From assembly GCA_021810905.1 (NCBI GenBank), contig JAJZQH010000001.1:186001-250000 (forward strand): a stretch of 64,000 bases of DNA, in the 5' to 3' direction. Positions within the stretch are counted from its first letter, which is position 1, and each line of letters begins with the position of its first letter. Origin of the DNA: a bacterium. Lineage in GTDB: Bacteria; UBA10199; 2-02-FULL-44-16; JAAZCA01. Below, one piece after another: positions 1 through 64,000 of the stretch. The notes beneath the pieces were generated by a model. The model did not search any database and was not told the DNA's origin. It saw only the letters and a list, made by a program, of their open reading frames with translations. The position numbers and the translations under genes are program-made.

Positions 1-110
1 AGGCGCAACATTGAATCGGCGATAAATAGCCGCTCCAAAGGTGTCTTGGCCCTGAGTGACTGAGCTGAAATTTCATCAAGAACCTCTATCTGGCCCATAT
101 CAAGCCGCAT
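1..110 (-). CDS. Hypothetical protein, N-terminal fragment cut by window edge
   Basis: On the minus strand an ATG at 110 opens a frame of 36 codons without a stop that runs off the left edge. A strong Shine-Dalgarno sequence (AAAGGAGG) stands four bases upstream, which makes this start convincing despite the short visible length. The peptide begins MRLDMGQIEVLDEISAQS and continues with a charged, amphipathic stretch. No motif identifies a family. It is divergent from the gene at 436, so the 325 bp between them should hold promoters for both. Seen: frame and ribosome binding site. Inferred: that it is a real gene. Confidence 0.6.
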   Translation of the reverse strand, partial: MRLDMGQIEVLDEISAQSLRAKTPLERLFIADSMLR

Positions 111-435
111 GCATCCTCCTTTGTTTACGAATATCAGCAACCTGAAAATTTATGCAATTGGAAATAACGGGGCAACCCATTTTCTATTACTTATCCTTAT
201 CAAAGTAATTGATCGCTGTTCATTACCCCGTTATGCGGTGTTCAACATGGGATGAAGAGGAACCGGTCAGACGAAGCAACGAGAGCCGTCGCATAATATA
301 CTGAAATATAAGAGAAAGATTTGCTATGATGGTTTTCCAACAGGTCAAAAAAAATAGAGAATGATCAGGGACTAGCTTTTCGAGCAACAATCCCGGGGAT
401 ATGCCGATAATAAAGGAGAGGGAAATACGGCTCCC
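111..435. other. Divergent intergenic region
   Basis: No gene is seen here. It is AT-rich relative to the window. A 9-bp inverted repeat (ATAACGGGG at 164-172, CCCCGTTAT at 226-234) is separated by 53 bases. A possible sigma70-type promoter for the rightward gene has TATGAT at 325-330 with CTGAAA at 301-306, an 18-base spacer. A purine-rich AAAGGAGAG lies at about 412-420. These regulatory readings are by eye and weak. Confidence 0.4.
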
Positions 436-2133
436 GTGGAGCCAGAGAGACCTATGACCGCACTGTCTGACATAAAATCCATCGCTGACCTCATCAACTT
501 CATATGGGAGAGGGATAAGTTCCCTGACTTGTTCCTTGATGAACTCTCGGATATCAGCAAGGAAGAATTCACGTTAATCGATTCCGACAAAGACGGCCGA
601 CTTACGATCTCTGAGATCGCCAGATATCGTCATCTCCCGCTGAACGGCCGCATCACAATTTATGGCAGCAACTATCTTCCGCTGCAGGATACACAGCTCT
701 GCGGCATCCCATTCAAGCGCCAGGAGCTGTTTGAAATGGGTATCGAAGGCAGCTGCCGTGGCGTACTTGCGAGAGATATCAGGATCGGCGATCATACCTA
801 TAAGGCCAACACCGTCATCGTCCTCGACCTCGATCGCACCGTAGAATACGGAACTCGCATCGACGCAACGACTGTTGGAACAGAGCCGAATCACCAAAGA
901 TCAACGATGAATTTTGTGTTGCTCCAGGATGCAAGACTGAACGACAGACACGTACTGGAACCGCCGACATCGGGCAGCACCACTGGAAAACAATTTGAAA
1001 TGATCCTTCCGGCCGGGACGTACATCAGCCGAGATGAACTCGGAGCCGTGTCCTACGTACAATTCACTCCCGATGCCTCGATCCGTTTTAATCCGCTCGG
1101 CAGCCGGTTTGAAGCGGCCATGCGCACGATATCCTTCAAGGAAAATGAAACTGCAGAAGTGTGGCTGAAAGAAACTATGCGTGTGCCCGTCAAGCGGATC
1201 ATTGAACGGATCGGCGAAATCGTTCCCCTCTCCATCAGGACGCTCGTCAATTTTCTACCCACTGCTATGGTGGGCCTCCGTACGGAAGAATTGAAGCGGA
1301 ACAAAGACGGCGGTCACATGACAGATGTCAAACCGCTATCCCCGAAGGATCTCGTCCTCAAGATCCTCGATTCCGACGTTCGTGAGCTGAATGCCATGAT
1401 GGGCCTGAGGTACGATGCCTCGGGAAAACCGATCGAAATCAACCTCATCATCGACCCGTTCTCATCGCAGCCGACAAACATTGCTTTACGCAATTACCCC
1501 ATGCCCACCTCCATGCCCTACTTCGATGAGATCCTTAAGATCATCGACGAGGAGCTCGCCGCGGCGAATCCGCTGCCTGAAGTGAAGACGACTGCAGCGA
1601 GTGAATCGCACGCCGATGCCCCGGCCATCGCCGTGAGCAGGCCTGCGGGCAATGCACCCTCTCCGCTGCCGAACCTCCGCCTTGACGCGTCGTATCTCGT
1701 CGGCAGAGGTCAGCGGCCTGGAGTGGAAGTAGAGGCCGGCTTCAAGGCCGTCGGCATCGGCGGCGAATATGCGCGGGTCATTCCTTCTGGGGATGCAGCC
1801 GGGTTCAACGAATGGCGAGCGAACGCGAGATTGCGCCTGGAACTGCTCCCTGTTCTCGGGACGCAATTTTTTACTGGCGCTCGCGGCAGAGACGACGGCG
1901 AGAGCAGCGTTGGATTGGAAGTCGGTGCAAAGGCCTCAGCCATGTTCACATCAAACTGGCTCATCGATCTCTCGCCTTCCTACACGATCATGAAAGGCGC
2001 GGACATCCTCGATCTCGGTGGTGGCCTCGGCTACAGATCCGGAAGCATCGGCGCCTCGCTCGGTTACCGCGCCCTCCTCACGGACGGCCAATCATCCCAC
2101 GGCCCCCGCGCAGGGTTATTCGTCTGGTTCTAG
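436..2133 (+). CDS. EF-hand protein with predicted C-terminal beta-barrel
   Basis: Function unknown. A canonical calcium-binding EF-hand loop is visible at residues 49-60 (DSDKDGRLTISE, with Asp at loop positions 1, 3 and 5, Gly at 6 and Glu at 12), like those of dockerins and calmodulin-type proteins. The middle (about 90-370) is soluble-looking with many beta-prone segments. A Pro/Ala-rich linker at about 385-415 leads to a C-terminal region of about 140 residues with alternating hydrophobic and polar residues, Gly-rich turns and a final GLFVWF. An aromatic last residue is typical of outer-membrane beta-barrels. There is no obvious signal peptide, which is odd for such a protein. The frame opens with GTG at 436, but the ribosome site is badly spaced for it; ATG at 454 (MTALSDIK) is an equal alternative. 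It stands alone, divergent from the gene at 110. Confidence 0.72.
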   Translation: MEPERPMTALSDIKSIADLINFIWERDKFPDLFLDELSDISKEEFTLIDSDKDGRLTISEIARYRHLPLNGRITIYGSNYLPLQDTQLCGIPFKRQELFEMGIEGSCRGVLARDIRIGDHTYKANTVIVLDLDRTVEYGTRIDATTVGTEPNHQRSTMNFVLLQDARLNDRHVLEPPTSGSTTGKQFEMILPAGTYISRDELGAVSYVQFTPDASIRFNPLGSRFEAAMRTISFKENETAEVWLKETMRVPVKRIIERIGEIVPLSIRTLVNFLPTAMVGLRTEELKRNKDGGHMTDVKPLSPKDLVLKILDSDVRELNAMMGLRYDASGKPIEINLIIDPFSSQPTNIALRNYPMPTSMPYFDEILKIIDEELAAANPLPEVKTTAASESHADAPAIAVSRPAGNAPSPLPNLRLDASYLVGRGQRPGVEVEAGFKAVGIGGEYARVIPSGDAAGFNEWRANARLRLELLPVLGTQFFTGARGRDDGESSVGLEVGAKASAMFTSNWLIDLSPSYTIMKGADILDLGGGLGYRSGSIGASLGYRALLTDGQSSHGPRAGLFVWF

Positions 2134-2186
2134 GAGAATTGCCTTCCGGCAGGTTTTGCACTTGAAGTTAGCTTCATCTCTTTTCC

Positions 2187-2221
2187 ACCGCCAATCACCG
2201 ATCACTACTCACCAATCACAG
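2187..2221. repeat. Heptad array, NNNTCAC type, single arm
   Basis: The bases read as 7-mers CAATCAC, CGATCAC, TACTCAC, CAATCAC in succession, constant in the last four positions. The array sits between the stop of the EF-hand gene and the end of rlmN. No complementary arm is seen nearby, so this is a half copy of the architecture found elsewhere in the window. Confidence 0.6.
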
Positions 2222-3248
2222 CTTTCGAAGCCAGTTGCCCGCATGCCGCGAGTATCTCCTGGCCGCGGCTTACCCTTATGTTGACCTGGATACCGTTCTC
2301 GCGAAGGAGGTCCGCCCATCGCTCCACCGTCTCCGGCAACGGAGCATCCATCCCCGAGCCTTCGAACGGATTGAACGGGATCAGGTTGACCTTTGCCCGC
2401 ATGCCGCGAAGCAGGGAGACGAGCCGCTTCGCATCGGTCATCGTATCGTTGATGTCGCGTATCAAGACGTATTCGAACGTGACTCGATGCCTTGTGCGAT
2501 GCGAGTATTCGCGGCAAAAATCCATGATCGCGGCTATCGGGTAGCGCTTATCCACGGGCATGAGCCGCTGTCTCACTTCATCGGTCGTGGCATTGAGCGA
2601 TATGGCGATCTTGATGTCGAACCTGCGGCTGAACGCGTCGAGCTGAGGGAGCAGGCCTGACGTTGAAAGCGTCACCCTCCTCTTTGAAAACCCGAACGCG
2701 CGCGTATCGAGCATGAGCTCCACGGAAGACGAGACCGCGTCCAGGTTAGCGAGCGGCTCGCCCATTCCCATGAGCACGACGTTGGTAATCGGCTCAGGAC
2801 TCTCGCGCATGGCGAGGATGAGCTGCCCAAGTATCTCGCCCTGAGTGAGGTCGCGCACGAAGCCCATGCCGGCCGTGCGGCAGAAGGCGCAGCCCATGGC
2901 ACAGCCGACCTGCGTGGATATGCAGGTCGTGACGCGTCCGTCCTCGGCGGGGATGATGACGCACTCCACTGCATTGCCGTCTGTGAGCCCACAGAGAAAT
3001 TTGCGCGTAGAATCCGCTGCGGTCTCGACTCCCGCCTTTTCAACAGCGGAAATTTTGTATTTTTTCGCGAGCTCGTCGCGCGCCTGCTTAGTGAGATTAG
3101 TCATCTCGGAAAAATTCGAGACGCGCCTGCGGTAGAGCCACTCGATGATCTGCTCCACGGCGAATGGCTTGAGACCGAGTTCGGCAACGATCGCCGGGAG
3201 GCGATTGAGAGGGATGTCTGTTATGATTTCACTCATGACACTAATCAC
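2205..3248 (-). CDS. rlmN: 23S rRNA (adenine2503-C2)/tRNA (adenine37-C2)-methyltransferase RlmN
   Basis: Radical SAM methyltransferase that places a C2 methyl on A2503 of 23S rRNA and A37 of some tRNAs, supporting translational fidelity. The 4Fe-4S-binding CxxxCxxC is at residues 116-123 (CAMGCAFC), and the C-terminal catalytic cysteine is present at about 336 (LAACGQL). The 347-residue length is normal for RlmN. The SAM-binding MGMGEPLANLD motif is also present. The frame opens with GTG at 3248, overlapping the HAD gene stop as GTGA; an in-frame ATG at 3236 is the alternative. Coupled translation with the upstream HAD hydrolase is likely. Confidence 0.95.
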   Translation of the reverse strand: MISVMSEIITDIPLNRLPAIVAELGLKPFAVEQIIEWLYRRRVSNFSEMTNLTKQARDELAKKYKISAVEKAGVETAADSTRKFLCGLTDGNAVECVIIPAEDGRVTTCISTQVGCAMGCAFCRTAGMGFVRDLTQGEILGQLILAMRESPEPITNVVLMGMGEPLANLDAVSSSVELMLDTRAFGFSKRRVTLSTSGLLPQLDAFSRRFDIKIAISLNATTDEVRQRLMPVDKRYPIAAIMDFCREYSHRTRHRVTFEYVLIRDINDTMTDAKRLVSLLRGMRAKVNLIPFNPFEGSGMDAPLPETVERWADLLRENGIQVNIRVSRGQEILAACGQLASKAVIGE

Positions 3249-3937
3249 GCTATCGCAGAGAACAGCGGCAACTTCGGCAGCTCAGCGATTTTGGCGACCG
3301 TCATGCACTCTGCGTCGGGCTTCCTGCCATGACGATCCACAAGTATTGGCGTCATGCCGGCGCCCTTTGATCCCAGCACGTCAACGTCATAGAGGTCGCC
3401 CACATAGATGCTGCGTTCTGCGCTGACACCCATGGCTGCTGCCGCCCTTTCGAATATGCGTTTGTCAGGCTTTGCAACGCCCTCAACGCCTGAATCCAAT
3501 ATGACCTCAAAACGCGAATCCAGGGCCGTGTGCTCAAGGAGACGCTTGATCTGCCCTTCCGCGTTGGAGATCACGCCGAGCTTCATGCCGCGCTCGCGGA
3601 ACCAGTCCAGAGTCTCGCGCGTGCCCTCGTCCGCCCTTGCCCAGAAGAGATGGCGAAACGGATGCGTGCGCACGGCGTTCATGGCATCCTGTATGCGATC
3701 CTCATCCATGTGTATGCGTTCGAACCACCTGCGGTAGGTCTCGCGCCAGAGGACATCCTGACCCTTTCCAGGCAGGCCATCTCGAATGACCGATTCGAGA
3801 GTCGCCTGATGCGCCTCCTCGAGTTCCTGCGAGCTGATTGCAACTCCGAAGCGATCGGACAATAGATCGCGGAGAAAGTCATAATTGTAGAAAAAGAGCG
3901 TATTGCCGATGTCGAAAAAAATGGCGTCGTATTTCAT
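3245..3937 (-). CDS. HAD-superfamily (subfamily IA) hydrolase
   Basis: A 230-residue HAD hydrolase. Motif I is FFDIGNTL with nucleophile Asp9, motif II is VISNAEG, motif III the Lys of VAKPDKRIF, and motif IV GDLYDVDVLG. The second motif-I aspartate, the usual acid/base of phosphatases, is Gly11 here. This variant is common in uncharacterised subfamily IA members, so the substrate cannot be given. The cap is an alpha-helical insertion after motif I. ATG at 3937 has AAGGG upstream. Its stop overlaps the rlmN start by 4 bp, so the two form an operon. A heptad hairpin lies immediately upstream. Confidence 0.85.
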   Translation of the reverse strand: MKYDAIFFDIGNTLFFYNYDFLRDLLSDRFGVAISSQELEEAHQATLESVIRDGLPGKGQDVLWRETYRRWFERIHMDEDRIQDAMNAVRTHPFRHLFWARADEGTRETLDWFRERGMKLGVISNAEGQIKRLLEHTALDSRFEVILDSGVEGVAKPDKRIFERAAAAMGVSAERSIYVGDLYDVDVLGSKGAGMTPILVDRHGRKPDAECMTVAKIAELPKLPLFSAIA

Positions 3938-3954
3938 CGTGATTCCCTTTAAAA

Positions 3955-4026
3955 GTTAGAAGCCAGAATACAGAAGTCAGAATACAGAATCCAGAAGTCT
4001 GATGTATTCTGAATTCTGGATTCTAG
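3955..4026. repeat. Heptad hairpin, CAGAANN type
   Basis: The left arm reads CAGAATA, CAGAAGT, CAGAATA, CAGAATC, CAGAAGT in strict 7-base steps. After a 5-base turn, TATTCTG AATTCTG GATTCTA provides the complement, giving a hairpin of about 20 pairs. It fills the gap between the HAD gene start (3937) and the end of the glycerol-1-phosphate dehydrogenase gene (4037). It is the same vocabulary as the repeat at 29843-29910. Confidence 0.85.
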
Positions 4027-4036
4027 ATTGCAATCT

Positions 4037-5377
4037 CTACCGCACACCGGTCCATCTATCAAGCATTCCAGCGGCAAATGCAACATCGAGAATCGTGAAC
4101 CGGTTGCGCACGCAGAATGAGAGCGCAATTGCGTCGAGGAAAGAGTCGCGCGAAACGCCGATCTCAGCGGGGCTGGTCTTTGCGCCTGCGGATTTCAGCA
4201 CTGATTCGATCTCGGATGCGGGCTTCAAGAAAGAACGCGCAGACGCCTTGATGTCGGTCCACATGTCGATAATTTTTTCCGCCTCCGCGATGGCTGCGAC
4301 ACTGTTCCCGCGCTTTTTCGCGAATGCTTCCTTTATGGCATCAGCGGCGTGAGGGAGTAGATCGCAGCAGCGCGCCAGCGCCGCGTCACCGCGCTCCCAT
4401 ATGCTCTCGATGGAGGACCTTTCGATAGCATCCACACTCGTGCGCAAGAACTCTTCGTAGATCGCGGCCGACGCTATCGTCCCGATGCCGACCTCAACGC
4501 CGTGAAAGTCCGGCTCGCGCCCATCTATAGCCGCGCGCATATCGAGGAAGTGCGCGATGAGGTGCTCGGCCCCGGATGCAGGCTGCGAGCTCCCAGCTAT
4601 CACCATGGATATGCCCGCAAAAACGAGCGCCTCGGTAAGCGCCGCGATCGCCTGCGGGTCTCGCTGCTGAAGTAGATGCGCCCTGCCGATATAAACGTGC
4701 TCCAGGTCGCGGATCATTTCGAACGGTCTCATACAGAAACGCTCTCCACGGATGAGCGACGCGATCCGCCAGTCCGCATTGCACACGGGCTTTGAAAGGA
4801 TGTCACCAAGCCCCGCGCGGATCATCTCCATGGGCGCATTCGCGAGCACGTCGAGGTCCGCGATCACGGCCACGGCCGGAGTAATCGGCATGGTCGCCTT
4901 GAGCCCGTCTCTGGTGAGCGCCGCGATACCGGAGGCATAGCCGTTCATCGAAGGCGCCGTAGCCACGGCGATCTGCGGGAGGCCCTTGCGATATGCTGCC
5001 CATTTGCAGAGATCGGTGATCGTGCCGGAGCCGCATGAGATGAAAGCTGCTGTATCGGCAGGAACTGCGGCGGCTATCGCCTCGGCGATCGCGTATTCAG
5101 CCTTGGGCCGCCCGGGCAGCACGCGCGCATGCACTTTAATTCCAGCGGAGCCCAGGACCGAAGCAACGCGCTCCCCGGCCACGTGATGCGTGATCTCATC
5201 AAAGAGGAGAAAGATAGGGCCGGACAACTGCTGCCGCTGCATGACCTCGGCGACGCGAGAGATCGCGCCCGCCTCAATCACGACCTCGCGCACCGGCACC
5301 TCGTGCATTGCGCCGCATTCGCAGGAGAAGCGGGTGCCGAGGAGCGCAACTCTCTCTCTTGAAAATAATGAGCTCAT
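4037..5377 (-). CDS. egsA: sn-glycerol-1-phosphate dehydrogenase, AraM/EgsA family
   Basis: Iron-alcohol-dehydrogenase/dehydroquinate-synthase fold enzyme. The family reduces dihydroxyacetone phosphate to sn-glycerol-1-phosphate with NAD(P)H. This is the lipid-backbone stereoisomer of Archaea; a few bacteria also make it (AraM of Bacillus subtilis). Seen: the nucleotide-binding GSGTITDLCKW, the TAPSMNGYAS block, and metal-ligand positions in GLGD, SGAEHLIAHFLD and FHGVEVGIG. Length 446 is at the long end. The N-terminus carries Cys residues (FSCECGAMHEV). No clear Shine-Dalgarno precedes ATG 5377. No partner lipid enzyme is adjacent. Other members of the fold (glycerol dehydrogenase, DHQ synthase) fit less well because the TAPS(M)xGYAS block is diagnostic. 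Confidence 0.85.
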   Translation of the reverse strand: MSSLFSRERVALLGTRFSCECGAMHEVPVREVVIEAGAISRVAEVMQRQQLSGPIFLLFDEITHHVAGERVASVLGSAGIKVHARVLPGRPKAEYAIAEAIAAAVPADTAAFISCGSGTITDLCKWAAYRKGLPQIAVATAPSMNGYASGIAALTRDGLKATMPITPAVAVIADLDVLANAPMEMIRAGLGDILSKPVCNADWRIASLIRGERFCMRPFEMIRDLEHVYIGRAHLLQQRDPQAIAALTEALVFAGISMVIAGSSQPASGAEHLIAHFLDMRAAIDGREPDFHGVEVGIGTIASAAIYEEFLRTSVDAIERSSIESIWERGDAALARCCDLLPHAADAIKEAFAKKRGNSVAAIAEAEKIIDMWTDIKASARSFLKPASEIESVLKSAGAKTSPAEIGVSRDSFLDAIALSFCVRNRFTILDVAFAAGMLDRWTGVR

Positions 5378-5540
5378 ATGGAAAAGGCCACGCAGTGCGT
5401 AACCTTATTCCTCTCCCCCATCAAGTAGAATATGGCTCAATATTCAGCAAACTGGATTTTTTGGCTCAAGTCATGAAAGTGTGGGCTGGAGACTTACTAA
5501 CGAGCGGAAAATTGACACGTATCCGTTATTTTTTCGAATC

Positions 5541-6551
5541 TCAATAAGGTCCGTAACGGCCCATCATGATGTCCCTGTAGCAGGTGCTGCATGCCAATTC
5601 TGCTTGATCAGTTGCAAACGTGGCGAAATCGCTTGAAAGGAATACGACGAGATCAAATGTATTCGCATAAGGCAGGACGGCGTGAGGAGAGACGATATAC
5701 ATGAGCCCTCCTAGAAGGGAGGTGGAAAATGCCAAGGGCCTGCTAAAATACTTCTGCGATATGCTTCGCAGGCGGAATGCCTGCATATAATAGATAGCAT
5801 GATCCGCACTCCTGCTATACGCCCCATTGCAGATACTCAGCATCAGCGCATTATCGCTCTCTATTTTTACACCTGCCGTCCGAAATCCATCAGAATGCAT
5901 GAACGAGCGTGCATTTGGAAATTTTCCCAGTTTCGCGTGATAATTTCCGAGCCAGACTAGAGATCTTCCGAGCGGTTCCATATGGGATGCAAGATGCCTA
6001 TCCCTCGCTTCGGGAGTGCTCCGCTCTGCGAATGGTTGATCGACACACATAACCCTCAGACCAGCACGCTGCGCCGCTTTGAAAAAATCCTTCAAACCGG
6101 GCTCTCTCCTGAAGATGGCTCCGCTTTTTGAGGAAAATATCGAGAGTTCATCTGTCTGGAGAAAATGGTCCATCGCGCGTTGCTCATCCGTTACAAATTC
6201 GACGGCCAGACTCTCCACACCCTTTCGGTAGAGATCAGGAAAGATGTCGATGAAATATCTTTCATCTGTGATCTGATGCGTTATTCCCATAAAGACAAAA
6301 TCAGCTCCGTCGAAGAGGCGGGCCACGGCTGCCCTCGGTTCCAATCCTTCCTCATCTGGAAGGGGCTTCATAAGATCCGCATAAGGATCCCGCAGGGCGT
6401 AATGATATGGATGATCGCCTCGTAAGACTTGTTCAAGTGGAATCTCTTCTGCAAGAGGCGGGTCGGCATCTTCTGGCAAAACTCCCAGATCGCTCGATAG
6501 CACTGCTGTCAGAAGGTCATCTGACGGAATGGGCGGACGTTCGGAAATCAT
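5541..6551 (-). CDS. ChaN/EreA/TIKI-like superfamily protein
   Basis: A 336-residue protein. Its pattern matches the haem-binding/metalloprotease-like ChaN-EreA-TraB/TIKI superfamily: a first GxxH (FMGITHQ), a conserved Glu in SLAVEF about 30 residues later, and a second GxxH (WLGNYHAKLG). Members bind metal or haem through these residues, and some are esterases or peptidases; the substrate here is unknown. I chose ATG 6551 (MISERPPIP) because AGGAGA lies 5 bases upstream. The frame extends to 6623 but would then overlap the next gene. No signal peptide is seen. It lies 41 bp downstream of the large 1004-residue gene on the same strand, suggesting co-transcription. Confidence 0.65.
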   Translation of the reverse strand: MISERPPIPSDDLLTAVLSSDLGVLPEDADPPLAEEIPLEQVLRGDHPYHYALRDPYADLMKPLPDEEGLEPRAAVARLFDGADFVFMGITHQITDERYFIDIFPDLYRKGVESLAVEFVTDEQRAMDHFLQTDELSIFSSKSGAIFRREPGLKDFFKAAQRAGLRVMCVDQPFAERSTPEARDRHLASHMEPLGRSLVWLGNYHAKLGKFPNARSFMHSDGFRTAGVKIESDNALMLSICNGAYSRSADHAIYYMQAFRLRSISQKYFSRPLAFSTSLLGGLMYIVSPHAVLPYANTFDLVVFLSSDFATFATDQAELACSTCYRDIMMGRYGPY

Positions 6552-6592
6552 ATAATCTCCTTTCCTCGGGAACCCAGACTGCCACAGAGGGC

Positions 6593-9500
6593 TCACACAG
6601 CTGCCGCGAGCTCTTTCGTCCACGCGAGGAGTCGATCGAACATCGTCCTATCGTCGATTGGCCCCTTCACTTCGCGCCCGATGACGTGAGAACTCCACCA
6701 TCCAGCGCTCGGATCGGAAGGCGCATTCAGATTGCGCTCGAGTTTTCCCTCTGAGCCGTATTGGTCGAAGACCCAATCGTGTCCTTCGAAGAAAGCCTTG
6801 ATCGCGGTGCCGTTGGGACCGTTCTCTGCGGCCTTTGCGGCGAGCAGCAGGTTGTGGTGCAGATCCTTCTCCGCAGGAGAGAGATCTTTCGCCGCCGAAC
6901 CGAGATAGCTGAGGAACCACTTCGCGCGCTGCTCCGCCTCCGGCCCGCTCTTCATCAGCTCCTCCTGCACGAGGCTAAAGTACATCCATTCAGGCGCCGT
7001 GGAAAACGGCTCGTTGCGCGACGAAATCGCGAAATAGAGCGCGAAGAGCATGGAGAAGCGCTCCACGAGCGAGCTGCCGGTAAACGGCTGCATGAGCGGC
7101 CAGCGCCTGCCGCCCCCGCGCGCGTGATCGCGGAGCTTCACCACGGCCTCGGCGAGCTTCTGCACGTCGTCCTCTTTTTCCTTGCCGTTGCGGTAGAGGC
7201 TCACGAGATACCGCCAGGTCCCACGCTGCGATGTCAGATCCTTTGCCGCGGTCACCACATCATCCCAGCTGATCTCTTCCTCCGGAGTTTTCAGTCCGGA
7301 TGGAGGACTCATCCGCTCCCTCAGGCTCTGCCGCTGCGAGAGGCCCTTGGTCGGCTCTGCATTGACGCGCGTCATGGCCGGGCACTGGATCAATTGCTGC
7401 GACGCCTCGCCCACGGCGATGCCCAGCGGTGTCGAAACCTGATTAAGGATGAGACGGCCCATCATCACGGGCGTCTCTGCAGTGCCTGCACGAACGATCT
7501 TGTTGGGGCCGCCGCGGCGGATGAGGCCTTTGGCCCATCCGAGTGTCAGGAAATGCAGCGCGCCGATCGGCAGCAGGTTGATCTGTATCGCCATATGCTC
7601 GCCGAAATAATCCGCGAGCGTCTGCGGATGCACCTGGCTGCGCGAGGCGTTGATGTATCCCGCGTAGAGCGCCGGAATCCAGGCGCCGCGCATCATGGAG
7701 GCCCAGTCGTTGTCCCGGACCTTTCCGCCGGTCATGATGTGCGCGATGAGCTGAGAGCCCATGCCCACGGCCGCGGCCTTGAAGTTCGCCTCGATGCCGG
7801 CTGCGCCCGCGATATTCGCCCCGAGCCAGTAGCCTCCCGGCAAGAGCGCCAGTTCCAACCCCTTGGTGAATCGCGGATACTTGGACATGAGCCGCGACCG
7901 AACTTCGGCATAGGGAAGCAGGGTCGCAATGCAGTAGGCGCCCGCCGCTCCCTGATACAGGCGGCCCACGGTCTGGATACTGGCGACGTCGGAGGCCATC
8001 TCGGCAAAGCCCGAGGCCAGCTGACCGGGCCACGAAGGGATCGTATCGAAGAGGATGTGTCGGTCGGTATCCAGGCCGGCCTGCAGCCCGGAACCGAAGC
8101 ACGTCGTTGTGGAGAATCGATGCCAGAACGCCGCGGAGCCTTCAGAGATTCCGCTGCTGTTCACAGCATCCAGAAAGCGGCCGCCGTGCAGGATGCCGTA
8201 ATGGGAGATCCCTGACATGGCGCTGCCGAAACCGTGGAACTGCCCCCAGCCGTCCGCCGAAGAGTGGGCGACCGCATAGTCAAAGATCGGATTGCTGTCG
8301 AGATTGCCGATAAGCGGCAGCGGCCCGCCGAAGAAGGCGTAGGTGAAACCGAGTTCTCCGATCCTCCTGGCGACGTCGATCAGCGACTGTTTGTTGTCCC
8401 GGGCGCTGTATCCGGTCTCATACGCCTGTTTCGCCTCCTCGGAGGTGAAACCGAGAAATCCCTTTCCCGCTACAGCTGTGCCCGCGGCCATGATTCCGGC
8501 ACCGGCGAGCATGGCCGGATACTGATTGCCGGAAATCCCGGCAGCGCCCGCGATGCCCGCCAGTGCCCCTGCTGCCGAGACCTTCCAGTACTGGCCCTGG
8601 GTGGCAAAGACCGCGCGTGCGAGCCCTTCCCGGACCGCCGCAGACAGCCGTCCGGCGGTTGAAGTATCCGCATCCCTGAGCACCGCACGGCCGTCGACGG
8701 CCGCAAAGGGGCTGGCAGGGTCAACGATCTTGAGCGTCGCAACGCTGTTGGGGTAATGCGTAACGAGATGGTTCGCCGCTTCCAGCGCCCATTTCGGATA
8801 CGCATGCGCGAGCATGATGAGGGAGGCCTGGAAGTGGAGCTGCGCGCAGATTTCGTCGCGAGCGCCAGCCCCTTCACCCTCGATGCCCTTTGCAGCCACG
8901 CTCTCGCGCAGGGCCGAGAGCGCCTGCAGCGCCCGCTGAAAATGGAGCTGGCGATCGAGGCCTCGCTCTCTCATCCCCTCGTGCAGGTGCAGGTCGATGC
9001 GGGAGATCAGCGACTGAACACGGATCCATTTCTGATCAACATCAGTGGCATCGAGTTCTTCGTCGAGCCGATCCAGGATTTCAAGGACGGTCTGGGGACT
9101 CCCCTTCAACCTGCGCACGAGATTGGCCCTGACGAGATCGACTTCAAGGGCGAGGTTCGGAGTGAGGGCATGTGACGCGATCCTCTTCACGACGTCGAGG
9201 GCCTCGTGCGTCTCGTGATCCGCATTCTTTGACCAGAGCGCTTCACCGAGGGCGGCGGCTACATAATGGTTTTGTATCTCCGGCGACACGTCCCCTGCAA
9301 AATCGCCATCCAGCCCCTGGCGCGCCGTGCGGAAATACTCCCCAGCCTCCGCGGTCCTCCCCTTGCGCAACTGGTGATATGCGCCAGCGAGGTCGAGCGT
9401 CGCGGCATGATCGTCTGCGAGATGAGGTGCGCTGGACCTGAACTGATCGATGATCGCGTAATCGGCGGGTTGACTGACGAAGGGATCGACCTGCGCGTCA

Positions 9501-9607
9501 GCCGGGGGATCCCAACCGACGGCCTCGGAAAAACTCTCTTCCGCCGGCGGCATCAACGCCGACGAGAAGGCGTACGTCATGAAGGAACCATTGGCGGTGA
9601 GAGTCAT
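6593..9607 (-). CDS. Large protein of unknown function, helical with hydrophobic core segments
   Basis: 1004 residues, not recognised. The first about 330 residues are helical with TPR-like periodicity (for example LAGAYHQLRKGRTAEAGEYF). A Gly/Ala-rich hydrophobic stretch follows (GALAGIAGAAGISGNQYPA and onward), with further hydrophobic segments such as LLPGGYWLGANIAGAAGI and LLPIGALHFLTLGWAKGL between soluble parts. These could be membrane helices or buried hairpins. The last about 220 residues are charged and helical. There is no signal peptide. Start ATG 9607 (MTLTANGS) has GGAGA five bases upstream; the frame extends to 9643. The ChaN-like gene follows 41 bp downstream. Very long proteins of this style occur in deltaproteobacterial genomes, but I cannot name a family. 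Confidence 0.75.
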   Translation of the reverse strand: MTLTANGSFMTYAFSSALMPPAEESFSEAVGWDPPADAQVDPFVSQPADYAIIDQFRSSAPHLADDHAATLDLAGAYHQLRKGRTAEAGEYFRTARQGLDGDFAGDVSPEIQNHYVAAALGEALWSKNADHETHEALDVVKRIASHALTPNLALEVDLVRANLVRRLKGSPQTVLEILDRLDEELDATDVDQKWIRVQSLISRIDLHLHEGMRERGLDRQLHFQRALQALSALRESVAAKGIEGEGAGARDEICAQLHFQASLIMLAHAYPKWALEAANHLVTHYPNSVATLKIVDPASPFAAVDGRAVLRDADTSTAGRLSAAVREGLARAVFATQGQYWKVSAAGALAGIAGAAGISGNQYPAMLAGAGIMAAGTAVAGKGFLGFTSEEAKQAYETGYSARDNKQSLIDVARRIGELGFTYAFFGGPLPLIGNLDSNPIFDYAVAHSSADGWGQFHGFGSAMSGISHYGILHGGRFLDAVNSSGISEGSAAFWHRFSTTTCFGSGLQAGLDTDRHILFDTIPSWPGQLASGFAEMASDVASIQTVGRLYQGAAGAYCIATLLPYAEVRSRLMSKYPRFTKGLELALLPGGYWLGANIAGAAGIEANFKAAAVGMGSQLIAHIMTGGKVRDNDWASMMRGAWIPALYAGYINASRSQVHPQTLADYFGEHMAIQINLLPIGALHFLTLGWAKGLIRRGGPNKIVRAGTAETPVMMGRLILNQVSTPLGIAVGEASQQLIQCPAMTRVNAEPTKGLSQRQSLRERMSPPSGLKTPEEEISWDDVVTAAKDLTSQRGTWRYLVSLYRNGKEKEDDVQKLAEAVVKLRDHARGGGRRWPLMQPFTGSSLVERFSMLFALYFAISSRNEPFSTAPEWMYFSLVQEELMKSGPEAEQRAKWFLSYLGSAAKDLSPAEKDLHHNLLLAAKAAENGPNGTAIKAFFEGHDWVFDQYGSEGKLERNLNAPSDPSAGWWSSHVIGREVKGPIDDRTMFDRLLAWTKELAAAV

Positions 9608-9812
9608 ATCGTCTCCATTCGACAGACACTCCACCACGAACAATGGTCATGGCCCCCATTCCAGCCATTCTCATCGTGGCGATATGAGCGATGCACGGAT
9701 GTCACGGTTGGGGACACGATCCCAGAGCAATCCAGCGAACCTCTCCGGAGAGACTCCGGAAGCATGTCACCAGACCTCGACAAGCAGCATCTTCTTTTTC
9801 AGAGAAGAAAAA
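9608..9812. other. Intergenic region without recognised element
   Basis: Separates the end of the glycogen synthase gene from the start of the 1004-residue gene, both on the minus strand. It should hold the end of the glucan operon transcript and the promoter of the large gene. A weak inverted repeat (TTCTT/AAGAA in a T-rich context) lies at about 9788-9812, just after the glgM stop. I do not see a confident terminator or promoter. Confidence 0.4.
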
Positions 9813-11036
9813 TTATGATTTCGCGCTCTTCTTGCGCGAGATGCATTCTTCGTAATACTCCACCGTCTTCTTCGCGATCGCGTCCCAGCTGAAGTACGCC
9901 TCTACGCGCGCGCGGCCGGCCTTGGCAAATGCCTTGCAGCGCTCCGGGTTGGCGAGCAGCGAGTTGATGCCTTCCGCGAGATCGTGCGAGAATTTCGCCG
10001 CGTCCTGCGGATCCGGATCTGAAGCGGAGATAGCCTTGAACGGGACCATGAGGCCGGTCTCATTATGCACGACCACTTCAGGGATGCCGCCCACTTGAGC
10101 GGCGACAACTGCGGTGTTGCAGGCCATGGCCTCCAGGTTGATGATTCCGAACGGCTCATAGATAGACGGGCAGCAGAATACGGTGGCGTGCGAATAGAAC
10201 TGGATCGCGTGCGCCTTGGGCAGCATTTCCTCGATCCAGAAGACGCGAGGATGAGTCTTCTTTGCATCGGCCACAGCTTCCTGCAGCGATTTCAGGATGC
10301 CCGGATCATCAGCAGCGCCGGCGCACAGCACGATCTGCGCGTCCTTGCTTATCTGCGGGATCGCGCGCGCGAGGTGCAGAATGCCTTTTTGCTTGGTGAT
10401 GCGGCCCACGAAGAGCACGATCGGCTTCTTCGGATCCACGCCGTACTTTGCGAGCGCGTCCGTCTCCGTGCGCTGCCTGTATTCGTCGAGATCGATTCCG
10501 TTGTGAATCACGGTGACCTTCTTCTCCGGGATGCCGAAGAGCTCGACCGCGTCTTTCTTCATGCCCTTTGACACCGCGATCACGCCGTCGGACTCGCGCA
10601 TTGCCGTTCGCTCAACCCACGCGCTCGCGTAATAAGCGTTGCCGAGCTGATCCACCTTCCACGGCCGCGACGGCTCAAAGCTATGCGTGGTAAGCACGAA
10701 AGGCACCTGGTAGAGCTGCTGAGCCATGAGACCGCCCAGATGCGTGTACCAGGTATGGCAGTGCACGATATCGATTTTGCCGAGGTTAGCGGCCATGTGC
10801 AGATCCGTGGAGAAAGCCTCCATCGCGCGGCCGTAGCGCGGATCTGTGTATTCCATTCCCTTCCACGGTTTGTGTCCCGTGACGGCAAGGCTCCCATCGG
10901 AGACCGACTGATCGCCGAAGCTGTGGACGCTCACGTCGATATATTTGGCAAGGCTGCGCGAGAGATAATCGACATGGACGCCTGCTCCGCCGTAGACATT
11001 GGGAGGATATTCATTGGTCAGAAGACACGCACGCAC
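9813..11036 (-). CDS. glgM: GT4 glycogen synthase, Corynebacterium family (GlgM-like, maltose-1-phosphate synthase candidate)
   Basis: GT-B glycosyltransferase of family GT4, 407 residues. It begins RACLLTNEYPPNVYGGAGVH, which closely resembles the mycobacterial/corynebacterial protein once called GlgA and now known in Mycobacterium as GlgM. GlgM joins ADP-glucose to glucose-1-phosphate to give alpha-maltose-1-phosphate. The donor-site FVGRITKQKG and the EPFGIINLEAMAC (E-x7-E) motif are present. The start is GTG at 11036 with AAGGAG seven bases upstream; the ATG-lacking N-terminus fits the family exactly. It is the last gene of a three-gene operon after the maltokinase (gap 14 bp). Classic elongating glycogen synthase is the other possibility. 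Confidence 0.88.
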   Translation of the reverse strand: MRACLLTNEYPPNVYGGAGVHVDYLSRSLAKYIDVSVHSFGDQSVSDGSLAVTGHKPWKGMEYTDPRYGRAMEAFSTDLHMAANLGKIDIVHCHTWYTHLGGLMAQQLYQVPFVLTTHSFEPSRPWKVDQLGNAYYASAWVERTAMRESDGVIAVSKGMKKDAVELFGIPEKKVTVIHNGIDLDEYRQRTETDALAKYGVDPKKPIVLFVGRITKQKGILHLARAIPQISKDAQIVLCAGAADDPGILKSLQEAVADAKKTHPRVFWIEEMLPKAHAIQFYSHATVFCCPSIYEPFGIINLEAMACNTAVVAAQVGGIPEVVVHNETGLMVPFKAISASDPDPQDAAKFSHDLAEGINSLLANPERCKAFAKAGRARVEAYFSWDAIAKKTVEYYEECISRKKSAKS

Positions 11037-11050
11037 GGAAAGCTCCTTTC

Positions 11051-12547
11051 TTATTTCATCATCTTAATTATGTTTGTGATGCCACCGATCGGTATTGCGA
11101 CCCAGTCGGGGCGGTTGCGCACTTCATATTCAAGCTCGTACATCGCCTTTTCGAGGACAAAGATCGCGAGCGTTGCGTCGATGAGTTTGCGATCCTCAAA
11201 AGGCACGGGGATCGAGCCGGTATTCTTGAGCGTATCGAGATAGGCATCCACAAACGCGCGCCTGGTTTCATCTTCCCACATCTCGCAGAAAGCCCTGGCC
11301 TTTTTCAGCGCGGCTTCATCCGGCTTTCTGGCGCCCGCCTGATCGCGGAAAGCAAACCATGCCGCAAATGAGGCGTAGTTGAAAGAACGCACCATGCCGG
11401 CAACATCCATGACTATCGGCATGGCCATGGAGCGCTCCTTGGCCGACCGCAGAGGTTCCCCCTCGAAGTCGATGAAATAAACTTTTTCATCGGCGATCAT
11501 GAATTGTCCGAGGTGAAAATCACCGTGCTGTCTCGTGGCAACGCCGAATTTCTGCAGCGTTTCGGGAATTCGATCGATGAACGTGCTGAGGAGATTGCGG
11601 CTGCTCACCACCAGATCCAGCCCCTCGATTTCATTCCGGTGGGCGTCAACGATCGACATCACTCGCTCGAAGGTCGAAGCAACCCGCATCTGGATAGCGG
11701 TCGCCCTCTCCTTTGCGATGTTCTTCCACTGGAACTTCTCGCGATCCACGAATTCACTCCCAGATGTTCCCACGGAGGTCATGGCCGGATCGCCGCCCAT
11801 CGCCAGATGCATGAACGCGACCTCTCGGCCGAGATGCTTCATGCGTTCCACATATGGAGCGATCGATATCCCGGTGAAGCCCTTGCTCGCACCTTCACTG
11901 AGCTTTTCCGCAAGGTAATTGAGCGTTGAATCCCAACCGCTCTGCGCGCGCGGAATGAATTTGAACGCGGAGGCCAGGTGATACGTTTCGCCGTTGTCTC
12001 CGCGGTAGCGGATGGTGGCGAGAAGCCGCGGGCACGACTGGAAATTAGTGCATGACGAGAGATACGCGTTAACCTCAGCCTCCACGTTCGTCCCCTCTTC
12101 CAGACGGCGAATCATCTTGAGGAGCACGTCCCCTTCCGACGTATGCGCGCAGACAAGCGTGTTCGTGGAAGAGACGTCGAGGTGCTCAAACGTAATTCCG
12201 GACGAGCTCTCACTCCGGCCATCGAGACTCTCGAACATGATATAACCTTTGCCGCCCCGCACCTTCGTGCCCGTTGCGATTCCCGCGAACAAGCGATTGA
12301 GATACGATTCCGAGTAACTGCAATCGATCTCGCCTCGCTTCGCATCAAACGGTATCGCGTACAGCGCGGTCTGCGCATGGTCGTATTTAAACCTGCACAG
12401 AAGGAGGGCGATCCCTTCGGCCAGCTCGATTGCGTCAACCGCCTCGATGCCGCGTATCAGTTCGCCTTTATGCTGATACCAGCGCTGATGCTGGAAGAAA
12501 TCTGCAGCATCCATGGAACGAAGTTTTGCTTCAAATGCCCTGAACAT
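11051..12547 (-). CDS. mak: Maltokinase (Mak/Pep2 family)
   Basis: ATP-dependent kinase converting maltose to maltose-1-phosphate, a feeder for GlgE-type alpha-glucan synthesis. It has an aminoglycoside-phosphotransferase-like fold. Seen: catalytic HGDFHLGQ at about residues 341-348 and the metal-binding IDFEGEP at about 359-365, the two hallmark motifs of maltokinases. The N-terminal cap starts FRAFEAKLRSMDAADFFQHQRWY. The chosen ATG at 12547 lies one base after the stop of the MFS transporter gene, so the two are translationally coupled; the longer frame would overlap that gene. 498 residues is typical. In other bacteria this protein may be fused to trehalose synthase, but it stands alone here. 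Confidence 0.88.
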   Translation of the reverse strand: MFRAFEAKLRSMDAADFFQHQRWYQHKGELIRGIEAVDAIELAEGIALLLCRFKYDHAQTALYAIPFDAKRGEIDCSYSESYLNRLFAGIATGTKVRGGKGYIMFESLDGRSESSSGITFEHLDVSSTNTLVCAHTSEGDVLLKMIRRLEEGTNVEAEVNAYLSSCTNFQSCPRLLATIRYRGDNGETYHLASAFKFIPRAQSGWDSTLNYLAEKLSEGASKGFTGISIAPYVERMKHLGREVAFMHLAMGGDPAMTSVGTSGSEFVDREKFQWKNIAKERATAIQMRVASTFERVMSIVDAHRNEIEGLDLVVSSRNLLSTFIDRIPETLQKFGVATRQHGDFHLGQFMIADEKVYFIDFEGEPLRSAKERSMAMPIVMDVAGMVRSFNYASFAAWFAFRDQAGARKPDEAALKKARAFCEMWEDETRRAFVDAYLDTLKNTGSIPVPFEDRKLIDATLAIFVLEKAMYELEYEVRNRPDWVAIPIGGITNIIKMMK

Positions 12548-12548
12548 G

Positions 12549-13967
12549 TCAGACCGCCTCGCCTTCCGTTGCGAGTGCGCCGACTGCAGCGCGAGCACGC
12601 TGTTCATGAATCTTCGGTTCGTAGACCTTGCGGAGAGCGATGACCGCAAAGATGAGAGATACGCCGCCCATGACGAGGGCCAGCGCCCTGTTGCCGCCGA
12701 GCAGCGTTACGACCGGACCCACCAGCACGGCGCAGACGATCTGCGGCAGGCAGATGAACAGGTTGAACGTGCCCATGTAAACGCCGTAGCGCTCCTTGGG
12801 GACGACGTCGGAGAGCAGCGCGTACGGCAGCGACTGCGTCGCGGCCCACGGTATGCCGATGGCTGCCATTGCTATCATCGCCTGCAGCGGCGTGGTTATG
12901 AAATACATAGAGATCAGCGCAACCGCTCCGATGGAGAGGCATATTCCGTGCAACACCTTTTTGCGCATGTAATTCGCCAGGTAACCGATCGCCACCGCGG
13001 AGACGAAGCATACGACGTTCATCGCCAGGAAACATAGAGATGCCCAGGCGATACCCTTATCGTATGCGGGCGTTCCCGGCTCGGCAGAAAAGAGGTTGTG
13101 AGCAACCATCGTGGAGAAGAAGATAAAGATACAGAAGTACGCGAACCATGTGAACGAATGCATGAGGCATACCTTGCGCATCTTATCCGGCATCTCGACG
13201 ATCGAGCGCCACGTATCAGTGACCCAGCCAAAGACTTTGAAGGTGTTTTTCTTCTGCGCCTTGAACGCCTCGACATCTGCAGGCGGATATTCCTTTGTCA
13301 TGAAGATCGTCCAGAGGATGGCTAGAGTAAAGACTGCAGCGCCGATATAGAACAGCGCGTGCAGGGACGTGGGGCAGTACGGCTTGATCGTATCAAGGAA
13401 TGTCGCACCTGAAGCGCCGAATTTGCTCTGAACCCAGTCGAAGATCACCACTCCGCCGAGACCGAATGAGAGTACGGAACCAAGACCTATCACAAATGAC
13501 TGGAACGAATACGCGGTGCCGCGCTGCTCTTCGGGCGCCATGTCAGCGACCAGCGAACGGAACGGCTGCATGCTGATGTTGACCGAGCTGTCCATGATCC
13601 ACAAGAGCGATGCCGCCATCCACAGCGCAGAGGAATTGGGCATGGCGATGAGAGCAAGGGAAGAGAGAATAGCGCCGATGAGGAAGTACGGCCTGCGCCG
13701 GCCGAGGAAGCACCAGGTCCTGTCAGAGAGAGAGCCGATGATAGGTTGAATGATGATACCCGTGATCGGACCGGCGATCCAGAACCAGGAGACCTGCGAC
13801 GGAGTTGCGCCGAGCCGCTCGTAGATTCCGCTCATCTGGCCCATCTGGATCGACCAGGCAAACTGGATGCCCAGAAAGCCGATGGCCATGTTGAACATAT
13901 TCCAGAAGCTGAGCCGCGGGATCGCCCCGCCAAACACCGCCTTCACCTTCGTCTTTGCCTCGCTCAT
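12549..13967 (-). CDS. MFS sugar transporter, SLC45/GPH-like (maltose or other disaccharide)
   Basis: A 472-residue major-facilitator protein with about 12 hydrophobic segments. The N-terminal FWNMFNMAIGFLGIQFAWSIQ and the loop 2-3 motif GSLSDRTWCFLGRRRPYFLIGA are characteristic of the SLC45-like sucrose/maltose proton symporters. Being first in an operon with a maltokinase and a maltose-1-phosphate-type glucosyltransferase, it most likely imports maltose or a related alpha-glucoside; the substrate is inferred from context only. ATG 13967 is preferred because GGGAGG stands six bases upstream; the frame opens at 13985. Confidence 0.87.
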   Translation of the reverse strand: MSEAKTKVKAVFGGAIPRLSFWNMFNMAIGFLGIQFAWSIQMGQMSGIYERLGATPSQVSWFWIAGPITGIIIQPIIGSLSDRTWCFLGRRRPYFLIGAILSSLALIAMPNSSALWMAASLLWIMDSSVNISMQPFRSLVADMAPEEQRGTAYSFQSFVIGLGSVLSFGLGGVVIFDWVQSKFGASGATFLDTIKPYCPTSLHALFYIGAAVFTLAILWTIFMTKEYPPADVEAFKAQKKNTFKVFGWVTDTWRSIVEMPDKMRKVCLMHSFTWFAYFCIFIFFSTMVAHNLFSAEPGTPAYDKGIAWASLCFLAMNVVCFVSAVAIGYLANYMRKKVLHGICLSIGAVALISMYFITTPLQAMIAMAAIGIPWAATQSLPYALLSDVVPKERYGVYMGTFNLFICLPQIVCAVLVGPVVTLLGGNRALALVMGGVSLIFAVIALRKVYEPKIHEQRARAAVGALATEGEAV

Positions 13968-14057
13968 GATGCCTCCCTTGGACATTCTGAAATGCCGTTC
14001 AATCCTGTTTTCGCCGGTTTGCGGATAATGTTGCGTGATTTTTCCGGGGTTACTGAA

Positions 14058-14094
14058 GAAAAACGCTCCGGGCGATTCCGTCTCCCCCGGAGTG
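14058..14094 (-). terminator. Rho-independent terminator of the GH13-like gene
   Basis: Reading the minus strand, CTCCGGG and CCCGGAG (14086-14092 and 14066-14072) form a GC-rich stem with a 13-base loop, followed by CG and a run of five T. It is about 60 bp beyond the stop codon at 14156 and separates this gene from the sugar-transport operon. Confidence 0.75.
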
Positions 14095-14155
14095 TCGTCT
14101 TTTCTATCATAAGCCTTTGGTACGTAAACTACGCCTTTCGATTATCAAGCAGGCT

Positions 14156-15805
14156 TTACATATATTTACCGCCGGAGTCTCCCTGAGGCACATGTGGTTT
14201 AGTCGCTGCATGTTCCGAAGGGCCGAAGAATACCGCTATGCCAAGAGGACCCAGTTTGAATTGGTCTCCTCTCCAGCGAGGTCCCAATACGTCCACATGC
14301 CCGTTGTTTGAATAAACAACTGTTTTATTACCCAAAGGCAGAAGGATGGTATCTCTGTCCCAACTGCCGTCCTGGCTGCAATTCACGACGATCTGGGCCC
14401 ACTGACCTGTAACAGGATCGACCTTTGACATATAGATGAGAGCGCCGCGTGCATGCATATCCAGAGGCAGATCATTGGCAAAGACAGGCTCATCTTTGAG
14501 ACGGTTGATTGTCTCCAGCAGTGACCTGACAGGAGATTTTTCACCTTCGTCGAAATAGACCCTAGTAGCGCCGGCATCCAGGACCTTTGGCAGGAACACG
14601 CTGTTCTTCCTCCCCTGATCGGCGCCCTGGAAATAGGAATAAGGTCCCATGGCCCAGGCCAGCAGGATCTTCATTCCGAGTTCGCGTGGATCAGGCAGGA
14701 CATCGGTATCCGCATTGGTTGAGAAGCCAATGACCTGCGCCCCTGATTCCATGAACAGATTCTGCTGATCGACTACCCAGTTCCCCCAGGGGGTCTTGTC
14801 ATCCGGCCTTCCCCACCAATGAACGGAGCTGTTCACCGCATCAACTCGGCCTTCCTCTATAGCCCTCAACACTGTCTCTATTGGCGTTCCGAGGACCTCT
14901 GCGTAGAAGAACGGAATCGGATAGCCCTCTTTTGCAGCTTGCCTCCGAACCGCAGTTACCAGTTTGCCAAGATGGCCGCCTGCCAGCAGGCGATCGCCGG
15001 CATCAAACCTGAAACCGGTAATGCCGTTCCTCACATAACGCATCATGACGCCTACCTGATAAGTCAGAAGCGCCTTTGCGGCAGGTCCCTCAAAATTAAA
15101 GGGCGCGGCATCGAACCATGGGCCGGCCTTTCCTGTGGACTCAAGTCCGCTGACGAGTGCAATGCCGTCCGGCTGCTTTGAATCGCGCAGATAAACCTCG
15201 TCGCCAAACTTCTCGCGGAACTTGGCCACGGTCTCAGGACTGCGGAAGGTATGTGCGAAGACCACATCAGCTATGACGTGCGGAATACCTGCTTTGTGGA
15301 CTTCCTGAACAAACGCCCTGAGCGCCCTCCAGCCGTCGACTTCGGGATAGCTTACGCGTGGCCCGTATAGGAAATCGGCGATGCTCCCTTTGCCATATGC
15401 ATACGGAGCTATGCGCTCATAATCCGTCGGCGCATAGACCGAGCCCAGCTTCACTTCGCCATCCCTCTCGAACGGCGTGTTACCGGGGACGTGCAGAGGG
15501 GCAAACTGTATGGCATCGAAACCGTCACGAGCAATTTGAGGAAGGGCCTTGCGAACCTCGGAAAAGCTCGTGCCCGCGCCGAGCTGCAGAATAGCATTGG
15601 CGACGGGCATGCGCGTATTATCGCGCATGATGACATCGTCGGGTAGAGCCTCGTAGGTATCTATTGCAGCCGCGTTCGCCGGATCAAGGTCAACGCCATC
15701 TTCGACGTCGCCGGCAAGAGGTTCATCGATTACAGCGCTCGAACCTGCAAGCGCCTCCACCGCTGGATCAACCGGCATGCTTCCTATTGGAATCGCGCCT
15801 GCCAT
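14156..15805 (-). CDS. Glycoside hydrolase family 13-like (alpha-amylase superfamily) protein
   Basis: A 549-residue TIM-barrel alpha-glucan enzyme. Region I is ADVVFAHT. Region II is GFRFDAGDRL with the nucleophile Asp at about 268. Region III is FFYAEVLG with the acid/base Glu at about 303. Region IV appears as FSTNADTD with the third Asp at about 366, where the usual His before Asp is Ala. The first about 65 residues are acidic and low in complexity, without a signal peptide. A small all-beta domain at the C-terminus would be expected. ATG 15805 follows AGGGGA. It lies next to the glgM-mak-transporter operon but has its own terminator, so it probably acts on imported or stored alpha-glucan under separate control. 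Hydrolase versus transglycosylase cannot be told. Confidence 0.8.
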   Translation of the reverse strand: MAGAIPIGSMPVDPAVEALAGSSAVIDEPLAGDVEDGVDLDPANAAAIDTYEALPDDVIMRDNTRMPVANAILQLGAGTSFSEVRKALPQIARDGFDAIQFAPLHVPGNTPFERDGEVKLGSVYAPTDYERIAPYAYGKGSIADFLYGPRVSYPEVDGWRALRAFVQEVHKAGIPHVIADVVFAHTFRSPETVAKFREKFGDEVYLRDSKQPDGIALVSGLESTGKAGPWFDAAPFNFEGPAAKALLTYQVGVMMRYVRNGITGFRFDAGDRLLAGGHLGKLVTAVRRQAAKEGYPIPFFYAEVLGTPIETVLRAIEEGRVDAVNSSVHWWGRPDDKTPWGNWVVDQQNLFMESGAQVIGFSTNADTDVLPDPRELGMKILLAWAMGPYSYFQGADQGRKNSVFLPKVLDAGATRVYFDEGEKSPVRSLLETINRLKDEPVFANDLPLDMHARGALIYMSKVDPVTGQWAQIVVNCSQDGSWDRDTILLPLGNKTVVYSNNGHVDVLGPRWRGDQFKLGPLGIAVFFGPSEHAATKPHVPQGDSGGKYM

Positions 15806-15894
15806 ATTCGTCCCCTAGTCGATATGTCCGAGTGAAGTGAAAGTTATTTTCGACATGAGATCGGTTTTCCCTCTGTTTCACTGCGCATGCACAA

Positions 15895-15934
15895 GACAAA
15901 AAAAATCGAGTGTGGTTTGAGGCCACACTCGATT
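15895..15934 (-). terminator. Strong rho-independent terminator
   Basis: A perfect 12-bp stem (AATCGAGTGTGG, 15904-15915, with its complement at 15923-15934) and a 7-base loop. On the minus strand it is followed by eight T. It lies downstream of the DUF4380 gene and the tRNA-like sequence and upstream of the GH13-like gene, ending the transcript that contains them. Confidence 0.88.
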
Positions 15935-15989
15935 TATACACCCTGGTCTTCAAACGGCATGTGGTTCCAACGGATCCTGCAACAAATAA

Positions 15990-16057
15990 GGCGGAGGCAG
16001 CGGAATCGAACCCTCGTCTCTTTCTTAAAGGCCATACCGGCTTCCTCCATCTCCCCC
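15990..16057 (-). pseudogene. tRNA-like relic
   Basis: The minus strand carries a textbook T-loop (GGTTCGATTCC, 16002-16012) and an acceptor-like pairing of GGGGGAG with CTCCGCC (6 of 7 pairs). The T-stem pairs poorly, there is no convincing anticodon stem and the spacing of T-loop to acceptor is two bases too long. A CATAAT box lies at 16078-16083 upstream and a strong terminator downstream, so it may still be transcribed. It could be a decayed tRNA, an attachment-site remnant left by an integrated element, or an unusual small RNA. I cannot assign an amino acid. Confidence 0.4.
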
Positions 16058-16155
16058 TACAGCCGATCGATTAAACAATTATGCAAATAAAAACGACCAT
16101 TTATCTACGCTTATACGAATCTATAAAGAAATGTCTAGAAGTTTTTAACATTTTT

Positions 16156-17367
16156 TTAACATTCTGCATCCGCCGTAGCCAGAATGCCCCTGATTTTTCC
16201 ACCAGCCTCACCTTTACCGACAAACTCAGACTCAAGCTCTATGCGGAACCCCGCGTATTTGCCCGCCGCCTGCATGCGCATATCTATGTCGAACGGTTTC
16301 GCAGGGGAGACTTCGATGGCTGCAAGAGAGCTCTCATTGCCCGATCGATCCCGTGCGATCACCCGCGCGGTCCCCCTGTAGAAGACCCCGAACCTGCCTC
16401 TCAGATTGCCTTCCCTGCAGCAGAGCGGTGCGGACATAACGCCGCAATCGTTCACATCGACGACCTCTCCCCGGCAAGAGGCCGCCGCCCACCAGTATCG
16501 ATCGCGTCTTCGCCCATCCTGAGCAATGCGCTCAAGGGGACACAGGAGTTCAAGCTCCACGTACGGCATGTGAGCGCTGGTATATAATTCCACGCTGCAG
16601 CCGTCATCGGGGTATCGCGCTCCGCGCGCGATGCGGGACGCCATCACGAATACCATGTCTTCGTCTGACTCCGGACGCAGCGCAATCCACTCCCTCGAGT
16701 CGAAGCCGAACTTCCACTCCCTGCCGTCAAACAGGAATGAAGAAACGCGTCCCGCTCCTATGCTCGTGAACGAGGGATGTTTATCGCCGTCGGCTGGAGA
16801 CATCATCAACGTGTATCCGTCCTTGAAAGCCGAGTCAGCGGCCGACGGCACATAGATCGTCGAGCGTCCCGCGTCAGCCGCAAGTTGGGCAACGCACCAG
16901 TTGGCCCACTCGATAGAATTCTTTCCGACGTTTGATATGGTCTGTTCGATTCGCACGATACTGGATCCCGGGATGAGAGATATATCGGCGGAGACGCGGG
17001 CGCCCATCATTTCGACATCAGGCGCGGTATTCATGCAAACTGAAACGTCGCTAGCGGAAAGCTCCCGCCTGCTGTTGAGCAGCGGCGGAGGCGGCCACTC
17101 CTTTTTCCAAGAGGTCTTCTTCCACGAACTCTGAGGAGCGACGTCGAAGCGCGCGCCGCCGTAATTATTCCATTCGCTGGATGCGGCTGCTTCGGCAAAC
17201 GTGGAAACATGCCCCCTCATTTCATCGTTCACGAAGAAGAGATCTTTTCCGCAGACTTTGTATTGAAGAATTCTTCCTGCCTCAGGGGCTATCAGCAACG
17301 ACGCAAATTCATTACTCAGATATACGGCGTTACTCCAACCATCGATCCTTGCGGGGATTACATCCAT
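16156..17367 (-). CDS. DUF4380 family protein, galactose-mutarotase-like fold
   Basis: A 403-residue protein matching the DUF4380 pattern: N-terminal AVYLSNEFASLLIAPEAGRIL followed by beta-rich sequence with many Trp/Gly turns, as in carbohydrate-binding aldose-1-epimerase-like folds. The biochemical role of the family is not established. ATG 17367 (MDVIPARIDG) is chosen because a GGAGAGGG purine tract precedes it; the frame extends to 17388. No signal peptide is present. It is divergent from ftcD and shares a 199-bp promoter region with it. The nearby GH13-like gene could hint at a carbohydrate role, but they are separated by a terminator. Confidence 0.7.
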   Translation of the reverse strand: MDVIPARIDGWSNAVYLSNEFASLLIAPEAGRILQYKVCGKDLFFVNDEMRGHVSTFAEAAASSEWNNYGGARFDVAPQSSWKKTSWKKEWPPPPLLNSRRELSASDVSVCMNTAPDVEMMGARVSADISLIPGSSIVRIEQTISNVGKNSIEWANWCVAQLAADAGRSTIYVPSAADSAFKDGYTLMMSPADGDKHPSFTSIGAGRVSSFLFDGREWKFGFDSREWIALRPESDEDMVFVMASRIARGARYPDDGCSVELYTSAHMPYVELELLCPLERIAQDGRRRDRYWWAAASCRGEVVDVNDCGVMSAPLCCREGNLRGRFGVFYRGTARVIARDRSGNESSLAAIEVSPAKPFDIDMRMQAAGKYAGFRIELESEFVGKGEAGGKIRGILATADAEC

Positions 17368-17566
17368 GATCGCACCCTCTCCATCCATTTGCGTTTCCGC
17401 ACCCTCTGTATCGGCACCTGTTCTAAAAAGTTGCTAACAAATCGCATCCTGCTCAACAAGAAAAAATCCTTCCCCCAGCCGAAATATCACAATTTCTTAT
17501 TCTTGCTTTTATCGCGATATTCATCTATGAGATTTCCCCTTCAATATTTTCCGGGAGAATCATTCG

Positions 17567-19240
17567 ATGAAGATCGTAGAGTGCGTGCCCAATTTCAGCG
17601 AGGGCAGAGATTGCACTGTCATAGAGAGCATAGCTTCCGCCATTCGAGGCGTTTCCGGAGTATCTTTGCTGGACGTGGACCCGGGAAAGGCTACAAACCG
17701 CACTGTTTATACATTTGCCGGTTCTCCTGACGACGTCCTCGAAGCGGCGTATCAGGCGATCAAAACAGGTTCTGAGTTGATAGACATGCGGCGGCATAAA
17801 GGCGAACACGCACGCCAGGGTGCGTGTGACGTATGCCCGTTCGTCCCCATTGCCGGGGTGAGCATGGCTGAATGCGTGGAGCTCGCGAAAAAACTCGGCG
17901 AACGAGTGGGGCTTAAGCTCGGCATCCCGGTCTATCTCTACGCCGAGGCGGCGACCAACCCGTCGCGCCGGCGCCTCCCGGACATACGCGCGGGAGAATA
18001 CGAAGCTCTCAGAGAGAAGCTGACCAGACCGGAGTGGAAGCCGGACTTCGGTCCCGCCGAATTCAACGCAAAATCCGGTGCGACGGTCATCGGCGCGCGC
18101 CCATTTCTCATAGCCTACAACGTCAACCTCAACAGCCGCAGCGTGCGCCTGGCCAAGGAGATCGCCTTCTCCATCCGGGAGAGCGGGAGGATCAAGCGCG
18201 ATTCGTCGGGCAACAAGATCGTGGGACCCGACGGCGTGGCAGAGCGCGTACCCGGACTCTTCACGGACGTGCAGGCGAGGGGATGGATCATTCCTGAGTA
18301 CGGCCGCGCTCAGGTTACGATCAACATCCTCAACATTGAAAAGGCCCCGCTGCACGAGGTCTTTGATGCGTGCTGCAGGCTCGCCGACAAGATGGGGTGC
18401 CGCGTCACTGGAAGTGAAATAGTGGGCATGGTCCCCAGGCGAGTGCTCATCGACGCGGGACTGCACTTTCTCAAAAAACAGGGTTCGAGCGCCGGCGTAT
18501 CGGAGGATGAGATCATCCGCACTGCCGTGCAGTCCCTGGGGCTTTGCGACGTCACCCACTTCGATCCTATGAAAAAAATAATAGAAGAGAGTTTTGTACA
18601 ATCCACGCCTCTTGCATCGATGAGCGTCCGTGCGTTTGTGAACGAACTGGCCTCCGACTCCCCTGCCCCTGGCGGCGGGTCGGTTGCGGCGCTCGCGGGC
18701 GCGCTCAGCGCGGGGCTCGCGTCGATGGTTGCAGCGCTCACGTTTGAGAAAAAGGGCCTGGAGGCGTTACGTCCCGAGATGGAAAAAATCGGCGTGACGG
18801 CGCAGGAGTCGATGCGCGGACAAATCGCGGCAATAGACAGCGACACCGCCGCATTCAATAAAGTGATGGAAGCGTTTGCCATGCCCAAAGAGACCGGCGA
18901 ACAGAAGAAGGCGCGGAAGACGGCGATCGAAGAGGCAAATAAGGGCGCCACTCTGGAACCGCTGGCAACTCTTGAACGGACGATTCCGGCGCTCGAATGC
19001 GCTTTGGCCGCCGCAGAACGTGGCAACCCGAATTCGCTCTCTGATGCAGGCGTGGCGGGCCTCATGGGACGTGCGGCGGCCATGGGCGCCTATTATAATA
19101 TCCTGATAAATCTTGCCGGAATCAAAGAAGCCTCCTGGAAAAAAGAGATCCGCACGAAAGCCGATGAGCTGCTCGCCAGGGCCGAGCAAAAGGCCGCAAA
19201 AATCGAAAGATTGCTGATCGAAAAACTGCGCTCCGAATAA
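17567..19240 (+). CDS. ftcD: Bifunctional glutamate formimidoyltransferase / formimidoyltetrahydrofolate cyclodeaminase
   Basis: Last steps of histidine degradation: it moves the formimino group from N-formimino-glutamate to tetrahydrofolate, then cyclises this to methenyl-THF with release of ammonia. 557 residues with both domains fused, as in the animal FTCD. The transferase domain runs from MKIVECVPNFSEG to about 325, with the active-site His at about 81 (KGEHARQGACDVCPFVP). The cyclodeaminase runs from about 350 (SVRAFVNELASDSPAPGGGS) to the end, four-helix-bundle type. ATG 17567 follows GGGAG at 9 bases. The other hut genes lie on the opposite strand at 23.0 and 25.9 kb, so it is not in an operon with them. 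Confidence 0.95.
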   Translation: MKIVECVPNFSEGRDCTVIESIASAIRGVSGVSLLDVDPGKATNRTVYTFAGSPDDVLEAAYQAIKTGSELIDMRRHKGEHARQGACDVCPFVPIAGVSMAECVELAKKLGERVGLKLGIPVYLYAEAATNPSRRRLPDIRAGEYEALREKLTRPEWKPDFGPAEFNAKSGATVIGARPFLIAYNVNLNSRSVRLAKEIAFSIRESGRIKRDSSGNKIVGPDGVAERVPGLFTDVQARGWIIPEYGRAQVTINILNIEKAPLHEVFDACCRLADKMGCRVTGSEIVGMVPRRVLIDAGLHFLKKQGSSAGVSEDEIIRTAVQSLGLCDVTHFDPMKKIIEESFVQSTPLASMSVRAFVNELASDSPAPGGGSVAALAGALSAGLASMVAALTFEKKGLEALRPEMEKIGVTAQESMRGQIAAIDSDTAAFNKVMEAFAMPKETGEQKKARKTAIEEANKGATLEPLATLERTIPALECALAAAERGNPNSLSDAGVAGLMGRAAAMGAYYNILINLAGIKEASWKKEIRTKADELLARAEQKAAKIERLLIEKLRSE

Positions 19241-19328
19241 ACTCGGCCATTGTTTTTTTCACGCAACCTTTGTGGCGTCCTTCCGATAACTGCTATAGTC
19301 ATCATTACCGGTAAGCGAGGATCGTTGC

Positions 19329-20801
19329 ATGCCAGTGAGGATAAAAATAGGCGAGACTATATTTGCCGACCAATGGCGATTATCCGATCGCGTCTATACC
19401 TCCTTTGTTCGCATGGAGGCACTGGACCTTGTGCGTTCGGGCAGACTTGACGTCGCGCTCCTTCGTGAAATCATGCCGCTGGAAGATAAGCCTGACGAAA
19501 CCAGGATGGCCTTGATTGAAAGGGCTATTGATCAACATTATGGATTCAGAATGTTCTCTACGGGTGAATTCTACAGGCCGCGCTACGCCGCGGGCGTAAC
19601 GCAGAGAGAATCGATTTTTCAAAGAGTTTTCCCCAACTCCGAATTGGCGTATTCGCGGTTGGCCGAAGGAATCACTCAGGATTGGCCCGGCAGGGAAGGA
19701 ATGCCTCAGCACGGGCACCGCAAGGAGAAGTTTTTCAGCGGCACACTCATCCCTCCGGCGCCTGCAAGCGAGCCAGAGGAGTTCAATGCATTCCTGATAC
19801 AACGCGGTGTGACGATTTTCACGAACATGATGCAGCTGCGGATGTGGAGGATGTGGGATAATGTCCTCGTGCCGATCTTCTACAGAATAATGGGAAAAGA
19901 AATAGAGGAAGTATGTGAAGATCCGATCGCAACCAGAAAAACGGAAATCGATCGAAGGCATATGTGGTTCGTAGACATGGGTATGCTTGGCATCAGTCGT
20001 GCGCAGATCACAGAGTATTTTGCAGATCGCGAGCGTAAAGAAAAGACCGGTAATACCTCGATAAGGGCCGCCGCGTGGCTCAACAGCTTCATGCCTTCCA
20101 CGCCTGTGCCGATGGATGACACGGTCAGAATGCTGTCCGCAGCGCTGCTCGTCTATGAAATGCATCATATCCACAGGATCGCCCCGGATGCGGAAGGTGC
20201 GGATTACACCGGCCTGCTCACCCCATTCGCTGGAGACGCAAGCGCGATAGTTCAATTTATCAGGCTCGCCTCGCGTATCGAAGAGGACAGTATCGTATCA
20301 AGGGCTGAAAGGCTTTTGACCTGGCACGGCGAACCTTCCCATGAACTTGCGGCGTGGCTTATGGATGTTATCGAAAGGAGCGATGAACAGAGGTATAAGA
20401 GATTCTGTGAGAATGAATTTGCCACGGACGAAGATGGATTCGAGCGCAAGGTTTTGAGACTGCAGAATGCAGGCGTAGATATCAAGCCTCTGATGCGTGC
20501 GTTGAACCGTAAATTCAGAACAGGCGGAACGGGGCACGACAGGGGTGGGTCCACGCCGCACGGAAATCAAGGTCCTACCACGTCTTTTGGAGGAGAGGGT
20601 CGTTTCAGGCGCGTCGGCATTGGATTCACCGAGCTGATCGATGAGACGGCGGATGCCGCGCTGGAATCCGGCATAACCGCGTTCTGCACAACAACTGAGG
20701 CTGCAAACACCGCTTACGAGCTGACTGATGACCCGCATGACGAAATGTCAACAATAGCCGCGCCAGCCATACTGCCTGGCAATTTGACAATTCGCGCCTA
20801 A
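19329..20801 (+). CDS. Hypothetical protein, paralogue A
   Basis: 490 residues, family not recognised. It is predominantly helical and soluble, with no signal peptide or membrane segment. It is a diverged paralogue of the next gene. Shared blocks include MWDNVLVPIF here versus SWNNVLASLF, LLTPFA versus LLTPYA, and near the end LQNAGVDIKPLMRALNRKF versus MHTAGANVSPLLQAIARKF. After this last block comes a low-complexity Gly/Thr-rich tail. ATG 19329 is preceded by GAGG. The 88 bp to the next gene and the same strand suggest co-transcription. Confidence 0.72.
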   Translation: MPVRIKIGETIFADQWRLSDRVYTSFVRMEALDLVRSGRLDVALLREIMPLEDKPDETRMALIERAIDQHYGFRMFSTGEFYRPRYAAGVTQRESIFQRVFPNSELAYSRLAEGITQDWPGREGMPQHGHRKEKFFSGTLIPPAPASEPEEFNAFLIQRGVTIFTNMMQLRMWRMWDNVLVPIFYRIMGKEIEEVCEDPIATRKTEIDRRHMWFVDMGMLGISRAQITEYFADRERKEKTGNTSIRAAAWLNSFMPSTPVPMDDTVRMLSAALLVYEMHHIHRIAPDAEGADYTGLLTPFAGDASAIVQFIRLASRIEEDSIVSRAERLLTWHGEPSHELAAWLMDVIERSDEQRYKRFCENEFATDEDGFERKVLRLQNAGVDIKPLMRALNRKFRTGGTGHDRGGSTPHGNQGPTTSFGGEGRFRRVGIGFTELIDETADAALESGITAFCTTTEAANTAYELTDDPHDEMSTIAAPAILPGNLTIRA

Positions 20802-20888
20802 CCATTCGATCCCATCAATTTTTTACGCAACATCTCCGGACATCGATCGATAAGAGTACTGGCCGTCGTCTGAAAGGAATCGGCCAGT

Positions 20889-22403
20889 ATGCCAAGAATA
20901 GGTCCACACAAAATCGCCATCTGCGAAGGGGCGCGCGCTCTCGTAGAGAGCGGCACAATTGCGCGCGATGCCCTGCGATTCATCGAACTCGCGGAGGGCG
21001 GGAGCGACGGGGCGTACCAAATCGTACTGCGTTATATTTGTAATTCAGGCCCCACACGCGAGGAGCTCTCGCATTTCATCGAACTGCCGGCAAAGGCCGG
21101 GACGCACGACGCGCGCAGATTCTCTTCAACTCCGGGCAATCAATTCGGCGCTGCGTCGGCGCACGGGATTGACGACGGCGCCCCGTTCGATTCGGCAGAT
21201 ACCAGGTTTCAGCCTCACATAGCGGAACAAATTGCACTGGGCAGGGCGCGCAATCTGTCTCTCACCCCCCTCCCCTCCTCAACTTATTTCGAAAAACGCG
21301 TGTTTGACGAGATCGAATACAGCCGTGAGATGATCGCAGACCCTGCCAGGTGCAGCACGGTAGAAAGCAACGTGAGATCGGTCGCTGTCGCGAGACTCGC
21401 GCGAATCGCAATCGACTCTCTCATGGAAGACAACAGCACTCTTTTTATGCCTCCTCCGCCTTCATCGAAGGAGTTTGCAGCAGTGATGAGGGAAAAGCTG
21501 TCTGCAGATGAAAACGTGCTCGAGTCCTGGATGCAGTGGCCCTCATGGAACAATGTGCTCGCATCGCTATTCGTGGCTATGCTCTCGCGCGATCTGCCAC
21601 ATGGAAGATATCCTGCGGCGATAGACGAGAGGCGATCGAAGATTGCGCTGATGGAGAGCTGGTTCAAGGATCTCTCTGCACGAGGCATCACGCCGCATGC
21701 TATCGTCAATTGTACAGACATCGCGTTAAAGGCGCACAATGTTTTTGATCGAATTAGGGCTACTGCAGAGCTCAGACGATTCACGCACGAAGTCGACGAC
21801 GGCATCCTCAAGAAGCCCGAAGCCGCGGCCCTGCTGGCGTCCGATATAAACGTGCTGCACGGCATGGACCCTGAAATCAGCGGCCGGGATTTTCTCAGGC
21901 TGCTCACTCCATATGCGCCGCAGATGACCCTTCAATCGATAACTTCGGTCCTGAAAAGCAAAGGAATCAAGGCGCACAGGCTCACGGTCTATCGCGCTTA
22001 TCTGAAACTCTTCTGGCATGCGGCACAGCCTGCCGATCTTGCAGAAGCACTCGAATGGCTGATATCGCACAACAGGGTCTTCAAGGACCTGGACAAGCTT
22101 CTCCAGGACAGACTCGCCGTCAACTCGGATGCCCTTTTCGACAAGATCGAGAGGATGCACACTGCAGGCGCCAACGTCTCTCCTCTGCTCCAGGCCATCG
22201 CGCGAAAATTCCCGAACTCCGTGCGACGCGACACGAGTTTTAACCGGATGGAGGCGGCAAATGACGGCAGCACTCCGCCGCCTGATATGGAGACATCCAG
22301 CGCCTATCCCGCGGCTGATGAAGAAGCCTACGCGAGCGAGACCGTGCAACTCGATTTGCCGGGCATGGGATTAATTGGAAGCGGGATGAAGATCGCAAAA
22401 TAA
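20889..22403 (+). CDS. Hypothetical protein, paralogue B
   Basis: 504 residues, family not recognised. It is helical, lacks a signal peptide and is related to paralogue A over the C-terminal two thirds (see that entry). Residues about 70-150 are low-complexity and polar and do not align. The C-terminal block MHTAGANVSPLLQAIARKF is followed by an acidic, disordered-looking tail. ATG 20889 follows AAGGA at 12 bases. The tandem arrangement suggests a local duplication that has diverged strongly. Confidence 0.72.
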   Translation: MPRIGPHKIAICEGARALVESGTIARDALRFIELAEGGSDGAYQIVLRYICNSGPTREELSHFIELPAKAGTHDARRFSSTPGNQFGAASAHGIDDGAPFDSADTRFQPHIAEQIALGRARNLSLTPLPSSTYFEKRVFDEIEYSREMIADPARCSTVESNVRSVAVARLARIAIDSLMEDNSTLFMPPPPSSKEFAAVMREKLSADENVLESWMQWPSWNNVLASLFVAMLSRDLPHGRYPAAIDERRSKIALMESWFKDLSARGITPHAIVNCTDIALKAHNVFDRIRATAELRRFTHEVDDGILKKPEAAALLASDINVLHGMDPEISGRDFLRLLTPYAPQMTLQSITSVLKSKGIKAHRLTVYRAYLKLFWHAAQPADLAEALEWLISHNRVFKDLDKLLQDRLAVNSDALFDKIERMHTAGANVSPLLQAIARKFPNSVRRDTSFNRMEAANDGSTPPPDMETSSAYPAADEEAYASETVQLDLPGMGLIGSGMKIAK

Positions 22404-22444
22404 AATACCGGGTCAGTGGAGCTGAAGGGAGTGAGAGACTTAAT

Positions 22445-22861
22445 CTATACGATCAAATCCCACCGTTCCCTGTAACGCGACGCCGGAATGATCCCTGTTT
22501 GCTGATTATTCCTTGATGCACACAACCTGAGATTCACCGCACTTTTCGATCCAACATCCTGGTACGGAATTATATAAAAGGATTTCTCCGGTTCATAATA
22601 GGCTACTATGTAATCAACCTCATGCGAAGAGTATCTTACCCGCCCCTTTCGAGTAATCGAGTGAAGCACAATGTTGATCGTGGAACGTGCGGTCGCTCTT
22701 CCTATATATTTGACCTGTACTCGTTTAAACTCCCCGCACTTTGCCTCGACAATCAGATCGTAACGATAATCACCGAACGGTATCGCGACCTTAAAACCCC
22801 GCTTTACAAATTCGGATATCGCCAATGATTCAGCGATATCTCCCTTATCGCCGGTCTTCAT
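22445..22861 (-). CDS. Orphan PD-(D/E)XK-fold nuclease-like protein
   Basis: 138 residues. KGDIAESLAISEFVKRGF forms the N-terminal helix and carries the conserved Glu. GDYRYDLIVEA contains the catalytic Asp. FKRVQVKYIG provides a Q-x-K in place of (D/E)-x-K, as in the small PDDEXK_5 group of archaeal Holliday-resolvase-like and uncharacterised proteins. The target is unknown. ATG 22861 (MKTGDKGDIAE) has GGGG upstream. The frame continues upstream through tRNA-Ala, but that part is not coding. It has no methylase or toxin partner. Its placement directly beside a tRNA gene is a common site for small acquired genes. Confidence 0.72.
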   Translation of the reverse strand: MKTGDKGDIAESLAISEFVKRGFKVAIPFGDYRYDLIVEAKCGEFKRVQVKYIGRATARSTINIVLHSITRKGRVRYSSHEVDYIVAYYEPEKSFYIIPYQDVGSKSAVNLRLCASRNNQQTGIIPASRYRERWDLIV

Positions 22862-22894
22862 GCAGACCCCGCAAAAAAAAAGACATCGGGTCAG

Positions 22895-22967
22895 TGGAGC
22901 TGAGGGGAATCGAACCCCTGACCCCCACAATGCCATTGTGGTGCTCTCCCAGCTGAGCTACAGCCCC
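22895..22967 (-). tRNA. tRNA-Ala (GGC)
   Basis: 73 nt on the minus strand without encoded CCA. The acceptor pair is GGGGCTG/CAGCTCC with discriminator A. The anticodon loop ATGGCAT is closed by a CCACA/TGTGG-type stem, and the T-loop is GGTTCGATTCC. Anticodon GGC reads alanine GCC/GCU codons. Confidence 0.96.
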
Positions 22968-22992
22968 ACTAACCCGACGTCAAAAAAACCGC

Positions 22993-23026
22993 TTTCAGCT
23001 ATCAGCTCTCAGCCTTCAGCTCAAGG
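22993..23026. repeat. Heptad array, CAGCNNT type, single arm
   Basis: Reads CAGCTAT, CAGCTCT, CAGCCTT, CAGCTCA in 7-base steps between tRNA-Ala and the hutI stop. It uses the same vocabulary as the hairpin between rplL and rpoB (57312-57400), but here only one arm is present. Confidence 0.7.
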
Positions 23027-23046
23027 AGAAAATTGATCAATCACCG

Positions 23047-24279
23047 CTATCCTTGCGTCATTTTTCCGCCGATAACTACCATGCGCACGAAGGTTGCGCC
23101 GTATTTGTACAGCGGGAAATATTCATCCTGGCAATCAAGCATTATGAGGTCGGCTCGCTTGCCAACGGCAACGACGCCACGGTCGTTCAGGCCCAGGGCT
23201 GCGGCTGCATTTTTCGTGATCGCAGCGAGCGCGTCGTCGCAGGAAAGCCCCATCTGCGTGATTGCGATCGTCGCACAGAGCCAGAGGTCCAGCGACGGAT
23301 TGGTTCCCGGATTGTAATCAGTAGACAGGGCGACATTGAGCCCCAGATTGATCATCTTTCTCGTATCGGGATAGCGACCTCGTCCCGCAAAAAAACTCGC
23401 ACCCGGCAAAACCACTCCTACCACGCCCTTTGCGGCCATCGCGCGAATCCCTTTTTCAGACGTGTGATCGAGATGATCTGCGGAGAGCGCGCCGAGTTCC
23501 GCAGCGAGCTCTCCTCCTGCGCCGTCGCTGAATTGATCCACATGCAGATGGAGCCCGATGCCCATGATCTTGGCAGCTCCGGCGACCGCGAGCGCATCTT
23601 CCTTTGTAAATGCGCCCTGCTCCACGAATATATCGCACGCGCTCACTGCGCCCATGCGCGCCGCATCAGGGATCATCCTTGAAACCACGAGGTTCAGATA
23701 TTCGCCGCTGCGATCACGATAGTCGGGCGGCACGACGTGCGCCCCGAGCTGCGTGCCTACTATCGTCTGTGGGGCTAAGGCGCGCAGGCGCATTATCACA
23801 TCGGCGATCTTTGCCTCGGATTCCACATCAAGCCCATAGCCGGTCTTGATCTCGATCGTCGTTATACCGTGGGAAAGGGCCGTGCACGCGCGCATTGCAG
23901 CCGACTCCAGCAATTCCTCTGCACTCGCCGCACGCGTGGCAGTCACCGTGGACATGATGCCGCCGCCGGCTGCCGCAATTTCTTCATACGTCTTACCCTG
24001 AGAGCGCAGGTTAAACTCGTCCTGCCTGAAGCCCGCGTGAACCAGATGCGTGTGGCAGTCGATAAGGCCGGGCATCACAACTCCGCCCGCCGCGTCGATC
24101 ACCTGAGCAACTCCTCCCGCCTGTGGCAGCTCTTTATCGCGTCCGAGCCACGCGATGCGATCGCCCTCGATGCGCACGGCCGCCTTCTCGATGACGCCGA
24201 GCGCGCCGTCGCGGCCCGGTCCCGGCTCCATAGTAACGAGCCGGCCGATATTGGAGATGAGAAGTGAATTTTTTTCCAT
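23047..24279 (-). CDS. hutI: Imidazolonepropionase
   Basis: Third step of histidine degradation: it hydrolyses 4-imidazolone-5-propanoate to N-formimino-L-glutamate. 410-residue amidohydrolase. Metal ligands are visible as the HxH of DCHTHLVHAG, the His of LHLHVDQF and the Asp of STDYNPGTNPS; ADHLDHTSEKG is a family block. ATG 24279 has no strong Shine-Dalgarno, but the N-terminus (LLISNIGRLVT) fits homologues. Its product is the substrate of FtcD at 17.6 kb, and its substrate comes from HutU at 25.9 kb. The four-helix-bundle pair and the flavin reductase interrupt what could once have been a hut operon. Confidence 0.94.
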   Translation of the reverse strand: MEKNSLLISNIGRLVTMEPGPGRDGALGVIEKAAVRIEGDRIAWLGRDKELPQAGGVAQVIDAAGGVVMPGLIDCHTHLVHAGFRQDEFNLRSQGKTYEEIAAAGGGIMSTVTATRAASAEELLESAAMRACTALSHGITTIEIKTGYGLDVESEAKIADVIMRLRALAPQTIVGTQLGAHVVPPDYRDRSGEYLNLVVSRMIPDAARMGAVSACDIFVEQGAFTKEDALAVAGAAKIMGIGLHLHVDQFSDGAGGELAAELGALSADHLDHTSEKGIRAMAAKGVVGVVLPGASFFAGRGRYPDTRKMINLGLNVALSTDYNPGTNPSLDLWLCATIAITQMGLSCDDALAAITKNAAAALGLNDRGVVAVGKRADLIMLDCQDEYFPLYKYGATFVRMVVIGGKMTQG

Positions 24280-24360
24280 AGAGATGAAGGATACCGGGGT
24301 AATTCTACTACGGCAATTTAAAATTTTGAGAGGACTGCGCGGTATAGAAAAGGAAAATGC

Positions 24361-24424
24361 GAAACGAGCCGAAAGAGAACTGAAATCGGAAAACGGAAAA
24401 ACGGAATCCGAAAAACGAGAAAAG
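24361..24424. repeat. Degenerate CGGAAAA-type array, single arm
   Basis: Runs of CGGAAAA, CGGAAAAA, CGGAATC, CGAAAAA, CGAGAAA occur with roughly 7-base spacing, upstream of hutI and downstream of the minus-strand four-helix-bundle gene. No complementary arm. Less regular than the other arrays. Confidence 0.5.
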
Positions 24425-24446
24425 AGGGCCCTATGGGAGGGCCCCG
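24419..24446 (-). terminator. Terminator overlapping the stop of four-helix-bundle gene 1
   Basis: On the minus strand GGGCCCT and AGGGCCC pair across a 5-base loop, followed by CTCTTTTC. The stem includes the last codons and the TAG stop. The T-run is short, so efficiency is uncertain. Confidence 0.5.
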
Positions 24447-24766
24447 ATCATCACTGATGCCAGTCTGAGCTGTGATTTGTACGAGTCACGCTCTGTTCTC
24501 TTCATGATCCCGAATGCAAAGGCAAGATCCAGACAGGCCGCTACCTCGGCCATTGATCCCAGGCTCATTTCAAAAAACCGCCGCCGCTCGCCTGCTGACG
24601 ACCTCTTGGCGTTGCCCTCGGCCAACGTGAGCACGCTTGACGCCATGGCCCTGCGGAGTTGATCCGCGAGGTATCCATAACCCCTGGGCCATGTGGCCAC
24701 CCTCTTTGCAATCCCCTCTGCCGCTCGAATCAACTCTTGGTAAACCCTCAATCTTTCGTGATTCAT
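24431..24766 (-). CDS. Four-helix-bundle protein (23S rRNA intervening-sequence protein family), copy 1
   Basis: 111 residues. The sequence NHERLRVYQELIRAAEGIAK, then YLADQLRRAMASSVLTLAEG, then RRRFFEMSLGSMAEVAACLD matches the S23/IVS-type four-helix-bundle family, known from ORFs in 23S rRNA intervening sequences; a related fold serves as the Avd accessory protein of diversity-generating retroelements. Homopentamer formation and nucleic-acid binding are known for relatives; the function here is unknown. ATG 24766 has GGGGAGG six bases upstream. It is divergent from a second copy at 24850, about 65 percent identical by eye, across a near-perfect palindrome. Confidence 0.88.
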   Translation of the reverse strand: MNHERLRVYQELIRAAEGIAKRVATWPRGYGYLADQLRRAMASSVLTLAEGNAKRSSAGERRRFFEMSLGSMAEVAACLDLAFAFGIMKRTERDSYKSQLRLASVMIGALP

Positions 24767-24778
24767 GATTCCTCCCCG

Positions 24779-24837
24779 GTTTGATGGTTTTTGTTGCCCT
24801 CTCACCCGGGGCGGGAGGGCAACAAAAACCATCAAAC
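24779..24837. repeat. Perfect 23-bp inverted repeat between divergent four-helix-bundle genes
   Basis: Arms 24779-24801 and 24815-24837 are exact reverse complements (the left arm begins GTTTGATGG and ends GCCCTC), separated by 13 GC-rich bases. The symmetry continues imperfectly outward into both Shine-Dalgarno sequences. The whole 83-bp spacer between the two start codons is therefore palindromic. Each mRNA leader would fold, and both genes must be expressed from within or across it. Confidence 0.95.
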
Positions 24838-24849
24838 GCGGAGGTTTAT

Positions 24850-25185
24850 ATGCTTCACGAAAGACTGAGGGTTTACAAGGAGTCGGTTCAGTTGGCAGAG
24901 GGGCTGAGCAAAGAGGGTGCCACATGGCCCAGAGGATTCGGTTATCTTCTCGATCAGCTCCGCAGGGCCATGGCGTCCGTTGTGCTCAATACCGCCGAGG
25001 GCAACGCCAGGAAGTCCCGTTGCGAGCGACGGAGGTTTTTTGAAATAGCGAGGGCTTCTGTAGCCGAGGTAGCTGCCTGCCTGGATCTCGGGTGTGCATT
25101 CGGGATCATGAAGAGAGTTCAGACTGACTCGTACAAATCACAGCTCAGCCACGTCAGCAGGATGCTCTGGGGGCTCATCAGATGA
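24850..25185 (+). CDS. Four-helix-bundle protein (23S rRNA intervening-sequence protein family), copy 2
   Basis: 111 residues, divergent partner of the gene at 24431-24766. It keeps LHERLRVYKES, YLLDQLRRAMASVV, ERRRFFEIARASVAEVAACLD and TDSYKSQL. Differences are concentrated in helix 1 and the C-terminal tail. ATG 24850 (MLHERLRV) follows GGAGG six bases upstream; the frame is open from 24781 but the extension lies inside the palindrome. The two proteins could form a mixed assembly. No reverse transcriptase or variable repeat is present, so it is not a retroelement accessory gene here. Confidence 0.88.
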   Translation: MLHERLRVYKESVQLAEGLSKEGATWPRGFGYLLDQLRRAMASVVLNTAEGNARKSRCERRRFFEIARASVAEVAACLDLGCAFGIMKRVQTDSYKSQLSHVSRMLWGLIR

Positions 25186-25200
25186 GCCTCTCTCTCTCAA

Positions 25201-25310
25201 ACGTTCGCTCGATATCGTTCTTGTTCGCAGTTATTCGCTCTTACTCGCAGTTTCATCGCAATATCATCTGTCATCGCTTGTTTATTCGCTGTTGTCTGCT
25301 CGAATTTTTT
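25201..25310. repeat. Short tandem array with about 10-base TCGC period
   Basis: TCGTTCTTGT, TCGCAGTTAT, TCGCTCTTAC and TCGCAGTTTCA follow one another in 10-11 base steps, then decay. It sits between the convergent ends of the second four-helix-bundle gene and the flavin reductase gene. No complementary arm. Confidence 0.5.
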
Positions 25311-25321
25311 CACCTGCCCCA

Positions 25322-25858
25322 CTACGGCATCTTCGAGGCCATCCTGATCCTCTTTCCGTCGATCGTGAATACCCCCTTGCCGTGATGATGCAGCGTGCGC
25401 GGGCTTTTCTCGGCAGGATCGATCCAGGCCTTCACGACCTTCACGACGAAGAAGTTGTACTTTTCGGCGAGCCGCGCGTCCACGACCCTGCATTCGAGGT
25501 TCGCATAGCATTCGGCTATGAGCGGCGCGGCAACGAGCGAAGCAGGTACTCGCGTCAGGCGGAATTTTTCGAACTTGTCGATCTTGCGGCCCGTCGTGTT
25601 GCCGCAGCCGATCGCCTGCTTCGCGATTTTCGCCGTGGGTATGTTGATCACGCACTGCTTTGTAGCCTTCAGGATGTCGAACGTGTGATTGCGGTTCGAG
25701 ACGATGAGTCCCACGAGCGGAGGCTCGAAGTCGATCATCGTCTGCCACGTCATGGTCATGACGTTAGCCCGCCCCTTACGGGCCGTGGAGATCATGATCA
25801 CCGGCCCCGGCTCGAGCAACCGGTAAACTTCGGAGAGAGGAAAGGATCTTTTGGACAT
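25322..25858 (-). CDS. Flavin reductase-like / FMN-binding split-barrel protein
   Basis: 178 residues. The pattern EPGPVIMISTARKGRANVMTMTW, followed by FEPPLVGLIVSNRNHTFDIL and CVINIPTAKIAKQAIGCG, is typical of the flavin reductase domain (FMN-binding split beta-barrel) that supplies reduced flavin or acts as a flavoprotein oxidoreductase. The physiological partner is unknown. ATG 25858 has AGGGGG six bases upstream. It begins 14 bp after the hutU stop and is likely co-transcribed with it, though no role in histidine degradation is established for this family. Confidence 0.85.
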   Translation of the reverse strand: MSKRSFPLSEVYRLLEPGPVIMISTARKGRANVMTMTWQTMIDFEPPLVGLIVSNRNHTFDILKATKQCVINIPTAKIAKQAIGCGNTTGRKIDKFEKFRLTRVPASLVAAPLIAECYANLECRVVDARLAEKYNFFVVKVVKAWIDPAEKSPRTLHHHGKGVFTIDGKRIRMASKMP

Positions 25859-25872
25859 GACGCCCCCTGTCT

Positions 25873-27528
25873 TCAGCACGTGATGCCTGGAATTTTTACC
25901 CCCTGCTCCTTTGCGCACTCTATCGCCTCTTCGTAGCCCGCGTCCGCGTGCCTGAGGATCCCCATCGCGGGGTCCGAACGGAGCACGCGCTCGATGCGCC
26001 TTGCCGCCGCGTCAGTGCCGTCGGCCACGATGACCTGTCCCGCGTGCAGCGAATAGCCTATGCCCACGCCGCCTCCGTGGTGGAAGCTCACCCATGAGGC
26101 GCCGTTCACTGCGTTGATGAGGGCATTGAGTATCGGCCAGTCGGCCACGGCGTCCGAGCCGTCCTTCATGGCCTCGGTCTCGCGATATGGAGATGCGACC
26201 GAGCCGCAGTCCAGATGATCGCGGCCTATGACTATCGGCGCCTTGACTTTGCCCGTGCGCACCAGCTCGTTAAAGGCGAGCCCGGCGCGGTCGCGCTCGC
26301 CATAGCCCAGCCAGCATATGCGAGCTGGCAGCCCCTGCCAGGCGACGCGCTCGCGCGCCATGTCGAGCCAGCGATGAAGTGCCCGGTCCTTTGGAAAGAG
26401 CTCCTTTACCACGCGATCCGTTTCATAGATGTCGTTCGGCTCGCCCGATAACGCGACCCAGCGGAACGGGCCCTTGCCCTCGCAGAAGAGCGGCCTGATG
26501 TAGGCCGGCACAAAACCGGGGAAGGCAAAGGCATTCTCAACGCCCGCATGCTCCTTTGCCTGCGCGCGGATGTTGTTGCCGTAATCAAAGGTAGGAATGC
26601 CCTGTTCATGAAATGCGAGCATCGCCTTCACATGCTCGCCCATGGCTCGCCATGCCTCTTTTTTATACGACTCGGGATCATTCGCACGCAGCTTGAGCGC
26701 GGCATCATATGACATGCCATTGGGGACATATCCGTTCAGGGGATCGTGGGCTGAGGTCTGGTCCGTGACCATGTCAGGGCGGATGCCGCGACGCACGAGT
26801 TCCGGATACACGTCCGCTGCGTTGGCGCAGAGTCCGATCGATACGGATTCCTTGTTTTTCAACGCGTTATCGAGCCTCTTTAAAGCATCATCCAACTCAT
26901 TAAAGGCTTCATCCAAGTATTTGGTTTTGAGTCGTTTATCGATCCGCTCTCTATCAACCTCTATACCGAGGAACGCGGCGCCCGCCATCGTTGCAGCGAG
27001 TGGCTGCGCCCCTCCCATTCCCCCGAGCCCTGCCGAGAGGATCCACCTGCCGGAGAGTTCGCCCTTATAATGTTTCTTCCCAGCTGACACGAACGTCTCG
27101 TAGGTGCCCTGAAGGATTCCCTGCGTACCGATATAGATCCATGAGCCGGCGGTCATCTGGCCGTACATCATGAGTCCCTTGCGCTCCAGTTCCCAGAAGT
27201 GCTCCCACGTTGCCCAGTTACCCACGAGGTTAGAGTTGGCGATGAGCACGCGTGGGGCGTCCGGATGGCTCTTGAGGATGCCGACGGGTTTGCCGGACTG
27301 GACGAGCAGGGTCTCGTCGTCTGCGAGTTCCTTTAGCGCGGCTACGATCCTGTGAAATGAAGGCCAGTCGCGCGCCGCCTTTCCCCTGCCGCCATACACC
27401 ACAAGCTCCTCCGGCTTCTCGGCCACATCAGGATCAAGGTTGTTCATGAGCATTCGGAGCGCGGCCTCCTGCACCCAGCCCTTGCAGGAGAGCTTCGATC
27501 CCCGCGGCGCGCGGATCATATCCGGCAT
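25873..27528 (-). CDS. hutU: Urocanate hydratase
   Basis: Second step of histidine degradation: adds water to urocanate to give imidazolonepropionate, using tightly bound NAD+ as an electrophile. 551 residues, normal length. Seen: [16 protein letters not shown] near the N-terminus, the Gly-rich [15 protein letters not shown] block, [29 protein letters not shown]-like sequence and [11 protein letters not shown] near the end. ATG 27528 follows AAAGGGGG. hutH (histidine ammonia-lyase) is not in this window. The flavin reductase gene follows. Confidence 0.96.
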
Positions 27529-27587
27529 AATTCCCCCTTTGACTTTCCTCTCAATAACCCAGGCAACCTGCGATTTCCACGGAGAAT

Positions 27588-27633
27588 ATCGTTCGTTGCT
27601 TGCGTTTCTCGCGTTGCTGGCCTTGCTTGCATG
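27588..27633. repeat. Degenerate heptad-like array, single arm
   Basis: CGTTCGT, TGCTTGC, GTTTCTC, GCGTTGC, TGGCCTT, GCTTGC follow in 7-base steps between the hutU start and the thioredoxin gene end. Word conservation is weak, so this is the least certain member of the set. Confidence 0.4.
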
Positions 27634-27636
27634 ATT

Positions 27637-28149
27637 TTATTCAGCAAGCAGCTTTTTGATCATCTTGCGCGCTTTTTCGGAATCCCAGCTTATGGGTCCA
27701 GTGTGACGCCACGCGATCGTGCCATCGCGTTTTATGAAAAACGTCTCCGGCACTGCCCAGCTCTGAAAGGAATCCGCAACCTTTCCGTCGGCATCGAGCA
27801 GGATGGGGAATGAAGGCTTCATGGCCTCTGCAAACGTACGCACCGCGGCGCAATCCCTGCTGTCGTCTTCGGAGATCACGAGGATGACAAGGCCGTCTTC
27901 TTCAAGATCGTTTGCAAGCCGCACGAGCGAGGGAAACTCCTGCTGGCACATCCCGCACCAGGTCGCAAAGAAGTGCAGGAGAATGGGGCGGCCTCGGAAA
28001 CCGTCCAGGCTTACGGACTTGGAGTCGAGGGATGTAAGCGAGAACAGCGGTGCGGGATCGCCCTTGCCTGGGCACGTGAAATACTGAAACGCCGACACCG
28101 CTGTTATAGCGATGCCGGCGATCAATAAAAAGATCCAGAGGCGTTTCAT
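27637..28149 (-). CDS. TlpA/ResA-like membrane-anchored thioredoxin
   Basis: 170 residues. An N-terminal hydrophobic segment (LWIFLLIAGIAITAVSAF) acts as signal anchor, placing the thioredoxin domain in the periplasm. The redox-active WCGMC follows LLHFFATWC, and the cis-Pro loop is AVPETFFIKRDG. The family reduces disulfides for cytochrome c maturation or acts in related envelope redox chemistry. ATG 28149 directly follows the rplQ stop (TAG then ATG), so it is translated from the alpha-operon mRNA, an unusual appendage to ribosomal genes. Confidence 0.9.
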   Translation of the reverse strand: MKRLWIFLLIAGIAITAVSAFQYFTCPGKGDPAPLFSLTSLDSKSVSLDGFRGRPILLHFFATWCGMCQQEFPSLVRLANDLEEDGLVILVISEDDSRDCAAVRTFAEAMKPSFPILLDADGKVADSFQSWAVPETFFIKRDGTIAWRHTGPISWDSEKARKMIKKLLAE

Positions 28150-28713
28150 CTAGTCGCCGCGGCCGGACTTCTTTGCTTGCGCCTTGTGGACGTTGGGAAC
28201 AGAGGCGGCTTTCTTCATCGGTTTGTCCGCTTTCGAGGCCCTTGCCTTCGGAGCAGCCTCTTTTCTGGCAGTCGCCCTCGGCGCGGCCTTTCTTGCCGGC
28301 TTCTTCGCGTGCGCCTTCTTTGACTCGGCGTGCTCGCCTTCCGCGGAACCTTTGCGCTCGGCCGGTATGTACTCGATCATGGCCATAGGAGCCGAATCGC
28401 CGTGCCTGTAGCCCAGCTTGAGAACGCGCGTGTAGCCGCCATGCCGGTCGCCAAAGCGCGGCGCCAGCTCCGCAAATGCCTTCTGCACCGCCTTGTGATC
28501 GCGCACCATAGCCAGGGCACGGCGCCTGGCCGCCAGAGTACCGCTCTTTCCGAGCGTCACGAGCCGGTCCGCAATGGAGCGCAGCTCCTTCGCCTTGGGA
28601 AGAGTGGTCTCAATTCTTCCGTGAATTGCAAGCGATGCCGCAAGATTCGCGAGCATTGCCGTGCGGTGCGCCGAAGTCCTTCCGAGTTTTCTGCCTGCAA
28701 CATGATGTTTCAT
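28150..28713 (-). CDS. rplQ: 50S ribosomal protein L17 with long basic tail
   Basis: Large-subunit protein at the peptide exit region. The core (HHVAGRKLGRTSAHRTAML through about residue 118) is typical. A Lys/Ala-rich tail of about 65 residues follows (repeats such as KKPARKAAPRATARK), so the protein is 187 rather than about 125 residues. Last gene of the alpha operon. ATG 28713 lacks a close Shine-Dalgarno sequence; a stable GC-rich hairpin lies just upstream. Confidence 0.96.
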   Translation of the reverse strand: MKHHVAGRKLGRTSAHRTAMLANLAASLAIHGRIETTLPKAKELRSIADRLVTLGKSGTLAARRRALAMVRDHKAVQKAFAELAPRFGDRHGGYTRVLKLGYRHGDSAPMAMIEYIPAERKGSAEGEHAESKKAHAKKPARKAAPRATARKEAAPKARASKADKPMKKAASVPNVHKAQAKKSGRGD

Positions 28714-28734
28714 GGATTTATCTACCCCTCCCTA

Positions 28735-28757
28735 CCCTCCCCTTACAAAGGGGAGGG
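28735..28757. repeat. GC-rich hairpin between rpoA and rplQ
   Basis: CCCTCCCCTT and its exact complement AAGGGGAGGG are separated by 3 bases. A related, shorter stem (TCCCCTC/GAGGGGA) is found between rpsS and rplB at 41442-41467. Without a T-run it is more likely an mRNA processing or stabilising structure or a dispersed repeat than a terminator. Confidence 0.75.
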
Positions 28758-28772
28758 AATAAATGAGCAAGA

Positions 28773-29783
28773 TCACTCTACGTCTTTGGGCCTGTAGCGC
28801 TCTGCATCCTCGATGCGGAAGCTGTCGAGTTTCATGCCAAGCGACAATCCCATGCTGGAGAGGATCTCCTTGATTTCGTTGAGCGACTTGCGTCCGAAAT
28901 TCTTTGTCTTGAGCATCTCCGCTTCAGTCTTAGTGCAGAGTTCGCCTATATATTTGATGTTCGCATTCTGCAGGCAATTCGCCGAGCGCACCGAAAGTTC
29001 AAGTTCATCCACGCGGCGATAGAGGTTCTCATTGAGCGAAGGCTTTTCGTCCGACATCTCTTCGTATAGCGGCTCCGAAATCTCGTCGAAGTTGATGAAG
29101 ATCTGAAGCTGTTCCTTAAGGATCTTCGCGGCGAACGCCAGCGCGTCATCCGGCTTCACTGAACCGTCGGTCGCGATCTCGATCGTAAGCCTGTCGTAGT
29201 CGGTGCGTTGACCCACGCGCGCGTTCGTAACGCTGTAATTGCAGCGCACGATCGGCGTGTGAATCGAGTCGATGGGGATCTGGCCGACCGGATCGCCCTC
29301 TCGCTTGTTCTGCTCAGCCGGGACATAGCCTTTATTCATGCGGACGATCAGGTCCGCCTTCAGTTTGCAATCGGGGCCCACGGTGGCGATGTGCAAATCT
29401 GGGTTCAGCACCTCGAGCTTCTCGGACGTAATGAGATCGCGGCCGGTGATGACCTTCTCTCCTGAGATATCTACCTTGATTACATCGCTCTCGCCCTCGT
29501 GGAGTTTGAGCCTGAGCTGTTTGAGATTGAGGACCATGTCGGTGACGTCTTCCTTAACTCCAGGAATGGTCGTGAATTCGTGAAGCACGCCGTCTATCCG
29601 CATATTTGTTACGGCAGCGCCCTGCAACGAAGAAAGAAGCACGCGCCTCAGCGAATTGCCGAGCGTAATTCCGTATCCGCGCTCGAGCGGCCTTGCAACG
29701 AACCTGCCGTACGTCGGGGTGAGCTCTTCCTGATCGAACTCCAGTCCCCTCGGTTTGATCAACCTGCGCCAGTTGCGATACAT
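28773..29783 (-). CDS. rpoA: RNA polymerase subunit alpha
   Basis: 336 residues. The N-terminal assembly domain includes [21 protein letters not shown]. The C-terminal DNA-binding domain (about 240-320: [21 protein letters not shown], then [10 protein letters not shown]-like sequence) contacts UP elements and activators. ATG 29783 (MYRNWRRLI) has AAGGAGG five bases upstream; the upstream frame extension is not used. Alpha-operon position between rpsD and rplQ is canonical. Confidence 0.97.
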
Positions 29784-29842
29784 GTTGCCTCCTTGCGCCT
29801 CCACGCCGCACTTCCTTCGTGCGGCTCCACGGCGCCGTGAAA

Positions 29843-29910
29843 ATCAGAAGTCAGAATACAGAATACAAAATTCAGAATACACCCTTCTGGATGCTGACTA
29901 CTGAATTCTG
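29843..29910. repeat. Heptad hairpin, CAGAANN type, between rpoA and rpsD
   Basis: CAGAAGT, CAGAATA, CAGAATA, CAAAATT, CAGAATA in 7-base steps, then a complementary arm with TTCTGGA, CTGACTA, CTGAATTCTG. Same words as 3955-4026. A separate 7-bp perfect hairpin (GCCGCAC/GTGCGGC, 29805-29825) lies between it and rpoA. The gap of 130 bp is unusually long for this gene pair. Confidence 0.85.
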
Positions 29911-29913
29911 CCT

Positions 29914-30540
29914 CTATTTAGAGTACAATTCCACGATCAGATGCTCCTGGATCGGCATGGTGAGCTGCTCGCGGGATGGATACGCCATCACCTTGCCCTG
30001 AAATTTTTCTTTGTCCAGCATGAGCCACTCCGGCACGCCGCGGCGGTCCACTGCCTCTATAGATTCGGCAATCGCCGGAACCTTGCGGCTCTTCTCGCTC
30101 ACTGCGACAGTGTCTCCCTGACGCACAAGATACGAAGGGATATTCACGCGATGACCGTTCACCGCGAAGTGGCCGTGGCGCACCAGCTGACGCGCCTGAT
30201 TTCGCGAACGCGCGAAGCCCATGCGGTAGACCATGTTGTCGAGGCGCCGCTCGAGCAGCAGGAGCAGGTTGTCGCCGGTAATGCCCTTCATGCGATCCGC
30301 CATCTCGAAATACAGGCGGAACTGGCGCTCAAGCACTCCGTAGATGTGTTTTGCGCGCTGCTTTTCGCGAAGCTGCGTCCCGTAATCGGAAAGCTTGCGG
30401 CGATTCTGGCCGTGCTGTCCCGGCGCGTATTGCCTGCGTTCGAAGGCGCATTTCTCCGTGAAGCAGCGGTCTCCCTTGAGGAAGAGCTTCATCCCTTCGC
30501 CGCGGCACTGTCTGCAATATGACTCCCTGTACCTTGCCAT
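29914..30540 (-). CDS. rpsD: 30S ribosomal protein S4
   Basis: 208 residues. Primary 16S rRNA-binding protein that nucleates 30S body assembly and represses its operon in many bacteria. It carries a zinc-type C-x2-C N-terminus ([19 protein letters not shown], then EKCAFERR), i.e. four cysteines, and the S4 RNA-binding domain ([21 protein letters not shown]). ATG 30540 follows GGAGG five bases upstream; the frame upstream of it is repeat sequence. Confidence 0.97.
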
Positions 30541-30555
30541 GAATTCCTCCAATAC

Positions 30556-30626
30556 TTCGTCGTTCGTATTTCGTCGTTCGTCGTTCGCAATTTCGTCGTT
30601 TGTTTTCAAGCGAACGACTAACGACG
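30556..30626. repeat. Heptad hairpin, CGTCGTT type, between rpsD and rpsK
   Basis: CGTCGTT, CGTATTT, CGTCGTT, CGTCGTT, CGCAATTT, CGTCGTT in tandem, a T-rich turn, then CGAACGACTAACGACGG as the other arm. The right arm is identical to that of the element between rplX and rplN. Confidence 0.9.
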
Positions 30627-30630
30627 GTCT

Positions 30631-31053
30631 TTACACGCGGCGCTTCTTCGGCGGCCTGCAACCGTTGTGTGGAATCGGTGTGATGTCGCGGATTCCAGTT
30701 ATCTTGACGCCGGTCTTCGTGAGCGCGCGGAGCGCGGATTCACGGCCCGAACCGGGACCGCTTACAAAAACGGTTGCCGAGCGAAGCCCGTGATCGAACG
30801 CCTTGCGAACCGCGTCTTCCGCGGCCAGCTGTGCCGCAAACGGCGTGCTCTTGCGCGATCCCTTGAAGCCCCTCACGCCTGCCGACGACCAGGAGATCAC
30901 GTTGCCCGTGAGATCGGTAACCGTGATGAGCGTGTTGTTGAAGGTAGAGCGAATATGAACTATGCCTACCGGCACGCTCTTCTTCACGCGCTTCTTGCCC
31001 TTCTTCGGCTGTATTTTTTTTACTTCTACCGCAGCAGCTTCGTTAGTGGACAT
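30631..31053 (-). CDS. rpsK: 30S ribosomal protein S11
   Basis: 140 residues. Forms part of the 30S platform at the mRNA exit with S7 and S18. Typical blocks: [38 protein letters not shown] and the C-terminal [20 protein letters not shown]-like end. The N-terminus is about 10-12 residues longer than in E. coli and Lys-rich ([14 protein letters not shown]). ATG 31053 has GGAGG five bases upstream. Confidence 0.97.
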
Positions 31054-31089
31054 TCATTCCTCCGACGTGCGCCGTACGCACACATTAAA

Positions 31090-31166
31090 TCGTGGTTCGT
31101 GGATCGTGGTTCGCAAAGGCCTCAGTTACTTGGACGGTTTTACGATCCACGAATCACGAATCACGG
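31090..31166. repeat. Heptad hairpin, CGTGGTT/CGAATCA type, between rpsK and rpsM
   Basis: Left arm CGTGGTT, CGTGGAT, CGTGGTT; right arm CGATCCA, CGAATCA, CGAATCA, CGG. The loop contains AAAGGCCTCAG and CTTGGACGG. The same loop appears, inverted, in the element between rpsN and rplE. Confidence 0.9.
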
Positions 31167-31169
31167 CAT

Positions 31170-31559
31170 CTAGCCTTTCGGTCCTGCAACCGGCTTCTTA
31201 CCCGCAACCGCCACGCGTTTGCGGCCCTTTGCCGTACGCGCATTCGTGCGCGTGCGCTGGCCTCGGCACGGAAGTTTGCGGATGTGCCGCTGGCCGCGAT
31301 ACGTGCTAAGGTCCTTGAGACGTTTGATGTTGGACTGAATCTCGCGGCGAAGGTCGCCCTCGACCTTGTACCCGGCCTCTATAACTTCGCGGATCTTTGC
31401 GATATCGGCGTCGGAGAGATTGTCGGCTCGCACGCTCTCATCGATGCCGGCGACCTTGAGTATCTGCTTGGACGTCGTAAGCCCGATACCGTAGATATAC
31501 GTCAGCGCGATTACGATGCGTTTCTTTCCCGGAATATCAACACCTGATAAACGTGGCAT
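31170..31559 (-). CDS. rpsM: 30S ribosomal protein S13
   Basis: 129 residues. Head protein bridging to the 50S subunit (bridge B1a) and contacting P-site tRNA through its basic tail. Recognised from [20 protein letters not shown], the GIG of the helix-two-turn-helix and [19 protein letters not shown] at the end. ATG 31559 has AAGGAG upstream. First of the alpha-operon genes. Confidence 0.97.
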
Positions 31560-31574
31560 GTCTTAACTCCTTCT

Positions 31575-31649
31575 CTCGTGGATCGTGGTTCGTTGTTCGT
31601 GAATCGTAACGGCCTCAGGGGGTTACGATCCACGAATCACGATTCACGG
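31575..31649. repeat. Heptad hairpin, CGTGGTT/CGAATCA type, between rpsM and rpmJ
   Basis: Left arm CGTGGAT, CGTGGTT, CGTTGTT, CGTGAAT, CGTAA; loop CGGCCTCAGGGGG; right arm TTACGATCCACGAATCACG and onward. The loop matches that of the rplB-rplW element in its GCCTCAG core. Confidence 0.9.
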
Positions 31650-31769
31650 TTATTTGTATCCCTGTCTCTGCTTGTGCTTTGGGTTGTCGCAGATCACCCT
31701 CACTATGCCCTTGCGGCGGATGATCCTGCATTTATCGCAGATTTTTTTTACCGATGATCTCACCTTCAT
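31650..31769 (-). CDS. rpmJ: 50S ribosomal protein L36, zinc-ribbon form
   Basis: 39 residues. Translates as [20 protein letters not shown] then [19 protein letters not shown]. The zinc ligands C11, C14, C27 and H32 are all present, so this is the zinc-binding (C+) form. It binds 23S rRNA late in assembly. ATG 31769 follows a GGAGGAAGAG tract. It sits between infA and rpsM as in most bacteria. Confidence 0.95.
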
Positions 31770-31817
31770 CTCTTCCTCCGTTTACTCAAGAGATACCTGC
31801 CTAGCGTCAGGCAAGCC

Positions 31818-32036
31818 TCACTTCGCGCGATATATGATGCGACCCCGCGTGAGGTCGTAGGGCGAAAGCTCAATCGTCACGCTGTCGCCCGGCAATATCT
31901 TGATAAAATGCATGCGCATCTTGCCGGAGACGTGGGCCAGGACCTTGTGCCCGCCAGGAATTTCAACGCGAAACATCGCATTCGGCAGCGTCTCCAGCAC
32001 CTTCCCTTCCACCTGTATCGCTTCCTGTTTAGGCAT
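31818..32036 (-). CDS. infA: Translation initiation factor IF-1
   Basis: 72 residues, a single OB-fold (S1-like) domain. It occupies the A site during initiation and supports IF-2 and IF-3. The sequence has [19 protein letters not shown] and [17 protein letters not shown], typical of IF-1. ATG 32036 follows AAAGGAA. It is 8 bp downstream of map. Confidence 0.97.
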
Positions 32037-32044
32037 GAGTTCCT

Positions 32045-32791
32045 TTATATAGTGCTCAATACTTCCGGTCCATTCTCCATCACCGCAACAACGTGTTCAA
32101 AGTGTACGGACAGCTTCCTGTCCTTCGTCACTACAGTCCAGCCGTCCGAAAGAACTTCCACTTCGTGGGTACCCGCATTGAGCATCGGCTCAAGCGCCAT
32201 CACCAGGCCACGCCTCAGTTTCATGCCCGTTCCAGGCGTGCCGAAATTCGGAATCTGAGGATCTTCATGAAGCGCCCGGCCGATACCGTGGCCGACATAA
32301 TCCCGAACGACTGAGAATCCGTTTTCAAGCGCCACCGACTCGATCGCCGCGGATACGTCATGCAGCCTGTTCTCAACGATCGATGCCGCTATGCCGCGGT
32401 TCAACGCCTCTTCGCCGGCCCTGAGCAGCCGCATGGCATCGTCGTTCACCTGACCTACGGGGAACGTCCACGCGTGGTCTCCGAAAAACCCTTCGAATAT
32501 CACGCCGCAGTCGATTGAAACCACGTCGCCATTCTTCAGCTTGCGATTCCCGGGAATACCGTGAACGACTTCCTCGTTGACGGAAACGCAGAGAGTATGG
32601 TTGTAGCCTGGAACCGTCGGGAACGCCGGCAGCGCGCCGGATTTACGAACGTATTCCTCAGCAATCCGATCGAGGTCGAGCGTGGTGACGCCGTCGGCTA
32701 TCTTCTCCGCAAGCTTCTTCAACGTCTCAGCCACTATGCGGCCGGAGGCGCGAAGCTTTTCCACTTCCTCTCGGGACTTGAGGATGATCAT
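32045..32791 (-). CDS. map: Type I methionine aminopeptidase
   Basis: 248 residues. Removes the initiator methionine from nascent proteins in the cytosol. Metal ligands of the pita-bread fold are visible: Asp in [18 protein letters not shown] (two), His in [12 protein letters not shown], and two Glu near the C-terminus (ALEPML and the last VHFEHV). ATG 32791 overlaps the adk stop (ATGA), implying coupling. Confidence 0.96.
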
Positions 32792-33471
32792 GAACGGCCC
32801 GAGTTCGCCTTATCATCAATCAAAGAACAGATTTGCTTGAAAATGTTATCTATATCGCCCGTCCCGGGAACGCGCAGCAGCAAGCCCCTGGATGCATAAT
32901 AGTCGAGGAGCGGAGCCGTCTGTTTGTTATAGACCGAGAGTCTCGAACGAACCGTAGTTTCATTATCATCGTCGCGCTGGTACAGTTCACCGCCGCACGC
33001 ATCGCAACGCCCTTCGCGAACCGGTTTCTTGAAGACGACGTGAAAGCCCGTGCCGCACACGCGGCACTGACGACGCCCCGAGAGCCTCTTCACGACCTCC
33101 TCATCAGGCACATCGAGGTTTACCGCTGCCATGAGCTTTGTTCCGCTCTGTTCCAGCAGCTTGTCGAGCGCTTCCGCCTGCGCAACGGTTCTGGGAAATC
33201 CATCCAGCAGATATCCTTTTTTGCAATCCTGGGACGCGAGCCGCTCGCGCATGATCCCGATAATCACTTCATCAGGGACGAGTTCGCCGCGGTCCATGTA
33301 CTGCTTTGCCTTGAGACCGACCGGCGTTTCATTTCGCAAAGCCGCGCGAAGCATGTCGCCCGTGGAGAGTTGCGGGACGGAATAATGAGCCTCAAGCATC
33401 TTGCCTTGAGTGCCCTTGCCGCATCCAGGCGGCCCCATCAAAACCACGCGTATGGCCTTTGAACCCGGCAT
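32788..33471 (-). CDS. adk: Adenylate kinase, long zinc-lid form
   Basis: 227 residues. Interconverts ATP + AMP and 2 ADP. P-loop GPPGCGKGTQ; LID domain with four cysteines in CRVCGTGFHV and RCDACGGELY that should bind zinc, as in Gram-positive and many deltaproteobacterial enzymes. DGFPRTVAQAE is the NMP-site block. ATG 33471 follows GGAGGAC. It lies between secY and map as usual. Confidence 0.97.
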   Translation of the reverse strand: MPGSKAIRVVLMGPPGCGKGTQGKMLEAHYSVPQLSTGDMLRAALRNETPVGLKAKQYMDRGELVPDEVIIGIMRERLASQDCKKGYLLDGFPRTVAQAEALDKLLEQSGTKLMAAVNLDVPDEEVVKRLSGRRQCRVCGTGFHVVFKKPVREGRCDACGGELYQRDDDNETTVRSRLSVYNKQTAPLLDYYASRGLLLRVPGTGDIDNIFKQICSLIDDKANSGRS

Positions 33472-33474
33472 CTT

Positions 33475-34782
33475 CTATGTCCTCCTGCCGCGGAAACGGC
33501 CGCCCGCCTTTGCACCGAGGAAGCCTTCATAGTGCCTGGTGAGCAGGTGCGATTCGATCTGAGCAAGCGTATCCATGGCCACGCCAACCACGATCATGAG
33601 AGACGTCCCGCCGAACGTGTATGCCAAAGATGACGGTATTCCGAACTGGCGGATCAGAAACTCCGGCAACACGCATATGCCGGCTACGTATAGCGCGCCG
33701 CCCAGAGTGACTCTTGTGAGAACGCGATCTATGTAATCGGAGGTGTTCTTGCCCGGTCTGATGCCGGGAATGAACCCGCCGAACTTCTTCATATTGTCCG
33801 CGACATCGACCGGGTTGAAGGTGACGGCGGTATAGAAGTAGGCGAAAAAGATGATGAGACCCGCATAGAGAGCCGTATGCACCCATCCCTGTGAAAGGGC
33901 GGAGGCTATGGCCTGCAGAGGACCGCTCTTCACGAACTGAGCTATCGTCGCAGGGAACATGATGATCGACGATGCGAAGATGGGCGGTATGACGCCGGCG
34001 GTATTCACCTTCAGCGGCAGATGCGACGATTGTCCGCCGTACATCTTGTTGCCCACCACTCTCTTCGCGTACTGAACGGGGATGCGCCTCTGAGCGCGCT
34101 CCATGAAGATTATTGCGCCGATTATGAAACCGATGAACGCCACCAGAACAATGAACCCGAAGAACCCGGCGAACTGCTCCTTGATCGACCAGGCATCGCG
34201 GAAACCAACAGGGATGCGCGTGACTATGCCGGCGAAGATGATCAGCGATATTCCGTTTCCGATGCCACGCTCGGAGATCATTTCGCCGAGCCACATGAGG
34301 AATGCCGTGCCCGCAGCGAGCGTGACCATCGTGGTAAGATAGAACTGCCAGTCCGGAACGCCCGGGAGCACCGCACCCTGCTGCTTGAGCCCGTAACTTA
34401 TGCCGAATCCCTGTATGAGGGAGAGCACCACCGTGCCGTAGCGCGTATACTGAGTTATCTTCTTACGGCCGGACTCGCCTTCCTTCGAAAGCCTCTCGAT
34501 GGACGGCACGACGACCGTGAGCAGCTGCAGAATGATGGAACTCGAAATGTACGGCATGATGCCGAGGGCAAATACCGAAAATTGCGCCAGGGCTCCACCC
34601 GAGAACAGATTGAAGATTTCAAAGACCGTGCCTTGAGAGACGATCTTCTGCACCGCCTCTGCGCTGATCCCCGGCGTCGGCACAAATATGCCGACGCGGT
34701 AGATGCCCAGCATCATGATCGTGAAGAGTATCCTCTTGCGAAGTTCGGGGATCTTGGCAATGTTGACAAAACTGTCAGCCAC
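33475..34782 (-). CDS. secY: Protein translocase subunit SecY
   Basis: 435 residues, ten transmembrane helices. Forms the SecYEG channel in the inner membrane. Seen: [21 protein letters not shown] at the N-terminus, [18 protein letters not shown] (pore-ring/TM2), and the cytosolic loop [20 protein letters not shown]. The start is GTG at 34782, overlapping the rplO stop by 8 bp, with AGAGG upstream; translation is probably coupled. Confidence 0.97.
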
Positions 34783-35224
34783 CGATTACCTCTGCCCTTC
34801 CGCCCGCCGCCTCTATCTTTTTGCGAGCCGACTCAGAGAATGCGTTTGCCTTCACCGTAAGCGCCGTCGAAAGTTCGCCGCGGCCAAGCACCTTGAGCCC
34901 GCTGTGCCTCTTGCTTGCGAGCCCTCTCTCCCGCAACAGCTCCGGAGTGATCTCGACGCCGGCGCCGAGCGCCGCAATCTTGTCGAGGTTCACCACATCG
35001 TACTCGGTGCGAAAGATATTAGTGAATCCGCGCTTGGGCAGTCTACGCTGCAGCGGCATCTGGCCGCCTTCGAATCCCGCCTTATGGAATCCGCCCGCGC
35101 GTGCCTTCTGTCCCTTGTGTCCGCGACCGGCCGTGCCGCCCCTGCCTGAACCGGTTCCTCGGCCGAGGCGCTTGGTCTGCGTGCCCTCCTTGGAGGCTGG
35201 TCTGCCTATCTCATTCAATTTCAT
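34775..35224 (-). CDS. rplO: 50S ribosomal protein L15
   Basis: 149 residues. Late-assembly large-subunit protein with a Gly/Arg-rich extended N-terminus ([20 protein letters not shown]) and a globular end ADVxxGGR-like ([10 protein letters not shown]). ATG 35224 follows AAGGAG. Overlaps secY. Confidence 0.97.
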
Positions 35225-35225
35225 A

Positions 35226-35423
35226 TCAAGACTCCTTTATGCCTTCCTCTATGATCTCAACAAGGTACGGGACCTTTGCAACCATGCCTCGAATCGCCGG
35301 CGTGTCGAGAACGACCCGCTCCTGATTCGTGCGCGTAAGCCCCAGACCGCGCACCGTCACGCGATGTTTGGGGATCCTGCCGTAAGCGCTGCGTACAAGT
35401 TTAATTCGCATTGACGTTTTCAT
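35226..35423 (-). CDS. rpmD: 50S ribosomal protein L30
   Basis: 65 residues. [20 protein letters not shown] and [12 protein letters not shown] are typical. ATG 35423 has GAGG seven bases upstream and overlaps rpsE by 23 bp; the internal ATG 35411 gives the usual 61-residue length and remains possible. Confidence 0.95.
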
Positions 35424-35901
35424 CGCCTGACCTCATTCGCACTTTTTGTTCGGGAGAAACAAGCTGCCCGAGCCCGTTCATCGCCGCCTTAATAACGTTA
35501 TGTGGATTGCTCGTGCCTATCGACTTCGTAAGAATATTGCGTATGCCTGCCGCTTCAACGACCGCTCGGACAGGACCGCCGGCAATCACGCCGGTGCCGA
35601 GAGATGCGGGTTTCATGATGACCTTCCCCGCCCCGTACCTGCCGAAGACCTCGTGCGGTATCGTATCGCCTATCACCGGCACCAGCATGAGTTCGCGCTT
35701 GGCATGATCGGTCGCCTTCTTGATTGCCGCCGGCACTTCCTTCGCCTTGCCGAGACCCACGCCAACCCTGCCGTTTCCGTCACCAACCACGACCAACGCA
35801 GAAAAGCTGAAGCGCTTGCCGCCTTTCACCACTTTGGCGACACGGCTTATGTGCACCACTCGCTCGATGAGTTCGGACTTCGGTGTTCCATACTTTTCCA
35901 T
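35401..35901 (-). CDS. rpsE: 30S ribosomal protein S5
   Basis: 166 residues. Contributes to the mRNA entry helicase and to decoding accuracy. Double-stranded-RNA-like N domain ([20 protein letters not shown]) and C domain with [17 protein letters not shown] 35901 lies just after the rplR stop (TGAT-ATG) with a distant AAAGGA, so reinitiation is likely. Confidence 0.97.
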
Positions 35902-35902
35902 A

Positions 35903-36259
35903 TCAGAATTTCAATCCTTTCTGCCTCGCGGCATCAGCGAGCTCCTTCACCCTGCCGTGATAGAGGCAACCGTTGCGGTCGAACACGACTTTGTCGATGC
36001 CCTTGGCAAGGGCGCGCTCTGCTATCAGCGAACCGATGGCCTTTGCGCTCTCCTTGTTGCCCGTCCGCCCCTTGTCTTTGAATTCCTTCTCGCAGGTGGA
36101 CGCCGCGACGATGGTATTGCCTGAGACATCGTCGATTATCTGAACGCTGATGTGCTTCAGGCTTCGGAATACGCTCATCCGCGGCTGTGCAGCGGAGCCG
36201 GAAACCTTTTTTCTGATGCGGCGCTTGCGGCGCTCGCGACCCGATATATACAGTCCCAT
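35903..36259 (-). CDS. rplR: 50S ribosomal protein L18
   Basis: 118 residues. Binds 5S rRNA with L5. The basic N-terminus ([20 protein letters not shown]) precedes the [15 protein letters not shown] fold and the ending [18 protein letters not shown] 36259 follows AGGAGG. Confidence 0.97.
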
Positions 36260-36262
36260 TGA

Positions 36263-36826
36263 TTAACCTCCTGTTGCGCCTGCGGCTGCCTTGCCGACCT
36301 TGCGCCGCACGACCTCATCTGAATAGCGAATGCCCTTGCCCTTGTACGGCTCCGGCGGACGAAGGCGGCGAATGCGGGCTGCAGTCTCGCCTACGAGCTG
36401 CCTGTCCGCACCGTTGATCGTGACTCGCGTCTGTTTGTCCACCGTAATCGCTATCCCTTCAGGGATGGCGAAATCGACCGGGTGAGAAAAACCGAGGCTC
36501 AAATTCAGGGATTTGCCCTTGACCTCGGCGCGGTAACCGACGCCCACGATATCGAGGATCCGGACGAAATTCTCAGTGACTCCGGTCGCCATATTCTGGA
36601 TCAGCGCGCGTACCAGACCCTGCTGAGTACGTGCAAAGCGGCTGTCATCGCGCCTGCTGACTGCGATATGACCGTCTTTGATCGCCACCTCAACCAAAGG
36701 ATAGCGCGCATCGCCAACATCGATGGACAGTGCGCCTTTCGGGCCCTTGATCGACAGTTTACCGTTTTGTAATGCGGCGGTGACTCCCTTCAGGACATTC
36801 ACCGGCCTCTTTCCTATTCGTGACAT
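36263..36826 (-). CDS. rplF: 50S ribosomal protein L6
   Basis: 187 residues, two similar domains near the L7/L12 stalk base. SRIGKRPVNV start and the YKGKGIRYSDEVVRRKVGKA block are diagnostic. A short Ala/Gly tail (AAAGATGG) is added. ATG 36826 follows AAGGAG. Confidence 0.97.
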   Translation of the reverse strand: MSRIGKRPVNVLKGVTAALQNGKLSIKGPKGALSIDVGDARYPLVEVAIKDGHIAVSRRDDSRFARTQQGLVRALIQNMATGVTENFVRILDIVGVGYRAEVKGKSLNLSLGFSHPVDFAIPEGIAITVDKQTRVTINGADRQLVGETAARIRRLRPPEPYKGKGIRYSDEVVRRKVGKAAAGATGG

Positions 36827-36846
36827 TTCGTCTCTCCTTCCACACC

Positions 36847-37245
36847 CTACCAGATCGTGCAGATCACTTCGCCGCCGATTCCAAGCCTCTTGGCGTCTTC
36901 GCTTTTCATTATGCCCTTCGATGTCGTGAGAATGGCCACACCCATGCCCTGGCGGCTGGGCCTGATATCGGCCGCGCTCACGTAGCAGCGCCTGCCGAGC
37001 TTGCTCGTCCTCGCGAGATTCGTAAAAACAGGCTTACCCTCCGAGGTGTACTTCATGGTGACGACGATGGAACGGCGGATGCCTTCGCCGATCACGTCCA
37101 CGCCCCGGAGAAAACCCTCGGCCGATATTGCGCGAGCGAGCGCTTCCTTGACCTTGGAGTGAGGAATCGCAACGGTGTCATGCCGTGCATTCGCGGCATT
37201 GCGGATTCGCGTCAACAGATCTGCGATCGGATCATTTGCAGCCAT
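36847..37245 (-). CDS. rpsH: 30S ribosomal protein S8
   Basis: 132 residues. Central-domain 16S rRNA binder and, in E. coli, the translational repressor of the spc operon. Begins ANDPIADLLTRIRNA; ends with RLGIGGEVICTIW. ATG 37245 has GAGAGG upstream. Confidence 0.97.
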   Translation of the reverse strand: MAANDPIADLLTRIRNAANARHDTVAIPHSKVKEALARAISAEGFLRGVDVIGEGIRRSIVVTMKYTSEGKPVFTNLARTSKLGRRCYVSAADIRPSRQGMGVAILTTSKGIMKSEDAKRLGIGGEVICTIW

Positions 37246-37290
37246 AATCAGGACCTCTCATATTTAGGGCGCCGCATGGCGGAACCCGGT

Positions 37291-37476
37291 TCACCAGCTG
37301 GACTTCACGACACCCGGAAGATCTCCCTTGAGCGCCATGTTTCGGAAACAGATTCGGCACATGTCGAACCGCCGCATGTAAGCCCTCGGACGTCCGCATA
37401 TCGGGCAGCGGTTGTAACGCCGCACGCCGAATTTCGGCTTTCTCTTTGATTTGATCACCAGCGATGTCTTTGCCAT
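37291..37476 (-). CDS. rpsN: 30S ribosomal protein S14, type Z
   Basis: 61 residues. Zinc-ribbon form with [20 protein letters not shown], i.e. C-x2-C-x12-C-x2-C. Head protein near the decoding site. The GGAG of its ribosome binding site lies at the edge of the heptad element immediately upstream, so the repeat abuts the translation start. Confidence 0.97.
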
Positions 37477-37483
37477 TTTAACT

Positions 37484-37592
37484 CCGTCGTTCGTCGTTCG
37501 TCGTTCGTGAATCGTCGTTCGTGGATCGTAAAATCGTCCAAGTTCTTGAGGCCTTTACGATCTGCGATTCACGATCAACGATCCACGGATCA
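37484..37592. repeat. Composite heptad hairpin between rpsN and rplE
   Basis: Starts CGTCGTT, CGTCGTT, CGTCGTT, CGTGAAT, CGTCGTT, CGTGGAT, CGTAAAA on one side; the other side has GATTCACGATCAACGATCCACGG. The loop (TCCAAGTTCTTGAGGCCTTT) is the reverse complement of the rpsK-rpsM element loop with few changes. It mixes the CGTCGTT and CGTGGTT vocabularies. Confidence 0.9.
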
Positions 37593-38240
37593 CTATGCCC
37601 TGAAGGGCATGCCGAGCGCTTTCAGAAGCGCCATACCCTCGTCGTTCGTCTGCGCCGTAGTTACAAAAGTCATGTTCATTCCGGTCATCCGCTGCACCTT
37701 GTCGAAATTGATCTCCGGGAAGATCGTCTGCTCGGTGAGCCCCAGAGTGTAGTTGCCGCGTCCATCGAAGGAATTGTTCGGCACGCCTTTAAAGTCGCGC
37801 ACGCGGGGAAGCGCCACGCTGCAAAGTCTCGTCATGAACTCGTACATCGTCTTGCCACGCAGCGTGACTACCGCTCCGATCGACTGACCCTTACGGAGCT
37901 TGAAGTTCGAGATCGATTTCTTCGCCTTGGTGATCATCGGCCGCTGGCCGGTAATGGCCGCGATCTCGTTGCAGGCGTTCTCGAGCACCTTCACGTCCTG
38001 CAGCGCCTCCTTGATGGAGGTATTGATGACGATCTTCTCAAGGCGCGGAACACGCATACGGTTCTTGTAGCCGAACTGGCTCATAAGCGCGGGCACGATC
38101 TCCGTCTTATACTTGCGATCGAGTTCGGCAGGAAGCACGGGCTTGCGCTCCTTGCGCGGCTTCGCTGCTTCGCCTTCCGACTTTGCAGCAGCTGCCGGCT
38201 TTTTTTCCTTCTTCGCTGTTTTTGCCTTTTCTTCTGCCAC
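37593..38240 (-). CDS. rplE: 50S ribosomal protein L5 with Lys/Ala-rich N-terminal extension
   Basis: 215 residues. Binds 5S rRNA and contacts P-site tRNA. The core starts at about residue 38 ([20 protein letters not shown]) and runs to [13 protein letters not shown]. The first about 35 residues ([20 protein letters not shown]) are a low-complexity extension not usual in L5. The start is GTG at 38240 with AAGGAGG five bases upstream; the longer frame reads into the repeat. Confidence 0.95.
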
Positions 38241-38256
38241 AACACCCTCCTTACAT

Positions 38257-38349
38257 CTCGTCGTTCGTATTTCGTCGTTCGTCGTTCGTGAATCGTGGAT
38301 CGTACCTCCCACGTTTTTACGAACCACGAATCACGAGTCACGAATCACG
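38257..38349. repeat. Composite heptad hairpin between rplE and rplX
   Basis: CGTCGTT, CGTATTT, CGTCGTT, CGTCGTT, CGTGAAT, CGTGGAT, CGTACCT on the left; GAACCACGAATCACGAGTC then ACGAATCACGG on the right. It combines the CGTCGTT words of 30556 with the CGTGNNT words of 31090. Confidence 0.88.
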
Positions 38350-38665
38350 GTTTTGCAGTTACCAGCACCTCGCCGGAGCGCTTTGAGTATCTGACTTTCT
38401 TACCCTCAAGATCCTTCATGCCGATGCGCGTGGCGCGGCCGGCTTTTTCATCGTAGTACATGACGTTAGATACGTGGAGCGGCGCTTCCTTTTCGATGAT
38501 GCCGCCCTGCCTGTGGGTCTGCGTCGGCTTCTGATGGCGTTTCACCATATTGAGCCTCTCGACCCAGACCTGCTGCTTCTCGGCGTTCACGCGCAGCACT
38601 CTGCCGGTCTTTCCATTCTCCTTGCCGGAGATAATTTTCACAGTGTCACCTTTTCGAATTCTCAC
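38345..38665 (-). CDS. rplX: 50S ribosomal protein L24
   Basis: 106 residues. KOW-domain assembly initiator that binds the 5' end of 23S rRNA near the exit tunnel. RIRKGDTVKIISGKENGKTG is the KOW motif. The start is GTG at 38665 with GGGAGG upstream. Its 3' end just overlaps the repeat. Confidence 0.96.
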   Translation of the reverse strand: MRIRKGDTVKIISGKENGKTGRVLRVNAEKQQVWVERLNMVKRHQKPTQTHRQGGIIEKEAPLHVSNVMYYDEKAGRATRIGMKDLEGKKVRYSKRSGEVLVTAKP

Positions 38666-38682
38666 GACAACCTCCCGAAATT

Positions 38683-38743
38683 CCGTCGTTCGTATTTCGT
38701 CGTTCGTCGTTCGTGCACGCTTTTCGAACGACTAACGACGGTC
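38683..38743. repeat. Heptad hairpin, CGTCGTT type, between rplX and rplN
   Basis: CGTCGTT, CGTATTT, CGTCGTT, CGTCGTT, CGTGCAC, a short turn, then CGAACGACTAACGACGG. Close copy of the element between rpsD and rpsK. Confidence 0.9.
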
Positions 38744-39112
38744 TTAAAGTACCTCCGGCGCCAACGATATGATCTTCACGAATTTGCGGGCCCTCAATTC
38801 TCTGGCGACGGGTCCGAAGATGCGCGTGCCCAGAGGCTCTCCCGCATCATTGATAAGGACCGCGGAATTCTCGTCGAATTTAATAGTGGATCCATCCTGC
38901 CGCTTGATCTCTTTTCGCGTACGGACGACCACCGCCTTCTTCACGTCGCCTTTCTTCACCTTGGCCTTGGGGATCGCTTCCTTCACCGATACGACGATGA
39001 TATCCCCGATGGTGGCGTAGCGACGCCTGGAACCGCCCAACACCTTGATGCAGCGAAGCCGCTTCGCACCGGAGTTGTCGGCCACCTCAAGCTCTGTCAT
39101 CTGCTGGATCAT
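38744..39112 (-). CDS. rplN: 50S ribosomal protein L14
   Basis: 122 residues, the standard length. Sits at the subunit interface (bridge B5/B8) and is the site of RsfS binding. Begins [23 protein letters not shown] 39112 (MIQQ) follows GGAGAGGG; the longer frame is not needed. Confidence 0.97.
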
Positions 39113-39157
39113 AACCCTCTCCTGCTCTCGCGGGCGCCATGCAGGCGCCGGTATCAA

Positions 39158-39424
39158 TCACTCAACTCCGGAAGACCGTGTGACGATCGTTTCAACCCTC
39201 CACCTCTTGCACTTGGAGAGCGGACGGCACTCCCTGATAACGACCGTATCGCCCTTGTTGCACTCATTGCTCTCGTCATGAGCCATGAATTTCTTGCGGC
39301 GACGGATATATTTTTTGAAAACCGGATCCATAACCGTTCGCTCAACCTCAACGGTGATGCTCTTATTCATGGCGTTGCTCACAACCACGCCGGTCTTTCT
39401 CTTGAAAGTGCGCTTGTTATCCAT
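39158..39424 (-). CDS. rpsQ: 30S ribosomal protein S17
   Basis: 88 residues, OB fold that binds the 5' domain of 16S r[23 protein letters not shown] and [17 protein letters not shown] are typical. ATG 39424 follows GGGAGG at 9 bases; it starts 2 bp after the rpmC stop. Confidence 0.97.
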
Positions 39425-39426
39425 GA

Positions 39427-39633
39427 TTATGCGCCTCCCTTGGCCGAGAGCTCCCGCTCGCGCAGGATCGTCTTCGCTCGCGCCAGGTCCCGTCTTGTCT
39501 TTCTGATGTTGGTGGTCTGTTTGAGCTGGGCCGCACCCTTGCGGAAGCGAAGGCGGAATATCTCCTCCTCAAGCTCGACGACCATCTTCGTAAGCTCCTG
39601 ATTCGTCTTATCTCTCACTTCACTTGGCTTCAC
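39427..39633 (-). CDS. rpmC: 50S ribosomal protein L29
   Basis: 68 residues, a helical hairpin near the exit tunnel and a docking site for trigger factor/SRP with L23. [20 protein letters not shown] and [20 protein letters not shown] are characteristic. The start is GTG at 39633 with GGGAGG upstream; it overlaps rplP by 14 bp. Confidence 0.96.
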
Positions 39634-40045
39634 GATACACCTCCCGCTCCACTATCTTTGTCCTGAGCGGCAACTTGTGCGATGCGAGCGTAAGCGACTC
39701 GATCGCGATGTCGCGCGGGACACCTTTCATCTCGTACAGCATGCGGCCGCGTTTGACCGGAACCACCCATTCCTCGGGCGAACCTTTTCCTTTTCCCATG
39801 CGGGTCTCGGCCGGCTTCTTCGTAATTGGCTTGTCCGGGAAGATGCGAACCCAGAGCTTGCCTCCGCGCTTGGCCGCACGGCTCATGGCCATACGAGCCG
39901 CTTCGATCTGCCTCGCGGTGATGCGGCCGTGCGCAAGCGCCTGCAGGCCGAAGTCACCGAACGACAGGTTGCACCCGCGCCACGCGACACCGCGTATGCG
40001 GCCTTTCTGCTGTTTTCGAAATTTTGTCTTCAGTGGCTGTAACAT
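39620..40045 (-). CDS. rplP: 50S ribosomal protein L16
   Basis: 141 residues. Organises A-site tRNA accommodation at the peptidyl transferase centre. [17 protein letters not shown] and the conserved loop [18 protein letters not shown] are present; the Arg modified by RoxA/YcfD in some bacteria lies in this loop. ATG 40045. Confidence 0.97.
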
Positions 40046-40065
40046 GCTCTCTCCGCTCCAATGAA

Positions 40066-40713
40066 TCAGATTGCAGGGCCGCGCTCAGGCAGAATCTCTC
40101 CCTTGTAGACCCATGTCTTGATTCCGATGATTCCGTAAGTGGTCCTGGCCTCCGCGAATCCGTAGTCGATATCCGCGCGCAGTGTGTGCAGCGGCACGCG
40201 GCCTTCGCGGTACCATTCGCTGCGTGCGATCTCCGCTCCGCCCAGCCTGCCAGCGCACTGGATCTTGATGCCCTCGGCTCCAAGCTTGAGCGCCGACTGC
40301 ACGGCCTTTTTCATGGCGCGGCGGAAGGCTATGCGGCGCACCAGCTGCTGAGCGACGTTCTCAGCCACGAGCTGCGCGTCGATCTCGGCCTTGCGCACTT
40401 CGCGGATATTAATCGTGACCTCGTCTTTCACCTTCTTCTGCACGTCGAGCCTGAGCGAATCGATGCCCGCGCCCTTCTTGCCGATGACCAGCCCCGGACG
40501 CGAGGTGAAGATGTTGACAATCACCTTGCCTGCCGCCCGCTCGATATCGATGTGGGAGACGCCGGTGTGTTCGAGGCGTTTCTTAATCTCCTCGCGAATG
40601 AACCGGTCTTCGTGCACCTGTTTCTGGTAATTGCCCTTCGGCGCGTACCAGTGAGAAGCCCAGCTCTTGCTGATTCCAAGCCTGAAACCGATAGGATGTG
40701 TCTTCTGTCCCAT
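40066..40713 (-). CDS. rpsC: 30S ribosomal protein S3
   Basis: 215 residues. KH-domain protein of the mRNA entry tunnel. [20 protein letters not shown] start, [15 protein letters not shown] GxxG motif and [14 protein letters not shown] near the end. ATG 40713; its ribosome site GGAG lies at the edge of a CGTCGTT-type repeat. Confidence 0.97.
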
Positions 40714-40720
40714 GAAAGCT

Positions 40721-40754
40721 CCGTCGTTCGACGTTCGTCGTTAGTCGTTCGTAA
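40721..40754. repeat. Short CGTCGTT-type array, single arm, between rpsC and rplV
   Basis: CGTCGTT, CGACGTT, CGTCGTT, AGTCGTT, CGT in 7-base steps. No opposite arm; it occupies most of the 44-bp gap. It may be the remnant of a full hairpin element. Confidence 0.75.
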
Positions 40755-40757
40755 AGA

Positions 40758-41093
40758 CTACTGTCTCTCATCCAGCGTCATGCTGATCTTGCTCGAGCGC
40801 TTGAGCACTGGAGTCGCGCTACCGCGTGCACGCGGCATCCAACGCTTCATCGTCGGGCCCTGATCGACGAGCAATTCCTTAACATAAAGGCTGTCTACAT
40901 CCATCCCGCCCTTGCGATCCGCATTTGCGACCGCGGATTTGATTAGCTTGAGAAGCGGCAGTGCGGCGCGCCTGCGGCAAAAGGTGAGATAATCGATCGC
41001 TTCCTGCACTCCCTTGCCGCGAATTTCGTTCGCCACCGCCCTGATCTTGCGGGGTGTTATGCGCAGCATCCTGATTCTGGCTTTTGCGGACAT
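40758..41093 (-). CDS. rplV: 50S ribosomal protein L22
   Basis: 111 residues. Its beta-hairpin lines the exit tunnel. SAKARIRMLRITPRKIRAVA and the hairpin tip MKRWMPRARGSATPVLKRSS are present. ATG 41093 (spacing six from AGGAGG) is preferred to the GTG at 41096; either way the start overlaps the rpsS stop. Confidence 0.96.
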   Translation of the reverse strand: MSAKARIRMLRITPRKIRAVANEIRGKGVQEAIDYLTFCRRRAALPLLKLIKSAVANADRKGGMDVDSLYVKELLVDQGPTMKRWMPRARGSATPVLKRSSKISMTLDERQ

Positions 41094-41425
41094 CACTTAC
41101 CTCCTGCTGCTGGTGCAGCTGGTGCAGCCGCCGGCGCAGCACCGCCCGCTGACACGGTGGTCTTCCGATCACCCGAGTGACCGCGGAAGGTGCGGGTGGC
41201 CGCGAACTCGCCCAGTTTATGCCCCACCATGTTTTCGGTGACGAACACCGGGATGAACTTGCGCCCGTTGTGCACCGCGATGGTGAGACCTACCATGTCA
41301 GGAATAACGGTGGAACGGCGCGACCACGTCCTGATGAGCTGCCTGTTCCTCGTCTCCTGAGCGGCGGTCACTTTCCTTTGAAGGTGATCGTCAACAAAGG
41401 GGCCTTTTTTTAATGAACGTGCCAT
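41093..41425 (-). CDS. rpsS: 30S ribosomal protein S19 with Ala/Pro-rich tail
   Basis: 110 residues instead of about 92. Head protein in bridge B1a. The core [18 protein letters not shown] to [13 protein letters not shown] is standard; the added C-terminus [17 protein letters not shown] is low-complexity. ATG 41425 follows GGGAGG. Confidence 0.96.
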
Positions 41426-41441
41426 TTGGATCTACCTCCCT

Positions 41442-41467
41442 TCCCCTCCTCACATTTAAAGAGGGGA
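41442..41467. repeat. GC-rich hairpin between rpsS and rplB
   Basis: TCCCCTC and GAGGGGA pair across 12 bases. Flanking bases (CCTCCCTTCCCC) resemble the hairpin between rpoA and rplQ, so the two are probably copies of one small repeat. Confidence 0.6.
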
Positions 41468-41477
41468 TGGTTCAAAA

Positions 41478-42302
41478 TCATTTTCGCCTGTCGCTCACGA
41501 TGAAGCGCTGCGTGCGCTCGTTGTTGCGCGTCTTCATGCCCTTGGTGCACCAGCCCCATGGGGAAACCGGGTTGCGTCCGCCCTTCGTACGGCCTTCGCC
41601 TCCGCCGTGCGGATGGTCGACCGGGTTCATCGCAGTGCCTCGGACGTGCGGCCTCCAGCCCATGTGCCGGACGCGCCCAGCCTTGCCGATCTCGACGTTC
41701 TCGTGCTCAACGTTACCAACCTGCCCGATAGTGGCCCAGCAGTTCACATGAACCATGCGGACCTCGCCGGAAGGTAGCTTAACCTGCGCGTGGTTGCCGT
41801 CACGCGCCATCAGCTGCGCGACGCTGCCCGCGCTGCGCACTATCTTGCCGCCGGCGCCTGGTTTAAGTTCGATGTTGTGAATAGAGGTTCCCAGCGGAAT
41901 ATTCGCAAGGGGCATTGCATTGCCGGGGAATATCTCGGCCTCTGGCGATGCGAGCAACGAATCGCCGACCTTGAGACCTACAGGCGCCAGGATGTAGCGC
42001 TTCTCGCCATCAGCATAGGTCAGGAGCGCAATGCGCGCCGAACGATTCGGATCGTATTCCAGAGCCGTGACGCGGGCCGGAATCGACCGTTTGTCGCGCT
42101 TAAAGTCGATGATCCTGTACTTGGACTTGGAGCCGCCGCCCCGATGGCGCGACGTGATGTGTCCGTTGCTGTTGCGGCCTCCGGTTTTCTGGAGCCGTTC
42201 GGTGAGCGAGCGCTCGGGCGCCTTTCGTGTGAGTTCGGCAAAATCGTATCCGTTCATCCCACGGCGTCCCGGCGTTATTGGTGCATAACTCTTGATGGCC
42301 AT
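41478..42302 (-). CDS. rplB: 50S ribosomal protein L2
   Basis: 274 residues. Needed for subunit association and close to the peptidyl transferase centre. [20 protein letters not shown] start and the conserved [19 protein letters not shown]-like block (here [19 protein letters not shown]). ATG 42302 follows GAGGG; an ATG two codons earlier is possible. Confidence 0.97.
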
Positions 42303-42315
42303 GATCAACCCTCTA

Positions 42316-42399
42316 TTTCGTCGTTCGTTGTTCGGGGATCGTGAATCGTAAAAGCCTCAGGCCGTTACGATCCACGAATCACGATCCACGAATCACGGT
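42316..42399. repeat. Heptad hairpin, CGTNNTT/CGAATCA type, between rplB and rplW
   Basis: CGTCGTT, CGTTGTT, CGGGGAT, CGTGAAT, CGTAAAA on the left, loop GCCTCAGGCC, then TTACGATCCACGAATCACG and CGATCCA, CGAATCA on the right. The loop shares GCCTCAG with the rpsM-rpmJ element. Confidence 0.9.
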
Positions 42400-42401
42400 T
42401 C

Positions 42402-42689
42402 TTACGCCCCTTCAAGGAAATCGATGCGATCGCCTTCTTTAAGAGTAACGATCGCTTTCTTCCATGCAGAGGTGCGGCCTACATTGCGCCCCACACGTTT
42501 GAATTTCGAAGGCATATTGACGGTGCGAACCTTCTCGACCTTCACCTTGAAAATCGATGAAACCGCGTCGCAGACGTCCCGTTTGGTGGCAGCGCAATCC
42601 ACTTCAAAAAGATATTGATTGGCTGTCTGCTGCGCCGCTGCGCCCTTTTCAGTAACAAGGGGTCTCTTTATTACGCTGAATGTCTTCAC
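42402..42689 (-). CDS. rplW: 50S ribosomal protein L23
   Basis: 95 residues. Exit-tunnel rim protein, docking site for trigger factor and SRP. SVIKRPLVTEKG start and VNMPSKFKRVGRNVGRTSAW. The start is GTG at 42689, overlapping the rplD stop as GTGA. Confidence 0.96.
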   Translation of the reverse strand: MKTFSVIKRPLVTEKGAAAQQTANQYLFEVDCAATKRDVCDAVSSIFKVKVEKVRTVNMPSKFKRVGRNVGRTSAWKKAIVTLKEGDRIDFLEGA

Positions 42690-43306
42690 GGCTTGAGCAC
42701 CTCCTGCACCTTGTCCATCGCGGCGCGCGTCATGATAAGGTGCTCGTAACGCATGACGTCGTAAACATTTAGCCCTTCCCAGCGAAGCACCTTGATTCCC
42801 GGTATGTTGCGCATCGATTTTTCGAGTACTTCGTTAGATCCTTCGGTCACAATCATACCCTTCGCAACTCCGAGATCCTTCAGCGCAAGCACGGCATCCT
42901 TTGTGCGGATCTTCTTCAGCGGGAGTTCGTCGACGATCAGCAGCTTACCTTCGTTCCTCTTGATGACGAGCGCTGAACGAAGACCCGCGCGGCGCGCCTT
43001 GGCAGGAATACGGTAGCTGTAATCACGCGGATGAGGACCAAAGGCCTTACCGCCGCCAACGAAGATATTCGCCTTCGCACTGCCGTGCCTTGCCCTTCCG
43101 GTGCCCTTCTGCCGATACATCTTGGCGGTCGTGCCGGAGACGAGCTTGCGATTTTTGGTCGCTGCATCGCCCTGACGCCGGTTAGCAAGTTGCATGCGCA
43201 CGACTTCGTATATGAGCGCACGGTTAGGTTTGGCTCCGAAGATGCTATCCTCGAGTTCTACATCGCCAACCTTTGCCTTCTTGATGTTGTGGACCGTTTC
43301 TTTCAC
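42686..43306 (-). CDS. rplD: 50S ribosomal protein L4
   Basis: 206 residues. Its extended loop (RQKGTGRARHGSAKANIF) lines the exit tunnel; in E. coli L4 also represses the S10 operon. The start is GTG at 43306, with the preceding GGAG being part of the rplC stop region. Confidence 0.96.
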   Translation of the reverse strand: MKETVHNIKKAKVGDVELEDSIFGAKPNRALIYEVVRMQLANRRQGDAATKNRKLVSGTTAKMYRQKGTGRARHGSAKANIFVGGGKAFGPHPRDYSYRIPAKARRAGLRSALVIKRNEGKLLIVDELPLKKIRTKDAVLALKDLGVAKGMIVTEGSNEVLEKSMRNIPGIKVLRWEGLNVYDVMRYEHLIMTRAAMDKVQEVLKP

Positions 43307-43309
43307 GGT

Positions 43310-44056
43310 TTACTCCTTTGTGTTCTCCGCTGTTGTTTCTGCTGCTGCCGGAGCGGTGGCATCCGTCTTTGGTTCAGCCGCGGGCGCCTGCTGCTTTGCA
43401 CCTGAGCGTCTGAGTTCCGGACGCGTTTCAAACGATTCGTCCGTAGCTTTAATGACAAGCATCCCACCGCGGCAGCCGGGCAACGCACCCTTGATCAGGA
43501 TGACATTATCCTCGGGGCGCACTGCGACGATTTTCAATCCCTTGATAGTCCTGTTGACCGACCCCATGTGTCCCGGCAGTTTCATGTTCTTTGGAACGCG
43601 TCCAGGCCAGGTCCTCATACCAATGGAACCCGGGCGTCTGTGGAAATCTGAACCGTGCGCCGCAGGTCCGCCGTGTTTGCCATGGCGCTTGATGACGCCC
43701 TGGAAGCCGCGGCCTTTTGTAATGCCGCTGACATCGACGATATCGCCGGCCTTGAAACCTGCGGCAACAAGTTCGTCTCCAACGGCAAATTCGGAGGCGC
43801 GAACCGTGCGGAACTCACGAAGGCTCGTGGCCAGAGGCAGCCCTTTCTTTTCGAAGTGGGCTCTCAAGGCCTTGGGCATTCGTTTCGCCTTTGCCCTGCC
43901 AAACCCCACCTGAAGGGCGTCGTAACCGTCGGTCTCCGCAGCCTTCTTCTGCACGACCGTGCAGGGGCCTACTTCGACGGCAGTCACTGCGGTGAGTTCC
44001 CCGTCCTCGGCGAAGACCTGCGTCATTCCGATTTTTTTTCCAAGAAGACCCATCAT
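43310..44056 (-). CDS. rplC: 50S ribosomal protein L3 with Ala/Glu-rich tail
   Basis: 248 residues versus about 210. Early assembly protein whose loop approaches the peptidyl transferase centre. GLLGKKIGMTQVFAEDGELT start; KGRGFQGVIKRHGKHGGPAA contains the Gln that PrmB methylates in E. coli. The last about 35 residues (QAPAAEPKTDATAPAAAETT onward) are a low-complexity acidic extension. ATG 44056 or 44053 after GAGAGG. Confidence 0.96.
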   Translation of the reverse strand: MMGLLGKKIGMTQVFAEDGELTAVTAVEVGPCTVVQKKAAETDGYDALQVGFGRAKAKRMPKALRAHFEKKGLPLATSLREFRTVRASEFAVGDELVAAGFKAGDIVDVSGITKGRGFQGVIKRHGKHGGPAAHGSDFHRRPGSIGMRTWPGRVPKNMKLPGHMGSVNRTIKGLKIVAVRPEDNVILIKGALPGCRGGMLVIKATDESFETRPELRRSGAKQQAPAAEPKTDATAPAAAETTAENTKE

Positions 44057-44066
44057 AATTGACCTC

Positions 44067-44390
44067 TCATATCATCTTGATCTCAACATCCACTCCGGCA
44101 GAGAGCTCCAGTTTCATGAGCGCATCGATCGTCTGCTGCGTCGGTTCCAGAATATCGACCAATCTTTTATGCGTACGGATCTCGAACTGCTCCTGCGAAC
44201 GCTTGTCCACATGAGGGCTGCGCAGCACGCAGTACTTCTCTATTTTTGTGGGCAGCGGAATAGGACCCGCCAGATGAGCGCCGGTGCGCTGGACAGTACC
44301 CACGATCTCCGAAGTGGACTGATCAAGAAGCTTGTGATCATAGGCCTTGAGTCTGATCCTTATCTTCTGTCCCTTTTCAGTAGTGCTCAT
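44067..44390 (-). CDS. rpsJ: 30S ribosomal protein S10
   Basis: 107 residues. Head protein that also acts as NusE in transcription antitermination with Nus[21 protein letters not shown] and [20 protein letters not shown] are diagnostic. ATG 44390 follows GAGAGGA. First gene of the S10 operon, 35 bp after tuf copy 1. Confidence 0.97.
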
Positions 44391-44421
44391 GTGATCCTCT
44401 CAGCGCTTCGCGTAGAAGCTT

Positions 44422-45688
<1,267 letters not shown>

Positions 45689-45699
45689 TATAACCGTCT

Positions 45700-47787
45700 T
45701 CACCTTCCTTGCGCTTTCGCTATGAGTTCTTCCGCGATCCCTCTCGGAACCGGTTCATAGTGCGCAAACTGCATGCTGTAAGTCGCCCTGCCCTGTGTAG
45801 TGCTTCTTAAATCCGTGGCATACCCGAACATGCTGGAAAGCGGTACAAGCGCCCCGATGATCTGCGAGCCTGCGTGCACGTCGCTTTTGACGATACGACC
45901 GCGCCTGGACGTAAGGTCTCCAGTGACTCCACCCAAGTATTCATCCGGTACCACCACCTCCACGCTCATCACTGGTTCCAACAGCACTGGATTTGCTTTG
46001 CGGGCTCCGTCCTTGAGCGCCATCGAAGCACAGATTTTGAATGCCATGTCTGAGGAATCGACTTCGTGATACGATCCATCAAAGACCGTAGCTTTCACGT
46101 CCACTAGCGGATAACCCGCCAAGGCGCCGCCATCAAGCGCCTCCTCAACACCTTTTCTAACGGCGGAGATGTACTCGCGCGGGATTGAACCACCGACGAC
46201 GTCATCGACGAATTCAAAGCCGCCGCCCCTCTGGAGGGGTTCCAGCTTGAGCCAGACATGCGCGTACTGACCGCGGCCGCCCGACTGCTTGACGTACTTG
46301 CACTCGCTCTCGACATTCTTGGAGATCGTCTCCCTGTAAGCAACCTGCGGCCTGCCGACGTTCGCTGCGACGCTGAATTCACGGAGCAATCTGTCGACTA
46401 TGATCTCCAGATGGAGTTCGCCCATTCCCGAGATAACGGTCTGACCGGTCTCCTGATCCACCATCACGCGGAAAGAAGGATCTTCGTTCGCAAGGCGCTG
46501 AAGCGCCATTCCGAGCTTATCTTCGTCAGCGCGCGTTTTGGGCTCGATGGCAATCGAGATAACCGGGTCCGGGAATTCCATCTTCTCCAGGATGATGGGC
46601 TTCTGCTCGTCGCAGAGAGTATCGCCCGTTCGAGTGATATTGAGTCCGACCGCTGCGACTATCTCGCCGGCCTCGGCCAGTTTCACTTCCTCGCGCTTAT
46701 TGGCGTGCATGCGAAGCAGACGGCCTATGCGCTCGCGCTTGTTACGGATCGGATTGAAGACTGCGGTTCCGCTGCTTAATTGACCCGAATATACACGGAA
46801 GAACGTGAGCTGCCCGACGTACGGATCCGTCATGATCTTGAATGCCAGCGCCGAGAACGGCTCCCTGATCGAGGCATGACGTTTCTCGATCTGCCCTTCC
46901 TTATCAGGATTCACGCCCTCAACAGCCGGCACATCGAGCGGTGACGGTAGATAATCCACGACCGCATCGAGCAGTTGCTGAACGCCCTTGTTCTTGAACG
47001 CCGCGCCGCACAGCACCGGTACGACCTTCATATCGCAAGTCGCTTTGCGTGCCGCAGATCTGATCTCGTCGTCAGTGAGCAGATGGCTCTCGAGGTATTT
47101 ATGGAGGAGCGCGTCGTCCGACTCCACCACCGCCTCTATGAGCTTTTCGCGATACTCTTCCACCAACGCTTCTAGCTCTGCGGGAACCGGCTGTTCTTCG
47201 AATTCAGCGCCCTTTGACAGCTTGTCGAAGATGAAAGACTTGCGCGAAATGATATCGATCACGCCCTCAAATTTGTCCTCTGCGCCGAGAGGCAGCTGGA
47301 ACGGCACTGCGTTGGCGTTCAGCCGTTCCCGCATCATCCGCACGCAGCGGTCGAAATCGGCTCCGGTACGATCCATCTTGTTCACGAAGCCTATCTTCGG
47401 GACGCCGTAACGGTTTGCTTGGCGCCAGACAGTCTCCGACTGGGGTTCCACGCCGGCTACGGCGTCAAAGACGCCGACGGCTCCATCGAGAACGCGCAGG
47501 CATCGCTCGACTTCGACCGTGAAATCCACATGTCCGGGAGTGTCGATCACGTTGATTCTGTGATTCCGCCAGAAGCAGGTAGTAGCTGCGGCCGTTATCG
47601 TGATGCCGCGTTCCTGCTCCTGCTCCATCCAGTCCATGACGGCGGTGCCTTCGTGCACCTCGCCGATCTTGTACGTGATGCCGGTATAAAACAGGACGCG
47701 CTCGGTCACCGTGGTTTTGCCCGCATCGATGTGGGCGATGATCCCGATGTTACGCACCCTGCTAAGATCTGTTGGATTACCTGCCAT
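45700..47787 (-). CDS. fusA: Elongation factor G
   Basis: 695 residues, five domains. Catalyses translocation and, with RRF, recycling. G1 [39 protein letters not shown]. Domain IV tip near [15 protein letters not shown] 47787 follows GAGG. Str-operon position between rpsG and tuf. Confidence 0.98.
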
Positions 47788-47871
47788 TACTTTGCCTCTT
47801 CTTCTCCGGCTGCCCTATGCACAGCAGCTATGATTACGCACCATGCTATCAAAGAGCTGTTGACACAAAAC

Positions 47872-48345
47872 TTACCAGCGATAATGCGCGAACGCTTTGT
47901 TGGCCTCCGCCATCTTGTGAGTATCCTCGCGCTTCTTGACTGCAGAACCGCGGTTGTCGATCGCCTCGAGCAGTTCGGCAGCCAGACGATCGCCCATATT
48001 GCCTTCACGGCGCGCGCGAGCAGCGCCGATCAACCAACGCAGGCCCAGAGAGATGCGGCGATCCTGCCTCACCTCGACGGGCACCTGATATGTGGCGCCG
48101 CCCACCCTGCGCGAACGAACCTCGATGATCGGTTTAATGTTCTCCATGGCCTGCTTGAAGAGCTTGACCGGATCGTCGTTCTTCTTCTCCTGCAGCGTAT
48201 CGAACGCGCCGTAGACAACCGCTTCGGCGATCGATTTCTTGCCGCTCCAGAGGAGCGTGCTCACGAGCTTTGCAACGAGTTTATCACCATACTTCGGATC
48301 CGGTGCGGTCTCTCTTTTGAGACTGGCTCTCTTTTTGCGTGGCAT
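47872..48345 (-). CDS. rpsG: 30S ribosomal protein S7
   Basis: 157 residues. Nucleates the 30S head; in E. coli it represses the str operon. [20 protein letters not shown] start, [18 protein letters not shown] block. ATG 48345; the GGGG used as ribosome site is the end of the adjacent heptad element. Confidence 0.97.
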
Positions 48346-48354
48346 CTTAAAACC

Positions 48355-48427
48355 CCGTCGTTAGTCGTTCGTCGTTCGTCATTCGTCGTTTTTTTGCGAA
48401 CGACGATATACGAACGACGAACGACGG
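48355..48427. repeat. Heptad hairpin, CGTCGTT type, between rpsG and rpsL
   Basis: CGTCGTT, AGTCGTT, CGTCGTT, CGTCATT, CGTCGTT, T-run, then AACGACGATATACGAACGAC and GAACGACGG. Near-perfect stem of about 28 bp. The T-run is inside the loop, so it is not an intrinsic terminator. Confidence 0.92.
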
Positions 48428-48433
48428 TTTTTC

Positions 48434-48805
48434 TTATTTCGGTTTCTTTGCTCCGTACTTCGAACGGCTCTGGCGGCGGTTCTCCACACCCGTTGAATCG
48501 AGCGTACCGCGAACAATATGATATCGAACGCCCGGCAGATCCTTCACGCGGCCGCCGCGAACCATGACCACCGAATGCTCCTGAAGGTTGTGACCTTCAC
48601 CAGGTATGTAGGAAGTGACTTCCATTCCGTTGGTCAGGCGTACGCGAGCCACCTTGCGCAGTGCTGAGTTCGGTTTCTTGGGAGTCGTGGTGTAAACGCG
48701 GATGCAGACGCCACGGCGCTGCGGGCAGCACATGAGTGCCGGAGACGCAGTGCGCGACTTGAGCTGCCTTCTTCCCGTTCTCACCAGTTGATTGATCGTC
48801 GGCAT
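48434..48805 (-). CDS. rpsL: 30S ribosomal protein S12
   Basis: 123 residues. Controls decoding accuracy. The lysines linked to streptomycin response are wild type in [11 protein letters not shown] and [13 protein letters not shown]. The Asp of the latter motif is the site of methylthiolation by RimO in some bacteria. ATG 48805 after GGTGGG. First gene of the str operon, preceded by its own promoter. Confidence 0.97.
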
Positions 48806-48911
48806 AAAAACCCACCTTGCGTCTTTTTCAGGCGACGCGGGCCTATCGAAACTTCTTAAGTTACAGGATGTTAGGGCTTACAACGCCCATTAACTGCCGA
48901 AAGAGGGCGGC

Positions 48912-48940
48912 AACCTAGCAAATGACCTTTTCGAAGTCAA
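48912..48940 (-). promoter_or_regulatory. sigma70-type promoter of the str operon
   Basis: On the minus strand TTGACT (48935-48940) and TAGGTT (48912-48917) are 17 bases apart, giving a leader of about 100 nt before rpsL. The whole box lies within an imperfect palindrome (AGCAAAT...ATTTGCT, 48917-48950), which may be an operator. A T-run on its plus-strand side also gives it the look of an opposite-strand terminator. Confidence 0.6.
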
Positions 48941-48994
48941 GGTATTTGCTGGGTTTTTTGCGTCGTACTAACAAAGAATCTATTTTCTCACATA

Positions 48995-53128
<4,134 letters not shown>

Positions 53129-53174
53129 TATGGCTCCCTTGCTCTATGCGTTGCCGGAAATACAGACATCTGAA

Positions 53175-56100
53175 TCACTGCTGAGTTTCGAGCAATTCCA
53201 CGTCGAGGCACAGCGCCTGCAGTTCCTTGATAAGGACGTTGAAGGATTCCGGCAGGCCCGGCTCCAGCACCTTCTCGCCCTTGACGATCGCCTCGTACAT
53301 GCGCGTGCGGCCGGCAACGTCATCGGACTTGACTGTGAGGAATTCCTGCAGCGCGAATGCGGCGCCGTATGCCTCAAGCGCCCAGACTTCCATCTCTCCC
53401 AGCCTCTGACCGCCGAACTGCGCCTTTCCTCCGAGCGGCTGCTGCGTAACCAGTGAATACGGCCCAATCGAACGAGCGTGAATCTTCTCGTCGACCAGAT
53501 GGTGAAGCTTCATTATATACATGACGCCGACGGTGACGTCGGAGTCGAATGCGTCTCCCGTGCGACCGTCGAACAGAACGGTCTGGCCGGATACCGAAAG
53601 ATCCGCCTCCTTGAGCGCTTCCTTCACCTCCGATTCCGTGGCGCCGTCGAAGACCGGCGTTGTGAACGGAACTCCCTCGCGAAGCTTGGATGCCATCTCG
53701 CGAATTTGTTTCTCCGACGCGCTCTCCAGGAATTCGTTCATCGAGGTAGAGTGGTATGCACGCTTGATAGCCTTTACCAGATCATCGCGCGTGTAGGCCT
53801 TATCGAGATACGCGTGGATCTGTTCTCCAAGCGCGCGGGCGGCCCATCCGAGGTGAGCCTCGAGTATCTGCCCCACGTTCATTCGGGAAGGAACGCCCAG
53901 CGGATTGAGGACGATATCGACCGGTCTGCCGTCTTCTAGATAAGGCATATCCTCTTCCGGAAGGATGCGCGAGATAACGCCCTTGTTTCCGTGGCGGCCA
54001 GCCATCTTGTCTCCAACAGAGAGCTTCCTCTTGATGGCTACGTAGACCTTCACCATCTTGATGACTCCGGGAGGCAGCTCGTCGCCTTTGGTGAGGCGGC
54101 TGATCTTCTGGTCGTACATCATCTTGACCATATCCTGCTGCTCTTCAATGCTCTCGAAGATGTCCGCCAGCTCGGTTTCTATTTCGTCGCCGCCCTCGAC
54201 CGAGATCTCGCTCCACTTGCTGAACGGAATCTTGCCCAGGACATCGTCGGTTATCGTTTTGCCCTTTGCAAGCAGGACCTTTTCCTCTTCCGCATCCATA
54301 ACCTTTGACGAAGAGACGCGCCCGACGAGGAGCTGCTTGATTCGTTTGGCAGCGGTGTCGCAGATACCCTTGACCTCGGCATCCATATCTTTGCCGATCT
54401 TGCCCTTTTCCTCGTCCTGTATTTCCTTGGCGCGATCGTCGAGCTCGACGCCTTCGCGGGAGAAGACCTGAGCGCCGATTATGACGCCAGACACTCCCGG
54501 CGGAACGCGAAGACTCGTGTCTTTCACGTCGCCGGCTTTGTCTCCGAAAATCGCGCGCAGCAGCCGCTCTTCCGGCGACAGCTGCGTCTCGCCCTTGGGC
54601 GTCACCTTGCCCACGAGGATGTCGCTGGGCTTCACCTCAGCGCCGATGCGCACGATGCCGGACTCATCAAGGTCCATGAGCGCTTCATCGCCGACGTTGG
54701 GAATGTCGCGCGTGATATCTTCCTTGCCGAGCTTGGTGTCGCGGGCAGCGCATTCAAATTCCTCGATATGGATCGACGTGAAGGAATCGTCCTTGAGCAC
54801 GCGCTCGCTGATGAGAATGGAGTCTTCGAAGTTGTATCCGCCCCAGGGCATGAACGCGACTACTACGTTTTGTCCGAGAGCGAGTTCGCCGTCTTCAGTG
54901 GCCGGTCCGTCCGCGATAACGTCACCCTTGTGCACCTTGTCGCCTTTTCGAACGACGGGTTTCTGAGTGATGCAAGTGCTCTGGTTGGAACGGCGGTACT
55001 TGGTCATATTGTAGATATCGACATCCGAGCTGAATTTCTTGCGTTCGCTCTTGTCCGCACGCACGACTATGCGGTTGGCGTCGACTTCGACTACGATCCC
55101 GTCGCGCCTGGCGACCATGGTGACGCCCGAATCCCGCGCAACCGTAGCCTCCATGCCGGTGCCTACGATGGGAGCCGAAGTGCGAAGAAGCGGCACCGCC
55201 TGCCTCTGCATGTTGGATCCCATGAGGGCGCGGTTCGCGTCGTCGTGCTCGAGGAACGGTATGAGCGCCGCGGCGACCGAGACCAGCTGCTGAGGAGACA
55301 CGTCCATGAGTTTAACTTCGTCGCGCCCCGCCATTATAAAATCGCCATGGCGGCGGCTCTGCACCTTATCGCCGAGGAACGTGCCCTTCGGGTCGATTTC
55401 CGCGTTGGCCTGAGCAATGGCAAGCGCACCCTCTTCAAGCGCGGAGCAGTACCTCACGTTGCTCGTAACCCTTCCATTCGCCACTTCTCGATAAGGAGTC
55501 TCGATGAAGCCGTAATCATTTACGCGCGCATAGACCGAAAGCGAAGCGATGAGGCCGATGTTCGGACCTTCAGGCGTTTCGATCGGACAGATGCGGCCGT
55601 AATGAGTGGGATGCACGTCGCGAACCTCGAACCCCGCGCGCTCGCGCGTGAGGCCGCCCGGTCCGAGCGCCGAGAGGCGGCGCTTGTGCGTCACCTCTGA
55701 CAGCGGGTTCGTCTGATCCATGAACTGCGAAAGTTGGCTCGATCCGAAAAATTCCTTGATGACCGCGCTTACCGGCTTGGGATTGATGAGATCGTGCGGC
55801 ATGAGCGTCTCAACGTCCTGAAGGCTCATGCGCTCGCGGATCGCGCGCTCCATGCGCACCAGGCCAACGCGATACTGATTCTCGAGCAGCTCGCCCACGG
55901 AACGGACGCGCCGGTTGCCCAGGTGATCGATATCATCGATCTCGCCCTCGCCGTCCTTGAGGTTGATGAGATAGCGGACAGTCTCGATGATATCTTCCTT
56001 GCGCAGCGTGCCCACCTCGAGCGGGACGTCGAAGTTGAATTTGTAATTGAGCTTCAGTCTACCGACCTTCGAGAGGTCGTAGCGCTCTGGATTGTAAAAG

Positions 56101-57284
56101 AGGTTGTCGAAGAGCGCCGCAGCCGCCTCGGGAGTGGACGGATCGCCGGGGCGAAGACGCCTGTAGATCTCCAGCTTCGCCTCTTCCGAAGTCTTGACCT
56201 TATCCGCCTTGAGCGTATTGAGCAGATACGGCCCGACGTTGAGATCGTCGATGAAGAGAATTTTCACCTCAGTTATTTTCCGATCGCATATCTCATCGAG
56301 CTTCTTCTCAGTCAGTTCCTCACCGGCGCTCAGGACAACCTCGCCGGAAGCCGTATCTACTACGTCGCACGCAACGAACTTGCCGATTATATCCTCCGCG
56401 CCGATCGGGATCTGCATCCCCTTGATCTTTGATATCTCTTCGAGCGCAGCGCGCGTGAATCGTTTGTCCTTCTTGACTATGGTCTCGCCCGACTTCGGAT
56501 GCTTGACCTCTTTTGTAGCGCGTTGGAAGCGAAGCAGCTCGGGCACGGCGTTCTTTTCGAACTTCGTATGTCCGTGGATCGAGACGACTTCGTGTTTGTA
56601 GAAGATGTTGAGGAGCTCCTCCTCCGAAAAACCGAGCGACCGCAGGAGGATCGTGGCCGGCATCTTGCGTCGGCGATCGATGCGGACGTGGATCAGATCC
56701 TTGGCGTCAAACTCGAAATCTAGCCAGGCACCCCTATACGGAATCACGCGAGCCGCGAAGAGGAGTTTGCCGGACGAATGCGTCTTGCCTTTGTCATGCT
56801 CAAAAAAGACGCCGGGGCTGCGATGCAGCTGAGATACTATGACGCGCTCCGTGCCGTTGATGATGAAGGTGCCGAACTCGGTCATGAGAGGCACTTCGCC
56901 GAAATAGACCTCCTGCTCCTTCACGTCGCGAATGGTCTGCGCGCCTGTCGCCTCGTCGATATCCCAAACGACCAGACGGACGGTCACCCGCATCGGTGCG
57001 GAATAAGTCATGCCGCGGTTTCGGCATTCCTGTTCCTCGTAACGCGGCGGATCGAGCATATACTGCACGAATTCCAGCGACGCAGTCTGGTTAAATCCCT
57101 TGATCGGGAATACGCTCTTGAACACGCCCTGGATTCCCATATCCGCGCGCTGTTCCGGCGGCACGTCCGCCTGTAAAAACTGGCTGAACGATTTCTGCTG
57201 GATTTCTATCAGCGGCGGAATTGCGATAACGTGCTTGAGCTTGGAAAAATCTTTTCGGATGCGACGAACCGGAAAGGTGGCCAT
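53175..57284 (-). CDS. rpoB: RNA polymerase subunit beta
   Basis: 1369 residues. The rifampicin pocket [16 protein letters not shown] and [13 protein letters not shown] has the sensitive wild-type residues. Active-site blocks [18 protein letters not shown] and [13 protein letters not shown] are present. The length resembles proteobacterial beta with lineage insertions. ATG 57284 follows GAGGAG. Confidence 0.98.
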
Positions 57285-57311
57285 GTCGACTCCTCATATA
57301 AATGCATAATT

Positions 57312-57400
57312 AGCAATCAGCTGTCAGCAATCAGCGCTCAGCAAGAACTTTTAAGACCAGGGTTCAAGCTGATAGCTGAAAGCTGACGGCTGAAAGCTTT
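57312..57400. repeat. Heptad hairpin, CAGCNNT/AGCTGAN type, between rplL and rpoB
   Basis: CAGCTGT, CAGCAAT, CAGCGCT, CAGCAAG on one side; AGCTGAT, AGCTGAA, AGCTGAC, GGCTGAA, AGC on the other, with a loop of about 30 bases. It sits at the place where E. coli has the rpoBC attenuator and an RNase III site. Confidence 0.9.
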
Positions 57401-57430
57401 GAAGCGCTTACAATTACAGGCAAGTGCAAA

Positions 57431-57805
57431 TTACTTTATTTCAACTTTAGCGCCCGCGGACTCTAGCTGCTTCTTCATCTTGTCGGCCTCTTCCTTCGTG
57501 ACGCCTTCCTTCACCGACTTAGGCGCGCCTTCTACGAGGTCCTTTGCTTCCTTCAGGCCCAGGCTCGTCAGTGCGCGGACTTCCTTGATCACGTTGATCT
57601 TGTTGGCGCCGGCATCGGTCAGTACGACCGTGAACTCGGTCTTTTCCTCAGCTGCTGCCGCCGGAGCCGCCGCTGCGGCAACCGCTACCGGAGCTGCTGC
57701 GGATACGCCGAAGGTATTCTCGAGCTCTTTCACGAGGTCCGCCACTTCCATCAGAGTCATGCCTTTGAGTGCTTCTACGATCTCCGTACGTCCGACTGTA
57801 GCCAT
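57431..57805 (-). CDS. rplL: 50S ribosomal protein L7/L12
   Basis: 124 residues. Stalk dimer that recruits translational GTPases. An Ala-rich hinge ([20 protein letters not shown] region) joins the N-terminal dimer domain to the C-domain ([20 protein letters not shown]). ATG 57805 follows GGAGGAG. Confidence 0.97.
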
Positions 57806-57913
57806 ACTTCTCCTCCTTATTATTGCACCCCAATCGAATCCGTACCGTTTTCGTTACAGCCGAGTGGGCGCCACGCTGCAATGGCGCGAGGCGTTTAAGT
57901 GCGCAGTTATTGT

Positions 57914-58432
57914 TTATGCCTGTTTTGTCTCCTTGATTGCATTGAGAGCATAAAGAAGTTTGCGCGGAACCGCAGCGAGCACGCCGGCGAGGTTGGTTGC
58001 CGGCGCATTGAGAGAGGCCAGCGCACGCGCCAGCAGGATCTCCCGCGAAGGCATTTTTGCCAGAGCCTCAACGTCGGCCAGCGTCAAATCGCGGCCGTCG
58101 AGAAATCCTCCCTTGAGCGAGAGATGCTCGTGCGCCTTTGCAAACTCCACCATGATTTTGGCTGGAACAACGGGATCTGCATCGGAGGAAGCGACTGCTG
58201 TCGGGCCAGAGAAATACTTTGCCAGTGCCTCCATACCCTTTTCCTTAAGGACGCGCTTCATAAGGCGGTTCTTCACGACCTTGAGAGCGCTTTGATCCTT
58301 GCGGAGTTTAGTGCGCAGTTCCGTGACCTCTGAGACCTTAAGCCCGCGATAATCGGCGAAGATAAGAGTTTTTGCCTTCTCAACGCGCGCGGTGAGCGAT
58401 CCGATCTGTTGTTGTTTCTCTTCTTTTCTCAC
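57914..58432 (-). CDS. rplJ: 50S ribosomal protein L10
   Basis: 172 residues. Stalk base; binds L7/L12 dimers through its C-terminal helix and autoregulates its operon in E. coli. VEKAKTLIFADYRGLKVSEV and VVKNRLMKRVLKEKG typical. The start is GTG at 58432 with GGGAGG upstream. Confidence 0.96.
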   Translation of the reverse strand: MRKEEKQQQIGSLTARVEKAKTLIFADYRGLKVSEVTELRTKLRKDQSALKVVKNRLMKRVLKEKGMEALAKYFSGPTAVASSDADPVVPAKIMVEFAKAHEHLSLKGGFLDGRDLTLADVEALAKMPSREILLARALASLNAPATNLAGVLAAVPRKLLYALNAIKETKQA

Positions 58433-58509
58433 GTCATCCTCCCTGTCACTTCGTTCTGACGATCAAGGCTATTTGTTCCTCGCTTCGCTCGTCACTTAAT
58501 TAGATAGAG

Positions 58510-59199
58510 TTAGAACTGCGACGCATCCAGGCGGATGCCCGGGCTCATCGTCGCGGAGAGCGCCAGCGATCTCAGATACGTGCCCTTCGCAGCAGCCGGC
58601 TTCGCCTTGTTGATCGCATCGATGAGGGCAATGATGTTGTCCTTGAGCTTCGCGGGTCCGAACGAGCGCTTGCCGACAGGGGCATGTATGATAGCGGCCT
58701 TGTCGACACGGAATTCGACTTTGCCCGCCTTCTGCTCGGCCACGGCCTTCGCGACATCGAATGTCACCGTGCCCAGCTTGGGGTTGGGCATCAGTCCGCG
58801 GGGACCCAGGACCTTGCCCAGCTTGCCCACCACACCCATCATGTCCGGCGTAGCGATTACCTTGTCGAACTCCATCCAGCCGCCCTGAACCTTCTCGGCA
58901 AGATCTTCACCGCCTACGACGTCCGCGCCGGCCTTCTCCGCCTCGCTCACCTTCTCGCCCTTTGCAAATACGGCCACGCGTAATTTTTTGCCTATGCCGT
59001 GCGGTAGCGAGATCGCGCCGCGGACCATCTGATCCGTCTGCTTGGGGTCGATGCCGAGCCTTATCGCGATGTCCACCGTCTCATCGAACTTTGCCTTGCC
59101 GAAGCCATCGAGAACCGCAAGCGCCTCATCCAGCGAAACGTGCTTTTGTGAATCGACCTTTTCACTGTCCTTCTTATACCTCTTGCCAGGTCCTGCCAT
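58510..59199 (-). CDS. rplA: 50S ribosomal protein L1
   Basis: 229 residues. L1-stalk protein and, in many bacteria, repressor of the L11-L1 m[46 protein letters not shown] 59199 has GGGAGG seven bases upstream; the frame opens at 59271 but the extra residues are not conserved. Confidence 0.97.
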
Positions 59200-59308
59200 A
59201 ATCACCTCCCTGTTGTGCAATCGTGCGGGAGACAGCCGCACTCCAACAGTTAAAGACGGCTGCGAGTTCATGCGTTCAACCTGCAGCGCATCGCTTGAAT
59301 CTTAATCG

Positions 59309-59734
59309 CTATCCTTCGACTTCGATTCCCATGTTACGGGCCGTGCCCTCTACAGTGCGCATAGCGGCAGCCAGATCCGTACAATTTAGATCAGGGAGCT
59401 TAATCTTGGCTATTTCCTCGATCTGCGCCTTGGTCACCTTGCCGACCTTCTGTTTATTGGGAACGCCGGAGCCCTTTTCGATCTTTGCGGCCTTCAGCAA
59501 CAAAATAGAGGCAGGAGGCGTCTTGAGAATAAACGAGAAAGAGCGATCCTGGTAGACGGTGATGATCACAGGAATGATCATTCCCGGCTGATTCTGTGTC
59601 TTGGCGTTGAACTGTTTGCAGAAATCCATGATGTTCACGCCGTGCTGACCCAGGGCGGGTCCTACCGGCGGCGCCGGATTGGCCTGCCCTGCCGGGCACT
59701 GAAGTTTCACCTGAGCCATGATTTTCTTTGCCAT
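59309..59734 (-). CDS. rplK: 50S ribosomal protein L11
   Basis: 141 residues. GTPase-centre protein needed for RelA activation. [20 protein letters not shown] and [19 protein letters not shown], with the Pro residues contacted by thiopeptides intact. ATG 59734 follows AGAGG. Confidence 0.97.
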
Positions 59735-59749
59735 GTCTTACCTCTTTTG

Positions 59750-59849
59750 TACGTTAGTACGTTGGTACGTTGGTACGAAATGAGTGATGACCACATGTCT
59801 CACCAAGTCGTTGTACGAACGTACAAACGTACCATCGTACCAACGTACG
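59750..59849. repeat. Octad hairpin, GTACGTTN type, between nusG and rplK
   Basis: GTACGTTA, GTACGTTG, GTACGTTG, GTACG on the left; GTACGAAC, GTACAAAC, GTACCATC, GTACCAAC, GTACGG on the right. The period is 8 instead of 7. A loop of about 35 bases has no repeat. Confidence 0.9.
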
Positions 59850-59852
59850 GTC

Positions 59853-60386
59853 TCAAGTTGTTTTCTCTACTTGCGTAAAATCGAGTTCAATCGGAGTCGA
59901 GCGCCCGAATATGCTGACCATTACACGGAGCTTTCCTTTGCCCTCGTTCACCTCATCCACAATTCCGGTAAAGGTCGAAAAAGGACCGCTCACCACACGA
60001 ACATTTTCACCCTTTTCAAATTCCACCTTAGACTTGGGCTTGAGCGTGCCTTCCTGTATCTGGCTCGTGATTCTGTCTACTTCCTCGTCAGGAACGACCG
60101 GGGGACTCTTGGAGCCTCCGACAAAGCCGGTGATCTTCGGAGTACCCTTGACAATATGCCACGTCGTCTCGTTCAGCTCCATCCGCACGAGTATATAACC
60201 TGGAAAGAACTGTCGTTTGGAAGTGCGTTTTACGCCCTTCTTAACCTCGACGACATTCTCCTGCGGAACGAGCACGTCTTCGAAGAGCTGTTCGACCCCA
60301 TGCTGCCTTATCCGCTCCTCGAGGGCCTTCTTCGCTTTCTGCTCATAGCCGGAATATGTATGTACGACGTACCAGTGCTTCGCCAT
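59853..60386 (-). CDS. nusG: Transcription termination/antitermination factor NusG
   Basis: 177 residues. N-terminal NGN domain (KHWYVVHTYSGYEQKAKKAL) binds RNA polymerase; the C-terminal KOW domain (KGENVRVVSGPFSTFTGIVD) contacts Rho or S10. Normal length. ATG 60386, 33 bp after secE. Confidence 0.97.
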   Translation of the reverse strand: MAKHWYVVHTYSGYEQKAKKALEERIRQHGVEQLFEDVLVPQENVVEVKKGVKRTSKRQFFPGYILVRMELNETTWHIVKGTPKITGFVGGSKSPPVVPDEEVDRITSQIQEGTLKPKSKVEFEKGENVRVVSGPFSTFTGIVDEVNEGKGKLRVMVSIFGRSTPIELDFTQVEKTT

Positions 60387-60419
60387 TGCGCACCCCGTGC
60401 CTCATTTTCACCGATCAGT

Positions 60420-60794
60420 CTATTGATATACAACTTTGACCAGCGTACCCCAGAGCATATCGAACAAGAAGAGGATGACGGAACAGATGCCGACGAGCAC
60501 AGATACCACACCCGTGGACAAAAGCGTCTCCTTGCGATTGGGCCAGACCACCTTGGACAATTCGGTGATCACTTCGTTCGTAAATGTATTTACCCTTTCG
60601 CTCTTGATCAACCCTACGAAAATCGCAATGCCGAACAGGGCCGCAACGATATCCGGCGGCGGAACGATCCAGTCGGCTGGCAACGGCAGCCTGAGCAAAA
60701 TCCATGCCGTGCCTGCAATCTCCCGGAACAAAAGCCATCCCATAAATCCGCAAGCAAGATAGATGAGACTTACCGCTTTTTTATTGCGCTGCAT
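60420..60794 (-). CDS. secE: Protein translocase subunit SecE
   Basis: 124 residues with three hydrophobic segments, as in the E. coli-type SecE; the essential amphipathic helix and last TM are in TNEVITELSKVVWPNRKETL and following. ATG 60794 follows GAGGG. The longer frame would run into tRNA-Trp and is rejected. Confidence 0.95.
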   Translation of the reverse strand: MQRNKKAVSLIYLACGFMGWLLFREIAGTAWILLRLPLPADWIVPPPDIVAALFGIAIFVGLIKSERVNTFTNEVITELSKVVWPNRKETLLSTGVVSVLVGICSVILFLFDMLWGTLVKVVYQ

Positions 60795-60818
60795 TTTTAT
60801 CCCTCTTCTTCTGCGGTG

Positions 60819-60891
60819 CAGGGGAGACAGGAATCGAACCTGCAACCCCCGGTTTTGGAGACCGGTGCTCTGCCAATTGAGCTACTCCCCT
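60819..60891 (-). tRNA. tRNA-Trp (CCA)
   Basis: 73 nt; acceptor AGGGGAG/CTCCCCT, discriminator G, anticodon loop CTCCAAA, T-loop GGTTCGATTCC. No encoded CCA tail. Position before secE is conserved in many bacteria. Confidence 0.97.
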
Positions 60892-60898
60892 AAAAACC

Positions 60899-60995
60899 CG
60901 TGCGATCATGCGTTAGTACGTTCGTGCGTTCGTGAAAAACCTGTCCAGATTCTACGATCGCACGAGAGTACGATCGCACCAACGCACGAATCACG
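60899..60995. repeat. Octad hairpin, GTGCGTTC type, between rpmG and tRNA-Trp
   Basis: GTGCGATC, ATGCGTTA, GTACGTTC, GTGCGTTC, GTG on one side and CTACGATC, GCACGAGA, GTACGATC, GCACCAAC, GCACGAAT on the other. Period 8, related to the GTACGTTN element near nusG. Confidence 0.88.
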
Positions 60996-61145
60996 TTATT
61001 TCGTTTCCTTATGCACCGTGTGCTTGCGGCAGAAGCGACAATACTTCTTCAGTTCAAGCCGATCGGTAGTCGTCTGCTTGTTCTTCGTTGTGGTATAGTT
61101 GCGCCTCTTGCATTCCTGGCATGCCATCTGAATTATTGTTCTCAT
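60996..61145 (-). CDS. rpmG: 50S ribosomal protein L33, zinc form
   Basis: 49 residues: [20 protein letters not shown] then [20 protein letters not shown] and KHTVHKETK. The pairs CQEC and CRFC form the zinc site (C+ form). It contacts E-site tRNA. ATG 61145. Lies between tuf copy 2 and tRNA-Trp, its usual neighbourhood. Confidence 0.95.
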
Positions 61146-61226
61146 CTGTTACTCCGTTGTCTCAATGTCTGACCATGATGAATGAAGCACGACGATCATT
61201 GACAGCGATTTTTTCATGCCTCCTGC

Positions 61227-62493
<1,267 letters not shown>

Positions 62494-62502
62494 GCATTCA
62501 TG

Positions 62503-62575
62503 AGCCGAGAACGGGAATCGAACCCGTGACCTCATGCTTACCATGCATGTGCTCTACCGACTGAGCTATCTCGGC
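62503..62575 (-). tRNA. tRNA-Thr (GGT)
   Basis: 73 nt; acceptor GCCGAGA/TCTCGGC, discriminator T, anticodon loop ATGGTAA on a CATGC/GCATG stem, T-loop GGTTCGATTCC. Last tRNA before tuf copy 2. Confidence 0.97.
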
Positions 62576-62589
62576 ACTTGGTCCGCCGC

Positions 62590-62770
62590 CATAAATGCCG
62601 CGCTGCTGCGTTGCTCCTCCTCAGCACTCCTTGCGGCGTACATTGAGTACGCCTCAGTCGGCTTCGTCGGAGCGCCTTGCCTCGCGGTATTTCTGTCGCC
62701 GGCCTCCTCGGGCTGCCTTGCATCTGGGACTTTTTGAGCAGCCTGCGCGCCTTGTCTCACGGCATTTATG
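62590..62770. mobile_element. Dispersed-repeat/MITE-like element inside the tRNA operon
   Basis: A GC-rich stretch of 181 bp bounded by inverted CATAAATGCCG (62590-62600) and CGGCATTTATG (62760-62770). It contains a perfect internal hairpin GGCGTAC-ATTGA-GTACGCC (62635-62653). On the minus strand it has AAAAAGTCCCAGATGCAAGG, a word string I recall from dispersed repeats in deltaproteobacterial genomes. It has no credible coding sequence and splits tRNA-Gly from tRNA-Thr. Confidence 0.6.
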
Positions 62771-62819
62771 ACGCCCAGGATACCAGTTCATCAATTCATA
62801 AAAGAGCATCGTGCGTTTG

Positions 62820-62891
62820 AGCGGGAGACGGGTTTCGAACCCGCGACCCTCAGCTTGGAAGGCTGATGCTCTACCACTGAGCTACTCCCGC
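62820..62891 (-). tRNA. tRNA-Gly (TCC)
   Basis: 72 nt; acceptor GCGGGAG/CTCCCGC, anticodon loop CTTCCAA on a TCAGC/GCTGA stem, T-loop GGTTCGAAACC. Confidence 0.96.
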
Positions 62892-62898
62892 CTGACTT

Positions 62899-62992
62899 CA
62901 GTTAAAAGGTTAAAGTTCAAAGTTTAAAGCAACATCCGAGCGCATTCACGATTTCTCTTTAAACTTTTCACTTTCAACTATTAACTGCAGTC
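62899..62992. repeat. Heptad hairpin, AGTTNAA type, between tRNA-Tyr and tRNA-Gly
   Basis: AGTTAAA, AGGTTAA, AGTTCAA, AGTTTAA, AGC on the left and TTTAAACTTTTCACTTTCAA then CTATTAACT on the right. The loop GCAACATC...GCGC..TTCACGATTT is shared with the next element at 63085, although the tuf copies lack it. Confidence 0.9.
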
Positions 62993-62995
62993 ATG

Positions 62996-63078
62996 TGGAG
63001 AGGGGAGGATTCGAACCTCCGAAGGCTAATGCCGGCAGATTTACAGTCTGCTCCCTTTGGCCGCTCGGGAACCTCTCC
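62996..63078 (-). tRNA. tRNA-Tyr (GTA)
   Basis: About 83 nt with a long variable arm; acceptor GGAGAGG/CCTCTCC, anticodon GTA in CTGTAAA, discriminator A, T-loop GGTTCGAATCC. Confidence 0.96.
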
Positions 63079-63084
63079 CAACTT

Positions 63085-63165
63085 CAGTTAAAAGTTCAAA
63101 GTTTAAAGCAACATCTTAGGCGCTTCACGATTTTCCTTTTAAATTTTCACTTTTAACTTTCAAGT
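63085..63165. repeat. Heptad hairpin, AGTTNAA type, between tRNA-Thr(TGT) and tRNA-Tyr
   Basis: AGTTAAA, AGTTCAA, AGTTTAA, AGC, the shared loop with GCAACATC and TTCACGATTT, then TTTTAAATTTTCACTTTTAA as the return arm. Confidence 0.9.
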
Positions 63166-63173
63166 GTCTTTGG

Positions 63174-63246
63174 AGCCGACGGCCGGACTCGAACCGGCGA
63201 CCTGCTGATTACAAATCAGCAGCTCTACCTGCTGAGCTACGTCGGC
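63174..63246 (-). tRNA. tRNA-Thr (TGT)
   Basis: 73 nt; acceptor GCCGACG/CGTCGGC, anticodon loop TTTGTAA on a CTGAT/ATCAG stem, T-loop GGTTCGAGTCC. First gene of the tRNA-tuf operon. Confidence 0.97.
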
Positions 63247-63544
63247 AAAAAATCACATCCACCCAAAATGAAACTTCGCCGATCCTCGCCGACCATCATT
63301 CGATGGTGCGCGTACGTTGAATTTCAATGAACTTACGCGCACGCACGCGCAAAAGCGGTGCGAACGCAATGAATCTCATTCTCTTCAGGGGACGGCTCCG
63401 CGCCATTCCCGATTGATTTTACTGATGAATTTGCCCGCCGCGGATAAGTGACACGCAGCCATTCCAAAAAAGTTTGGATCATTTAGGAGAGAAGTCGAAC
63501 TTTGTCAAGGTATAAAGAAGATTTCGGTATGGGTTTTGCAATCA
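63247..63544. other. Leader and promoter region of the tRNA-tuf operon
   Basis: No gene seen. A hairpin (GCGCGTA 63308-63314 with TACGCGC 63334-63340) lies in the presumed leader. It is unlike the heptad elements in having no tandem words. Confidence 0.55.
63480..63508 (-). promoter_or_regulatory. Candidate promoter of the tRNA-tuf operon
   Basis: On the minus strand a perfect -35 TTGACA (63503-63508) is followed after 17 bases by TAAATG (63480-63485), a poor -10. Transcription would start near 63473, about 225 nt before tRNA-Thr. Placement upstream of a stable-RNA operon supports it. Confidence 0.45.
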
Positions 63545-64000
63545 TTAATATCTGCGCTGTCTTGCGATCTCTCCCAGACATAAGGCCCCTGCAACAGATA
63601 CGTTATACGAAAGAACCGACTCAACCTCCATTGGGATATAGACAATGTCATCGCAATTCTGTTTAACAAGCCGCCTGATACCGCCACCCTCCGACCCAAG
63701 TACCAATACAACATTAAAACCTTTAAAATCAACGTCATATATTGATTTATCACCGCCCGCTTCAGCCGCTGTTGCCCACATCCCCTTCTCCTTAAGATAT
63801 CCCAGAGTCTTTGTCAGGTTGGTGACCTGGGTGACAGGCAAATATTCAGTGGCGCCTGCCGAAGACTTGACGACCGCAGAGGTTACCGCTGCCGCGTTAT
63901 CGCGCGGCAAAATCATTCCGTGAACGCCGAGCAGATATGCAGTTCGCACAAGAGAACCGAGATTCTGCGGATCGGTAATTCCATCGAGCATGATCAAGAA
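63545..64000 (-). CDS. rlmB: 23S rRNA 2'-O-methyltransferase RlmB/TrmH (SpoU) family, C-terminal part
   Basis: 151 codons visible, open to the right edge, so the N-terminus is outside the window. SpoU motifs: LDGITDPQNLGSLVRTA (motif 1, RNA-binding Asn/Arg), VLVLGSEGGGIRR (motif 2, knot) and IPMEVESVLSYNVSVAGAL (motif 3). The usual SLN of motif 3 is SYN here. RlmB methylates G2251 of 23S rRNA; relatives act on tRNA. Divergence from the tRNA operon: same strand, upstream by 298 bp. Confidence 0.88.
   Translation of the reverse strand, partial: FLIMLDGITDPQNLGSLVRTAYLLGVHGMILPRDNAAAVTSAVVKSSAGATEYLPVTQVTNLTKTLGYLKEKGMWATAAEAGGDKSIYDVDFKGFNVVLVLGSEGGGIRRLVKQNCDDIVYIPMEVESVLSYNVSVAGALCLGEIARQRRY

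Follow-up and report, generated by a model that had tools for sequence, protein, structure and literature searches.

The 64,000-nucleotide stretch of DNA analysed here (the window) contains two divergent genes of the IVP family, gene A on the reverse strand (24431-24766) and gene B on the forward strand (24850-25185). Each encodes a four-helix-bundle protein of 111 amino acids, and profile searches of the region 24431-25185 assigned both to PF05635 (23S_rRNA_IVP) and to TIGR02436. The PF05635 scores of the pair were 55.1 and 70.3 bits (curated cut-off 33.8; E=1e-14 for A, E=1.9e-19 for B), with TIGR02436 scores of 51.3 and 67.6 bits against a cut-off of 24. The two genes share 66% amino acid identity and 72% nucleotide identity, and are separated by an 83 bp spacer (24767-24849). 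The spacer holds a palindrome with arms at 24779-24801 and 24815-24837, complementary at 23 of 23 positions, on either side of a 13-nt loop (TCACCCGGGGCGG, 24802-24814). This is the longest perfect-arm palindrome in the window, the runner-up having arms of 13 bp, and RNA folding of the spacer gave z-scores of -8.9 and -10.4 for the two strands relative to shuffled sequences. The Shine-Dalgarno (SD) sequences of gene A (CCTCC as read on the forward strand, 24771-24775) and gene B (GGAGG, 24840-24844) sit outside the arms on either side, are mutually complementary, and are paired in the fold. A search for sigma-70-like promoters gave none in the spacer or its vicinity, and no promoter was detected inside the palindrome. 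A first-pass annotation of this DNA had described a divergent IVS-type pair differing at about a third of positions, with identical 23-bp arms across an 83-bp spacer and ribosome sites around the stem, all of which these data bear out.

The symmetry extends further than that annotation recorded. The entire segment 24465-25148 forms a single imperfect inverted repeat, and the initial ~20 nt following each start codon belong to a symmetric block that spans codons 3-9 of gene A (24740-24760, reverse strand) and of gene B (24856-24876, forward strand). Degenerate short-period arrays lie beyond the genes, with an A-side tail at 24345-24430 and a B-side tail of TCGC units at 25199-25306. The unit has a size of approximately 850 bp, with hutI on one side and a flavin reductase gene on the other.

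We searched 60 genomes related to the assembly of the window and additionally performed a class-wide scan of 46 genomes; all genomes compared are drafts and apparently metagenome-assembled. The arrangement of IVP gene, palindrome and IVP gene was found in several copies each in G002, G003, G004, G042 and G053 among the 60 related genomes. In the class-wide scan, element-type genes were present in 6 of the 46 genomes (G000, G002, G003, G004, G033 and G042), 5 of which contain intact pairs, with the remaining genomes possessing single IVP genes or none. Copies or fragments number approximately 5 in G000, 6 in G002, 4-5 in G003, 5 in G004 and 8 in G053, and occupy more than 10 contig places in G042. 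The search of related genomes revealed no IVP element in G001 or G005, and no IVP gene at all in G001. Repeats commonly break contigs in assemblies, and many copies of the element likewise end at contig edges, with fragments at contig ends in G000, G002, G003, G004, G033 and G042. The carriers include 'Bdellovibrio sp.' FI88_57_8 (G004), Deltaproteobacteria NC_groundwater_228 (G033), delta proteobacterium AlinenLipids_bin-3264 (G042) and Myxococcota Arabian9_MAG_24, while Bdellovibrionales CG12_65_38_15 has a palindrome next to an IVP gene with no recognisable partner gene. The distribution reaches beyond the related delta-proteobacterial genomes into more distant lineages.

The neighbours of 18 copies, named from their own sequence rather than by family search, represent nearly as many contexts; they are ordinary genes, among them guaA, dnaE, frr and the hut genes. 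The hut locus is accordingly not a special target. Decayed copies that have lost the centre are frequent (L045, L048, L058, L060, L064, L065, L069 and L070). The IVP proteins are the only protein content of the unit, which contains no recognisable transposase or reverse transcriptase, and no transposase was prominent among the neighbours of the 18 copies.

Comparison with relatives also revealed unoccupied sites, resolved at the gene level only. In the window, hutU and hutI are separated by the flavin reductase gene and the element; the same two genes lie 7 bp apart in G001 and approximately 119 bp apart in G003, providing the element-free hut loci that had been proposed as a check. In G004 a centre-deleted copy occurs downstream of hutU with an A/B order opposite to that of the window, suggesting that insertion there was probably independent. 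Similarly, the guaA-dnaE gap is 107 bp in G002, and two elements and a small ORF are found between these genes in G004. One unit is therefore found at differing sites, with unoccupied gene junctions in relatives, as is generally expected of a mobile element. Dispersal of the element is well supported, and the window locus is a single copy of a small repeat element that is apparently selfish and mobile, as had been surmised from the sequence of the window. Short-period arrays lacking an IVP gene were seen at both empty junctions (L199 4405-4560 for hutU-hutI in G003; L237 1381-1520 for guaA-dnaE in G002), and could possibly reflect a target preference or an excision scar.

The sequences outside the genes, which may represent ends, targets or scars, vary between lineages, with degenerate arrays of ATCGC or TCTC types in G000, G002 and G004, and of TGATC/GATTA type in G003. 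As in the window, short-period arrays occur on the A side of the G002 and G004 copies, and an ATCGC-type tail on the B side of the G002 copies. The G003 repeat is hairpin-forming, 92-105 bp long, and present in approximately 20 solo copies; L050 is flanked by 105-bp direct repeats of it (3197-3301 and 4104-4208) that are 98% identical. We note that this repeat resembles a solo terminal repeat. Among the flanks read in search of a target-site duplication (G003, G042, G002 and G000), those of G042 have outward ATCGAAGTT ends on two sides, as read from one locus with both ends, which may be short terminal inverted repeats. Inverted short-period arrays were also observed around single IVP genes of Opitutales, Anaerolineae and others (including L100, L116, L122, L137 and L146), where they look like an IVS stem made from simple repeats.

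Both proteins are constrained. Among copies of G002, G003, G004 and G042 the dN/dS ratio is 0.02-0.2 for both genes, indicating that both are under strong purifying selection among the dispersed copies; a comparison of A and B in the window gave 0.40. A tree of 65 proteins, which rests on few alignment columns and should be read with caution, contains two paralogue groups. The pairs of G003 and G042, and that of one G004 element, combine one protein from each group. Both proteins of a pair belong to a single group in the G000/G002/G004 lineage, and gene A of the window clusters with B genes (support 98/95), which suggests a renewed duplication or homogenisation. The IVP family is chiefly known from rRNA gene insertions and diversity-generating retroelements (DGRs), and PF05635/IVP proteins have no known catalytic residues. 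The AlphaFold model of gene B (pLDDT 96.6) consists of four helices, and is matched best by 2gsc (TM-score 0.87-0.90) and 2rld, followed by the Avd protein of DGRs (PDB 4dwl, 8ub7; TM-score ~0.8). Both 2gsc and 2rld contain five chains, while the proteins here were modelled as monomers. A link between PF05635 and Avd has been described (PMC10053308).

It is possible, if the less likely course, that the unit is a non-autonomous passenger of a known transposase acting in trans, for example a Y1/RAYT-type HUH enzyme acting on hairpins, with the IVP pair as cargo or accessory factors. The unit has no recombinase of its own, hairpin-forming arrays and solo repeats surround it, and of 10 genomes checked, 9 have Y1_Tnp proteins, with G004 (83% complete) as the only carrier without them. 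However, Y1 proteins are equally present in genomes without a detected IVP element (G001 and G005), and with Y1 transposases present almost everywhere their occurrence is uninformative. Furthermore, the palindrome is central to the unit as opposed to terminal, and the strong constraint on the proteins of dispersed copies suggests that both are needed for spread. Given this central position, the suggestion in the first-pass annotation that the palindrome may be a recombination or mobility end is not supported.

The core shared by the elements consists of IVP genes A and B, each reading outward, on either side of a palindrome with 20-23-bp arms and a 10-13-nt loop. Every intact pair in the relatives has such a palindrome, and the spacers are of one architecture, so that neither pairs lacking the palindrome nor pairs with unrelated spacers were encountered; a start-proximal palindrome is mostly absent from single IVP genes elsewhere, other phyla included. 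Across 23 spacers, the two arms of an element pair at 90% of positions; the figure is 64% when arms of different elements from one genome are compared, and 36% across genomes. At least two Watson-Crick types occur at each of 22 arm positions, and the mismatches that are left stem mostly from single-base indels. As pairing is kept within the element and not between genomes, the two arms change together. Together with the arm identity among diverged copies and the loop inversion described below, this supports the suggestion, made from the window alone, that the identical arms imply selection or repeated correction.

A passive palindrome, in other words an old inverted duplication in which hairpin-templated correction (by template switching in replication) maintains the identity of the arms while the palindrome itself has no function, would account for part of this pattern. 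The 12-nt loop of L050 is inverted relative to those of L052 and L053, a sign of hairpin processing or template switching, and the synonymous symmetry peaks near the centre. Correction within one copy would leave the arms of separate copies free to diverge, yet four copies in G053 have identical 20-bp arms despite a synonymous divergence of approximately 0.6-1.3, and arms are identical among G003 copies at a dS of approximately 0.2-0.5. Identity of arms between such diverged copies is not explained by correction inside a single copy. In addition, the loop sequence TCA...GGGyGG or a near variant is kept across genera (the window loop matches the pattern TCAnnnn..GGGyGG), and the symmetric block of the gene starts stops abruptly, with A versus B identity per 9 nt falling from 1.00 (15/15 elements) to 0.89, 0.57 and 0.40. 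We consequently consider a purely passive palindrome unlikely. The conservation pattern indicates that the palindrome is maintained for its structure and also as a site, and a role in cis is well supported.

The complementarity of the SD sequences across the palindrome means that a read-through transcript buries the SD in the base of the stem. For 35 gene starts, the predicted pairing probability of the SD averaged 0.96 in through-transcripts versus 0.48 in half-transcripts starting in the middle of the palindrome. Such sequestration would suit autoregulation, and together with the purifying selection on A and B could indicate a resident host regulatory gene pair, with the palindrome as operator or bidirectional attenuator and the copies as ordinary paralogues. 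This is improbable, given that related genomes contain from 0 to more than 10 copies, that these occur as contig-breaking repeats beside unrelated neighbours, that relatives lack the pair at the corresponding gene junctions, and that decayed centre-less copies are common. A canonical 23S rRNA intervening sequence (IVS) with its S23/IVP ORF can be dismissed almost entirely, since the protein family is identical but the locus lies outside rRNA genes, no Rfam family reached the gathering score in the surrounding loci, and two genes enclose a hairpin that is central instead of terminal.

The best explanation, which we favour with reasonable though not high confidence, is a selfish, dispersing relative of the rRNA IVS. 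Its two proteins would recognise the palindrome at its centre, and its hairpin would also conceal both ribosome sites when transcripts read through. A binding site for the element's own proteins appears to fit the palindrome best, recognition being proposed on the basis of homology to Avd and the conservation pattern. By analogy with Avd, A and B may form pentameric, perhaps heteromeric, nucleic-acid-binding barrels. The protein pair would bind the central palindrome together with the symmetric gene-start blocks, as a hairpin or cruciform. Binding could limit the synthesis of A and B and also expose the element to copying or insertion, perhaps through a recombination activity supplied in trans. 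When transcription reads through from a neighbouring gene, both ribosome sites would be buried and the element would remain silent unless transcription begins inside it. Silencing in read-through transcripts is a feature of IS10 and IS50. More tentatively, the paired Avd/IVP four-helix-bundle proteins might themselves constitute the mobility machinery, despite having no known catalytic residues, through action on the hairpin or cruciform formed by the palindrome between their genes; the element would then represent a new class of mobile element, with rRNA IVSs as its one-gene relatives. A resident reverse transcriptase seems not to be needed, with RVT_1 not found in the carriers G002, G003, G042 and G053.

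The element shares with rRNA IVSs a PF05635 protein, a sporadic distribution, hairpin formation and the description as selfish. The Coxiella burnetii 23S rRNA IVS, for example, is 428 nt long and has an S23/IVP ORF (PMC4990558). However, rRNA IVSs are inserted in a 23S rRNA helix and have a single ORF within a terminal complementary stem, in contrast to the free-standing intergenic unit described here, with two divergent paralogues, a central palindrome and many dispersed copies per genome. DGRs resemble the element in the fold of Avd, but possess a reverse transcriptase and template/variable repeats, both absent here; the lack of a reverse transcriptase from the unit also led us to reject a DGR as its identity. 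REPIN/RAYT systems (PMC3116915) are similarly made of dispersed palindromic units without a transposase of their own, but REPINs encode no protein, whereas the element encodes two under selection. Single IVP genes (Opitutales, Bacteroidetes and others; L100-L166) belong to the same family, and several have inverted short-period arrays alongside, but they comprise one gene and mostly lack the start-proximal palindrome. In the literature searched, which left most subscription papers outside it, we found no earlier account of dispersed IVP elements with paired genes and a palindrome at the centre. How rRNA IVSs spread, and what the S23/IVP protein does, has been a question for approximately 30 years; in the account given by PMC4990558, the IVS ORF as a component of mobility is an old proposal of Ralph & McClelland 1993. 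Here, S23/IVP proteins are found with an element that proliferates outside rRNA, and are probably its driving force; the form is minimal, two proteins and one palindrome, and makes the question directly testable. Genes that carry the annotation 'four helix bundle protein' in genomes from the environment may also be markers of mobile elements.

Further identities were considered and rejected. No relative was found in viral contigs or phage genomes, plasmids yielded distant cyanobacterial genes only, and no PADLOC model for anti-phage defence systems matched. Any long hairpin gives chance miRNA-precursor matches in Rfam, and the palindrome produced only such matches, far below the cut-off. Elsewhere in the window, further degenerate intergenic arrays without IVP genes are present at 3921-4040 and 22990-23030 (CAGAA..., CAGCTCTCAGC...), and a PD-(D/E)XK endonuclease-like gene (PF11645; 22445-22936, reverse strand) adjoins a tRNA-Ala gene (22894-22967) just past hutI.
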